From Coleophoma eucalyptorum (Eukaryota; Ascomycota; Leotiomycetes; Helotiales; Dermateaceae): a DNA stretch of 64,000 bases. Shown one piece after another: positions 1-64,000 of this stretch. A program made the translations under genes and the position numbers. Each line of letters begins with the position of its first letter. Within the stretch, counting starts at the first letter, position 1. Below the pieces are notes generated by a model. The model had not been told where the DNA came from, ran no database searches, and saw only the letters and a list, made by a program, of their open reading frames with translations. The stretch spans positions 439,255 through 503,254 of the forward strand of contig JALRME010000028.1 of NCBI GenBank assembly GCA_026120035.1, given 5' to 3'.

Positions 1-742
1 TGCTAGCTCGAGGACTAGAGTCAGGAGCATATTACCAAGACCTTGTCGCTGGTATCTTGGCTGAACGGCAAGAATATTCATAACTTAAGAACTTGTTAGT
101 ATATACGTATATCTAGAGTCTGATATATTAACGACAAACAAAACATAATTAAGAAATGTAGATAAGTACGAACAGTAGTCTTTCTCAGGTACAATCCACT
201 TCTTCCTCTCTCGGATTGATCTAGTAAAGAACTCAATAAATAGTTCGTTATTTGATCCGGGTGTATGAGGTTGGTTACGTATAGTCGTTTCGGGATCTGC
301 GGCGTTAGGATCGGGAGTGTGAGGGTATACCCATTTACTGAAAGCGACAATTTCGCTATTAGAAATCCGACTTATTAGCATCTATTTACTATTATATAGC
401 GTATTTGTAACCAGTACCAACAGCTAGACTTCGATGTATCGTAATATATATCAAAATGGTTCTTTATATTCTTTTCAAAATAAAGGCTAGAGTATAATTA
501 GGATAGAATAGATCTAACACATACCCAGTCTCCTCATTTACAGCCTTGAAGTATTTTATTCCAGGTGCCGTAAAGCTCTTCTCGTAAACCTTTAATGAAT
601 TCTCTTTCAATACCTTCTGGTCGGCCCGAGGATGGAAATACATCCAGGCAGGGTCGGTGGCGAATGCTTCATCGAATATGTCTACGCATTTAGACATATC
701 CGACAGTTCGCACGGCATAATTTTGAACTCGGGTGAAGTCAT
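1..742 (-). CDS. GNAT-family N-acetyltransferase, 3' end beyond window
   Basis: Looks like a GCN5-related N-acetyltransferase of the fungal type, which would move an acetyl group from acetyl-CoA to an unknown amine. Three exons can be joined in frame: 525-742, 174-370 and 1-83, with introns 371-524 and 84-173. The N-terminus (start 742, MTSPEFKIMP) is followed by EIVAFSKWVYP, KKWIVPEKDY and then NILAVQPRYQRQGLGNMLL, which carries the acetyl-CoA binding Q-R-x-G-x-G signature (the middle position is Q, giving QRQGLG). The C-terminus lies off the left edge. Seen: the motif and open frames. Inferred: splice sites; the first intron is long (154 nt) and the second uses a weak GTTCGT donor, so a decayed gene remains possible. 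The local DNA is AT-rich. Confidence 0.65.
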
Positions 743-2009
743 ATTATAGCCCTTTGGAGAAAGCTGTGATTCAAAGTTTTGGGAGTTGTGTTACGAAGGA
801 GGTCAAAGGTCGCGATGTGGGAAGAGTCTTCTTTTCAACGTTCTTCTAATCCAGGGAAGATCTAACTTGCACCTGCTCCTTTTAGACAAAGGATGTATTT
901 AGGCAACCGTGTTAATAATCTAAAGGATAAGCAGAGGTGGGGGGTTGGGGGCAGTAAATCATATATATAACTAATTTTCCTCCTATCTAGGTGTGTAGAA
1001 GCTAATCATTCACGTTGCAACGATGAATATCTAGTCTCAATCTTTATAACAGGCTGGTTAGAAAAATCAAATCATTCTTTTCTGCAAGCTGAACATTTCA
1101 CAAGAGTCTGTCATAATCCAATTACAAGCTTTCCTCTCCGCTACTGAGCCAAAAGACTATAGCATTGGGCAAACAACCACTTCAATTGCAATGTACTTAC
1201 GCATCTCACATAATATTATCTCGTCATGTGATCATACTTTCCACAGATCATTCAAGTTCTTGTATTAAGAATGATGCATTTATTGACCTATTTGAACCAA
1301 GAAGAACATAAGCACAAAAGCTAGAGCAAAAGAAGGAATAAAAGTACAAAAGATTACACGCAGGTAATGAAATATCCTTATGACTTCCTACTCCACTTTG
1401 GCTATCAACCGGCAATAAAGTCTCTGAGCACCGACTTCCGTATTAGGTCATACCTCGCGTTCTATCTCCAATCACTCAATCGTTAATTTGGGTTGAGGTG
1501 TAAGATCAGATTACCGAACGCGAAGGCCCCGTAGTTCCCCGTCCGTGAGAATATCGTCTTAGTTGCGGATGTTCGGCATTATATAGGGGAAATTAGCGAA
1601 GCGTTGAAGGACGTCCGAAGCGGGGGAGTGCGAGATACGCACCTACCTTTGTAAGATTTTATGAATAATGACGTATAAGGATGCAGATATGCTCGTTATT
1701 AATAAGGCTTGTTTCGTCTTTTATATAGTAGGGGATATCCTATCAGAGCATTTAGAGTCACGGGACGTGGAATAGAGGGTGGTTGGTGACAGCAGCATAT
1801 TTTGAGTATATCTTCAAAATCGCCAAAGAAGATTCTTGGAGTAACGAATATGTAGTAGTTGGACCTCCATAGTGTAGGCCTGCTACGTATATATAACTTT
1901 TAGTTAGATGACATCAGGTGACAAAACATAATTAAAATCAGGTGACCCCTTAACACCATGAAGTGGAAATTTTACTAAATGTGCTGACGCTGTTTTGGTG
2001 ATAATTAAT
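743..2009. other. AT-rich intergenic stretch, no gene seen
   Basis: No convincing reading frame or family motif was found in this 1.27 kb between the GNAT gene and the NLR 3' end. The DNA is AT-rich with a few GC-richer patches (about 1500-1640). It could hold decayed repeat DNA, but nothing recognisable remains. Confidence 0.5.
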
Positions 2010-5000
2010 TCACTTCGACCAAAACGCAACCAAATCATCAAAATCTTTATCAACGAGATCGACCGCCCTCTTCTTTGGAATCCTCTGCTTCCCAGTCAGT
2101 ATGGTCCTTTCCACGAAAACTTCCGAATACACGCGGAAGCACATGTGAAGTTCCTTATCCGCTTTTTCAATTAAACCCAGGAAGCGTAAAGCACGAGACT
2201 TTTTAAAAGAAGCACGAATCTTTTCGGGCCTATAATTGCTTGACATTGAATATGTCTTGAGCGCATGGTCTAACAGAACTATCGCGGTATCGTACTGGTA
2301 GGAACGAATATTGTGCTCGGCAAGTTTGACAAAAACCGCTGCTGTGCGGTGGTGATTGTTGCCCAGAGTAGATTTATATTGTAGGAGCGCTTTGTGATGG
2401 TAGTTGTGGCTTTCCTCCGAGGAATTTTGGTCGTAGGCTACATTTCCGAGTGCGTGGTAGAACCTTCCTGAACTATTGTCGAGATTGATTAGCTTATCTT
2501 GTTCTGGTAACATGGATCAGGGAGATAACTTACATAAAAGATATTCGATCCTGGATACCATACTTTTCTTCGCGGTCGCGTATTCCCCTCTCGAGGACTA
2601 CAGCAGCTTCGTCCAACCTGCCTTGCAACCAATATGCATAGCCGAGATTCACTAACGGAAGGGATATCAATACTGGCTCATACTGTTCGAGCTGTTCTAG
2701 TAAGTCAATGGATTGTAGGAAGTACTTTTCGCCTTGGATCCAATCCTCCTTAAGCATATAAGTGTTGCCAAGCTCATTACAAGCAAGGCCGAGTCGCATG
2801 TCGTTATGTCCAGTCTTTTTGCCAAGTTCCTTTTGCATCATGTGGTGAAAGCTTCTGAGATTATTCATCGCTTCAACAGCATCATTGGCATCACTCGCAA
2901 TACAACCCCGATTGTGATAAAGCTCTGCCCGGACGTAATCGAGTTGCGCGTGCGTAACTCCTTGATCAGAAAGTGCTTTGGGAGATTCATAAAGCCGGAA
3001 CTTAAGCGACTCGCAAATGGACTGAGCCATATTGTTAAACAGGTTTGACTCAATGGGTCTGCCACGCTCATGTAGGTACCTGATATGAGTTAGTAGAGTC
3101 CGCTGTCGAGCTAAATTTAGAGCTCACCATCCAGCATCTGTAAGTAATTTAGCAAAGTGGTAGTCATCTGAGGTCTCTGAGGATGGGGGGACCGCTGGGA
3201 AAAGGTCTTTCAACTTGGAGATATGCGGAAACAATTCCTCACAGCTTGGCCAACGAGCAATTCCATGACGCCATTCGAAGCTCTCAAATGGCCAAATAGA
3301 TGATATCAGCTTCACACAAGCAACAAGAGTTTGTCTGAACTCTGAATGCCCCATTCGTGCTCTGGCAACGTCTTGGACCAGTCTATGAATGAACAACTTA
3401 TGCTCCTGTTTGTTTTCCGTTACAAGCGAACAAGCTAAAAGCTCCCTTCTCGCGTTCTGGTATTCTTCAATCGTGGCAGGATAGCCAGGAAGATCGATTT
3501 CATTCATGGTGCTTGTAAAGAGCCGCTCTGGGATACCATCCGGGTCAATCATCGACATCACATTCAATAGTTTTCTTCCGTGTTTGAGATTCTCGAACGC
3601 CCAGATAGAGGCAACAGTATGCTCATAACTTAGTGACTTGAGCTCGGTTTGAAGTTGCAACAGCTCCCGCTGACTTTCTCTCTCATTGTAAGAATCCAGG
3701 AATTGACTAAAGCTTAGCTTCTTCGTAATCATGATGCTAGCCATTTGGGTCAAAGCCAGGGGAAGACCACCCAATCGCGTACTAACATTGGTTACGCTTT
3801 CTCTTTCAACATCAGAGATTTTTCTACCAGTTAACATCAATAGGAAGGCAATAGCCTCGTCTGAAGTAAATGGCAGGAGTGGTAACGACCTTGCCCAGGA
3901 GAAAGGATTGCGGCTGGTGATAAGGACAGACCCTGGGCCGTCATACGGCCAGTAATCATTAAGGATATCCGGATCTTGTACGCCATCGTAGATCAGCAGC
4001 CAAGATATAAACTTACGCGGCTTTCTGCTACCATCTATGTCACGAGCTCGTGGATTCACCAGCCAGCGTTTAACAGTCTCACGGGTATACAGGAGGTCGT
4101 TAGCCTCTATAGAGCCTTCAGGGATAAGGTCAAGTAGTATGGCAATCCGTTGAAATCCATGAGCCATCTCATTAACGCTGTCTGCGTTAACCCAGAAAAT
4201 CGCATCAAACTGTTCCTTATACATAAGTGCAAAACGAATAGCCACTTGGGTTTTGCCCATACCACCTGGAGCGCAAATTGCAAATGTGAGTGGATATGTC
4301 ACTGCTTTACCATCCACTGGTTTGGAAGAGGGTTTTGGGCACAACTCCGCCTTGATTGCGTTCAAGGCGTAATTACGGCCAAAAAAGTTCTTATTGAGAG
4401 GAGTCGGAGGCATCATATAGACAGGCAGTTCTGGGCCAGTGCATCGGTCCGCACCGGAGGAAGTGTCGAGATACAGCCTTCTGAGTAGTTTCTGTAAGAT
4501 TGGATCTCTGTCATGGCCAAAATACTCAGGCCGTCGAATGAATCCCCATTCTTCGTCGTATGTCTTCAGAATCACATTGCTGCTAGGAACCGCGAAAGTT
4601 TCAACTTCCCATTCGTTTCCTTGGGTGACCTCCTGAGGCTCGTCTTCAAATTGGAGCGATAAGTCGTCTGCGAACGAAAGAGACGACCTGTCATCGTCAC
4701 TTTCGTGTCCTTCATCTGCTTGCTTAGATGCTTCCTTCTCGCTTGGCGCCTCCTCCTCTACGTTTTCCTGCCACGGTAGGGCTTTCATTGATAGAGCCTG
4801 CAAGTGTAAAGCCAAGTGTTTAGCCACATCTTCCGAAATACTTTTGTCGTACTCATATTTTCGATTAGGGTCCATTCCCTTGGCGGTGATAAGAGTCCTA
4901 ATTTTCTCCTCGGATGGCTCGTAAGCACAAAGAGGACAGGCAGTAAACATGCGTGCAGATGGACCTTGGCTTCGCTTTTTGTACCAAGGCATCTGATTCT

Positions 5001-6448
5001 CTTTAAAACCCCTTGCATGATCAACCCGCATATGATCTTCGAACTCTTGCTCTGTTTCAAAGATACTCGGTTTATGGCCGGCAGCCGTGCAGGTCCATTG
5101 CCTTGTGTGCGTCTCTTGCATATGAGATATCCACGATGCTCGGTCGCGGAATAACCGTTGCACATCTTTACAATCCTCAAATACGCATACATAGGGCTCA
5201 AGATCGTTCAAAACGTGACGTCTGGTGCAGTTTCTGTTAGGGTCGCTTCGTATGCTCTATTAGGGATGATACTTACGTCCATTGTGAGGAGACCGCCTCC
5301 TTCATTGGAAGCATCATACAGCAGTACGGACATTCAAATTCTTTACTGCCGGGGGATGGTTTTGGTGGATTCGGTACTGCAATAGAGGCTTGTTGGGAAA
5401 AGGCACCCGAAAAGACAGTTGGTGTCCTCGATGGTGATTGTTCTAAGATATCTTCAGTCTTTAGTCTCTTCGAGACTTGAGAAGCCGAGGTTTGTGACGG
5501 CAATATCGACTTCAGAAACCTAGTTTGTTGATTCTGAATAGCTTTGATTGGACTTTCAACAATTGTCCTCGCTATGACCGTTGATTCTGCATCCAGAGCA
5601 GAGGAAGGGGATCGTCCTGCTAGAGATGGTGGAGGAAGATAAGGTTTTGTACTGAGTTTCCTCTGGTGATTCTGCCGGTACAGGAAGCGTTTTCTACGCA
5701 AGGTTACCGATTTTGCAAGTCGTTGACAAATGACTGGAGCGGCATCAGGGAATTGATGGGTTATCCACTTTAGTGCAAATTCAGCAAATTGTTCACTAAC
5801 ATCGTTACCTTCTTCGTCTCTGATCACAAAATTTGCCGCCTTGACATTTTGACTTAGGATCGATGGCCGTCGAATAGCCACAGATAATCGATATAAGCGG
5901 TCGATGGTCTGTTCTACCCCATGGAGCCGCCGCTCGAAGGGACTTCGATCTGGATCCACAGATGTCGAAAACGAGCCATCGGTGTCGGAGCCACGGTATG
6001 ATGAGGACAAGACAGAAGACGCTGACGTTGGGTGGAAACCATCGCTGCTAAGGCTGTCTTCGGAGCAGGGTACTGAAATCAAGAGACTTTCGTCATCTTC
6101 AGCAGGCCTAATAGTGCCAGTTGCTATATAAGCATTAGCGACTTTTATCAAAGTTTCTTTGAAGTTGGGGCTCTAGAAACCTCGTCGGATGTAGTTCTTG
6201 AGACTCCTCAAAAGATCAAGCATAAGGTTTCTGGCTTCATAGCTATCGCGCAGTCTATAATCAAGAGATGCGTGTCCATCTGCGAAGACACCAATGTTCG
6301 CTGCCCAAATTTCAAATCGGGCTTTTTGCTCGTCACCATCAAGGTCGGTCGCATTGAGGCGGTCATCCCCAGTAGGCTGCACGGCTACAAGAGCTCCAAA
6401 ATCCGACAAACATTCCGACGCTCGACTTTGAATCTCCAAGGATTCCAT
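2010..6448 (-). CDS. NLR-like NB-ARC/TPR protein with C2H2-like fingers
   Basis: A fungal STAND/NLR-type protein of about 1405 residues. Proposed exons: 6181-6448, 5277-6123, 3128-5221, 2534-3079, 2010-2472. The N-terminal block (residues 1-89) contains ARFEIWAANIGV and ASLDYRLRDS, typical of a large ascomycete family. A Ser-rich linker follows, then Cys/His finger-like segments (FECPYC; VCVFEDC; ACPLC) around residues 355-475. The NB-ARC ATPase has Walker A APGGMGKTQVA (about 690), Walker B WLLIYDG and the VLITSRN element; the C-terminal 330 residues form TPR repeats (ELGNTYMLKEDW, NLGYAYWLQGRLDEAA). Such proteins are thought to sense ligands through TPRs and signal to a death or defence effector. 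Introns 2473-2533, 3080-3127 and 5222-5276 are well supported by frame. Intron 6124-6180 has a weak GTTTCT donor and contains an in-frame TAG; see findings. It is divergent from the DUF7580 gene. Confidence 0.85.
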
Positions 6449-6824
6449 CTTATCAATTAACTGGATATCCCGACTTCCTCGACAAGAAGAGGGAGCAAAG
6501 GGTAGACGGACGAGTTACTGCAAATTAAGCAAGACTCGTTTGAAAAATGGAACTAGAGACAGCCTCATGCTACCACACCATATGCATGTTACAATTGACG
6601 AGGTGTTGTCTTGTGATGCTGACATGAGGGTAGCATGCTAATTCGTGAGGCTGTTCGTTAGGCTCCAACAAGCCTCTCCCCCTCCCTCAATTCATATCGG
6701 GCGAGCCTTTGCGTCCTCTGCGCGATTGCCGCCTTGAGCGCCTCAGTGTTAGTCTACAAAAGGATTTCCATATCTTGAAGCTCTTTGTAAGTGAAGCTCT
6801 CCTTGTTGTAAGCGAGATTTGACC
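6449..6824. promoter_or_regulatory. Shared divergent promoter region, NLR and DUF7580 genes
   Basis: The 376 bp between the start codons of the leftward NLR-like gene and the rightward DUF7580 gene must hold both promoters. It includes a pyrimidine-rich stretch near 6670-6700 (CTCTCCCCCTCCCTC). No specific factor site is claimed. Confidence 0.5.
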
Positions 6825-8676
6825 ATGATTTGCGGTCTTGAGCTAGCGTTCGCAATCGCGCCGTTAGTGGTGACGGCTACAGAACATCACAGGAAGGTGT
6901 ATCGTAAAACGAAACTAGTTGCATCCTCAAGAGCGAACGATGAGGAGCTTGAAGACTTTCTAGGAGAACTTCACGATGAAATATCTCTTCTTGGCCACAC
7001 CCTTCGATGTCTGATTTCTGACCTCGTAGCCCTCAGCGAGACGCAAAGAGAGAAATTGCTGAACCTTGATCAAGAGCAATGGAAGCAGGAAAATGTTAGT
7101 GTTGCATTGAGGAAAAGGCTGGGCGGTGATGCAGAGATCGCTTTCGCAGATATTCTTGGCCGTCTCTTGAAATCTTTGAATGATGTTGTTAGTGAGAAAT
7201 CACTTCGTTTCATCCGTTCTGATGTAGTAAGTGGTCGCTCTCTGGAGCTAATTCATGGCTGATTTAGTTGGCTGATAATAGAGCAACTCAACCGGCTTCT
7301 TTAGGAAGCTTGAAGGCTTTCGTGAGGACATTGCAAATGGAGCTACAGTTCATGATCTTCGGTCTCGGTTTCAGTTCACTACCAAAGAGGAGCGCCGTAA
7401 TAAGAACCTCAAGAAAATTGCCAGATGCAACAAGAAGTTGGAGCGCTTTGTACACGGGAACCCCACTGGCATAATTGTTGAGGGAACGACGAATAGCTCT
7501 CGGCGCAACGCACAGCCTCCTACAAATAGGTCCCGTAGAATGTCCCACGATGCACACAAAAGGATTGCTCGCAACTGGTCTTGTTCTTGCCCGTCACCCC
7601 ACGAAGCAAGGCTGGGCCTTCTGAAATGCTTGATGAACTCAGATAATGCAGATTCTGCCATTAATCTCGATCTGTTAGTGTCTATTGCGAGTGCAGACCA
7701 GGCAACGGATGTCTGGTTAGAGAGCCGCATCAGAATTCTCCTTGACAAGTAAGTTGTCCAACCAGCTATCAGTTTCTCAGATAAGACCCTAATTAACTTA
7801 ATAAATCACAGGGCTGAGCCAGTCAGCGAGCTACTCACTGGAGAAGAAGCAGATAGGCATTCAATGGTCAGATTCGCGGACGAGAAAGACCCTCTTGAGC
7901 ATGAGGCAGCTCCTAAAGATCCACACCGTTACATCGACACGGAACGAGTTTGTGACTTAATCAAAGAAGCCCACAGTAACAAAAGTAGCCTACAACTTGT
8001 CTTTGATGGAGAAAAACTCTGGCAGGCAAGATCGAGCGGAAGCCATGTAGTCCCCAAGCCAGTATCCGGAATTCCTCTCAAAAGCTTACTTGGACCCTCA
8101 AAATCGGCTCGTCTGAAATTAAAGGAAAGCAGAGCTCTCGCCGTCGTTCTCTCACACGCTATTCTTCACTATTGTGAAAGCCCGTGGGTATCGGACAACT
8201 GGAACAAGGAACACATCAACTTCTTCGTCTCTAGCGATGGGCCTGATTTGATGAGGCCGTATCTTTTAACCCAGTTTGAACCTCTGTCGACAATTCCCGA
8301 AGATACATCAGATAACATGTATAGTCATCCAAGTCCAGCTCTGTTGTCCCTTGGAATCTTGCTCCTCGAGCTTAATCTATCTAAACCGATTGAGTCATTA
8401 TGGGACATTGAGGACACAGAGGATGGCATGGAAAGCGCTAATACGAATTGGATCACCGCGGAAAAGCTGCTAGATTCAATGGGAGACGATCTATACGAAG
8501 GTTACCGGAATGCAATTCAAGCGTGTCTAAAGGTTGATTATGTTGGCGTGGATGACAGCCTGTCTCTCAAAGATGAAGGGTTTAGGAAGATGGTGTATGA
8601 CCGAGTTGTACGACCACTGGAAGCTGAACTAGAGAATGGTTTCCATGTTACTCCAGAAGATCTTGGAGTTTTGTAA
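6825..8676 (+). CDS. DUF7580 protein with HeLo-like N-terminus
   Basis: Three exons, 6825-7226, 7309-7748 and 7812-8676, give about 568 residues. The start is the ATG at 6825. The N-terminus (ICGLELAFAIAPLVVTATEH) resembles the hydrophobic first helix of HeLo-like / STAND N-terminal domains, followed by helical charged segments. The C-terminal half carries elements typical of fungal DUF7580 proteins: LAVVLSHAILHYCESPW (about 388-406) and HPSPALLSLGILLLEL (about 453-468). DUF7580 proteins have no established biochemical role; relation to HeLo domains suggests membrane-directed or signalling activity, which is inference. Intron 7749-7811 is certain from frame; the first intron could end at 7308 (AAG) or slightly later because the better-looking TTTAG at 7304 breaks the frame. 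The neighbour NLR starts 376 bp away on the other strand. Confidence 0.8.
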
Positions 8677-8942
8677 GACGTTTTGTTGTAGGGTTCCGTC
8701 TTTTCGGATACACAGCATATCCGACGAGGGTCGGCAGGCGTCAATTGACAGCGAAGACTTGATGTGTTGAATATTCAGATGCTGTAGAAGCAACAAAGCA
8801 CTGTGGTTTTTCAGTGGAAATAACTCAATTGCCCCATTCTAAGTGATACATAGTCACTGATCTATGTATAGGTACTGTTCTATGCCTCGTCTAGGAACGG
8901 CGTTCCAGCCTTCATTCCTTGCTGGCCGTACAGCTCCAAGGC

Positions 8943-9480
8943 ATGCAGAATATGGGGAAAGTTTTTGTTGGGGTGGTGTACTTCGCAGGGGTGTTGTTAT
9001 TTGAGTGGCGAGTACGCGCATCTGACCTATCATATATTACACACAACCCCTCACTTCATTCATGGAGCAGTTTTATATTATCCCAGTTAGGCCTTTCTAA
9101 TTTTTCGTCGCCTTTCTCTCGACCTTGGTACGCAAAAACAGCATTGAAGACCTTCATTGTGGTGTCTATCCCCCCTAGTCGCATCGTGTAAGTTGCCAAT
9201 CCCTTCATGCCACGACATTGCTGACCACAATAGCTCTTTTACACTGCCGTCACTCGCTACAATGCCCAAGCCAGTCATCACGAAATCTCAGCCTTGGATG
9301 GCTATCTTTCAAACTGCTACAGAGTCCAATCACCAGAATGGGAATGCAGAATCATCGGGTCTGCACTACAACTTTACCCAAGGGGAGACAATGGTCATTG
9401 ATGGCTCGGCTCAGAGGGGCAATGGATCTACCGGAGGCCAGTGGACAGTGGAGGCCGAGAGCAACGAGCCCTCGCAGTAG
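8943..9480 (+). CDS. Small hypothetical protein, two exons
   Basis: Not recognised. An open frame from the ATG at 8943 joins, through a well-formed 46-nt intron (9188-9233: GTAAGT donor, CTGAC branch site, AATAG acceptor), to a second frame ending at 9480, giving about 163 residues. The N-terminal part has a hydrophobic segment (VFVGVVYFAGVLLFEW); the C-terminal part is Gly/Ser/Gln-rich and polar. The good intron that keeps the frame open is the main argument; codon composition is unremarkable. It ends 168 bp before the converging oxygenase gene. It may instead be a non-coding spliced transcript or chance. Confidence 0.3.
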
Positions 9481-9647
9481 AGCAAACGGTTGGAGAGTGG
9501 ATATTATTGGATCACCATGGCCATGGCAACTTCTCGTAGATTCAAATAAAATACTCAAAACAATCATCTTCTGCGCACACTCCCTCGTCGTGAGAATAAG
9601 CTTTTGACATACCCACAGTCACCGGCGCCTGATGTACCCATCCCCAC

Positions 9648-10675
9648 TTAATCGGACCCATCTTTCTCTGCTCCATAATAAACCAATGCGCGCAACTCGA
9701 TGCTCTCTCGGGGCACTCGATCTCCAGAGGACATCTCAGGAAGAGGAATTGCAACATGTGGCACTTGTGATGTCAGTAGTTTATCACAACCAATAGTGCT
9801 AGCATTTACTTACCGGGTACGGCTTCAGGCTTCGTATCTGCCTGTAGGAATAACCAGGCCTCGTTTGGCATTTGATCCCTCACGTAGAACCATTCCTGCT
9901 GGTCGGTATGATAAACTTGCATGTTTTCGACAACATAGTCGGGGTAGACGAGATCGCAAGGCTCTAGGTCTTTGATAGGATCAACGGACTTTGCGGAGCA
10001 CATAGCAAGAGGCCAATCTTTCACTGGGCCTTTTATTGGCTTCCATACGCTACGATTATTTTAGCAAAGGTGCAGTCTAAAAGATTCGCCAGTAGCTTAC
10101 TTGACACATTGTACTCGATACTTGAGCATGTCCTCCGCCTGCTCTGGATTAAGTCGCCTGACCATGGACACTACCCACTCTAGTGTTGTATCTGGCAGCT
10201 ATTAGACCTCTTCCCACGTCCAATGCGTTCAACAATTTCACACCCAGAAGATCACAGACTCACCGATATGGACGACCGATGTGGGCTGATCGTATTCATA
10301 TAACTCTCCCGTCGCAATTGGAAAATTTACATGGCGCCTACGAACTCGATGCTCGAATATTTGCACCTTTTTGGCGCCGAAGTAGTTCAATAGATGGTGG
10401 GAGACCTCTTTCAAGTATATGTTCTTGATTCTTTCTTCGGAGTTATAGTCGTCGTACTTCATCTGCGACTGGAGTTGGAGCACAGTACACCCTTCTTTCG
10501 CGAACGACGGCAGTCCCGATTTGCGCACATCTTGAACGTCGATCGGGTGCTCTTCGAGCTTCGTGCTCTGGCGCGGGAATCCTTCAGGAGGAGGGAAGCG
10601 GAGGGAGTATGGTTTCTCGGTCTTGTATGCATCAATTGGCGAGAGGAAGTGCGCCTTTGTACGAATAATGTCCAT
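9648..10675 (-). CDS. AsaB/CmcJ-type oxygenase (GA4 desaturase family)
   Basis: Four exons (10264-10675, 10101-10191, 9814-10049, 9648-9763; introns 10192-10263, 10050-10100, 9764-9813) give 284 residues, the usual length of this family. Family landmarks appear in order: VQIFEHRVRRR, VVHIDTT, VNVWKPIKGPVKDWPLAMC, YPDYVVENMQVY, WFYVRDQMPNEAWLF, VPHVAIPLPE and PRESIELRALVYY. The H-x-D in VVHID and the later His in VPHVAI fit an Fe(II)/2-oxoglutarate binding triad, with the Arg of RESIELR as co-substrate anchor; that assignment is inference from the fold family. Members act as hydroxylases or desaturases in secondary metabolism, with variable substrates. The H-x-D Asp codon is completed across the first splice junction, which supports that intron. 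No biosynthetic core enzyme is seen nearby. Confidence 0.85.
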
Positions 10676-13600
10676 AACGACTGCATTTCAGGATGTGAGA
10701 AGGGATAGTTGGTAGTTGGAAGAAAGGAATGACTCCCTTCCACCCTAATTTGATCAACCTCAATAAAGGTTTAAAAGGGTTCACGGATGGCTGTCTTAGT
10801 TCCAGAGCTTGAATTGCATTTATTTTATAGAGAGAAATCCGAATCTATGGGGGGAAGTGCAATCCACGTGATTAGAGAGGGGTATTCAGCACAACATATC
10901 CAGTTCACTCCAATAGGTAGGGTATTCAAAATCCACCATCATCTCCTATATCTTGGGTTGACCTGCCACTTGAACGACTGTTGACGCCAAAAGGAGCGTA
11001 ATATACGCTGAAACCTGTGTTACTCGCGGACAAGACATTAATATCGGCTGTGGCATGTCTCGAACCTGCTTGGTTATTCAGTGAGGTAGTATTATGAGCA
11101 AGGCTTTACGGCGAGTTTAAAAGAACAAGGAAATTGAGAAAAAGGCAATAGTGGCTTATACGGGTGCTCTGAGGCTGAAGACTATAAAGATAATGGTCTT
11201 CCGATTAGCGCAAAGTACAAAACTTAAACCCGTATATCGCCATCTCCATTTGTGCTAATGCCCTTTCCATCCAAAGCCTGATGAAGTCTTTCCGTGAAAA
11301 GGGATGGATCACATTCCTAAAAGACTAAATGTTCTCTGCTATTTGGTAGGCTGGACGGTGGTTGAACCGATCTCCAATTTTGGGTTCTGTCCCTTCATTG
11401 CTGCGAGACCTTTTCTGATACCTCTTGCAAAGGGCGGCTCTAGCTTGCGTTTAGTAAGGCACTGGTCGAGAAGTCATTTTGTGATATTAGTTGCTCATAT
11501 TTCCACCATCAAGGTAGAAAGGCATAAAGAATCAAGAAAGCGAGTCTGATTCGTGGTGCAACTGAAACAAGGTTTTCGCAGTCATGGACATTCGGAGAGG
11601 CCTATACCCGTTTGCAAACCCCAATTCATAGCTTACAAAGCACTGATACTGCAGGAAACTCTGGAAGAGGAACACAGAGTACAAGTACTACTCAACCATT
11701 CAAACGACGATAAATCTGACAATCTTCCTCGTGCCAAGTGGCGACCAAGAACAGGACTTGCGGAAGAACCACCTCCAGAACATACCTTCGCATAGTTTTT
11801 TCATAAGAGAGATCCTCAGAAGTACAATCTGTATATACAGCGTAGATTCTAGAAGTGCCCTAACCCGGGTCCGGTAGTATTAAGGCGTCTTAAGTAAGTG
11901 GTAACTTAGGCCCCACTGACTGAATTGTTCTAACTGGAATCCTTTATAGAGATCATTTGAATGCAGCTCATAGAGTTGCGCAATGCGAAATATGTTATCA
12001 AAGCTTTCCAGATCGTATAAAGTTAACGGGACACCGACGGCTTATGACGTTCTTACGATAGCCAGATAACTTCAAAGAGGGCATAGATGATACCAATGGG
12101 AAACGATCTCTAAAATCCCTAGCAAGAAGAAAGGAACTCAGGAATAACATGATATAAAAAAGTAGTTTCAGATCTGGAACTTACTATTTCCTAACGATAA
12201 ACAACCGAGTCGTCCATGTGTGTATGTCCGATCTATAAGGTAATTACTTGATATAGTAGCTAACGTAGTCAGGGAACGTGCTACCCCAATATAGTTCTCA
12301 AGTACCTAATCAGATTAGCCTCATCGGTGCGATGTCTGCCTTTGAGGACTTCGTATCTCGTTTTCTTCTGCAAGAACCTTCTTACCAAAACTTAGACATA
12401 TGCCACCGGGGCTTTTTGGGTGAGCTCAGCCGTTATGTAGCAGCTACCATGTACCCAGTCAACAATTTCTCGCGCCCACAGACCAAGTATTCAAGAGATA
12501 CCAATTGCGGCTTCAACGCAAGTCAATGGGCTTGGTGAGGAAGACAGACCATTTGCTCATGCCTGTAGTCACGCCTCAAGTTCGCATACTGCTGATGATC
12601 AATATGGAGTATCTCCTTCGCACCAAAACTTGTCAAAATATATAAATACCTCGCTACAGTCATCTTGTTCCTTAAAATTATGGGTCGACATCTGAATGCT
12701 CAGTAAATTGGGTATACTGCGAATCCTGCGCTCCTGTTTGCGAGTCTGCCGGAATAATTGCCCATACGAGATAAATATTCAGGCGGTTAAGCGTGTAGTC
12801 CAGGGAGAGGGGAAAGCGAGCCCTGCTTTTCTACGGTAATATTTCCCCTACAAACTGATAGATGCACCGTCAGACTACCTTTTTGGACCCACCAAAAAAG
12901 TTCTGTGAGTGCTTTGAGACAACCGTATTGTGCATGAAATATGATACTGAACCTAGCCACCGCCTCAGTAGCAGTTGAATTCTACCAGAATCTGCCTACA
13001 CCAAGAATTATTCTGGCCTTACAATTTGCGGCTCTAACTGTTGGTGATCTGATCGACGAACAAGCAGAATGCGACATGGGTGAAGGCCTCCCCTTATCTC
13101 ACTCACATTGAGGAGAAGCCAATAGCAACGCTTATCACCACCTAACTTGTGTCGCTTGTCGCCTTGGGTTGCACAGAGGCTGAGTGCGATGATTTCTCCT
13201 GCTGATCATTCGCTTTTGATCTCAGTTCCGCCTTATCCAACCAAAAAGGCTTTCATTCAGTCGAGGCTGTGTACTGAACTGATACACTCTGCAAGCAGGT
13301 TGCTATGGCACATAGCTCCAAACAAGAGGGATTAAACCCTGGTTCGCCTTAACAAGGCTCCTCGGATATTAAATTCGCAACTATTACAAATTTCAGCTCC
13401 ATTTTACAATAGGGCTGAGCCTCACTTATCGTCCGTTTACCCCTAAATCGCCTTTATTTGAGGCGGCGAAGGCAACGCAGGCTTAACTTGCCTCAGGTCA
13501 TGGAAGTGGTCATTGGAGCCTTACTTTCTCTTCAATCACAGAACATCACCTGTGTAAGAAGAATAAGCTGGAAATTCGTTGGAAATAAACCTACAGTAAG

Positions 13601-13712
13601 GCACGGCGTCTGCATGCTTTACAAGATGTCGGTATCGGCCATGACTTAGCTTCTTGTAAGTAATAATGCCTCGTCCAATCTATCGAGGTTTCAGTTAACT
13701 AACAGAAGAGGC
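10676..13712. other. 3 kb non-coding stretch, probably decayed DNA
   Basis: No frame longer than about 95 codons and no recognisable family. Composition becomes AT-richer toward the right, and a spliced-looking segment (GTAAGT near 13656, CTAACAG near 13701-13708) just upstream of the relic at 13713 suggests that 5' exons of the decayed membrane-protein copy once lay here. Confidence 0.45.
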
Positions 13713-14478
13713 TTGCTTGATAGTCGGAACTTGCTCCCGTTTCTAGGAATCCTTGCTGAAATTGGCATTACTTTTGCTGGAGGTTTCACTGGTATAAATC
13801 CTTTAACAGGGGTGGGTCTGAATGTTGCAGTCGCCAATACTACCAAGATGGATCTTTCGAGGAAGCCCGCAGATGCAATATTGTATATTCACACGATAAA
13901 TATTATCGTACTTCCAGATCGTCCATTGGACATTGATCCTTCATTATACAGTTGCGCTAACCGGTTTCCAAACTGTATGAATCGAGCAAGGTTCTAGTTC
14001 GCAAGTTTGTAGATGATTACCTAAGCTATTGCTACTTACCCAAATGATACCCGCTTGGTAACAAGCTTCCTATGTTGATAGACACCTTATGCTGAATGTT
14101 TATAAATAAAAAGCTATGGACGCCTTATCCTAAATCTGATATCTAGGCACGATTGATAACGTAGAAGTTTTCCCTAGACCTCCCTTGACGCTTCTGGTAG
14201 AGTTCTTCGTTATGGTTCAGATACTAGGAGATCCTATATTCACGATTAATAACCTACTATTGAAAATAGCGAGCTGTTAAGCTCGACCGCTATTTTGGAA
14301 GAAGAAGTTCGAAACTATAGAGATAGAGTTAATAGACCTACTAGCAACCTTAACACCCCCTACTCTTTGAACTATTGCTAGTGTTAACGGATATACTATA
14401 GGATATCTAGAACGATTAAGCTTAAAGACTGGAGAAGGTTCCTTGATCTCTATCTATTAACAGCGAATACGCTAGCTA
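13713..14478 (+). pseudogene. Transition-mutated relic of membrane-protein gene
   Basis: The sequence from about 13876 to 14478 matches the copy at 19022-19818 base by base, but with many C-to-T and G-to-A changes (for example CACCCAAG in the right copy against TACCTAAG here), stop codons throughout and two deletions: about 24 bases after GAAGTT near 14168, and about 145 bases near 14363. A 5' part missing from the other copy is kept here: an open stretch with LNVAVANTTKMDLS just before the shared KPADAILY. The pattern suggests repeat-induced point mutation of a duplicated gene. No product is expected. Confidence 0.8.
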
Positions 14479-15690
14479 TGGGTAAGGGGTACTAACCAAT
14501 ACATCACCCCCCACCTATTTAGAGACCTATGCACGGCCGAGTCTATATTTTCGGCACTAGTTATCGTTGAGATGTTTCCTATGTTTACGCTTGCGTTGAT
14601 TGATACTCCATCGCTAGGGTGGTCGCTGGGACCAGGCTCAGAACCCAGACCCGCTGCCATAGTCGCAAGAGTCGTATAAATATGGAGTACCTTATATAGT
14701 ATTGTTATCAAAGGTAAAACCGTAAGTTAGAGCAACGGATTCTTTCATAGCGAGCGAGGCGGAGATAGTTACAATAGGTCTTGTCGTATATTGCCATAAG
14801 AAATAACTATAAATAATGATGGTTTTTATACTAAGAACAAAAGGAGAACAAATATAGGATAAGAATGGAAGTCTGGGTTAATACTAGAAAGCTTATAACC
14901 TATTTACCGTGACGCTGATGGTTTGAACTGTTTGGTGGGTTAAACCGAAGGACTTACCTAAGTATGACTTTCCGTCCATGGTAGGGTGTGATTGCCCTAA
15001 CGCTTAAAATTAGTGATATTTACACTAGAAGAAACCCTAGAATGTCCAAGATAGTAGGCAGCCATAGTTGGCGAGCTTTTCAATAATCATTTTGAGTTGG
15101 ATTTACTAATATCGAGAATTCTGAATATCTAGATATGGTAACAAGAACTCGAACGCTAGTCTCTCTTAACCCGGAACCCGGTTAAGCGAAGAGCGTTATA
15201 GAATACCTTGTCAAAGTAGGTAGCGAGTAAAGACAAAACTTTAGAGATAAGCTATCTATGGCCCTATATAGAATCAGTGGCATAGATATAACTTAGGTCA
15301 AACCAAATTAGGATCTAAGACACTTAGGATCGAAGACACTTAATTATATCGATAGACTATTAGAGCTATTTGCGTCTGCTTTTCAGTACCAGTCCACCTT
15401 GTGCTGTATTTTTACTAATTGAGTTTGATCTGATAGGTTGAAGTACCTTACGCGATAGGGATTCGGGGTAACGAGAAAGGACTCACTATCTACAAGTATT
15501 GCTTTCTTATTGGTTTCTTCGCACCTGACTTGCCAGTTCCAGGTCCAACCACAGCACAAATTTACTTTTATCTTTCTCCCCTTCTTCACTACTTTTAATT
15601 CTTATAGAACCATTCCAGCTAACCCCTTAACCCTAACCCGATGACACTTGCCTTTGCTTTCCTTCACGAACAACTGTCTTCGACATTACG
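14479..15690. other. AT-rich decayed stretch
   Basis: Strongly AT-rich DNA with no supported gene. It holds a short direct repeat (AGGATCTAAGACACTTA then AGGATCGAAGACACTTA, about 15311-15343) and a small palindrome-like segment near 15167-15188 (TTAACCCGGAACCCGGTTAA). This looks like further RIP-affected or degraded sequence. Confidence 0.5.
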
Positions 15691-17196
15691 ATGCAATCAC
15701 ATGAGCTAGATAGCAGCTTTGCTTTTACCCCGCCCGGGAAAATTAGAACCGCAGCTGTGATCGGTGCCGGTCTCAGCGGGATAGTATCAGCCGTACATCT
15801 ACTCCGCGCTGGCATTGATATCACCGTCTTTGAGAGAGCAGATTGCGTTGGAGGGACTTGGAAATATAATCCGCAGCCAGATCGGGATCCACCATTCCCC
15901 TGTACCCGGCCGGAGATCCCAGACTGGGCTGAGTTGGAAAAGCTGCAGCTGGAGGGACTGGGTCCTAAAGAGGCAGCAATGATTTTTGCTCCGCCGGGCC
16001 CAGTGTATACCAATATGAAAAGCCGGGGCAGCAATGAGCTGTTGCGTACTTCGCTGATGAATTTACCTGAGGGGACCTGCGAGCCTATGAATCATAGTGA
16101 GGTACTAGCATATCTTCAGAGCACTGCTCAAATCCACCGTGTCGAAGATAGAGTTCGCTTCCGCACTCGGGTAGAAGGGGTGTCGAGGCAAGGCAATAAG
16201 GGATGGCATGTCGAGACTTCGCGGCTTGTTCCAACATTGACGAGCTATATGCTAGAAAAGGAGAGTTGGGATTTTGATGCCGTTGTCGTAGCCACAGGGA
16301 GATATGGCACCCCTCGGGTACCTGACATACCGGGCCTACCGGACTGGAAACGAAAGTTTCCCAACCGGGTGATACATTCAAAACAATACCGCACTCCAGT
16401 ACCCTACCGCGGCCAGACGGTGCTTATTATCGGGGCCTTTATTTCTGCTCTAGAGATTGCTCAAGAGCTAGCTAGCAGCGACGCCAAAGTGTACCAGAGT
16501 GCAACCAAGACTAGGGTTGATTTCAGAGACAAGGTGTGTAGGGAGAATGTTGAGAAAGTGGCCATGGTTGCTTCTTTTGTCGATATCTCCGGCACACAGG
16601 CTCTCGATGATAATAGTCCTATTCCTGGACGAATCATCCTACAAGATGGGAAAGTCTTAGAAAATGTCCACCAGATAATATTGGCAACCGGCTACCTGAC
16701 TACTTATCCTTTCCTTGGCCCTCTCCTGGAGCAGCCAGATACAAGCCCTCAAGACGCAGATGACCAGGTCATTACCACCGCCGATGGCAGAACAGTGCAC
16801 AACCTACACGAGGATATCTTCTACATCCCAGACCCAACTCTGGCCTTCATCGGCGTCACACAATTCGCTTCCACCTTTCCTTTCTACGACTTCCAGGCTA
16901 AGGTCCTGGCCGCTGTATTCGCAGGTAGGGCTCGGCTTCCTTCGGGGACGGCCATGAAAGCAGAGCAGTTTCGGAGGAAGAGCCGGGTTATGCCCGGGAC
17001 AATCCTCAATAGCATTTTCTTATTAGATGAATTTGTTATCCAGAGATTGCTAGACTGGGTGAACGCGGAGTTGGTGGCCGGCGGGTTCAAACCAATTTCA
17101 GGGCCCGTCTCCAACTGGTGGCACGCAGCCAAGGCGCAAAGAGAGAATTCTCGGCCACTTTTAGGTGCCCTGCAGGATAATTACTTGGGCGCGTGA
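15691..17196 (+). CDS. Flavin-containing monooxygenase-like protein
   Basis: An intronless frame of 501 residues starting at the ATG at 15691. The FAD Rossmann motif GAGLSG lies at about residues 26-31 (AAVIGAGLSGIVSAVHLLRA), followed by VFERADCVGGTWKYN, an FMO-like F-x5-H-S-x2-Y segment (FPNRVIHSKQY) and LATGYLTTYPF. These mark class B flavin monooxygenases of the FMO type, which oxygenate soft nucleophiles or small metabolites using FAD and NADPH. The second dinucleotide motif reads GAFISA instead of G-x-G-x-S-A/G, so the NADPH site departs from consensus. The gene sits alone between AT-rich decayed blocks and has higher GC than its surroundings. Substrate unknown. Alternatives: a related N-hydroxylase or a Baeyer-Villiger enzyme. 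Confidence 0.9.
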   Translation: MQSHELDSSFAFTPPGKIRTAAVIGAGLSGIVSAVHLLRAGIDITVFERADCVGGTWKYNPQPDRDPPFPCTRPEIPDWAELEKLQLEGLGPKEAAMIFAPPGPVYTNMKSRGSNELLRTSLMNLPEGTCEPMNHSEVLAYLQSTAQIHRVEDRVRFRTRVEGVSRQGNKGWHVETSRLVPTLTSYMLEKESWDFDAVVVATGRYGTPRVPDIPGLPDWKRKFPNRVIHSKQYRTPVPYRGQTVLIIGAFISALEIAQELASSDAKVYQSATKTRVDFRDKVCRENVEKVAMVASFVDISGTQALDDNSPIPGRIILQDGKVLENVHQIILATGYLTTYPFLGPLLEQPDTSPQDADDQVITTADGRTVHNLHEDIFYIPDPTLAFIGVTQFASTFPFYDFQAKVLAAVFAGRARLPSGTAMKAEQFRRKSRVMPGTILNSIFLLDEFVIQRLLDWVNAELVAGGFKPISGPVSNWWHAAKAQRENSRPLLGALQDNYLGA

Positions 17197-19021
17197 CGGA
17201 GGAGGCCCTTTTTTTCTTCGGATCTAGGTAGTTGACACTCCAACTTGAGATAGATGTGAGACTGAGAATTAAGACAGAAATATATATATAGAAAGAATAT
17301 ATACTATTTACAAGCGATACTTAGAGACACTTTGCAGAAAATAAATATTCAAAAGTGCCCTGTTCAGCGTATCTTGAAATAAAGGCTGCTTGGAGGTTGC
17401 TTCTGTGGCGTACTGCTGTGTAGCGATATCAGGCAACAGTAAAAGTTTATGCTTAATTCTATACTCACGGAGGCGCTGAACCACTTGTTCAACTGGTACT
17501 GGTACTGGTCCTTTGGCTCGAGCCAAGCCAATCGCATGTTTGTGTAATAGCGCCCTAGTATGACGTCTCTGCAACATCTTGCTAAAGCCGTCTCTAGAAT
17601 TGAGTAGGTCAAGCGTCCTATTATGACTTCTAATGCAAGTCTCCTAATCATTAGCATATCTGATTTCTGAATTCTCTAATGGGAAATATGATCTCTTACG
17701 ACTATCCCTCGTGATTCCAAATCCAAAGGGAACACCAACCCTTCTTGACGATCCAGGTATAGTCGCAAGTACAACCACCACTATTTAGTTCTGGGAGTAT
17801 TTGTGAGTTTAGATCATAGTCACTAATAGTTCTTGTGACGTTGTTGACAAGTGAATGGACCGTATACAGGTATTGCTTAGCCAAGCCTTTTTTTCCACCG
17901 AATTCGGTGTCGCGAGCTAGAGCGAGTATTGAAAGGCTTGACTGTCCGTCGAATTTAGACATCCTGTATTTTGCATGCACATAAATAGCTTCCTCATGAA
18001 TGCCAAAAATTGAAAACCCTCCTTATACTGACAGGAGCACTCTGGTAAGACTTGGGAGAGGGTCCCTAAGCCCATACATCAATGGTAAGATTGTGTACTC
18101 TGCAGAAAGTAAGATCTTCCTTCTGAAACTCGGAGTGTAAGCCTTATACAGTTGTTACAGAGCTGGCTTAAGGATTGGACTGCAGAATCCACTGTAACCT
18201 CCTCTGATTCCCAACTCTGAAGACTCGTGAGCTCGTTCAACATGGCTAGGGAAGTATACCTGAACCCTATATAAGTTACCCGCCAGGCAGCAACAGCGTA
18301 CCTTTCGCGTGCAGTACACCAGAGCAGGGAGGACGGTATCACAAATAACTTTCTTCAGCCACCTTCAGCCGCATTTTTGCATGCAGATGTCCGTAGCATT
18401 TCAGTGCTTGGCTGTTGATTCGGTGGACCATAGGTACTGGATCCTTTGGCACCATGCGTCCAGAACAAGCCGAGGAAGGTCTCTCGTGATAGGCTTTGTG
18501 TTTACCCCTTGGAAAGCTTGAGTATTTACATCCCACCATCAAATCTATATATTTAAAAGGGGATCCTGTCCAAGGCTTAGACATTTTGATAATCAAATTT
18601 GGTAAGCGCTGATGGTTAATTGCTTTTCTGCTTCACTTTGCCAATCTCTCATAAGGCAGATTCGAGCTTCAACACGTTCTCCTGCCCTCGCAAGCCACCC
18701 CCTTACGCCGTATGGATGTGACTCTTGGCCATACCTACTAAGCTTTCCGTTAATAGAGCAAGATATTTCGGGCTGGCACATCTGTGTGGCATTGCTTTTC
18801 TGGAGCTCGACTTTAATCATTGGTTAGCTTGTGGCGATGCGCATATCCAAGGCTGATTGTACGCGCATACTATCCTTTCTGCGAACGGATACACAAGGCT
18901 GGTTTGTCCATCCCTTAGAACGACTCACGTTTGTATAAGTATAGGAGCTGGCCCATATCATGAAAATAATCTTGGCTCATAAGACAAATAATTGGAGTTG
19001 TGAGCAACTTCGCAGTTGAGC
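17197..19021. other. AT-rich stretch without a supported gene
   Basis: About 1.8 kb after the monooxygenase. Minus-strand open frames at 17308-17577 and 17702-17980 (60-90 codons) match no family I recognise. Homology with the 13.7 kb relic starts only at about 19022, so the 5' part of the downstream gene is not found here. Confidence 0.4.
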
Positions 19022-19056
19022 TGAAGCCCGCAGATGCGATATTGTACGATCACAAG

Positions 19057-21202
19057 ATGAATATTACCGCTCTTCCAGATTGTCCATTGGACATTGAACC
19101 TTCATCATACAGTTGCGCTAACCGGTTTCCCAACTGTACGAATCGAGCATCGTTCCAGTTCGCAAGCTTGTGGATTATCACCCAAGCTATTGCCACATGC
19201 CCAAACGATACCCGCTTGTTCAACAAGCTTCCCATGTTGACAGACACCTCATGCCGAATGTTCACACATAAAAAGCTCTGGACACCTTATCCCAAATCTG
19301 ACATCTGGGCACGATTGTCGACATGGAAGTTTCCCCTTTTGCAACTGGTTGCGGTTTTCCCTAGACCTCCCTTGACGCTTCTGGTGGAGTTCTTCGTCAT
19401 AGTTCAAGTACTAGGAGATCCTATATTCACGATTAACAACCTACTATTGAAAATGGCGAGCTGTCAAGCTCGAGCGCTGTTCTGGAAGAAGAAGTTCGAA
19501 AATATGGAGAGGGAGTTTATGGACTTGCTCACGGCCTTGACGCCTCCTTCTACCCGTAGCGCTTCGAGATTGTCGGCGTCCCCCGAGGTATTATGGAAGG
19601 GTTTGGCGGCCATTGTGGACTCTTATGATGAATGGGGTCCTAATGTTGGAAATGCAGCTGAGGCCTTTATATTCGATAAACTGTAATCCCCTCCTGCTCT
19701 TTGAATCATTGCTGGTGTTGACAGATGTGCTACAGGACATCTAGTGCGGTTGGGCTTGAAGACCGGAGAAGGTTCCTTGAGCTCTGTCGATTAACAGCGA
19801 ATGCGCTAGCTGCGGATCGTTCTACAAAGTTTTTGCCCATTATTGTTGCCCAGGTTTTTTTCATCGCAACAATTGCTAGTAAGCTTTCCAAAGGAGTGAC
19901 GAAGCGCCAGATCTAATTCCTGTACCCCTTAACAGCAAAAGTAAAAGCAGTGACTAATATTCTCCAGTTGCCTTCGGACGAACTAAAGACGCCGCATCAA
20001 GCCCCAACTCTCCAGTATTTATCAATATCGAAGCTTACAGCATCTCTTTCTCGTCGCTTTACTTCTGGATCATCCCCGCTGTGATGATAAGCTCTATCAT
20101 TGGGGTATCTCAGACTGAAGCTGCAATTCCTCGAATATTAAGACACTTTAGAAATGATATCCTTAAGAACTTTCCAGGGTGGGAAGGGGATATTCTGACA
20201 GTAAATCTGACTCCAGAACTCAGAGAACAAAGTGGAGGGATTTATTCGTGGCAACCCAAAGAGTCACAAGCTGCAGTATACAATGCAATCAGAAGGACCG
20301 GCTCATGTCAGAACGATCAGAGTCCAGTTTTGTTGGGGACTTTCTGGCAACGATTTTTCCGGCGCGAAAGCCGAGTCTGGGAAGTTCTTCCTGTGATAAT
20401 CTTCATGTTCAGCGCTCTGGCCGGAGTACTGATAGCATATCTTGTCCCACCTGTCGGCTTCGAATGCCGTCACATTGGCGTGCTTCTCATCACTTCCACC
20501 TGGATCTTGAGTACTTGTCTCAATAACGTCTTCCTATTCTCCACCGTTCACTTGGAGACTGGAACAGAGGCAGTTCGCGCCAGGCGAAGGCGATTCCTTT
20601 TCATCCTTTGGAAAAACATCGTCATCACAGCACTTACAATGAGCGGTGTTTTCCTCACGCAGGTTGGAGTGTTCAACCAATGTGCGTGTTATACACTTTG
20701 GGGAAGAACAGGTCTAGCTCTTCCTGAGAACAATAGTGTGAGTAAAACCCTGTTCTGGAGGATTGGTACAAGCTATCCAGCAATTGCATTTATTTGTGTG
20801 GGATTTGAGCTAGTCATCATTCCCTTCTTCTTGCTAAGACAGTATGGGCTTGCTTTCAAGGTGTTCTTGCAGCGAGATGATGAGCAGTCGAATTTGCCTA
20901 TTTGGGTGATTAGGTTTCTCGAGTGGTTAGTGATGATTTGGGAAGGGACACAAGATGGCGCGAGAAAAATGAGGAGGGTAATCAGTCAAGGCATCATGAA
21001 AGTGAGAAGAAGGAGGTTTGGAATGGAATATAGACAAGGAACTCTTAGAGCAGGACATATGGCTCTGAGTGACAACAGGCTTAGCAAGAATGACCATAGC
21101 AGTGAATATGAAGATATAGAGATAGATTTAGGTGATAAAGGCGAACATACAGCAGCACCTACATCCTCACCAGTTATGCGAGGTAGGACTGTTACAGAAT
21201 AA
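19057..21202 (+). CDS. Multipass membrane protein, apparently 5'-truncated copy
   Basis: Three exons (19057-19682, 19745-19878, 19968-21202) with good splice signals (TGACTAA branch and CTCCAG acceptor in the second intron) encode about 664 residues if the first in-frame ATG is used. Conserved sequence already begins at 19022, so the true N-terminus is missing or lies in an unseen exon. Hydrophobic segments suggest at least seven membrane spans: LVEFFVIVQVLGDP, FLPIIVAQVFFIATIAIAFG, LYFWIIPAVMISSIIGVSQ, VLPVIIFMFSALAGVLIAYL, IGVLLITSTWILSTCL, NIVITALTMSGVFLTQVGVF and IAFICVGFELVIIPFFLL. The tail is acidic and polar. It resembles an uncharacterised ascomycete membrane-protein family; no function is assigned. 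A second, mutated copy lies 5 kb upstream, and its 3' end is repeated just downstream. Confidence 0.65.
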
Positions 21203-22060
21203 CTAGTCTAGGAAGCGAATAAACACAAAGTTGAAGAGATACCTATATAAGATCTTTACGAATGCAAAGGAGGGATATTCACTTCCTCGCGATGTTGTAG
21301 GATGGTGAACGGGACGTCGTGGCTGGTTATCGGTTCTAAAGATCAATTTTGTAATGATATATAGAATTGAAAAGCCCGTAAGACTGTTTTCCTTACAACC
21401 GCCTAGCCCCTCGCCTGCGAGCTGTACGTATTCAAGTCTCACACGCACCTGATCTGATTCTGGAGCTTGGTCGTGTTTGTTCTGTCCGTCTAGGGCGGCT
21501 TGGGGTTAGTGTGGGTTGAGGGACGAAAGGATGAGATGCGGGTGGTAGGACGCCTATAAAGGCTTATATACTTAGATACCGTAACGACATTCGACGCTTA
21601 GAATACAAACCCGGGAATGGTAATCTTGCTTGACCTGAACCCCCCCCCCCCTTGTTTATGCGAAAACCGGGCTATTATAGAATACCCAGTCTAGGTAGCG
21701 AATACATACACAAATAAAAAGATATCTTGATAAAGTTTTTCGATTATAAAGGAGAAAAATTCTCTGTATTGCGATGTTATAAGATTGTTAATTGTATGTT
21801 GTAAACTATATCGTAATTACTTAACTATCGATTCTAAAAAGAAGTCGGGTTGTAGAGAAATATATCTAGAATAACAAGAAACTGACAACCGAAAGCGGGA
21901 GACCAACACCGGTCTCCCGCTTCCTTCTTTGATTTTCTAACAGTTACAAAGGAATAGAATTTACCTCCTTACGATATTAGAAGAGAGTAAATGTATGTTC
22001 TTGCTAGCTATTGATGTTCTAAAGATAAAATTTTGCAATAATATATATTGAAATAAGCTA
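21203..22060. repeat. Three diverged local copies of the gene's 3' flank
   Basis: Copy A (about 21203-21370), copy B (about 21671-21872) and copy C (about 21939-22058) share order and sequence: AGTCTAGG then AGCGAATA, an AAAGGAG-type block, CGATGTTGTAGGAT or TGCGATGTTATAAGAT, and TTCTAAAGAT-A-TTTTG-AATGATATAT. Copy B starts inside the last codons of the membrane-protein gene. Copies B and C are AT-richer, as expected if point mutation followed duplication. A run of 12 C (21640-21651) lies between A and B. Confidence 0.6.
21893..21922. other. Perfect 12-bp hairpin
   Basis: An inverted repeat with 12 perfect pairs (AAGCGGGAGACC against GGTCTCCCGCTT) around a 6-base loop AACACC, standing out in AT-rich DNA between repeat copies B and C. 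Its role is unknown; a structured RNA or part of a mobile-element end are both possible. Confidence 0.6.
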
Positions 22061-22095
22061 AGTGCCTCCAACAAACAGTAGGAAACTACTAATCA

Positions 22096-22181
22096 TCTTT
22101 GATGGTCTAACGGTCATGATTTCCGCTTGTCAATCGCATTGCAAGCCGCGGGAGATCGGGGTTCGACTCCCCGTCAGAGAG
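22096..22181 (+). tRNA. tRNA-Asp (GUC) with 14-nt intron
   Basis: A full cloverleaf can be drawn. Acceptor stem TCTTTGA pairs with TCAGAGA (one G-U), D-arm GTC/GAT, anticodon stem TCCGC/GCGGG, loop TT-GTC-A, then an intron at the standard position after base 37 (22133-22146), T-arm CGGGG-TTCGACT-CCCCG, and discriminator G73, which is the identity base for tRNA-Asp. The internal promoter B box GGTTCGACTCC is perfect and the A box TGGTCTAACGG is good. Mature length is 72 nt before CCA. The first long T-run downstream (22238-22246) is 57 nt away, farther than usual for a Pol III terminator. Confidence 0.88.
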
Positions 22182-25176
22182 TTTAATATCTTCTGATATT
22201 CAGGACCCCAAGTTAACAAGCTTGGTTGCCAGATATATTTTTTTTTCAATATTTTGCTGATGTGCCATTGGTTATATGCAAAACGTTCCTGCACTTTTTC
22301 CTTTTTTTTTTGCCATGGCATTGCAAGGGTTGAATGACGATTTATCATGGTCCGTGCACGATGCTGCTCTAAAATATAGTTATGGGCTGTCTTAGCGAGT
22401 GCCTGCCTATAGTATGAGGGATCACATCGCCAAAGGGCGCTATGTTTTAGTGTTTATAAGGCTCTACAAAATCATGCTACAGGCTATATACTATAGCAGC
22501 GAACAGGAAGGGCGGGGGGCGGCATTCAGATGTTATGCACCGCATGGTAAGGCAGTCTCAGTTCGGCAAGTGCCTCGATGATATGATCGGTGTCTGTCGT
22601 TTCGAAACATCACACTTCGATCGATGATAGATATTTGGATCTGCATTTTTTTTGTTGATCCTTCCCTCAGAGTGGGCGCAACAACTTGGCAGTTCGTATG
22701 CGTGTTACTCATAGTTCATATTCATATAACAAGAAGCAAATTCTATTGTGTATGGAGCCAACGGTGCGGCTGAAAGATTTCTAGCAATTTGACGTAACAT
22801 CATGCCAGCTATATCAACGTGTGGCATTTACCATGCGTGATGGTAGTTTCTATCCCTGACGACCTGCATTGGAGCTCGTACGAAAAGCCTATAGCTATGA
22901 CACTATGGTCTTGGCAGCAAATATTGAAGGATGACAATGGCACAGGCTTATGAATAATCCCAGCTAGGACGCAATTTTCTTCCATGGCTCTGCCAATCAA
23001 TCTCAAAATGAAGAGCAGTCCTGGCCCCCAACTTGCTAGTGGTCGCCGCATATCCATAGAAGCTATGGACAGCATCCCAAAGCACCAATCGCACTTTGGT
23101 ACGTAGTAAGATTGCTGTAGAGGTAAGTAATCAGCAGAAGGTTGCGGTGAGTCTTCTCAGACGTGCCAGACAAAAGCCAGACGTGAATGCAGTGCAAGGA
23201 TGAAGGCTTTGGCGATCGGTGTAGGGATAAGTCAGGGGTTTCGAGAATGCCTCGCTATTTGTGAAACGGGCAAGGAAGAACAACCGGGCGCCCCTGATCT
23301 GAAGATTCTGCGATTCACTCGGTCATTTTAGGTCGACAAGGAATTTGGCTACGGCAACTCGCCGTTCGGCAAAGGGAGAGACGAACAGAATCATCACGGT
23401 AGGTCACCCATCAACGCAATAGGCTATACCGACTTTGAAGTGGCTACGTGGACACCCGACGCGTCCCCCGTGCTGGGCCTCAGCCTCGGCGTCGTGGATG
23501 ATTTGCTAACCGCCAACACTACCGGATGGCTGTACGGACCCTCACCGATGGTCAGTGAATCCTCCCGATAGAGTTCACGATGGACCAGTTCGTGGGATCC
23601 GAACATGAGATGGCGTAGCGTCATATACAGTAGGATGGGAGAATGGGGCCCATGGGGTAGCGGAAGAGTGGCGGAAGAGTTGCTCCAGCAGGGTAATAAT
23701 GTGGCGTGTATTAGCATGCATAGCAGGTGGTGGTAACGTAGATGATGAAACGGTCGATATTGAAACAACAGCGTCACGATCTGGCTTGATTCGTCAGTCT
23801 TCCGCAAGCTGCGGCGAAGTCTACCAAGCTTTCGTAGTAACAGGGCCAGTGGGGTAAAGGGAAGAGAGTGCCGGCATTCCGGGAGTTCTGGGGAAGAAGG
23901 AAAGGAGGAAGGAAGGGAAAAAGAAGAAGAAGAAGAAGAAGAAAAAAAATTAATTTAGTCGACATGGAGTGGCAGTGACAGTGGCAGATGGGCCAGCGCC
24001 AGGACAGCTGGGTTATAGCTGCAAAGGCTGGCCCGGGCCGCAAGACACTACTGGTGGTGGTGGTGCGGTAGTGGTGGCACTTCGCCTGAACTCCACACCC
24101 AGTCGGTTCACATCGGCCATTAAATAATGCAAGGTGAAGTGAAGGGAAGTGATGGGATGTGATGGGATGTGTTGTGGTGATGTGTTGTAGTGTATGTGTG
24201 GAGTTTATGCATCAGCCCACCCGGTCGTTCTGACTGTGTTGAGGGAGTGGTATGTCGGCCAGACGGACTCTCTCTCTGCCTTGGGCGTTACCGTCCGTCG
24301 CTGTACGGTTGGAGAAGGGGCCAGGAGAGGAGAGTGGACCAGGCGATTCTCTGTAGTCAGCACGTACATGCATCCATCATCCACTGCCTGTCCCGTCCAA
24401 CCGTCCAACAGCCCAGCTCTGTACCTGCGTGCCCAGGCCGCCTCAAGGTGCCGGTGCCGTGTCCGTGTCAGAATTCAGGGGAAATCAGCATCCCACGCCC
24501 AACCCGCGCTCGCCTCGCCGCACCTCACCACCACGACACCGGCGCTTTGCCTCGACCGGGATGTGATCAAGCCCAGGTGCCCTTCACGCTTCGCTCGTGC
24601 TTTATGCATTCCATTCTGCCCTGCCCGACCATCTTATACACGCGCAGGTTCAGACGAGCAACACAGGATGAAACATCCATGAACCTGACGAAACTGCCCG
24701 TTCGTGTTGGCTCTTGGGTCCACTCCCGCACCGGAGTGGCTGCCTCTGCTTCTGGAAGCATCGTCGTCGGGGATTCCTTAGAATAGCAGCATCATCTGGG
24801 TGCCTTCTCCACCGCCAATGGGCCTAGATCATTCGTTCCCTCTGCCTGCTCGTCGCCTTCTCATGCTTCGCTTCTCCTTTTCTGACCTGCATCTGCAGCG
24901 GCTGCACCTCAACTTCTCTCCTTCACGTACTTCTTACTCTCATTCTTCCGCTCAAATCCTTCCTCTCCTTTGTTGTCTGTGTTGTCCCCCACCTCCCCCG
25001 TCAGCCCCCTAAAACCTACCTTATAATACCTTTCTTCCCTCCATCCTCTTGGCTTCCCCTGTTTCCGTATCTTAATTTCTATTCCCGCGTCCCTTTGTCA
25101 ACACCCTCCCCGGATCTCTCCCTTCCCCAGGAACGGACAGCCTCAACTTCATCCTTCTCGACCCCAAATCACCAAC
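22182..25176. other. 3 kb intergenic region upstream of bestrophin-like gene
   Basis: No gene supported. Contents: a 9-T run (22238-22246), a homopurine tract with (AAG)n at about 23891-23949, GGT-rich and GATG-rich simple sequence (24050-24190), and a pyrimidine-rich GC-higher stretch from about 24400 to 25170 that is probably promoter and 5' leader of the gene starting at 25177. Overlapping long frames at 24190-24786 in two phases reflect composition, not coding. Confidence 0.5.
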
Positions 25177-26834
25177 ATGGCGGAAGATGGAGCCGGAATG
25201 GAGGCAATGCCTCCGGCTGCTCACCACGGCATAGATATCGGTCGAGAGCCCAAGGAATCCCCTCAAGTCAAGGTCCGCTCCGACTCTCAAAGAACGGGCA
25301 CCGAAACGCCAGGTGGTTTCCGTAACCATATGACGCCGTCGCGACGCCATTCTCTCGACCTAGACGACTATTTCGTAAGTCACATGCAACCTCACTTGGT
25401 GAAGGACGATGCTAATCCAGCTCGAATTTAGGCTGGTCCTATGGAATTGGGAAGACATTCCAAGCTGCCCATGTTCATGCGGATGCATGGAAGTATTCTG
25501 CCCCAGATGATCGTTCCCCTCCTCTGCGTTGGAGGTTGGTCAACATTGATCACGTGTATTTCCTTCTATATTTACCCATGTGAGTCTACCCGGTCTCGTA
25601 GCTGGTGTGCCCCGTTCCGCCACTGACCGTGATCCAGTGACGGTGAACACCGTGCTCTTGACGGTTCTGGGTTTTGTCGTTGGTCTCGCCCTGTCCTTCC
25701 GCAGTAGCACTGCCTATGAGCGTTATTCCGACGGCCGCCGAAGCTGGATTACCCTGGTGATTCAGACCCGCAATCTTGCTCGTTACATCTGGACTCATGT
25801 TCAAGAACGTGAAGGTGAACAGGGCAAGGAAGATCTCCTCGGCAAGCTGTGAGTATCGACGCGACTTCCCTCTGTAAATCTTCTAACCCAGACAGGACTG
25901 GTATCAATATGCTCCTCGCTTTTGCCATTGCACTGAAGCATAAGCTTCGATTTGAACCTTATGCGCACTACGATGATATTGCCGACTTGGTGGCGCATTT
26001 GGATACCTATGCTAATGCCGCCTTCGATCCCGAACTTCTGGTTCCGGAAAAGGTCACTCCATGGAAGAGAATTGGATGCTATCTTGGAATTCCTTTTGCC
26101 GAGAGCAACCCTCGGAAGGTCCTGAAGCGAGCGAAGAAGCCCGTTGGAAACTTGCCTCTGGAGATCTTAAACTATCTCGGTGCTTATATCGAAGGTGCTA
26201 ACCGAAGTGGTTCCTTGAACCCTGTGCTGTACGGTCAAATGTGTAAGTTTTCTAGCCACTTTCTGAGATTCTTCCACTGACACCCAATATAGTGACATCC
26301 CTAGCCTCACTGACTGATACCATGGGTAACTGCGAAAGAGTCCTGACTACACCGCTCCCTGCTGGTTACAATATTCTTATCTCTCAAATCGTCCTCCTTT
26401 ACGTCTATCTTCTTCCTTTCCAACTCTACGCACAACTGAAGTGGATCACCATCCCCGGAACCATCGCCGCAGCATACATCATCCTTGGTCTTGCCCTGAT
26501 TGGTGACGAATTAGAGGATCCATTCGGAAACGATGTCAACGATTTGCCTCTCGACCAATACTGCCAGGAGATTGCCTTGGAACTCGATACCATTACTTCT
26601 CGTCCAGCGCCAGCTTTCAGCGAGTTTACTGGCCACCACGAAAACAAGGTCCTCTGGCCACTCAGCACTACCGGCGCTCGTGACTGGAACAACCGCAGTG
26701 TAGCGGACATTCGAAGCGCGTTGAAGAGCAAGATTGTCATCAACCGGACATCGAGCTCGGATGGAGGTGTCAGCACAGCTTTGGGAACCATGTCCTCGAA
26801 GAAATCCAAGCCGACCTCCGCACAATCGGTATAG
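25177..26834 (+). CDS. Bestrophin-like (UPF0187) anion channel family protein
   Basis: Five exons (25177-25374, 25432-25579, 25638-25848, 25896-26242, 26293-26834) give 481 residues; each splice keeps the frame and uses GTAAGT or GTGAGT donors. The start ATG has a good context (AACATGG). After a polar N-terminal 70 residues come ILPQMIVPLLCVGGWSTLI, LTVNTVLLTVLGFVVGLALS and the family signature FRSSTAYERYSDGRRSW. Further helices (INMLLAFAIALKHKL, ISQIVLLYVYLLPFQL, IPGTIAAAYIILGLALIGDE) and EDPFGNDVNDLPLD near the C-terminus fit the bestrophin/RFP-TM superfamily. Relatives conduct chloride or other anions; fungal members are barely characterised and their membrane and role are unknown. The Ser/Lys-rich tail is typical of fungal members. 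Confidence 0.92.
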
Positions 26835-29800
26835 AACGACGCAGCTTGCTTACAACTACTAACATCTGGGTGGAGTACAAAATTGTTTGAAATCGGTAAT
26901 GTCTGTGTTAAGGCGGGGAAAGGAGTTTGGCTTGATTACAGGAGGCTTGGTTTTTTTCTACATCTATGAGATTGCTTTGATGGCTCTAGCGCTGTATTTT
27001 TGCTCTCTTCCAGTATAGCGTGCATATTGTGAATATCGAATCTACTATCAGAGGGATTCTTCTAGAAGAGCAGAGAATATTAAAAACTTTGTCTTCAGTC
27101 AACTGGACGCTGTCTAGTTTGTCCAGTATTCGTGAGTCCGTTCTCTGAGGTCAGCAAAGAGGAGCAAGAAATTTGCCGAGCGCATTTCCAACGAGTCAGA
27201 TGCCGTTGAAGATCTTGAGTTGTGCAAATACGCGACGAGAAGAGGCGGGTCGAAAGGAAAGGAAGGGAAGGGAAGGGAAGGGAAGGGAAGGGAAGGGAAG
27301 GGAAGGGAAGGGAAGGGAAGGGAAGGGAAGGGAAAAGAAGAGATGACAGCAAAGAACAAAGACGTATCCCGAAACCCGAATGCACGTCAACCTCGACGAG
27401 AAGAATCCTGTCGAAGTCCCAGTACGCTTAGAACCTGCAGCGACCAAATTTCAACAATGGCAACAAGATAGCGGAATCTCGAATCTCCTCGAACCCACCC
27501 CTCGCAGCATCAACCACAACGTTTATCCTATGCGAACAGAATCAGCAAGTTCGCCGGTGGTCCAATTGGAGAGATATGGGGAAAGGTTGGACTTTTTTTG
27601 GATGAAGGTGTTGAAGGAGAGGGAAAGATAAAGAGGACAGCAATGTTAGGATCCTAGCGCGAGGTAGAATGCGCTGGCTTGCTTTGGATATGGGAATAAA
27701 GGATATAGAAGAGGGGGTTGAGGTGCTGGTGAGGTTGTAGGAGAAGAAGCAGCCAGCCTTATGGATAAGGGAGGGTCAGGCTAGGATGGTGTTTGATATC
27801 GGTCTAGTTCTGCGTTATGTTCCATTGGCACGCTAGGAAAGGATCTCTGTTGGATCGTGCTATGTGCAACGTATTACAGATCCGGGTTATCTTGAATACA
27901 CTTTGAGCTACCTAGTTGCAAACTTTGTGCTGTCCTGCAGATAAAATACTTTCTTTCTACCTTGCCTACAACATTTGCTCGACGGAACAGCACACTTAAT
28001 ACTTACTCTTACATATCTGTGTGGTTAAAATTCCATTGATTGACCTAGATTCTTTAAGATTTGTAAAGTTTGACGACACTATGACTGATTTCAATACTAC
28101 CAGAGAGCGACTACCAGATTGTGCTCGCTTAAAAATAACTGTCGTCGCTAAACATCTAGTTCACGACCGCTAATCCGAATCTATGACGATAGCTGTTGCA
28201 TGCCCGTCCCTGAAAAGTGCTGAATGGTATCCTGATAGCATCTTCTCTCATTAGTACTCCACAGAAGAATCTCCTTCAGATACTTCAACCTTTACAGACC
28301 TTATGGTCAGGACACGCAAAATCACCGCGGACACAGAAGCAGCTCCATCAATTCCTGGTAAGAAGCTTGCATTGTAAGTTTGAATAAAACCAGTCAACTT
28401 GTCTCCTTGGTCTTATAGTATAACTAGATCACACGCGATCTCACAGTGAGTGCATCAATAGTACAACTGGCCTGCCCGGGAGGCAGGACAAGCCAGATCC
28501 GAAAAGAGATCATCAGTTACGATGTTCGAGGCCTTCAAAATCCTAGTTCCCTTCCTCTTTTGCTTATAAATTTCGGGAGAAACCATGACCAAGATCATTT
28601 ATAAAAGCGGGAAAATGGTTCACTGAAGCTTGCACCTGGTTACTGGGCTGCTTGCAATATTCCATTGCGTAAATTTTCCGCTCGGGGCTTGCGTGCTCTA
28701 ATTCAGGCTTGCGCTCATTTTGACGTGACGGTGAAATACTCATCGATGTGTAAGCTGGGACCACCATTGTAGGCGGTATATTTGAAAGAATCTTAGCGCT
28801 TGCCTCTGAAAGAGACGCCTGCCATTGTCTTCCGGATGCCTGAGTCCTTTGAAGTGGTGGCTTAGAGAGCAGAATTAGTGATTAACAATATAAAATCTAG
28901 AATTTCCAGTTGTTTTTTTGTAGGATGCTTTGCTTGACTTTGTTTGGATACATAGAAGTGCAAACCGCCGTTGTCCCATCACAATGCCCCTTAACAACCT
29001 TTGAACTCCCTGCCGAGCTACAGCGCATCAAGTACTCTCACAGAAACCGAACATACTATTATGCCCGCGAAGTCTTAACCACTCTCCAACACTTAAATCA
29101 TGGCTTGTCTCCGTCACCTCAACAGCGTGGGAAGGCGAAACCTGGACTTGCCGGGCGGGGAGGGGGTAGGTACTCGGCCAGATGAGAAGACTGCTATTGC
29201 CAATGCGCGAAAGGCGGATCAATCTGCGACGCAGCCGACGTTCAATGCCACTATTGCGGTGCTGAAAATTCTACCGAGGTAGGAATTTCCATCGAGATTC
29301 TGGAGCAGAGGCAGAATCACGCTCGCTTCTGGGACTTTGTTGACTTGGCTTGGTGAGGGCAGTGATGGGCTTTAAAAACGTCCTTTGAATAGGCCAAGGA
29401 ACTCAGACAGGTCCAAGAAGTGAATTAGAAGTGGTTAGGGGATAGTGAATAGGACGGTTTGGCCGAATATTCTAAATGCTGGAGGTACAACCTGATTCGA
29501 AGAAGGGTTTTCCTGTGAATAAATAGGTATTGCGGAAAGCTGACGAGCGAATCTAAAGCTAAGTACTGTATAGGCATTCGGCACGCAGTACATGCCTCCC
29601 AGTGCAATAACTAGAGTCTGGGAATTGACCTTCAGGGTTAGATTAAGCCAGGTCCTCGCATCATCCGGGCTCTTGGGAACACTTCTGGCATTCAGAGGAA
29701 AGAAGGCAGTTTAGTACAACTATGATATAACATGCAAGAATTCGGAGGATAACCTCCATGGATTTAGTTTGATAAGACGAACTGGGCATTAGGGATTTAC

Positions 29801-29937
29801 TGATATAACCATACTCGCAGACATATTGAGAGACTTCTCCCTTGTCCTTGGTAATCTTTTAATTTTATGTCCAGATAGCGATATTACAAAGGCTGACAGC
29901 CGGAGAAGTCACCATTTTTATTTGCATGAATCAAGCC
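26835..29937. other. 3.1 kb intergenic region with simple repeat
   Basis: No convincing gene. A (GGAAG)14 array lies at 27261-27330. Small frames (27380-27631, 28910-29185) show no family match; the second contains LTTFELPAELQRIKYS, faintly like an F-box core, but is too short to call. The left 250 bases are probably the bestrophin gene 3' UTR. Confidence 0.45.
27261..27330. repeat. (GGAAG)14 minisatellite
   Basis: Fourteen perfect copies of the pentamer GGAAG in a homopurine/homopyrimidine context. It produces repetitive frames on both strands (EGKGR and PSLPF repeats) that should not be read as proteins. Confidence 0.97.
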
Positions 29938-31630
29938 TTATGGCAGGTGAGTATCCGTATCATCTACGACGGGGTACTCATCACTACCATAAGTAGAATT
30001 TAGAGAAACCTTGCCGGAGATGGTTGAATCTTCCAGCGTTACCCAGGTCTCAACCACAGAACTCTCTAGATCTGCTTCTGTGATAAGAATCTGCCGACTT
30101 CCGCGCGTCCATGACCCATATCCTCCATATCCGCTATGCCTTCCGAAGCAAAGGTTCAATCCATTGCCAGTCAAGTTCATGCCAGGCAGCGTTGTGTTCC
30201 ATTTAAAACACCAATCATCACCGTGATCATGGCCGCTGAAAACTGCCATCAATCCAGAAGTATCGAGTAAAGAAGACATGAAAGGGATGTCTTGGCCACT
30301 GTAGCTAAATACATTTCCGCTGACAGTGCCCTGGCCCTCAGCGTAGCCTTGCTGCGCCAATGGGTCATCGTCGTTGATTCCTGGCTCCTTCTGAGAATCT
30401 ACGCCCGCTGTTTGGAACGCAGCCATGGCATTGACTGGAATGTGTACAAAAGCGATGGAAGGAATTGTAGCTCCATACTGCTGAGAAAGTTCCAGCTTGG
30501 TGGTCTCGAACCAATCCACGACCTATGAAGTATCAGATCATGCAAGCCATCCTCAGGGCACATTCCACCATCAGAATGATGATATTCCACTTACAGACTG
30601 ACCCACCCAATTTGGCTGTGGAACTTCATCACCAGCATCGTCCAGTTCTTGGAAATAATTTCCGCCCCGGCTATCAAAGAACCAGAGCAGAAGTACAGGA
30701 ACACTGTTATTTTCATCCTTCCCGAAAACGGGTAGGTAATAATTCGAGACTCCTGCATCATCACCCACGACCATGTTGTTCGTTAAACAATTAGCATAGC
30801 TCGTCTCGCGGTCGAAGATGGCTTCCCGCGACAAATTAAAGTCACTGTCGTGGTTTCCATACGTAGACGCCCAGCTCAATCCCTTTTCGACAAAAGGCTG
30901 GACAATTTGGTCGACATAACTGCTGGAATTGGACAGAAATGTGTTCTCGCCTGTTATCAAATCACCGTTCAGGACAACGAGCTGGGGCGACTCGATGGAT
31001 AAGACGGTGTTTATTACTTTAATCGAATAAACGTCCTGTTCTGGTCCCCAGTCTGTATCTTCGGCTTTACAAAATCATTCATATCAACATGGATCGTCCT
31101 CTTGTCATTGTTTGTCTGCAGTTCTCACCTTCTCCAAAGTGCAAATCCTCAAACACGGAGATCTGGAAAGTCCCCTCTGTTGTGAATCTCAACGGAGCAG
31201 CAGCCGTGGCATTAAGACGTCTCTGGACACCGAAAGGCCATGCCATGAGTCCCCTAAACAGCACGAAGCTGGCAAGCAAAAAGCTGGACGCAACCATGAG
31301 GAATAAGAGGATGGCTCGATATGAGGATGACAGAAAAGAATCCCGACAGGTGTCGGCTCTCTGGGGAAGTTCCTCATCCTTATAGAGCACCCCATGTTCG
31401 GCAATATATTGATTGTCCGTCGCACGTGGGAGAAACGGTGCGCGACGGTCGTCAGGAATATATCTAGACATGATCCACACGCGGTCGACGTTGAAAAGGA
31501 GGCACGTCCGATCAACTGAAGGGCCCATTGGTTGACGGCGGCGAGGTGGCAGGGCGGCTAGTGAGATCCCCTGATATAATATAGTACCTTGGAATATTAA
31601 TCCGGCGGCCGCATCTTTGTCCCATGCCAT
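29938..31630 (-). CDS. Membrane-anchored calcineurin-like metallophosphatase
   Basis: Exons 31129-31630, 30595-31064 and 29938-30522 (introns 31065-31128, 30523-30594). Two starts are possible: 31630 (518 residues) or 31471 (465 residues, MSRYIPDDRR). One membrane span (AILLFLMVASSFLLASFVLF) precedes the catalytic domain, giving a type II topology. Metallophosphatase motifs appear in order: FEDLHFGE (D-x-H), LVVLNGDLITGEN (GD), TYGNHDSD (GNHD), AFVHIP and FSGHDHGDDW (GHDH). This set is typical of the fungal Dcr2-like/purple-acid-phosphatase-related group, acting in the secretory pathway, vacuole or wall. Several N-x-S/T sites are present. The gene is divergent from the ankyrin gene with under 300 bp between starts. 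Substrate unknown. Confidence 0.88.
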
Positions 31631-31913
31631 CTACGAATTATGACCTTCCCTTTCCACAACAACTTTCTCTTCCTCTGATAATCTTCTATCCTCCCTTCAG
31701 CCTTCAGCCTAGAGAAAGAAGATTGATTGGGAACGAGGGAGTCTAAAATTACAGAATATGTTGCCGACAGGCCGTTGCGACGAGCTCTGGCATTGAGGAC
31801 CGGTCGCATCTTTCGCTTGTTATCAGGTTGGAGCAATCAGTGGATCTCGATTCGGTGATACTATACCTTCCTATTTGAGTAGTCAAACTCACTTATGGCT
31901 TAATCGGAGAAGA

Positions 31914-33069
31914 ATGGAAGCATCGTCGCGGCTTTCACCAACGCTGCGACCTTTTCCACAGAACACCATGTCACGAGTAAACGTCTATAGGAATGCACCA
32001 ACCTTTTCCGAGAATGAAGAAGAGGAAATCGCAGACGAGGATCGGTGGACGGATCTACAGCTTGCGGCAAAAGCTGGGGATTCTGATCTGGTTGAAGAAT
32101 TGCTGAAGTATCCAGATTGCGATGTCAATGCGCCGCCAATTGGGTGTAAGTTAAAAGAGGACACCAAATGGGTGTTTTCAATGCCATTTCCGTATATGTC
32201 AAGCTAATAAGACTGATCGATCGTCGCAGGGTATGGGCAAAGTAAGTAATCTCGGCAATTCGCTTTTCGAGACTGAATCCTTCTCGGAATTTGCCCCGGG
32301 TTATAGACGTCCAAAAAATCTTAACTGACCAAGCGTAGCTGCACTCCAGGCTGCCTGTGCAGGTGGACACAATACTGTTGTCGAGAGACTTCTGGCAGCT
32401 GGTGCCGATGTCAATGCAACAGGGGGCAACAATGGTCATCGACCAGCCTTGGCCGTGGCCGCAGTCCATGGACATTTAGGGACTCTCAATATACTTCTAT
32501 CATCTGGCGCAAGTATCAATATGCCAGCTGCGAAATACATGGGACGCACTGCACTGCAGGCGGCTGCCAACGGTGGTCAGCTTACCATTGTCTCCCGTCT
32601 TATCTCTGTCGGTGCAGAAATAAACGCACCGCCTGCACACTATGCAGGCTTGACCACTTTACAAGCAGCGTCAGAAGCCTATCCAGAAATTGTCCAGCTC
32701 TTGATATCGAACGGTGCAGATGTTAATGCTACCGGTTGTCGCTATAAAGGCCGTACAGCACTCCAAGCAGCGTGTGCATCTGGCCGTCTAGATATTGTTA
32801 AGATCTTGGTAAATGCGGGAGCCGATGTCAATGCTCCTGGGAGCTACTTCAAAGGCGGTACGGCGTTCCATGCCGCATGCGAAAATGGAAACACCGATAT
32901 TGTGAAGCTGCTCGTGGAGCATGGGGCATGGGTCAATTCAACCGCCGGGAGCAGAAAACAGACACCTTTGCAGTCAGCTACCGTGGCAGGGCATGCTGAT
33001 ATCGTAAAATATTTGAAGGGGACTGGAGCGAGAGGCCCAGAACATGGTGGCGTGCTTCTCCTCAATTGA
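31914..33069 (+). CDS. Ankyrin-repeat protein with 12-nt microexon
   Basis: Exons 31914-32145, 32230-32241 and 32339-33069 give 324 residues. The 12-nt middle exon is needed to read IGWYGQTALQAAC, matching the repeat consensus, and is flanked by AG at 32228-32229 and GTAAGT at 32242. About seven ankyrin repeats follow an acidic N-terminal region (NEEEEIADEDRW): for example RTALQAAANGGQLTIVSRLI, RTALQAACASGRLDIVKILV and GTAFHAACENGNTDIVKLLV. Repeats of this near-identical kind mediate protein binding; no enzymatic domain is present, so no role is assigned. Similar repeat blocks often form the C-terminus of fungal NLRs. The frame appears to continue past the stop in another phase (see findings). 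Confidence 0.85.
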
Positions 33070-33614
33070 CCAGCTGTTGTCCAAAACAATAAGCCCTGTG
33101 CAACAAAATTATCTATTCGACCGGCTAGCAAAAACTGTCAAGAGTTAGTGCCTATCGCAGGAAGCTAGAGTTCATGAGATTGATATGACAGACCCGGAGA
33201 CCTTGAACAAAACATTGCAGATTCGGGCGAAGACTGCCCTGTATCTTCATGCCAAAGTGCTGGAGACTACAATGACTTCGAGAAAGGAGTGTGGTCATGG
33301 AGTAGGTTGAAATATAGTGCTATATTGTATCGGATCAATTGAGAGAGAGGGCTCATTTTGTCCTCTGTCATGTACACCAGACCCACTAACAGCCTGTATA
33401 ATATTGAAGCCATGCTACCCCTAGAAGTGAATTTAGTAAACCCAAAATGCCACTTTACATGAAGTGAACCCAATCACAATATTGTCAAGCCTTCCAACGC
33501 CTGCAAAGTCTCCGGCCAACCCCCAAAAGACCACCTGGCCAATCATGACATTCTCTTCAATAGCGAGATTAGAGCTACCTCCCCAGATACTTTTTACGCC
33601 ATCCATGTCTGCCT
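33070..33614. other. Intergenic; possible lost 3' end of ankyrin gene
   Basis: A frame in the next phase runs from about 33044 to 33310 with one TAG at 33146-33148 and reads like protein (QLLSKTISPVQQNYLFDRL, then TDPETLNKTLQIRAKTALYL). The remainder to 33614 holds no gene and is probably the 3' flank of the regulator gene. Confidence 0.35.
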
Positions 33615-34984
33615 CTAATTTAGCACACCCGCTGCATCTCGGCCTGGTACCCATCCGATCTCCTCTATAGGCCATCGAATCCACAAACGGTGCTCTTCAT
33701 CCAGCATGTAAAATATCCTAGAGATGAGATGCCTGCTCCATCCATTCATCCACCAGTGACAGTCCAGGTGCTTCATCAGGACGCAGCCGTACGCGAAGAT
33801 TGCCAAAGCTTCTTGAGTTCCCTCTTTGAGTAATTGTAAGAATGTGTCTGAGACTTGAAAGGTCCACGAAAAGATATGGGCCGTCTCGACATACGGAACG
33901 CGAGAGTGATATAGTACTGCAAAACATCGATCTAGCTCGTCTATGGCTTGTATATAGACCTGCAAGGTTTCGCTGTCGGTAGAGGCATTCGTAGCATATT
34001 GACGAAACTCTTTCAGCTGCTCCATTCCAGTCATAGATTCTTGCAAGGCCATCCTACGATGGCCTATTTGGAGCATCGGTCCTAAGAGGCTGTTTCCTAA
34101 AGTATCCCTACAATTTTCAATGATCAAACGGGTGCCGCGTAAGAGATACAGCCAGTCAGCCACTCCAGAGCTTTCTATCAGTAAGAAATTGTCGGGCTTT
34201 TTTGGGCTACCAAGGGTAAAGAGGAACGTGAGGATAGAAAAAATGTAGACGGCTGGACAGTTTTCCTCAGTAACATTAGATACCATAGCGATTCCATCTC
34301 GCAAAGCAGTTTGGTGCTGGTGCATGGCTAAGTTCAAGTAATACTCTTTCTTTGACGGCTTATTGTAAGCCAAATGTAATGCAGAGACAGCAAGTATGCC
34401 TCGCATCACAAATCCGTATTCAAATCCCAGCTGGGGGACATTGATGCGCCACAGATCTCTTAGCATGGGATCAAATGTGATTGTGGAGACAGTCGAAGTC
34501 GTATAGTTGTGGAGCAATTCTAGATCCGCTAGATTTAAGATCATAGAAGACTCGCTATTTGGTGGACTTGGACAGTCCATAGAGCCCATGGAAGGAGAGT
34601 GATGCATTGAGTATCCCTCGGGGCTCCGAGAGGCGCCATTTTGCTGTAGTAAATAGTCGCATTTGACAGAATGCTTGATACAGTTGTTACACTGCGGCCT
34701 CTGTTCATCACACTTTAGAGGGCAGAGGGATGTCAGCAATTGCACATATATCACCGGTTGTGTAAGGTAAGCGTGGTCCATCGAACAAGATGGGTGACGG
34801 TAACATGGGGTAACATGGTAAGGGTAACAAAGTGGAGAAGGACGGGGTTTAAGAAGGATTGGGTGACGAGGCGTGAAAACAAACAAGCAACAGAGGCACA
34901 GGACACTAGACATACCTTAATCTTCCGTTTTTTGCATAGGCCACATCCAGTCCGCGTCTTACGGTGGGACTTCCTCGAGTTCAT
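33615..34984 (-). CDS. Zn(II)2Cys6 transcription factor, Upc2-like layout
   Basis: Two exons, 34916-34984 and 33615-34712, give 388 residues starting MNSRKSHRKTRTGC. The binuclear zinc cluster is complete with six cysteines (CGLC, then KCDEQRPQCNNC, then KCDY) and is cut by the 203-nt intron 34713-34915 (donor GTATGT after KRKIK). The N-terminal HRKTRTGCGLCKKRKIKC followed by a regulatory region without the classic middle homology region (DLELLHNYTT, WRINVPQLGFEYGFVMRGI, ILAVSALHLA) is typical of the group related to sterol-uptake regulators. Such proteins bind CGG-type half sites. The target is unknown; RTA1-like and MFS transporter genes lie next on the right. Confidence 0.9.
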
Positions 34985-36798
34985 GACTCCTCTGCTGATG
35001 GCCCAGGGACGAATTGACACGTTGGAATATGAGCAAACTCCCTAAACTCGTACCGTGCTACGAGCTGCGAGCGATCTGGACGGGTATTTAGTCTGGATAT
35101 TATCCTCATAGTGTTAGCAACAGTACATACCTTTGGGCCCAGAATAGCACAGCGCGGCATCAAGCCTCAAACGCGTCAGCGAGAGACCGTTTACCGTATA
35201 CCAGTGAGCCGCAGGTCCTCAATAAAAATAGCCAATATAATGCAGACAGCTTCCAACTAGGACGAGACTAGAGGCTGAGTAGTATCAAACTATGCAGAAA
35301 ACTTGGTCGTTCGGTCTGAATGCGAGGTGAGGTGCTATACGAGGACCAATGTAATGCGAGCGAAATGCGACCGCGCAAATCCTTCCTGAACCGTGTCAAG
35401 TCAACGAGCAACGAGCTCACTGCACTGAGGTTCACCCAAGCAATACGTTCCAATACTCTAGCCAGAGGAGTTGTCCGAGGGTAGATGCTTAGTAGTTGAA
35501 GTCACGACGATATTACCATGAAGTGGAGATGGGATGTGGTTGCAGTTCAGTTAGCTTTCGTCGCCGAGGGGCCGGACGACGATCTTATACAGTGACTCCT
35601 GAAACTAACTAGGTGCTGGTGGTGCATCGCTTGGACAGCCTGGTGCCTGAGAGCCTTGAACCGCCAAACTCTGTCGCTTACTAGATGCACCCCGGCCTGG
35701 CTTGGGTAGCCGAGTCTAAAGCAAAGGCAGGTACTTTAAGGCATAGTAGTGGTTTATTTCTGGCTTTGTAGTTGAGAGATGCAACAATAATCTCCCATCG
35801 TATGTATGTATATCTTCATACCCATCAAGGATACTTCTGCAGTAGAGGTGGTGCGTGTGTCCCCAACGTTCCGACGATTGCCGCCCTCATTGGTCCCGCA
35901 CGCTCCTTCGCGTTTCTTGCGCCGAGAGCTCACGGAAGTCCTCACTACCCGCCCGTCACGAACCCGGACACGATTACGGCTCACGAAGCTGCGAGCACGC
36001 GTCAAGTCTGGAGAACTGATGGTGATATTGGCCAAAGGGTTCCAGTTGCAAAATGGCAGGTACTTATAAATTCCCAGCAATGATTCAAGCTTCTCGGCTG
36101 CAATTCACCTCCAAGCATTACCCATCGCTGTTCACCTGGACCTTGTAGATTCCGCATCCGCAGTAGCCTGCAGCAGGAATTATGGCAGTATTCTTGGATT
36201 TTGGCGGACTAATTTTAGCAACGTGTCAACTCAACGTCTTCACGAGAGAAGTTTCAAACAAACCCCCAATCACAAAATGGAGTATGCAATCACTATCCGG
36301 CGTTACGAGACCCAGAGCGAAATACGCGGACCGAGTACGAGGATCCGAGTCTGGGTGGTTGAGCAAAGAGTTGTTCGTAGGATCGACATTTGTGCGAGCT
36401 TCCTTAAAAGATATAGACGGGCTCAGTCTAGTGTCCAGTCGAAGGGCTGAGCTGCTCCACTCTGGCTATGTACAGTATAGATGATCTCCCGTCGTACGAA
36501 GCGATACGGTATGCGAGTATATTTCTATGGGTAAGCAGAGCCAAATAGCATCAAGGACGCAATCTCTTCTCGTTTACCGCATACACTCCTTGGTTGTAAT
36601 CTCAGTTTTCAAATGCAAGTTGCCTTTTGTTGTCACCAGCTATGGATTCGATGTCTTTCTTGAGGAGTATATACTTGTGGCTCCTCCACAACATGATGGA
36701 CATCACTCAGCACCTTTCATATCCATTGCTCACTGTCCAGCATTCTCTAAACTCTTTGAAGTCATAGAGATTGGATAGCTTCATTCACATCTTTCATC
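34985..36798. other. 1.8 kb intergenic region
   Basis: Holds the upstream region of the leftward Zn2Cys6 gene and of the rightward RTA1-like gene. Frames at 35754-36083 on both strands overlap in several phases and match no family; no gene is called. Confidence 0.5.
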
Positions 36799-37744
36799 AT
36801 GGCTGTTAAGAAGTATGTTTTGTACCACTATGAGCCATCCTTCGTTGCGGCGGTCATATTCATCGCTCTCTTTGGTCTCACTAGCAGCTTGCATTTCATC
36901 CAACTTGTCAAGAACCGAACGTGGTACTTCATTCCATTCTTAATAGGAGGTCTTTGTAAGTAAATTCGGGATTCAAGGCATATATTTTCCTTGCTAATCA
37001 CCTCCAGTCGAGTGCTTAGGATATGTTGGAAGAGCATTGAATTCCAAACAGACACAAGGGGAATGGACAACCGGGCCGTATATCATGCAGTCGCTACTAC
37101 TGCTCCTCGCCCCAGCTTTATTTGCAGCATCGATATACATGGTTCTCGGACGAATCATCAGACTGACCGACGGCAACCACCATTCCGTGGTTCGAGTGAA
37201 GTGGCTGACGAAGATCTTTGTCGCTGGAGACGTCATATCCTTCCTCGCTCAGTCTGGGGGTGGTGGTATGCTCGCGCAAGCCAAGAAACAATCGCAAGTG
37301 AATCTTGGGCAATATGTCATCACGGGAGGACTATGCATCCAACTGCTCTTCTTCGGACTCTTCATCATTGTCGCGGCCATCTTCCATTACCGAATGCATA
37401 CCAATCCAACCCCACGCGCTCTCAGCACACAGGTCAATTGGCGGCGCCATCTCCTCGTCCTCTACGCGGCATCCCTCTTCATCATGATTCGTTCCGTGTT
37501 CCGTGTCGTCGAGTATGTCATGGGTCAAGACGGTCCGCTACTTAGCAAAGAGATTTATCTGTATATCTTTGATGCGGCCCTGATGTTCTTAACGATGGTG
37601 CTCTTGAACATCCAGCATCCCAACTTTTCCAAGGAGGATTTGGAGGATAGGTCGAGCGTACACAAACGTCGGCATCGTCGCAGTCACAAGTCAAGAGACG
37701 AAGAGGCTGGGGTGGAGTACGTTATGACCAGTGGGAACAAGTGA
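36799..37744 (+). CDS. RTA1-like seven-span membrane protein
   Basis: Two exons (36799-36955, 37008-37744) give 297 residues. Family landmarks: YEPSFVAAVIFIALFGLTSSLHFIQL, ECLGYVGRAL, GPYIMQSLLLLLAPALFAASIYM, FVAGDVISFLAQSGGGGMLA, RSVFRVVEYVMGQDG and YIFDAALMFLTMVLLNIQHP, matching the RTA1/lipid-translocating exporter family with seven predicted spans and a basic C-terminal tail (KRRHRRSHKSRDEE). Yeast relatives (Rta1, Rsb1) confer resistance to aminocholesterol or export sphingoid bases; fungal paralogs vary, so the substrate is not assigned. The intron position right after the second span (GGL/FECLGY) is supported by frame. Neighbours are a regulator and an MFS pump. Confidence 0.93.
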
Positions 37745-38163
37745 TGACCGGTTTATGAATTTGAGGTTTAACAGGGTGTGGACAGGATAGGATGGGTCTG
37801 GAATGGATGAAGATGAATGGGCTTATATATGAAGAGTTGCATATGATGCACGAAGACTCACCATGCAGGAGGGAGTTATCTACAGGAATTTATTTCATAA
37901 TGTTTATCTTTTATCCTTAGTACTTCAAAGACAGTTCTCTGGTGGCCAGGGGGTCTTTCAATTGCTCGCGTGCAAATGCTGGTTGATTTTCATCTCAGCC
38001 TTCTTGATACCACTCGCAACCAACAGCAGCAAAATTTCGTAAATTGTGTTGTAATGATCTAATAATCATCATTCTCACAAGCTACGAATACTAATATCTA
38101 CAAGAACCGTTTCCACCGCTGATGAGGTTCCATGTAACCAATATACTATCTGTACCAGGCCGC
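37745..38163. other. 3' flanks of convergent RTA1-like and MFS genes
   Basis: 419 bp between two converging genes, probably overlapping 3' UTRs and polyadenylation signals. No frame of interest. Confidence 0.6.
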
Positions 38164-40316
38164 TCAGTGAATGATGACTGCAACATGGTCATTCATGTAC
38201 TTCGAGATGTCACCTAAGAAGCAGGCTGCAAGGATGCTAACTCCACCAAATGCAATACTAGTGTAGTAAACATACTTATAACTAGCAGCATACGCTTCCT
38301 GGCCTGCAAGAACGACGATTTCATATGCTGTGTCATTTCCAGCAATGCCGGGGATAGTCTTGAGAAGGGGGATTAGACTGGAGCCGGTATATCCAATGGC
38401 ATCTGCGATGTATGTCTTGTTCGTGATTCCGAGCTCAAGAGTCATGACACCACCAATCATCTTGGTGGCGTTTGGTACAAACTTGTTGATGAATACGTTA
38501 TAGTATACGCAATATCCTACCGAACCACCAATGACACGGATAGATAACGTGAGTGCTGTGATGGTTGCGATCAGGTCGTCGGGGCAGATGATGGTTGTCA
38601 TAATTGAGGCAGGAACCACGATACCGCCAATGCCTAGACCAGCCACAACAAGGAGGCCCCAGACATCGTGAAGATTGTTTCTGTTTGCTGAGGCGAGAGA
38701 TCCACAGCCTAAATTATTAGATTTGATCATGTGGTAGGGAAACGGCTAGACATACCAGCTGTCATGAGAATCGAACTGGCAATCATCAATTCCTTGTTGC
38801 GCCCTCGGAAGGTTGTCAAGAGCCAAAGGACGATACAAGCACCAGCAAGAATCGAAAACCCGACCGGGATACCTCGAACTCCAACACCAATTGGGTCGTG
38901 CCCATAAACGTTGAAAGCTTGAGTAGCTAATTTGAATGTCAGATTGGCAGTATACAAAATTGAAAATTACTAGGACTCACGCCAGAACATAATGATGGAG
39001 AAAAAGTTGGCACCAGAGATGAAAGTAATAACCAAGGTGAGGGCCAGGATTCGAGGAGCTTGCTTTAGGCGCTTAGGGAACATAGGATACTTTGCTCCCC
39101 AGCCTTCCCAGAAGACAAAGGCGACAAGAAGGAAAGCTCCGAGGATAAGTGGTGCAAGAACATGTGCTGAGCCCCAACTGTACTGATAGCCACCCCATTG
39201 CATCCCAGCCATGAACAAGATCATGCCAGAAATACTCAGGAAACCTCCAACAAAGTCAATCTGCGCAATAATTTGCATGTTTGAGAGACCATGTGAGTTA
39301 ACGCGTGGCGGAGGGTGGTAGAAAATGACTGTAAGAATGAATCCGATAGAAGCCCAGAGACCGCAAAGGAGACCGCAGTATCTCCAATTAGAATATGCCG
39401 CAATTAGTTGTCCCCACATAACAGAGGGGGCAAAAGGAAGGATTGTGAAGACCAGAATGGCAACATATTTCCCACGCTTTGCAGTTGGAGCAAGCTCAGA
39501 TGTTGCTGCAAGTGCTGTAAGTCTGGCGTGTATAGTTAGCCTCACCATCACTTCGACTTGTTAGGAGCATGTACTCATTGATTCCAGCACCAATGCCAGA
39601 AAGGGTCATGCCGCCTATATTGAATTAGTATATAGTCGAATTACACTGCCTCATCAGACAATTTACCAATGAATACGTTCATAGTATGTGCAGTTGAGCA
39701 CACAATCATGCCAAGAATGATAAGCAAGGCTCCAATCATTGCAACATATCTTCGACCCAACAGGTCCGAAAGAGAACCGACAAAAGGGCACACTCCGGCG
39801 AGGGATAATAGGTTTGCAAGAACGAACCAGATCCATCTACACATTCATGAGCATCCGATGGGCTTTTTCATTGTTGATATTCCATACCTGTCAACGCCTC
39901 CGATGTCTGCATAGATATAAGGGGGGATCGCGCCTGAAAACAAACGTTAACACCGAGATATTATAGATTATTCTAAAGGAATACTCTACCGAATACATAA
40001 ACCGGAGCCTGTGATCCGGTCCATAGAAAGGCCATGGCAGTTAAAGACATGAATCTAGAAAAAGTCATCTATTTCCAAGAAAATGAGTCAGTGAGATCCA
40101 TTCTTCGCTTAGACTGATTTGATACAAACATACAGGAGGCTCGACATCATGATCCTCTTCGTCATTTTGGGCTCTCGGCCCATCCTTATCATAGTAGTTG
40201 GTTTGACCAGTCACACTACCATCATGAGTTGTGATGCGTTCGACATGTTGAGCATCAAGGCCTTTTTCATCGGCCTCAGAGGGAGAATCTGTTGCCCGAG
40301 TAGATTCTGTCGCCAT
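38164..40316 (-). CDS. MFS efflux transporter, TRI12-like (14 spans)
   Basis: Eight exons: 40134-40316, 39990-40068, 39888-39933, 39667-39836, 39575-39614, 38981-39522, 38756-38926, 38164-38708, giving 591 residues with every junction in phase. An acidic cytoplasmic N-terminus precedes MSLTAMAFLWTGSQAPVYVFG. Motif A-like GSLSDLLGRRYVAMIG, then GAGINELTALAATSELAPTAKRGK and MFWPTQAFNVYGHDPIGVGV, are characteristic of the fungal TRI12/trichothecene-efflux-type family of 14-span drug:proton antiporters at the plasma membrane. The name reflects family, not demonstrated substrate. The last loop (NATKMIGG, NKTYIADAIG, NDTAYE) carries N-x-T sites. It converges with the RTA1-like gene. Confidence 0.93.
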
Positions 40317-41567
40317 GGTTTCTGCACAGATCAAATTGGTCCAAATCCGATAATGAGAAAGAACTTCGCTTGCGAGTTAGAACAAGTCAACGTGCTAATG
40401 GTAGCGACGAGTAGACGGTTCAGAGCACACCTATATGCAAGATAGCAGAATCTGGAACGAGGGGTAAGAGCAAAATGACCGCGGTTGGCTTTTCTCCTCG
40501 AATCCGTTTCCCTGGGTCTTGATCAAACTGACTCGGCAAAATTGAATCAATTGAAAGGAAGCCAATACAGTAGAGGTAACAATTCATTGCCACATGGCCA
40601 ATCATCCGATCTGCGTGTTGGTTACTTTGCAGCTAGAGATGCTACGTGCAGCGAGGGCGAGCGAAGCAGGATGGACTTCCTCTTCCTGATCCATGAAGGG
40701 TACGCCCACTCTCAGATCAACCCATGAACCCGTATTATTAACTTGATCGCCGACCATTAAGGCGTTTAGAGAAGTAGAAGAGGAGTCAGTCGGCAGTTGT
40801 TCTCTCAATACTTGCATGTCCACAGCCGCCAAGTACACAGGCCTTGTGGGGTGGATGACCAACTACACCAGCTCAAGAGAGTAGGCGAAGGACTTCAAAG
40901 CGGGAACACAGTTCGAGACGAATGTGTTCTCGACCCATAGAGCGATCCATGGTGCTCACTAGGGTGTTGCCTCCCGAGGGTTGTAGAACCAAGATGCGGG
41001 GTAGGGCCACCCCAGTGGAAAGCTGGAAATAAGGAAAGTAGATACGGGGGATAATCCTGGGGTAGCGCCACCATGTCCGGGGTGGCGTGCTCGATTTGAT
41101 ATCAAGCTGCATGGCTATCGGACTATATTCCGTCTTGGGTTCGCCCCAAATAGGGCGAGGTTCATTGCAATGATAGGACACAGTATGAGAATGAGGAGCG
41201 GAAGAAGGAGTGGGATGGGAAGTTGTGCGCAGATATACTTGTCCTGAAATTTATTTGAGCCGAGGCAGCCTAGGATTTGATCTGCTCGGCGTGAATTTGT
41301 GATCAATGAATGCTGTCAAAGTGATCAGCAATGTCGACCAAGAGCCAACTCCTGGGGGCGGGTATGATTTGGTCGGAATGGTCTATAACGCTGATCTGTC
41401 GGCCACTCAAAGCGAAGGGCGGCCTGGTCTGTACAAGTAGATATTCTGAACTGCCTCCAAATTTGGTCAATTTTACTATCCCCGTACAGAACGCCAACTC
41501 CATTGCGAACTCCACTTTCGGACCGATTCACAGCTAAGGGCAAACAAGAACTATTGCGCCAGTACAA
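40317..41567. other. 1.25 kb intergenic region
   Basis: Contains the MFS promoter side and the 3' flank of the glycosyltransferase gene. Short frames on both strands show no family resemblance; no gene is called. Confidence 0.55.
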
Positions 41568-43088
41568 TCAGAAGCTATGCTTCAGCCAAACCAGTTCAAT
41601 GACACCATCCTCGCCCTTCTTCTCCGACCCTTCCTCGCCCATTAATGCTTCGTGGATGTATGTCTGTCGTACCGAACCATCTTCCAGAACCGTCGTGTTC
41701 CTCATCTTATAAGACTTCTTTTGGTCCTGTGATACTGGTTCCCTGATTGGGCCGAGTCTATGTAAGAATTCACCCTTTGACCCGTCCCATGTCAACTCGA
41801 CAGCATGAAAATCCAGATCTTTGGCAGTAGTCCCATACTCGACAATTGAGTAGCCGTTGGACAAGACAACGCCATCATTAAAGCCAAAGCGCATCAAGAT
41901 CCCCTCCTCGCCACAAGCCTTCCAAATCCTTGAGACCGCACCCATATCGACGTGGAACCAACTTTTCCAATGGTGAGTTGTTAGCATCCTCCGGCCGCTT
42001 TCGAAAACCCCATCCGGATTACCCTTAATATCCATCTGGTTCAATGCTGGATCATATGTAGGCCTGGCTTCGCTCCAATTCATCAGACACTCCATCAAAA
42101 CTCCATCACCTTGATCACCGCCGGACTTTATACATTGATCAAAGGCTTCGGGCCGTGAGATTTGGGCTGCAAGCGGAACGGAAATGAAGATCCCTCCTCC
42201 ACCATATGGTATGAGGCCCCAAATATGAACCTGGTTGAAGTTGTCTGTCAAAGCACTCACAATTGTTTTAGTGCTTGCGTCATAATTTTTGCTCAAATGG
42301 CCAGCCAATGCTGTAAGTGATGGTATGAAAGTGTCGTCATCAACCAGCACCAGCCACTTCGTATCCTCGGTACGATGTTCATAAAGATGCTTGACGAGAG
42401 AAAAGTATGCAAGAGCAAAGCGCAAAGGAGAAGAAGTTATAGTGATATTCATCTCCAATTCACGTATGGTTGTCTTGACTCCTACCCTATTCTCTTCACC
42501 GTCCGGCGGGACCAGAACATGCAGCTGAGCTTGCGATCCCCCAAGCCAGTGCGAAAAATATGGGATCGAATCAGCAAGACGGTCCCATGAAGTTGCTACT
42601 CCAAAAGTAAACATGGCAGAGTCATACTTCTTAGGTCTCCGAAATGTACCTGACCGATGATCAGGAGGGATAGAAAGAGACAGTGGCGGCAGCATTGTAA
42701 TAGGTAAGTTACTTGAAAGGTTACTCCTAGAGATCTGGACTTGAGGACTAGCAAATAGGGACTCGTTGACAAGCGTAAGAGTTTTGCGTTCTTTGGCATC
42801 GTGTACTGTCTGGACAATACGTCGAGAGTAGCTAAAGGTTGGAGAGAGATCATACTCTGCAAGATGCGATAGATCAAGGCTTTCGCTTGGGTGCAATTGC
42901 ATTTTCTCTCCAAACAAGTGGTCCAGAACTATCAACGACATGAAAAGCGATGTGATAGCTAAGAACAATTTTCCAGCGCGTCGACGCAGAGGATTGTAGT
43001 GTAAAATGGTTTCATATTTTTCCCTGCCAGGTATAATGGGCGCTGCATCCTCTCCAGATAGGGATTGGAGCCATACTAGGTGTGGCAT
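41568..43088 (-). CDS. Putative type II Golgi glycosyltransferase (DDD motif)
   Basis: A single-exon gene of 506 residues. A short cytoplasmic basic segment (NPLRRRAGK) leads to one signal-anchor span (LFLAITSLFMSLIVLDHLF, about 41-59), a stem, and a lumenal catalytic domain. The nucleotide-sugar metal site reads WLVLVDDDTF (DDD at about 250-252), with IPYGGGGIFISVPLAAQI and GDQGDGVLMECL downstream, an arrangement seen in fringe-like / GT31-type beta-1,3-glycosyltransferases. Transfer of galactose or N-acetylglucosamine in glycan synthesis is inferred from the fold only. No introns, unlike most neighbours. It could also be assigned to another GT-A family. Confidence 0.75.
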   Translation of the reverse strand: MPHLVWLQSLSGEDAAPIIPGREKYETILHYNPLRRRAGKLFLAITSLFMSLIVLDHLFGEKMQLHPSESLDLSHLAEYDLSPTFSYSRRIVQTVHDAKERKTLTLVNESLFASPQVQISRSNLSSNLPITMLPPLSLSIPPDHRSGTFRRPKKYDSAMFTFGVATSWDRLADSIPYFSHWLGGSQAQLHVLVPPDGEENRVGVKTTIRELEMNITITSSPLRFALAYFSLVKHLYEHRTEDTKWLVLVDDDTFIPSLTALAGHLSKNYDASTKTIVSALTDNFNQVHIWGLIPYGGGGIFISVPLAAQISRPEAFDQCIKSGGDQGDGVLMECLMNWSEARPTYDPALNQMDIKGNPDGVFESGRRMLTTHHWKSWFHVDMGAVSRIWKACGEEGILMRFGFNDGVVLSNGYSIVEYGTTAKDLDFHAVELTWDGSKGEFLHRLGPIREPVSQDQKKSYKMRNTTVLEDGSVRQTYIHEALMGEEGSEKKGEDGVIELVWLKHSF

Positions 43089-43518
43089 TGTCGAAAAATA
43101 TGCACCAAGTCAAATTACGATAACAAAGTCAATCGTGCAATGAAGCTTTTAAATGATACATGTGGGGAATTATTGCGAAGGGAAGAGATCAAACAGAACT
43201 CATCTGTGTCACCCTCAGCAGCCGCCGGGGTTGTAAGATACTGCATCCAGCCGAGATAACCTTGCGTTCAATGTCTCAACTGGCCTCACTAATCGCCAAT
43301 GAGGATATTTGAGAAGGAAATGATGGGCTGCCTACATTCCTCGCAAATAAGGGGTCTCTACTCGATCCTTGAAGCAATGCCTTAATTGCTATCAATCTGG
43401 GTCTACCTTACTTTTATAATCCTCAAGGCCTTGCCTGATAAGTATTCCCTGCTTCAAGAGGTCTTATTGCCCATAACGCCAATAATGCTCAATCGATAAC
43501 TTTTTGCCTTCCTAACGA
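43089..43518. other. Intergenic, 430 bp
   Basis: Upstream region of the glycosyltransferase gene and 3' flank of the peptidyl-tRNA hydrolase gene. No gene seen. Confidence 0.6.
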
Positions 43519-44275
43519 TCACAATAATTTCAAGGTGCCAGTGATCTTATCAATAACACTCTTTGGAGCAGGACCAATTCCCAAGACCGTATGGCTTCCA
43601 CTCGCGATTTGGGTTCTTCCAGCATCGGCGATGACCTCAGCAACTAGACCCAAACTCATCGCTTGTGCCTGCAAAGTCTCCATCTCTTCTTCGCTCTTGA
43701 TCTGCAATGCGACCTTCATCTGACCTTGGCGTTCCCATCGGCGTAAAACGGCAGATTTTGGATTATTTCGAAGGAAGTTCTTATAGCAGGCCAGGGTAGC
43801 GTGACCGCACTGAGCAGCGATTTTGCCTGTGAGTTGTGCCTGTCAGCAATTATTCGAAGTCTGGGAAGCATATGCTACGTTTACCTTTTGTCATTCCTAG
43901 ATCAGTTCGCACTACGAGAACCAATTTGCATTCCTCCGTACTATCCTCCCATGACGGTCTGTTCGTTGCGGTCTTTTCTGGAGCTTCCACCTTTTGTTGT
44001 GCTTTTGCTCTCAGCCCATCCCGTTTGTCCGCCTCGAAGCCATTCGCCCAATTGGGTGCATGATCCAGCATCGACTCATCAATATCCTCTTCCTCACTCT
44101 CCTCCTCATTATCATAGTTGGATACTCCACGGACAATGGGTGCTTTGGGCATGAATGGCACCGGCAAGAATCCGAGCGAGGATGCGACTCCAATCATGTA
44201 ACCTGTAATGCCAGCAAGGATGGCGGTGCTGATGATCATAACGACCGGCGTGGGAGGAGTACGTAGGTCTGCCAT
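43519..44275 (-). CDS. PTH2: Peptidyl-tRNA hydrolase 2 (Pth2)
   Basis: Two exons (43885-44275, 43826 down to 43519; intron 43827-43884) give 232 residues. The Pth2 domain occupies the C-terminal half: KLVLVVRTDLGMTKGKIAAQ, then CGHATLACYKNFL, and GRTQIASGSHTVLGIGPAPK, with the conserved catalytic-site Lys, Asp and His. The enzyme frees tRNA from peptidyl-tRNA that has dropped off the ribosome. An N-terminal span (VMIISTAILAGITGYMIGVA) and acidic linker match eukaryotic Pth2/Bit1, which is anchored on mitochondria. The intron splits the TKGK-IAAQ motif and the join restores it exactly. Confidence 0.96.
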
Positions 44276-45773
44276 GGTTGCGCGATTGGAAGAAGCTGTG
44301 TGAAAATAAGTGCTGAGGAGAGGAAAGGAGAGAAGAAGAAGTAGGGGGCAGTTGAATGCGATAAACCCGAGCTGTACGCGTTGTGGTTTGCGAGACGCGA
44401 TTTCAGACGGACTTTTTCTCGCTTGCCAGGGATGAATGATGTCAACGTTGTCATTCGGACTGGCAACTCACTGTTGAAGCCGTCGGTCGGGTCAAGAATC
44501 TTGAACTCGGCGGAATTGCTGGGGGAATTCAACTTCCTAGGTGCCCATCAAGGAGAACCTTGATACAGTCCTTCACACTGTTTATTACTCATGCTTTAGA
44601 ACTGTCTGTGGCCTGCAATCGCCCCTATGTTTGTCTTATAACTCTATCTCCATAGCACGCTCTTTTATATTTGCATTCGTCCTAAACCGGCGATGCTTTA
44701 GTCCTTACCCAAGAGGAACATTCTTGAGGATTACTTAATTCGGAAGATATTCTATAACACAATAATACGCACGCAGCTGGTCCGACAAGATTAATTCGGC
44801 CTAGAGCCAGGTCGGCCGGAGACAAGCCCATCCATTTGAAAGAGCAAGACCATTATGTGCCGACCTGACTCCCGACGAATCATAACTCGTGCAAAGCCAA
44901 GGAATTCGCTCTCATGCTGCGTGAACTTTCACTGGTGTCCGATTTGCGCCCCTCAAGGCTGAAACTCGAGGCTGAGTGAGAGACGAGAAATTTTCCACGC
45001 GGGTATATCTTTGCATCATGCGAGTCACAAAACTTTTCCACTCTATGATGTATGGAGTCTAGATAGACCGCCAGCATGCTAATTGAACCAGCTACTGCTG
45101 TCCTGGGGAAGGCCGGCTTCCTTTCAACATGATTCTGTGAAGAATAAGACACCAAGCACAAGGAGAAGCTTGACACATCCTCTTGACACTGTGAATCATG
45201 AGGGGGAAGCATACTCCATAAGAGTACCCCACCAAGATCGAAGTCTTGTTCAACTCACCCCCAAGACAGATATAAAATCTCCACCCCACTACTGCTTTAG
45301 GCGAGGCGTGTCGATACCTGACCTTTCAAGTGTGGATGCTGGGTCAACCACCAAACAGGACAAGGCACCCATCCTACCGTCCAGTAATCCCTGCTAGATG
45401 TAGCGTTCAGGCGTGTTAATAGTAACCATACGCCAAATCCAACGGGGTGTGGCTAGCTCTTGCGCCATCAAATTAGCCTCCCAGTCACATCCAGCTTCAC
45501 ACATCCTGCTGAGATATATTTTTGATCGCCCGCTTTCCTTCTCAAGACGCTGCATTCCCCTTCAGATATCGAATAGTGCTGCTCAGACGCGTTCTTTGTG
45601 TTTCTCAATTGCCACTGCAATCTCTCTCCGGCATTGGTAGGTAAATCATCTGGCCTGCCCAAATTTAGCAGAGGCCTTCCGACCCCACTATCACCGGACG
45701 TCACTTCGGAGCAGAGCATTTTCTAACGTGACAACGCTCGATCTAGACATCATAAACCAGAACTCGACCAGAA
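44276..45773. other. 1.5 kb intergenic region, divergent promoters
   Basis: Separates the leftward Pth2 gene from the rightward adenylosuccinate synthetase gene. Only short frames without family matches; no gene is called. Confidence 0.55.
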
Positions 45774-48254
45774 ATGGCAACCATCGTCCTTGGTAAGAAA
45801 GCTTCCCGGGATCGCCTGGCGTCTTTGATTTGCTTCTAACTTTAGGCATTTAGGAGCTCAATGGGGAGTATGTATTTGTTGTCACTGCTTTGTTGTCGAT
45901 TTAACTCACATGGTTGCGTTAGGACGAAGGCAAGGGAAAACTTGTCGAGTGAGTCGCGTCTTATACTGTATTATCTTTGTCCAAGAAAAAGGCTGATCTT
46001 TTATGTCTAAGTGTTCTCACCAAAGATGCAAAATTGGTAGCCAGAGCTCAGGGAGGTAACAATGCCGGGCACACAATCGTATGTCTAACTTCCCAGGGTC
46101 ATTACTATTAGGAACCATACTAACTATATGGCAAGTCACTCAATGGCAAAAGCTACCACTTTCATCTCTGTGAGTCATGGCCCAAATCCCGTGATCGCGT
46201 CGTGCTCATGAGTTCATAGTGCCATCCGGTTTGATGTCACCAACATGCCAGAATCTCATTGGCAGTGGCGTCGTTGTCCATATTCCATCGTTCTTCAAAG
46301 AATTGACAGACCTTGAAGCCAAAGGTCTCGAGAACGTCCGACAAAGAATCAAGATCTCCGTTAGTACGGCTGCAAGCGTGTCTGAAAGTAAAACTAATGA
46401 CAGGATTATAGGACCGTTGCCACATTTCATTAAATGTTCATGGCCTTGTTGATGGTCTTGAAGAGGTAACCCCCCACTCCCTCATCGCCGTTAATTGAAA
46501 GTGAATCTGACATTACCATAGGTTGAGCTTGGCAAAGATAGCATCGGAACTACCAAGCGTGGTATTGGACCAACCTACTCCACCAAGGCATCTCGAAGTG
46601 AGTCTTTCCCCAGCACTCATTAAATTTCTAATACTGACGGTGAATACAGGCGGAATTAGAATTTGCGAGTAAGTAAACATTAAGCACTGGAATTATTTTA
46701 ACTCGTAGCTCATGAAACGCAGCGTATTCAACAAGGAGCTTTTTGATCACAAGATCAGATTGATTGGCAACGGCTACAAGAAGCGTTTTGGTGATCTGCT
46801 CCAATATGATGTGGAGAAGGAGATCGCTCAATTCGATCAGTGGCGTCAAGATTTGGGACCATTCGTTACTGATCAGGTATGCTCTGATAATACGCAGTTC
46901 ACCCATTGCTCTAACATAAGCACTAGGTCCCGCTGATGGCAAAGGCTCAACAAGACAATCTCCCCATTTTGATTGAGGGTGCCAATGTACGTATTCGAGA
47001 TATCACCCGGAGCCAGCCAACCGAATATGCTCCATTTGTTTGTTTCGTAGATACTAATATATGACTTACAGGCTTTGATGTTAGATCTGGACTTCGGCAC
47101 GGTAAAATTTCCAGTGAATTCTCAATCTTGCTTCAATTGACATTACTTTAGTACCCATACGTGACGAGTTCAAACACCGGACTGTAAGTACGTTCCTTTC
47201 TGAGAAATCTTGTAGCTACTGACTCTTGTGTAGTGGTGGTATGTAAAGGCTTGTTCTCATAGAACCCAAAAAATGTTCCGCCTCGGATCACTTTGCTGTT
47301 CCTTGCTCTTCTGCGAAAGACCCTCCACGATATCTATATAGCGACTAACTCTTGCGTCAAGGAATCTTTACCGGTCTGGCCCTAAACCCAACAAAGATTA
47401 AGTCAGTCATTGGTGTTGTCAAGGCCTACACCACTCGAGTTGGAGGTAAGAAGTCAAGTACCATGAAATTGTGCGCTACTGACTAAAACAGGGGGTCCAT
47501 TCCCAACCGAAACTCTTGATGAGGTTGGCAACAAGCTTCAAGAGATTGGACGCGAGTATGGAGTCACCACTGGACGAAGACGTAGATGCGGATGGTGAGT
47601 TGTGATGACTTCTGCTTTACTGTGGGTTGAGAAGACTAATTCAGAAATTTCAGGTTGGATTTGGTGGTCGTCAAGTATTCCACCATGATCAATAGCTATA
47701 CACAATACAATGTAAGCAAGACGCCCATGAGGGCAGGTCAATTCAGCTATAGTTGCTGACACTCTACAGGTGACCAAGCTTGATGTGCTTGACACATTCC
47801 CTAAGTATGATTGGGCACTATCTGTTATATGGGAAATCGCAGTATTAACAGTAATAGGATCAAGATCGCCGTGAAATACATCATCGAAGAGACCAATGAG
47901 GAGTAAGTCTCTAACAGGTTCAATATCTCAATGACAGAAGAGCTAACCTCTCAAACAGATTGGAGTCCTTCCCAGCGGATCTGGAAAAATTGGCCAAGGT
48001 GAAGCCCGTCTACCACGAGATGGACGGCTGGAACACGCCTACAACGTATGTCCACCTCTTATCATTTCGTACCCACGTTAAAATTGGGCATAAGCAAGAA
48101 CACGTGCTAACCCAAGAATCGCAGCGGCTGCAAGAACTTTAGCGACTTGCCCAAGAATGCGCAGGCTTACATCGAGTTTATCGAGGAATTCACCGGCGTC
48201 AAGGTTTCTTGGATCGGTACCGGACCAGGTCGTGAGGAGATGATCTCGAGGTGA
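45774..48254 (+). CDS. ADE12: Adenylosuccinate synthetase, 21 exons
   Basis: Joins IMP and aspartate using GTP in the first committed step of AMP synthesis. Reconstructed exons: 45774-45792, 45854-45867, 45923-45948, 46012-46078, 46136-46169, 46220-46359, 46412-46465, 46522-46597, 46650-46668, 46723-46876, 46927-46986, 47072-47101, 47152-47183, 47234-47238, 47362-47445, 47492-47594, 47654-47711, 47770-47804, 47858-47902, 47959-48045, 48125-48254. They sum to 1272 nt (423 residues), the normal fungal length. Motifs: [14 protein letters not shown] (GTP P-loop), [60 protein letters not shown] and GWNTPTTGCKNF. Every junction is in phase. Exon 14 is only 5 nt (TGGTG) and is required to make NTGLGGIF. 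The intron number is far above its neighbours. Confidence 0.95.
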
Positions 48255-48567
48255 AGAGGGAAAGGTTTATTTGGAGGTCTTTCATATTTTTGCTTGATGT
48301 TGATCTTGCTCTGCATTCTTATTGGTAGAGATGGAAACGTAAGGGGAGGCAGGTCTTTGTTTAGCTGCTAGATAGGTAGATATAGACATCAGAAGACAAA
48401 AGTATAAATCAAACAGGTCTAAGAGGCGAGTTGATAAGTTCTATCAATATAGAATGTATGAAATTTTCTCTAAAGTGCCAGATAAAGACCGGATAAAGGT
48501 GAAAGCCCATGTGATGTCCAAACAATCCCAATTCATTAATCATGGTCCTTTAATAAGCGCCAACCAC
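48255..48567. other. 3' flanks of convergent ADE12 and TSR1
   Basis: 313 bp between two convergent stop codons, AT-rich toward TSR1; probably both 3' UTRs. No gene seen. Confidence 0.6.
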
Positions 48568-51080
48568 TCAGAGGACAACCCCACCATCAGCATCAGGAGC
48601 TTCAAACTCATCCATTGCAATATCCTTGAAGTCCCCTGTAGGCTCTTCGGCCACTTCCGTAACATTCCACGCCCTAGCATTTCTAGGCCACATGCGCTTA
48701 TACAGACTAACTCCAACAGAGTCCTGTGGATTGATCTTGCCATCGAAAGTGGCTTTAAAGTAGCCGTGCGTACCAAGACTCTCCTTGATATATCCGCTTC
48801 TACCTCGCTTGGTCCACAATTGCAAGGCCTTGAACCATTCCACGTCTTCTCTGTTAAAGAACATGTAGCGGATCGTAACCAATTTCTTGTGGATCTTATA
48901 AGGGTGGCCGGTAAGGATGATGCGCTTGGCAATGACGCGTGATGAGGATGGTGGTAGAGATGTGCCTGTTCCTACTAGGTTCAGAGGAGCAACTGACCCA
49001 GAAACAGTGCGCCTGAAGAATAATGCTGGCACTGAGCCCCAAGTAAGTGGCCCAACAAACGTTGCTACAGCGTTTCCACCTGGATGAAGATATCTATCGA
49101 ATTTATGCACATCATTTGATGTGTTGCCTCCTTGTGAAAACAAGGGGTTAATGATGAACCGACGAGGCCCGCATTGCATTACCAGCTCAGTCTTGGACTT
49201 GATCGGCTCTGGGTAGTCTGAGCTGAGAGTAATGTTAAAGTTTAGAACTGCACGTTTATGCTCGTGTCGTAGGAGGGAGAAGAGTGTGAGGGGTTGGTTG
49301 GGGTTATGGTTGGCTTGTAGTGAAGAAGGTACACCTCGGAGGTGGATGTGAACACGAGTGCCAGGAGCAACACCGCCGACCAAAGCTTCGCGAGTGACCT
49401 GACTTTTGGAAGACTTGTAGTCTGGAACCTGGAGTAGTCGTCTCCATTCCTCTGGCTCATGTGCTTTATCTTCGTCTTCCTCCCAATGACTTGTCCGCAG
49501 ACTCTTCAATCCACGATACCTTGCCAATCTTTCTCGTGCAAGAACATGTGGGTGAAGCTCGACTTCATCAGGAAACTCCTTATCATCCTCAGCTTCATCA
49601 CCTTTACGGGCTCTGAATTGTGCGAGTTGTTCTGCTTCTTCCTCGTCATCCACATTAGGATCAAGGAACATCTCAGACTGTGGATATTCTGACGGTGCAA
49701 ACTCAGTGGGCTCTCTTGGTGCGAAACCTTCAACACCATCTTGTGGAAGTGCTGGAGTATCCATTGACACATCCGCTTGATAGTCCATATCCTCAAGATC
49801 GGATCCCGAATCTGAGAAGTTATCACCAAGAAACCAGGCTGCTTGGTAGGCTGAGGTGCCTTTGGGTAGTCGTTTGGGCACAGCTGGCATGTGCGTCTCA
49901 TCATCAGAGAAGTAATGGTGGTCATCCAACAAAACTCCACGCTTTTCTGTTGCAGCTACAGACATTGCATGATCCGTGTCAATGTCTTCCATTATAATCT
50001 CTTCTGGGGCAAGTTCCAATAAATCATCTTGGTCATCGGTCGGAGTCTCGAGGACCTTCTCGCTTTCGGCTTCGTCCACCGCCATATCATCAACTCTTCT
50101 TTTCTTAGAGTTGAGTGGGGCTGCTGAGATCTTCTCGATCTGAAAGTCACCCCAATCTCCAACTTGCACCAATCTGTCCGCCTTCAATCCTCTTCCACGA
50201 ACCACACCTGTAACTACCACGTTCTCCCCTTCTGCGGATGGCCATTGAACTTCGTCAATAAGCATCCAGCTTCGATCCTCCCGCCATCGTATGCCCTTGG
50301 GGGTTGTTGTGCATAATGAGCGCATAAGATTGGCACATTCTTGTCTGGAATCTAAGTTATGCACTTTCTCCTGCTCTGGGTGGAAATGTGTGATATAAGA
50401 TTTCAAGGAACTGAGAACTTGTGGTCTCCTCTTTGCAGGTTCAATCTTATCCAGCCCTTGAACTACTGTCAAGAGAGTCGACAATCCTTGACTTTCAACA
50501 CTGCGGATGATGAGTTCTCCCAGTTCGTCCACTTCTTGGTCTGGCGACAGTATAAGCACCACAAAGTCTGCGACCTTGCCCGCATCTATGCATGAAAGTA
50601 GGTCCCGTTTGAGAACAATGTACTCTAACTTTTGCTTGAAACGGTCGACATCTGTTCGAAGCAGTCCTTCCTCAGGTACTTCAGCCTCGACATGTAAGCT
50701 ACCGCTTAATGTCCGTACTGCTGCTGAGGCATCGCAGTCGTCGCAGAGTGGAATGACAGCAACAATTCTAGGTGCTCCATCACGTCCGGCGAAAACGCTG
50801 GTCTCCTTGAGATGTTCTCGGTGCTTGGTTTGTTGCTTCTGGCGGGCCTGATTGCGACGGTCGAACTTGGACATAAGTTGTTGATGGGGAGTTTTTCGGT
50901 GACTCAAATCTTCCAACTTGCCTGTAAATCTGTTAGCACAATCACTTGCCGGAGTGATCCAGTGTGCAAACCTTTCGAAGCTTCTTTCAGAGCACCCTTA
51001 GTCGCTTTTCTTGACTTGAAAGGCTTATGGGATGATTTCGTGGTGCTCCTATGCGAGTGGGAAGTCACACTCGAAGGCAT
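48568..51080 (-). CDS. TSR1: Ribosome biogenesis protein Tsr1
   Basis: A 40S-subunit assembly factor that sits on late cytoplasmic pre-40S particles. Two exons (50972-51080 and 48568-50921; intron 50922-50971) give 820 residues. The first exon supplies a basic N-terminus (HSHRSTTKSSHKPFKSRKAT), continuing into HRKTPHQQLMSKFDRRNQAR. The GTPase-like domain lacks a P-loop (PRIVAVIPLCDDCDA), as in known Tsr1. A long acidic segment (about 300-490) is followed by the conserved C-terminal domains: GLKSLRTSHWEEDED, GTRVHIHLRGVP, ILTGHPYKIHKKLVTIRYMF and DGKINPQDSVGVSLYKRMWP. It shares a short promoter with UTP7. Confidence 0.96.
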
Positions 51081-51357
51081 TGTGCCGTTACCACCGGCTT
51101 TGAATCGAAAGGGAATTGAAGCCAGGATTAACGATTTGTTTTCGCAGAAGAGTGCGCAGAGAAAAGCTGCAGTATCTTGAGGGGCGTTGCAAGCAAATCA
51201 GATTTTCGCGACTTTCTTGGTGGGTTTTCTTCTTATCGCTTATCGGAAAGCGGTCTGAAAGTCTTGGCTTCGAAATTTCTCAAGTTCAAGCTCGCCAACA
51301 TTTTGTGAGCCTCAATACCTGCATCCACCACCTCTTCGTCTTCCACAATTCGCAATC
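51081..51357. promoter_or_regulatory. Bidirectional promoter TSR1/UTP7
   Basis: Only 277 bp separate the start codons of two divergent ribosome-assembly genes. Both promoters and 5' leaders must fit here, consistent with joint control. No specific regulatory motif is claimed. Confidence 0.6.
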
Positions 51358-53068
51358 ATGGCAGATATCATGGAGCGAACCGACGACATAAGCTATTCGA
51401 ATGGCGCAGTTCCAATAAAACGTGCTCGAACAGAACTTGTTCCTGCGACAGAATCCGAGGCACAGTTACGAAGACGGAAAGAGGCGCACAAGGCTTATGG
51501 CAGAGGTCGGAAGATTCCTTTGAAGGGAATCAAGGACAAGAAATTACGTGGGAACTTGAAGGCGCTGGAAAGCAAGTACCAAGATGCGGCACTGAAAGCA
51601 AAAGATGCGGAGATCCTGCTTGAGAACACCAGTGGCTTCCTCGAGCCAGAAAATGAACTCGAGCGAACGTATAGAGTCCGCCAGGATGAGATCCAACGAG
51701 ACGTCGCAGTCGAGACCGCGAAGAAAGGGTTCGAACTTAAATTAGATGCCCTGGGACCATATACTTTCGACTATACACGTAATGGACGAGAGATGTTACT
51801 CGCCGGCAGGAAGGGTCATGTCGCAACAATGGACTGGAGAGAAGGGAAATTAGGGTGCGAATTGCAATTGGGCGAGACTGTTCGAGACGCGCGATGGCTT
51901 CACAATAACCAATATTTTGCAGTCGCGCAGAAGAAATATGTTTATATCTACGATCGAGCCGGAGTAGAGTTACATTGTCTGAAGAAACACATTGAAGTAA
52001 CAAACATGGAGTTTCTGCCATACCATTTTCTTCTGGCCACAGTGGTAAGTCATAATATCTCTATTTTGTATTCAATTCTCTAATCAATCAATACAGGGAA
52101 ATTCTGGCTTTTTGAAATATCAAGATGTCTCTACTGGTCAGCTTGTGACAGAAATACCAACCAAACTCGGATCGCCCACTGCTCTTACACAAAATCCCCA
52201 AAATGCCATAATGCATATAGGACACCAAAATGGTACAGTCACACTATGGTCACCAAACACAACCACGCCACTAGTCAAATTACTGGCTCATCGGGGCCCA
52301 GTACGGTCATTGGCCGTTGACCGAGAAGGCAGATACATGGTATCAACGGGACAAGATCTCAAAATGTCTGTCTGGGATATTCGTATGTTTAAGGAAGTTA
52401 ACAGCTATTTCACAAGACAACCGGCATCTTCTGTAGCGATCTCTGATAGAGGTTTGACCGCAGTCGGCTGGGGAACGCAAACTTCAATATGGCAGGGCCT
52501 TTTTTCGAAGTCATCATTAGATCAAGAGAAGATTCAGAGTCCGTATATGGCGTGGGGTGGTGAAGGAAAACATATTGAGCGAGTGCGATGGTGTCCGTTT
52601 GAGGATGTGCTAGGTGTTTCGCATAACGCAGGTTTCTCCTCCTTACTTGTCCCAGGTGCAGGAGAGCCCAACTTCGATGCCCTCGAGGTCAATCCATATG
52701 AAACCACCAAGCAACGACAAGAAGGAGAAGTCAAGGCTCTGCTTAACAAGCTTCAGCCAGAGATGATCTCATTGAATCCCGACTACATTGGAAACCTAGA
52801 TCTCATGTCGGCCGCGCAGCGAAAAGCAGAGAAAGACCTCGATAAGAAGCCGGTGGATCCAATAGCAGATATCAAGAACAGAGGCAGAGGAAAGAATAGC
52901 AGTCTGCGGAAGTATCTGAGGAAGAAGGGAAGCAGGAATATCATCGACGAGAGGAGAGTCCGAATTGAAGAATTGAGAAAGAGTCAGACAGAGAGACAGC
53001 AAAAGAAAATGAAGGCTTCAGAAGAGCAGTTGGGACCAGCATTGGCAAGGTTTGCTAGTAAGAGGTAA
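51358..53068 (+). CDS. UTP7: U3 snoRNP protein Utp7 (WDR46)
   Basis: A WD40 protein of the small-subunit processome, needed for 18S rRNA maturation in the nucleolus. Exons 51358-52044 and 52097-53068 give 552 residues. The N-terminal region is basic (RRRKEAHKAYGRGRKIPLKG), the WD repeats include NGREMLLAGRKGHVATMDWR, HIGHQNGTVTLWSPNTTTP and VSTGQDLKMSVWDIRMFKEV, and the C-terminal segment has the family-specific PYMAWGGEGKHIERVRWCPF, VPGAGEPNFDALEVNPYETT and QRQEGEVKALLNKLQPEMI. The tail is Lys/Arg-rich, suited to RNA or nucleolar targeting. The intron falls between VTNMEFLPYHFLLATV and GNSGFLKYQD. Confidence 0.97.
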
Positions 53069-53788
53069 TAGGTGGTAGCATTTGGCTATGCTTGGAATGA
53101 GAAAATACCCCGGCTTTCTATGAGATAGGTGAAAATAGATAAATCATCGTTCAAATACCTCACAAGTATCTCAAGCATCCAGCAATCCATATGATGAACA
53201 ACCCTGGTGATCCGCTCCCGAAACTCTACATCATCAACGCTATTGGTAAGACCATGTGCCGCGCACTATATCAGTCAACAAAACAACAGAACGGCGCTTT
53301 GCAGAGTCGCCGAAGTCGATAACAAAATCAGGACTATATGCGTAGTCGTAGAAGTTTGAGCCACTTTGTCATCAATTTCCGTTCACGACACAACGCTCTC
53401 GTTGCAAAGATGAACGTTTCGATATTGGTTTCTTTTAAGCTTCATAGTCAGTCTTCTTGGACTGCTTTTACTTATTCTATTCAAATGAATTTGCCTTGCA
53501 GCGAGGTAGAGTTCTGATCGTTCGAGTATATGGGTATTGATAGATGTCAACTAGATATGAGCACCGATATTGTATAGTATTATAATTCGAAATCTGGTCT
53601 CGGGTTCTGGTCTCTGCATAACTTTGGTAGCTTAATAAAACAGTAAGACTCAACGAGAGACACTAAGTCTGGACGCCCTCCAGACACAACTTTTCTACCT
53701 CAAGCCCAAAATCAGATACAGTTGATAGTCCATTGCTACAAAATTTACTCAAGACTCAACGACACTCTTACACATAACAAAGAGTAGG
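53069..53788. other. Intergenic, 720 bp
   Basis: 3' flanks of the convergent UTP7 and UreG genes. No open frame or RNA gene recognised. Confidence 0.6.
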
Positions 53789-54754
53789 TCACTTTAACTC
53801 TTCCAGTCCTGGTGTTCCCTTGGGGCCACCTCTGGCTTGGCTCGTGGCCTGAGCACCACTTCCCTTCCATGCACTCTCAATCAAGCCTACGATGTGCTCC
53901 ATCCCAACACCCTTCTTGACCTGTGCAAAAACAGTCGGGCCTCCCTCGCGCATCTTTCGGGCATCCCGATCCATCACATCCAAATCAGCGCCAACTATCT
54001 CAGCCAGATCTGTCTTGTTAACAATCAATAGATCGCTCTGAGTGATACCTGGTCCTCCTTTACGGGGAATCTTGTCCCCTCCACTGACATCAATGACATA
54101 GATAATGTAGTCAGCAAGCTCTCTTGAGTAATTTGCTGCGAGGTTGTCCCCTCCGGACTCGATGAGCAGGATATCTGTTTGGAACTCGCGGTGCAAATCT
54201 TCCAAGGCTGCGAGGTTGGCAGAAATATCCTCTCGAACAGCTGCGTGAGGGCATCCTCCAGTTTCAATGGCACGAATACGTGATGCTGGTAGCGCTTTGT
54301 GCTTTGTGAGAAACTCAGCATCTTCTCGTGTGAATATGTCGTTGGTTACTGCTGCAATGGAGTATTTCTCTCGGAGTGCGTGGCAAAGTGCAAGCATGAG
54401 CGCCGTCTTTCCGGATCCAACAGGTCTGCCAGGCTGTCAGCATTATGTCAAACTCTTTTCACCTCAATGAAATTCTAGCACTCGGAAACAGGTGTCGAAA
54501 GGAGGTCATCTGCTACTGCAGACAGTACCAAAGTCCACGTGATGCCCTCTTAATGCGGCGAAATTTAAGAGGATGACTACGTACCCTCCAATACCAACAG
54601 TAAAGGCTCGCTCACTCCAATCTCTTCCCTCTATAATAGGCATTTCCCGGCCCATATAGCTTCCAGGTCCGTCAAGAATCTCGTGTGTATGTCCATGATC
54701 TGCGGCAGCATGGTCGTGGGAGTGAGAGTGCCCACCGTCGTGTGAATGAGACAT
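53789..54754 (-). CDS. ureG: Urease accessory GTPase UreG
   Basis: A SIMIBI-class GTPase that delivers nickel to apo-urease. Exons 54585-54754 and 53789-54425 give 268 residues. The N-terminus is His-rich ([20 protein letters not shown]), a probable metal-binding stretch. The P-loop [11 protein letters not shown] is assembled across the 159-nt intron 54426-54584. Further motifs: [31 protein letters not shown] with the Cys-Pro-His nickel site, [32 protein letters not shown] and [10 protein letters not shown]. Urease and other accessory genes are not in this window, as usual for fungi where they are dispersed. The intron is longer than most here. Confidence 0.96.
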
Positions 54755-56369
54755 GATTCTGGAGAGAGTGAGAGTGAGAGGAAGAACTTAATGAACAGCT
54801 TTTGATAACTCGACGTATATCCTCAAAATGTCGAAAGAGCAATGCACAGAAAACTTATCAAGCTGCTGTCATGGAGGGGTTCGCGGGGCTTTTGTCAATC
54901 GCTGATATCATTGGCTGCTTATTTCGTGTGGGTCGACGGCGCCCTCCGAGATATGCTTATATAAGCCCATCTTCTATTCAGGTGTGCTCGTCTTCAATGT
55001 CTCGATGCTTGGCGGGCCATATGTTCCAGCTTTCAGAGTATATAGGGTGTATTTCTATTATGAACTACTAGTTGAAGAAGCAGCTATAGACTGGCTAGAA
55101 AAAACCTGCGCTGCGATATTCGCTTCGGACAATTCTTTAATGGGGGGCTACGCTGATGGCTGGATGAGCGTGCACACGATATCTCAAAGTATCCTGTCTA
55201 CAAACGGCTTGAGGAAGCATATCTCACGAAATTATGAGTTATTCATTCTTGTATCGTGGCTTTTTAAAATTTCCTATCATGCAATATTATTGCGGCTGGT
55301 TTGTGTTCAGGGATCCAATCAGTCAAATAGGACTAATACATATTTCATTGGGCCAGCCTAATCTAGGAAATTCAGTTACGCAGCAAGGACAAGATGACGT
55401 TTAAGTAAAGTTGAGTGGCAAAATCCGAATTGTTCTTCGTTTTCATGAATTGTTTCGTGTCTTCAAGTTTCGAATTATGGATAGATCCCGCACCTGCTCT
55501 AATCTTTGGAATATTGCCTTATGATTTCCTTATACCGTGATTGCTTTATGTTGAGATAGAGTGTCATATGAAGAAGTCTCTCCTGTGTTCAACTTTTGGT
55601 TTCCTCCAAAAATATACAATAATCGCCTTTATGCTGAGTGTTGAAAATTGAAAGCCATTAACGATGTAATCTCAGCTCTGCAAGCGACCGCCGCTGCTTT
55701 TCATCTGCACCCGTATTTGGGTTGTGAGAAACCATGACACAGATCTCATCTCCAATATCTTATATTTGAATTGATTCTATCATTTCAAGTCGCCTTCTTT
55801 CTGCCTTTCTTACCATAGCATAAGAAAGCCTGCACCCTTACTCGCTTAATTTTCTTGGCGATCTGCCTCTCCACCAGATTTACGTTGGCCAAGATGCATA
55901 GCTTCCTGATAACGTCCAGTACCGCTGCAAGTACTCTTGTAATGCAAGTGGGCCGATGTACTGGGGATATATTTGCCGTCCAAGAGTGATGAGAGATTCT
56001 TAGTGTTTTATTTCTCTCACATGCAGAGTTGTTTATGTTGGGAGGACTGGCCAAGATGACACCACCTTTTATTGCTCTTGGACATTTGGAATAATGAAAA
56101 ATGAGTTTATGGTCTCAAGAATATCTTTGATTGTTGCAGTCTAATGCAACTAAATTTTAGAATATAATGGGACCTAAGTGTAACTGCAGCAAAGCGCAAT
56201 TAGGTCGTTAGAACAGCAGAAAAGGCCGTCTCTATAATTACTATTTACATGAAAATAATAGCCGTCATCTAGGACTGCGATCTAAAAACCAAGCAACACC
56301 TAACTTCCCTATGCAAAGCCATGAGAATGAAATCTGAGTCTTCTTTTGATCAATCCGAGCGTCTATTAT
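54755..56369. other. 1.6 kb intergenic region
   Basis: No gene supported. AT-rich, with short frames lacking family resemblance. The part next to 54755 serves as UreG promoter; the part next to 56369 is the GH45 3' flank. Confidence 0.55.
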
Positions 56370-57389
56370 CTAAAGCTCACATTCATCATCTTCTTCCTCT
56401 GCGGCAGCAGAAGTGCCGCTGGCCTCTGCTGATGCAGTGGGAGTGGTGGCAGCCAAGTAGACAGGAGATGTGTATGCTGCGGTAGTCTCTGCTGCGGAAG
56501 AGCTTGTAGTAGCCGACTCCACGGAAGAGCTAGCAACTGGAGTTGAGACGACTGCAGGAGTAGAAGTTGTGGTGTCTGCAGCTGCAGCCGAAGAAGAGGC
56601 TACTGGGGAAGCTGATGAAGCCGGAGCAGATGAGGAAGCTGAAGAGGCAGCAACAGAGGTGCTTCCGGAAGGAGAAGAAGCAGCACCCATAGAGCTATCG
56701 TCGGCTCTGGTGCAACCAGACTTTGCAGTGATTGCAGCTGGGCAAGTAACCTGCTTAAAGGATACGGTTGGGTTATCGGCACCACTGAACCAATCGTATC
56801 GCCAGTAGCAGCCATCTTGAAGGGCAGTAGGGAAACTGGCGCATGCAGAGCGGTCGGAGATACCTCCGTACTGGGCTCCCCAGCCTGAAGAGGGAGCTCC
56901 CCATTCCTCTGTGCAACCATTATAGATTCCAACACCGCCACCTGGAATACTGATATCAAATTGGTTTGACCCAAGATCTCCACCGGTGTTGGTAGCCTGT
57001 ACGATCATCTTCTTTCCAGCAACGGCTCCGCTCGTGAAGGTGAGTTCGTAACAGCCACAGCACCAGCTGGACTCGCTTCCTCCAGCAATGTTTACCGCGG
57101 CATAACCATAGGCGAGATCATCGGTCACAGCCCATGGAGATTCGTTTGAACATTGGTATGAAGTTCCGCCGTTGCATCCAGATGCGGCGTTGTAGTCGGT
57201 GAGTGGGTTGTCTGAGATGTCACAGGTCGTGACAGGGTTTGATCCTGAGAGAAGATCGGCTTTTCCAGGCCATGCGCAAGATGGCTTGCAGCAATCCCAG
57301 TAACGGGTTGTTGTTCCAGTTCCAGAAGCTTGGGCTTGGACTTGGAGGAAGAAAGGCACAAGAGCGAGGAGGGTCTTGGTGGAAAACAT
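56370..57389 (-). CDS. Secreted GH45 endo-beta-1,4-glucanase
   Basis: A single exon of 339 residues from the ATG at 57389; a longer frame to 57596 lacks a signal peptide at its start and is less likely. Signal peptide [19 protein letters not shown] is followed by the catalytic domain with the GH45 signature [13 protein letters not shown] (catalytic Asp) and [19 protein letters not shown] (second catalytic Asp), plus many cysteines. The enzyme cleaves internal bonds of amorphous cellulose. Compared with the familiar Humicola enzyme, where the segment reads N-H-F-D, here a Gln replaces that His. No cellulose-binding module: the last 115 residues are a Ser/Ala/Thr-rich tail ending EEEDDECEL. Such a tail is probably O-glycosylated. 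Confidence 0.94.
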
Positions 57390-58399
57390 TTTGTAGGGGT
57401 TTAGAAAAAGAACTTTGTAGATATTGGAAAAGATATCGAACGTTGTTCCGTTGAATAGACGCTGAAAATTTATATGCACTGTTGAAAAGAGTGACAGGCT
57501 CAACTTGCCGCGTGAAAATGAGTGTGGTGGTGATTGAGAGCGAAAAAGACTGGAAGGAGCAGAAATGCTTGGGGAGAGACAAGCAAACAAAGGCAAGAAG
57601 AGCTTTTAACACTGCCGAAGATTTCTCGTTCATCAAGCAAGATTAGTATGTGCAGCCATCTCATCAATCAAATTTCTCGTATATGACAGTCACATTGGAT
57701 ACCACAACAACGTTCGACTAACCAAGGCACGTTGCAGGGAGGTCGTTAATCAGAAACAACCTATGCTTAAGCGAGCAGCTTTAAGTCGATTAAACAATTA
57801 AGAACTTTGCCGAGTAATTTGGGGAGTAAGGCTGGTGCGCAAGAAGCCTATCTTATTGATTAGGCAGGCCTTGTTTGTCACCGCTCATCCCTGGAGAATC
57901 GCTCTTCTAGATTCTCCCTCGGCGTCTTCGGCCGCGAAAGAGATTGCTCTGGAGAATTCTTCGCTTTCTGTGCCCCCGCCACACCGACGCTTGATGTACT
58001 ACTGATCTCGTAAATGATAGATCTCCTGCTGGATGTATGATGATTGCTCGGCTCGTTCCTGACCTTGGTCGATTTTTTTGACAGGTGAGGCGGGCGATAA
58101 CCTGATTCGAAGCGGGTTTACAGCGACTTAATCATTTCACTCAGGGGTCTTTATTCCGCTTCGAATCGCTGCCAAATTCCAATTGCGGCTGGTACTCTAA
58201 ATTCTTTATCCATGTCCATTCCATCATAACGAACTGACAGTCAAGGCTAGTGCGGAATATTTGAGCACTAGAGGTCTTCAAGTCGACAGACCCAGACAAT
58301 ATATGCACGTCTAAATTCAGCAACCAACCTAGGACAACCTGATAAATCTAACGGGTATCTCTCTTATTTAGGAAGTTGGTTTATGTCAAAAAGTCGGCT
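57390..58399. other. 1 kb intergenic region upstream of GH45 gene
   Basis: Promoter side of the GH45 gene and 3' flank of the HAD gene. No further gene seen. Confidence 0.6.
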
Positions 58400-59312
58400 T
58401 CAGAGCTGTGCCCCCTCTTTTACTCGCCTCTGCCCAGCGTCAATACCATACTTCTCGTACGGGAAGTCCTCAAGGCTCGGGACATACTCGGCCCAGCCGT
58501 CATCGAGTTCTCCCAACTGCCACTCATCACCAATCGGTACGAGACCAATTCTTCCGGCTAGGACCTCTCTCTTTCGTTCTCCGTATTCTTCCATCAAGCC
58601 TGGGTGTGGCACCCAGATAACTCGCATCCTTGCTCTTCTACCAGCTTCGACCCCTGGCACACTATCTTCAAATACTAGACACTCCTCGGGCGTGATCTTC
58701 TTTTCCCCCTCATCCAAACTCTCATTGATGGTCTGTAGCGCCATGAGAAAGATGTCCGGAGCAGGTTTGCCTCTTCCTTTCTTGACTCGTGGATCGTCCC
58801 CTAGGACTCTCCTGTGCTCCTCGAACACACTGAATGTCTGCTTGGTCTCCGGCCGTGATGTCTTCATCTCGAAATTGTACTTCTCACTGCTGGAAGCCAA
58901 AGCAATATGGACTTTGTTGCCAGAAATGTCATGTGCAACTTTCAGTTGAGACAGCAACTGCTCGACACCCGGTAGCGGTTTACAATTTGGGAAATGCAAG
59001 TGCTGTTGTTCTCTGAGTTCTTGCTTGTATTGTTCGCGAGAAATGGGCAGTGAAGCCCATGCGTGGAACACTTCGCCTGTGGAAGACCCAGGAACGCCCA
59101 TGAGTTTGGCCTTTACAGACCACGGTAGATTTGGCTTGCCATACTTAGCCAGTATCTTGTTTGCACAAATTGTGTACATCTCTTCCGTGTCAATTAATAG
59201 ACCATCCATGTCAAATATACAGGCTCTGACCGGCGGGAAGCTAACTCCATCATTAGTCGACTTACCCTGGGGCGCCGAAATGTACTCACTCTGTTCGTGA
59301 TGTGGAACCCAT
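58400..59312 (-). CDS. HAD-family phosphatase (pseudouridine/glycerol-phosphatase-like)
   Basis: Exons 59290-59312 and 58400-59240 (intron 59241-59289, 49 nt) give 287 residues. The spliced N-terminus reads FPPVRACIFDMDGLLIDTEE with the nucleophile D-x-D of haloacid dehalogenase hydrolases. A four-helix cap follows, then IALASSSEKYNFEMK (motif II Ser), KKGRGKPAPDIFLMAL (motif III Lys) and ECLVFEDSVPGVEAGRRARM (motif IV). This subgroup includes pseudouridine 5'-phosphatase (HDHD1) and 2-deoxyglucose-6-phosphate or glycerol-3-phosphate phosphatases; substrate cannot be chosen from sequence. The first exon has only 23 coding nt. Confidence 0.9.
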
Positions 59313-60240
59313 GGTATTGATTATTCCCTAACTCTTTGATATACGTCCGTGGTTTCTCTTTCTGGTAACAAGATTTTGCAAGGTCACTTGCTCAATCGTG
59401 ACTGATGACTGTTGAGAATAAGCGCTGGATGAATGTACAGCCGTGCTCTTTGACGAGTAATTCCAGCACGGTCTTTGTGGATCGTTCCTCGGTCTCGGCA
59501 GTGAAATGTATTTATGAACGATTTGCAGCGAAGCAAGTCACACAACTGAAGCAAGCCGCTTAAGAAAAACAATCGAGGCAAGTCCTCGGTCTGGGGGGTT
59601 ATCTGGAGAAGATGGAGGCTGGTATGGAGACAGAAGAGACATCCAGGGGTAAAGAGCGAGCGGTCAACCGAAGCCGTCTCAACGCTAGAAAAACCATACC
59701 CGATGCCCGGACAGAATTCGGTAACACGTGGAGAGACCAAAGAGCGTCTTGAATTTTCGAACGTACCGTAGGCGCTTGGGTGTGTTTCTCTAGTATGGCT
59801 TTGGTTTAGATGGGATTGGCTCTTATGGTGCTTGGACACGGCTACTTAGACAATCAAGTCTGCAGTTGCATCATCAAACTTGAGTTTAGACTTATTCCGT
59901 TGGCCCGTCGTGCCCCCCACTAACTACTAATTGCTAAAGAACTCCGGAGATAAAATACCCCTTGCGAACGTTTAATCTCATCCATGAAAGTCAAAACTGG
60001 CAAAAATAAAGCATATGTCAAGACAAGAGTCATAAATCATGAATTAACATCAAGCTGGAACAATGGAGTGTTGGTTGAAATTTGTTTGTTTGATTGGTTT
60101 TTTTTTTTGTTTTCCTTCTTCTTTCTTTCAATCGAGTAGTTAAACTCGACTTACAAAATCAAGTGGTTAACAGGTGAAATTTGTGGACTTACCTGGAAAG
60201 CTCTGTTGATGCTCTAATCCTGCCTGCGTTCTGTTAGGCT
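59313..60240. other. Intergenic, 930 bp
   Basis: A minus-strand frame at 59384-59839 (151 codons) overlaps the presumed HAD promoter and has no recognisable features; it is not called. A run of 11 T occurs near 60100. Confidence 0.5.
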
Positions 60241-60672
60241 TCACTTCCCAAGCTCCCTTTCCAGCCTCGCATACCTATCTCGAGATTCCTGGATCTTTTT
60301 GTCGAGTTCTCTGGTTTTTCTCTTCCATTCGGCAAGCTCAGCCTCGAGATTGGCCAGCTCCATATCAATGAGAGTCATGAACCAGTCGTCTCTAGTGAGC
60401 TGTTCTTCCTCTGTGGCGTCCCAGAGGATCTCCCCCTTATCCTCTGGCTTGGTTGGGCTTCTGTTCTGTCTCTTCTGAGCTGTGATTTCAGCGTTCATTG
60501 ATTGCATCTCAAGATATGTCAGCAATTCATCATCCGTAACGAGATCTACCTTTTTGTATGTCTTGAGCTTTTGGAGCTTCTTCGACAAAATTGAAGGCAT
60601 GCCGAGTTTTGGGTTGGGCGTTTTGTCGGGTTCACAGTGAACAGTCAACTTGGGAGATGAACATGAACCCAT
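60241..60672 (-). CDS. Small coiled-coil protein, hypothetical
   Basis: Not recognised. A 143-residue frame starting MGSCSSPKL, or from an internal ATG at 60600 (MPSILSKKLQKLK, 119 residues). The C-terminal 60 residues are strongly charged and heptad-like (LIDMELANLEAELAEWKRKT, RELDKKIQESRDRYARLERE), predicting a coiled coil. A GTAAGT lies just before the first ATG, so a 5' UTR intron could remove that ATG and make the internal start the real one. If the first ATG is used, the N-terminal MGSCSS could be a lipidation site. Codon pattern and coiled-coil regularity support coding. Confidence 0.55.
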   Translation of the reverse strand: MGSCSSPKLTVHCEPDKTPNPKLGMPSILSKKLQKLKTYKKVDLVTDDELLTYLEMQSMNAEITAQKRQNRSPTKPEDKGEILWDATEEEQLTRDDWFMTLIDMELANLEAELAEWKRKTRELDKKIQESRDRYARLERELGK

Positions 60673-61367
60673 GACTTACCTTGTGGTACGTTCGTCACTT
60701 CAATCCCACTAGTTGCTATAGTTGTTCGTATAGGTGTTGTCGTTGTTGAGAGACCTATTGAACAAGCCAGGACTGAGACGACTCTTTTATACCTCAGACC
60801 AACAATGGCTCTTTATTTGTATTTAGCTTGTGTCCCTCATGAATGATCCTTTGATCCTTTAATGACCTACCAAGATAGGGACAAAGATGTCCGGCGAGCT
60901 AGGTATGTAAGACAATGGGGCAAAGGCGACGTTGAGCGACATTAAAGAGGTCCCTGAAATATAGGATTATGACCATAGTAACATGGCTTTGCTCTTCTTC
61001 AGGCCAGTGAAATAATAAAGCCAATAACCCAACTAGCCTGAGTAATTCAAATTCCAAGCAAGCTCAAAAACGCCAGCGGATCAGACGAACAAGGAAGAAT
61101 CACCCCCCTCCCAAAAACAACGAAAGGTCTCTCAAATACTGGAATTTGAACGACCTAGAACCGCAAAGAAGTTCGACAGTTTGATAAAAGAACTGGAAGA
61201 ATTTCCTATATAGACAAGAAGAAGACGCCCTAATTTGGAGGGATTCGAAATGATCCATAACAACCATTTACCAGGAATGGGAAGTGATGGGAAGATATCG
61301 TGACGAAATGATAAAGCAGGTTCTCTAGTCTCTTGAAAATTTTACTCAGGGCTATCTTCTGTATCTC
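60673..61367. other. Intergenic, 695 bp
   Basis: Between the coiled-coil gene start and the 3' end of the HAUS4-like gene. No gene seen. Confidence 0.6.
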
Positions 61368-62403
61368 CTACCTCCCACCCAATCTTTTCACGTCTCGTCT
61401 TACCTCTTCCAATTCTCTAACCATCTCCCCGTAGACTCTAGCAATCTCTTTCATTGTGCGTTCTTTGGTATCGTCCTCTCTTCCGATACCATAAGCCCAG
61501 AGCTCCCTCTCCAGCAGTTTCCTCCTCTCATTCAATCTCTCCCTACCGTTCCTCAGTTCTCTCTCATAGTTACCCAATGCATCCTTGACGTCCTCGGTAT
61601 ACACCATCTTGTCAGCCTTCCCCACCAAGATCTTAGCTTCTATCTCCTCCTTCTTCGCCGAGAGTGCAAGGTATTCTGATTTAGTCTTAGCATTTCGAGA
61701 TATTGCCCCGTGTTTGTTCTGCTCAAGGATGTGAATCGTGAATGTGATCGCCATTTGATACAGCCCGAGTAGGGTTGTGGTCTTTGTCACCAATCCTACC
61801 CGCCGCTGTTCAATCTCTAGCTTCTCCTGAAGAAGCTGCTTCTGCATTTCCGTGGCCAACGGAACAATCTTCGGGATCTGCCGGTGTAGAAATGAGGGAT
61901 TGCTTGTAGGGGATAGTATTCGTGCAAGACTCAGAGCCTGGTTGTGGAGATGGCTGGATATCAATTCGCCAATCCGCGGAGTATAGGTAGGCAGTAGAGC
62001 CCATTTTTCGGTACTTTCGAGGAGCTGCCTTTGCTCAAGTGGAATGTCAGGACTCGAGAGTCGATGGGAAAGGAGGAGGATAAGTTCGACGAGTTCAGCT
62101 GGAAGGGAGGGAGCCTGTGACTTAGATCTGGAAGTCTCGGACAGATCAGCAGTCTGGAGAGTGTTTCGTATGAGATGCCTCTTGTTGGCCCTTATTCGCA
62201 CAGCAGTGAGAGACTAGTATATGATCAGTGGCATTCAACACGACGTATGATGCTTCTACTTCTGAGACTGTGTTGCGCTCTTTTTGCGCCGGGGGGTTTT
62301 TCGTGGCGCCAGACGGGTCCAGGATATTTTTGGATAGTGTAGCATATAGCAAGGCAAACTTTGGGTTGCTCTGAAGCACTGAATCTTCAATCGGAGGTAA
62401 CAT
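61368..62403 (-). CDS. HAUS4-like augmin complex subunit
   Basis: Exons 62260-62403 and 61368-62213, separated by a 46-nt intron (62214-62259), give 329 residues. The N-terminus LPPIEDSVLQSNPKFALLYA resembles the start of HAUS4 (Leu-Pro-Pro, then LQNP-x-F). The middle is helical and the C-terminal half is a long coiled coil (KKEEIEAKILVGKADKMVYT, then ALGNYERELRNGRERLNERR and IARVYGEMVRELEEVRRDVK) with the same order of segments as HAUS4. Augmin recruits gamma-tubulin to existing microtubules in the spindle; Aspergillus has an equivalent complex. Assignment is by eye on weak similarity; another coiled-coil cytoskeletal protein is possible. Confidence 0.55.
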
Positions 62404-62619
62404 CTTTGTATGTAGATGCTCACATTTGATGTTGGTTGTTGTTTACATGCAAACGCAGAATCACGTGTCAAATGTCATTTGGAAATCATGCATGTTATAC
62501 AAGTACATTGGAAAACTATCTAAGATATCAGGTATAGTTGACCAATTCAGGAAACCTCCCATCCAAAGACATCGAAATTTTTAGGGTACGCCTACCATCC
62601 CAAATGTTACAGGCTTTTC

Positions 62620-64000
62620 TTATGGCTTTACAGCGTGGATGGCCTCGGCAAGTCTCTTGACGTTTCCGGTTGTGATACCTGCTACTGAAATTCTGCCATC
62701 CTTTGTAGCGTAGACAGAGTGCTTTACTATTGTCAGTATAATTTTTCGGGAAAGAGACGGAAAGTAAACTGACCTCCTTGGCCAACTTGTCCATCTGCTC
62801 AGGTGTCAATCCAGTGTAGGCGAACATGCCGATTTGGCTGGTGATGTGGCTCCAGTCATGCTTGGATCCAAGATCTTCGAGGTTCTTCTTCAACAAAGCT
62901 CTCATCTCAATGATGCGGTCGGCCATTCCCTTGACTTCGCCCAACCATTGCTTGTTCAAAGCTGGGTCGTTCAAAATCTGGGAAGCAATACGGGCACCGT
63001 GGACAGGTGGGTTAGAGTAAAGAGGTCGGACAAGAATCTTGACCTGGGAGTCGACACGCTTCTTCTCATCGGCATTTTCGCATACGATTGAGAAGGCACC
63101 AACACGCTCTCCATAAAGACCCTGGAATGATTAGCTGACATAGTTTATACCTATTATGGATTTCTCACCATGTTCTTGGCGAAAGATTGGGCAAGAGCGA
63201 CATTGTGGCCTTGCTCAATGAAGTGTCGGACTGGGAAAGCATCCTTGTTGGTATCTCCAGAGGCAAATCCCTGGTATGCCATATCAAAGAAAGCAAAATG
63301 CTCTCCAGCCTTAACAGCATCGCTGATCTCCTTCCATTGCTCTGGGGTTGGGTCTACACCAGTAGGATTGTGTGCGCACGCATGGAGCAAGAAAAGACTG
63401 CCTTTTGGTGCAGCCTTGATATCTGCAACCATACCTTCAAAGTCCAGACCAATGGTGTCCTTGTTATAGTATCGGTACTTCTCAACTTCAAGACCACAGT
63501 CCTTGAAGACTGCACCGTGGTTTGCCCATGATGGTGTAGGAATGTAGATCTTCTTGGAAGGGAAGAATCTAGCGAAGAAAGCACCTCCAATGCGAAGCGC
63601 TCCTGTGCCTGAGATCGATTGAGTGATGACAACACGGTCGAGAGCGCTTGATCCCTCGCCATACGCAAGGACAGCAGCGGCCTTGGTGAACTCTGGTACT
63701 CCGGTAATTCCTGCGTATTCCTTGTTGAGCTTTGCAGCGATGACTTGGTCTTCGGCAGTTCGTACACTGGGGAGGACGTATGGTTTGCCTTGGTCGTCAC
63801 GGTATGCACCAACACCTGCAGATTATGATAAATATTGTGATCATCCTTCAGAATGGTTATTCGCACCTAGGTTGATCTTCTCCTTGAAACTGTCTGCCTT
63901 GAAAGCCTCGGTAATACCTGAGGTGAAGTTAGCAAAACAAGCATGAAGCTGCATGCGGAACAAACTCACCAAGAATGGCCTTTGCACGCGCTATAGTCAG
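62620..64000 (-). CDS. Aspartate aminotransferase, 5' end beyond window
   Basis: PLP enzyme exchanging the amino group between aspartate and 2-oxoglutarate. Exons seen: 63970-63990, 63867-63917, 63169-63815, 62774-63121, 62620-62721; introns of 47-52 nt, one with a GTCAGT donor. The N-terminal exon(s) lie off the right edge, past an acceptor at 63991-63992. Motifs: [49 protein letters not shown] with the cofactor Asp and Tyr, and [15 protein letters not shown] with the PLP lysine. C-terminus [20 protein letters not shown]. Whether it is the mitochondrial or cytosolic isoform cannot be told without the N-terminus. Confidence 0.96.

Follow-up and report, generated by a model that had tools for sequence, protein, structure and literature searches.

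A conserved head-to-head NLR and DUF7580 gene pair in Coleophoma eucalyptorum as a candidate two-gene signalling unit

Results

The window, the whole 64,000-nucleotide stretch of Coleophoma eucalyptorum DNA that was analyzed, contains an NLR gene and a DUF7580 gene that are both intact and lie head to head on opposite strands, as the initial annotation had described. The NLR gene (2010..6448, minus strand) is composed of five exons and encodes a protein of 1405 aa with a helical N-terminal module, a C2H2-like finger block, NB-ARC, DUF7779 and TPR regions. Exon 1 (6181..6448) encodes residues 1-89, comprising most of the helical module, in which the pattern W..NIG..A..HASLD.R.R is conserved in 17 aligned NLRs. 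The remainder of the module, a conserved middle block, linkers and the first finger Cys pair (FECPYC) are encoded by exon 2 (5277..6123), and exon 3 (3128..5221) contains the remainder of the finger block, an acidic linker, the NB-ARC with its P-loop, and DUF7779. Exons 4 (2534..3079) and 5 (2010..2472), on the minus strand like the other three, encode the first part of the TPR region and its end together with the C-terminal tail, respectively.

The DUF7580 gene (6825..8676, plus strand) has three exons and encodes a protein of 577 aa with a helical N-terminal domain and a kinase-like fold. Exon 1 (6825..7226, plus strand) encodes residues 1-134, a hydrophobic helical N-terminus that may represent a divergent HeLo-like bundle. 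Linker helices and the beginning of the kinase-like region are found in exon 2 (7282..7748, plus strand), and the body of the degenerate kinase-like domain, with no HRD or DFG recognizable by eye, in exon 3 (7812..8676, plus strand). The intergenic region (6449..6824), with 376 bp between the two ATGs, is probably a shared bidirectional promoter. Both gene models are based on splice signals and homology rather than RNA; the acceptor of NLR intron 2 was chosen to match that of relatives including P0013, and the resulting 1405-aa protein supersedes a 1409-aa model.

Pfam analysis of the NLR, performed on the 1409-aa model, identified DUF7779 (95.5 bits) and TPR_12 (47.9 bits). Since TPR_12 and TPR_10 both exceeded the cut-off, superstructure-forming repeats are present at the C-terminus. 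The Pfam NB-ARC score was 13.2 bits in the same model, below the cut-off of 23.5. The motifs GG.GKT and GGLPLAL, which we take to be the P-loop and a characteristic NLR motif, are retained in at least 16 of the 17 aligned NLRs, including both copies from this genome. By sequence, the window NLR shows the features of a fungal NLR or STAND NTPase, namely a P-loop, a GLPLAL motif, a DUF7779 region and C-terminal repeats. The finger-like N-terminal module proposed in the initial annotation is also genuine, as 12 Cys/His columns are invariant across six divergent proteins.

The partner protein matched DUF7580 (PF24476) at 162.5 bits against a cut-off of 27. PF24476 is entered in Pfam as a domain of unknown function, and literature searches for DUF7580 and for DUF7779 found no paper. 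DUF7580 matched protein kinases both by structure, using a model of the orthologue P0001, and by profile, and the HRD and DFG catalytic motifs were not recognizable by eye in alignments of the family. These modelled and profile matches indicate that DUF7580 is a degenerate protein-kinase fold, a predicted pseudokinase, which was not part of the initial annotation.

The HeLo-like N-terminus assigned earlier to this protein is a hydrophobic helical start, and its identity as a HeLo domain is putative. A Pfam scan of 50 relatives of DUF7580, listed for the 25 best of 29 families, gave no HeLo match, and a profile search of the PDB with the N-terminus gave no match up to an E value of 10. The predicted structure of residues 1-130 was weak (pLDDT 65); its structural matches by VIA-align were generic helical bundles, and HeLo and MLKL chains were absent among the 50 matches listed. 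Comparison of the N-terminus with HeLo by hhalign gave 1.1%. Against a self-made set of five HeLo sequences the value was 58.5% in one direction and 1.2% in the other, the set including one member with no Pfam HeLo match (C28), one lacking its first exon (C57) and two with approximate exon joins (C9 and C14b), and the 58.5% alignment keeping 58 of 163 columns after realignment. Reversed, shuffled and unrelated controls did not exceed 0.7%. The N-terminus is only weakly linked to HeLo.

A second intact divergent NLR/DUF7580 pair is located on contig C8 of the same genome, and both of its proteins are 71% identical to those of the window pair (C22), with dN/dS of about 0.1. Between the two copies, both genes bear the mark of purifying selection and have diverged equally. 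In total, 4 of 4 genes found to carry the helical-plus-finger module face a DUF7580 gene, all head to head, and the three pairs outside the window are spaced at 386 (C8), 395 and 376 bp. A fifth finger match, C5:551474, was left out of this count because no helical N-module could be made out by eye in its open frame and DUF7580 had no match on C5; its inclusion would give 4 of 5. Only the best candidates were scored in the finger and DUF7580 searches, and the counts are lower bounds. NB-ARC was not seen in two of the four paired finger-module genes, so that pairing tracks the finger module and not NB-ARC. NB-ARC as the pairing determinant was also rejected by the DUF7779 search, in which 11 of 13 places had no DUF7580 match nearby (the nearest on the same contig being 272 kb away). 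The four intergenic regions have two 6-mers in common, versus 1.7 expected, and no 7-mer or 8-mer (the C14 region was one base short in this comparison).

Linkage of the two genes was observed in all 13 named fungi matched by both proteins, through consecutive locus tags in seven and contigs of equal size in six. Coleophoma was left out of the 13, its matches having fallen in two different species, and Cadophora gregata was included with its two tags belonging to two strains. Among the best matches, some fungi were represented by DUF7580 only (e.g. Bisporella, Cenococcum, Exophiala, Lophiostoma) or by the NLR only (e.g. Alternaria, Lecanora, Lophium); these were not counted as losses because about 8000 candidates were scored per search and the database was clustered at 90% identity. 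The pair is kept even where NLR identity between Leotiomycetes loci and others falls to 39-50%. The co-phylogeny of NLR and DUF7580 gave a correlation of 0.94, much of which derives from shared species history, and the two trees are partly incongruent, with Chaetothyriales and Pyrenula loci placed differently. Branch order around C22 and C8 is poorly supported in the NLR tree (0.35 and 0.01). A single pair could by itself be a chance neighbourhood preserved by slow rearrangement, but the finger-module genes of this genome, paired without exception at 376-395 bp, and the linkage in every named organism leave that explanation a negligible probability. The coupling of the two genes suggested by the initial annotation is thereby supported, its neighbourhood being kept in distant fungi and four times in this genome.

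An allorecognition role, also raised initially, has precedent in that known fungal NLR/HeLo-protein pairs include incompatibility genes, according to the sections consulted of PMC3321046 and PMC12881547. A heterokaryon incompatibility pair is nevertheless highly improbable here because the TPR region is no less conserved than the NB-ARC (mean majority fraction 0.68 versus 0.66 in 17 sequences, with region borders set by eye). The low dN/dS between the two copies in this genome and the persistence of the pair across divergent loci argue in the same direction. A conserved intracellular trigger fits these data better.

Within this genome, HeLo (three over the cut-off) or caspase domains are fused to relatives of DUF7580 in a single chain, and S8 protease fusions also occur among the relatives. 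Four of the seven DUF7580 genes with no finger partner face a protein-kinase gene; in one case a HeLo-pseudokinase faces a kinase-ankyrin protein. A chance of 1% per neighbour was assumed for this count, and its significance is purely descriptive because the pattern was noticed first and tested afterwards. Among the papers listed, no title or abstract opening describes an NLR/DUF7580 pair or kinase/HeLo-pseudokinase gene pairs.

Discussion

In Podospora anserina, the NLR gene NWD2 adjoins, divergently, the gene of the membrane-active effector HET-S, and this clustering is conserved (PMC3321046, in the part consulted). PNT1, a PP-NB-ARC-TPR NLR, is likewise described in part of PMC12881547 as clustered with the gene of a HeLo-like effector, HELLP. 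The adjacency and evolutionary conservation that mark both systems are seen, at the sequence level, in the present pair: the window NLR adjoins its partner divergently, as NWD2 does, and is an NB-ARC-TPR receptor in a two-gene cluster, as PNT1 is. The orientation of het-S and nwd2 varies by species (PMC3321046, same part), whereas every one of the four pairs found in this genome is arranged head to head. The coupling itself appears to differ. NWD2 has an amyloid motif where the window NLR has its finger module, and PNT1 and HELLP have a PP/RHIM-like amyloid motif in common. As the initial annotation anticipated, no motif common to NLR and DUF7580 partner was found by blastp in 8 of 16 pairs, three of which had no match up to an E value of 1 and five of which had weak matches at differing places (best E 0.015), or by hhalign (0.5%). 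The homologous motif that joins NLR N-terminus and effector C-terminus in amyloid-signalling pairs thus seems to be absent from the window pair.

The window partner differs from HET-S in its predicted pseudokinase domain, which gives it the layout of animal and plant MLKL and of fungal HELL-kinases: a helical domain at the N-terminus and, behind it, a kinase fold with no catalytic motifs. That some HELL domains belong to kinase or pseudokinase proteins is mentioned in one sentence of PMC12881547. Unlike in those proteins, the helical N-terminus in the window has a putative HeLo/4HB identity, and the neighbouring gene encodes an NLR and not a kinase. C2H2 fingers like those of the window NLR were reported in 34 NLRs in a Sordariales survey, where zinc fingers were C-terminal in 52 of 57 NLRs and were read as sensors (PMC12258605, in part). 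In the window NLR, by contrast, the fingers lie N-terminally, behind a helical module, and the neighbouring gene encodes DUF7580. The parts consulted of PMC9815663, PMC12881547, PMC12258605, PMC10197012 and PMC3321046 describe two ways in which NLRs control a membrane-active protein other than themselves, amyloid motifs for HET-S and HELLP and proteolysis for gasdermins.

With slightly better than even confidence, we favor the explanation that the NLR and DUF7580 genes form a conserved two-gene signalling unit in which the finger-NLR switches on a pseudokinase effector resembling MLKL, with no amyloid motif common to the two. The NLR, with its finger module, NB-ARC and TPR, would serve as sensor and switch, and the DUF7580 protein would be its dedicated partner and probable executor. 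A signal would be registered by the TPR region or by a guarded host protein, and the NB-ARC would oligomerize as is typical of its family. The clustered finger modules may then bind the DUF7580 pseudokinase, a step proposed because pairing follows the finger and persists in the two genes where NB-ARC was not seen. The helical domain would thereby be freed to act on membranes, killing or walling off the compartment; this step, and with it the putative cell-death role of the pair, is suggested because HeLo, caspase and S8 protease domains are fused to DUF7580 relatives.

Pseudokinases are often scaffolds. The DUF7580 protein could accordingly act as a brake or scaffold, holding the NLR inactive or being itself the guarded host protein, with the output made elsewhere. 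A guard/guardee or receptor/inhibitor relationship would fit the tight head-to-head linkage and the fact that the two genes have diverged to the same extent between C22 and C8, and the HeLo domain of the window DUF7580 protein is putative; HeLo or caspase domains on one chain with DUF7580 in the same genome point instead to effectors, and we consider this explanation rather unlikely. C2H2-like fingers may also bind nucleic acid. A signalling unit with no death output, sensing stress or nucleic acid through the fingers and using the pseudokinase as an adaptor to transcription or growth control, would be consistent with a conserved pair under purifying selection and with the weak ELL-like C-terminus of the paired C14 finger protein (17.8 bits, cut-off 22.9). 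We regard it as distinctly improbable, since the three kinds of DUF7580 fusion and the NLR layout argue for an immune or death role.

More tentatively, and at somewhat less than even confidence, DUF7580 may define a fungal class of pseudokinase executors, mostly encoded head to head with their own activators, which would be either active kinases or receptors built on the finger module, whether or not these have an NLR core. Kinase-paired HeLo-pseudokinases would then be RIPK3/MLKL-like, and NLR-paired members would be under direct NLR control via zinc fingers and not amyloid templating.

Fungal NLRs are abundant, and few have a known output. If the favored two-gene explanation is true, an NLR/pseudokinase pair with no shared motif would represent another coupling route for these receptors and could tie fungal NLR signalling to the necroptosis-type gating of a killing domain by a pseudokinase. 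The kinase fold and the domain fusions together suggest a candidate function for PF24476.

Gene models of the divergent pair

The NLR gene (2010-6448, minus strand) and the DUF7580 gene (6825-8676, plus strand) are both intact and encode proteins of 1405 and 577 aa, respectively. Their start codons are separated by 376 bp, and the gene models thus bear out the intact divergent pair described in the initial annotation. Introns of both genes are bounded by GT...AG, measure 48-63 bp and join the exons in frame, with the acceptor of NLR intron 2 chosen for agreement with relatives. The nearest protein relatives come from Coleophoma, Cadophora, Phlyctema, Agyrium and Rhynchosporium, which most likely places the source among the helotialean ascomycetes. 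That the pair is real and conserved is considered practically certain. A short open frame at 464-790 (minus strand) resembles by eye the start of a GNAT acetyltransferase and could represent either part of a gene or a frame that extends further through introns; this flank is AT-richer (GC 0.39-0.40 vs 0.44-0.48 over the pair). The sole Rfam match above gathering score within the window is a tRNA-Asp (GTC) at 22096-22181 on the plus strand.

Domain content and conservation of the NLR

Pfam analysis of the NLR identified DUF7779 (95.5 bits) and TPR repeats; NB-ARC falls below the Pfam cut-off, and the P-loop and GGLPLAL motifs are nonetheless conserved. The N-terminal part opens with a helical module of ~95 residues; a conserved middle block and then a block of C2H2-like fingers follow. 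Twelve Cys and His columns of the finger block are invariant, confirming the finger-like N-terminal module initially ascribed to this protein. Elsewhere in fungi the module occurs, whole or in part, ahead of ankyrin repeats or together with Zn2Cys6 (database relatives P0061, P0074 and P0094).

Conservation was assessed over 17 NLRs (15 of 89 database matches and two copies from this genome), with region borders set by eye. The mean majority-residue fraction was 0.68 for the TPR, 0.66 for NB-ARC, 0.61 for the finger block and 0.43-0.47 for the linkers. A sensor of variable non-self would be expected to vary most in its repeats, as in fungal het genes. The TPR repeats are on par with NB-ARC and are not the variable part, which argues against the allorecognition option of the initial annotation and makes an allorecognition pair very improbable. 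The conservation data are instead consistent with a conserved trigger or with the guarding of a host protein.

Pairing with DUF7580 follows the finger module

The searched genome comprises 45.26 Mb in 101 contigs, with the window lying within contig C22. A second intact head-to-head pair is present on contig C8, with 386 bp between start codons. Its NLR and DUF7580 protein each share 71% identity with their window counterparts, with dN/dS of ~0.1 for each gene and dS >1. Two single-sequence searches for the finger module found at least five places, of which the one on C5 encodes another kind of C2H2 protein that lacks the helical module. The four remaining genes found (C22, C8, C14 and C13) are all in head-to-head arrangement with DUF7580 genes, at start-codon spacings of 376, 386, 395 and 376 bp, respectively. 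The C13 gene encodes fingers and TPR and the C14 gene fingers, both without an NB-ARC match. DUF7779 lies close to a DUF7580 match at only 2 of 13 places (C22 and C8). Pairing therefore follows the finger module. From this pairing we infer that the module may provide the contact to the DUF7580 pseudokinase. TPR units of the C13 finger protein (L014:7428-9702, L020), which faces its DUF7580 gene, are very alike one another; by eye these repeats look homogeneous, in contrast to the TPR of the window NLR, and they might differ from strain to strain.

At least 13 named organisms were matched by both the DUF7580 searches and the NLR search. The two genes carry consecutive locus tags in seven of them; for the remaining six (Cadophora gregata, Cadophora sp. 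MPI-SDFR-AT-0126, Phlyctema vagabunda, Viridothelium virens, Lophiotrema nucula and Paraphoma chrysanthemicola) equally long contigs are named for both genes, a proxy for one contig. Co-occurrence in other ascomycetes, proposed initially as a check, was thus found in 13 of 13 doubly matched organisms. One further DUF7580 and NLR match pair lies on equally long contigs (81,820). Under the usual classification the 13 organisms belong to Leotiomycetes, Eurotiomycetes and Dothideomycetes. Many organisms were matched by one search alone among the matches listed, which carries no information on gene loss.

N-terminus of the DUF7580 protein

DUF7580 itself is very probably a pseudokinase. Exon 1 of the window gene (residues 1-134) is helical in a weak predicted model (pLDDT 65, pTM 0.47) whose structural matches are generic bundles. 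Against three HeLo domains from this genome, the N-terminal profile scored 1.1%. A larger comparison with HeLo scored 58.5% (E 1e-4) when run one way and 1.2% when run the other way; the 58.5% alignment was colinear over 163 columns before realignment and 58 after. Splitting the family lowered the score to 2.7% and 10.9%, and reversed, shuffled and unrelated helical controls reached at most 0.7%. These profile comparisons are at most suggestive of a HeLo relation, and in one direction only.

Other DUF7580 genes and their partners

DUF7580 matches occur at 11 places in this genome, nine above cut-off. Apart from the four with a finger partner, Pfam assigns a HeLo-DUF7580 architecture to three (C46, 160 bits; C57, 115; C9, 82), and HeLo scores below the 23.2-bit cut-off were obtained for C14b, the second place on C14 at 656 kb (19.8 bits), and C40 (14.8 bits). 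The C4 protein (L022:2570-4880) combines a caspase domain (PF00656; 32.7 bits, cut-off 21.4) with a DUF7580 pseudokinase-like domain, and the C28 protein has another helical N-terminus with no Pfam match above cut-off. In Fonsecaea nubica, one protein (P0011) joins DUF7580 to an S8 protease of subtilisin type (PF00082), a protease class that PMC12881547 names among gasdermin-controlling NLR sensors.

Of the seven DUF7580 genes without a finger partner, four face a protein-kinase gene head to head: C9 (L021; inferred starts 981 bp apart, 104.5 bits), C28 (L026; kinase-ankyrin, 625 bp, 116.2 bits), C14b (C14 656-661 kb, L024; 686 bp, 75.2 bits) and C4 (L022; 233 bp, 73.4 bits). By eye, the facing kinases keep the catalytic Asp and DFG. 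The genome holds at least 136 exon-level kinase matches. Kinase neighbours for at least four of seven genes correspond to P ~3e-7 given an assumed 1% chance per upstream neighbour, a descriptive value because the pattern was spotted before testing. At C46, C57 and C40 the upstream neighbour is neither a finger nor a kinase partner, being SURF4, a Zn2Cys6 factor and an arginyl-tRNA synthetase (by eye), respectively.

Discussion

We lean towards reading the window pair as a unit of receptor plus executor that acts in cell death or a similar response. In the model systems HET-S/NWD2 and HELLP/PNT1, the NLR adjoins its effector and is linked to it through a common amyloid motif (PMC3321046, PMC12881547). 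The window pair shares this NLR-beside-partner layout; unlike those systems, no motif common to NLR and DUF7580 partner was found, and on present evidence it is therefore not a member of the amyloid-linked class, although its mode of action may be similar. Among the papers listed from the open-licence literature, outside which most subscription journals and preprints lie, none on DUF7580 or on finger-NLR/pseudokinase pairs was found. One sentence of a 2025 review places some HELL domains within kinase or pseudokinase proteins (PMC12881547), so an MLKL-like layout in fungi is already known in outline. In our reading, DUF7580 family members are proteins of effector type that carry a pseudokinase as regulator and mostly adjoin an activator, and the kinase-facing members of this genome possibly represent a RIPK3/MLKL-like arrangement.
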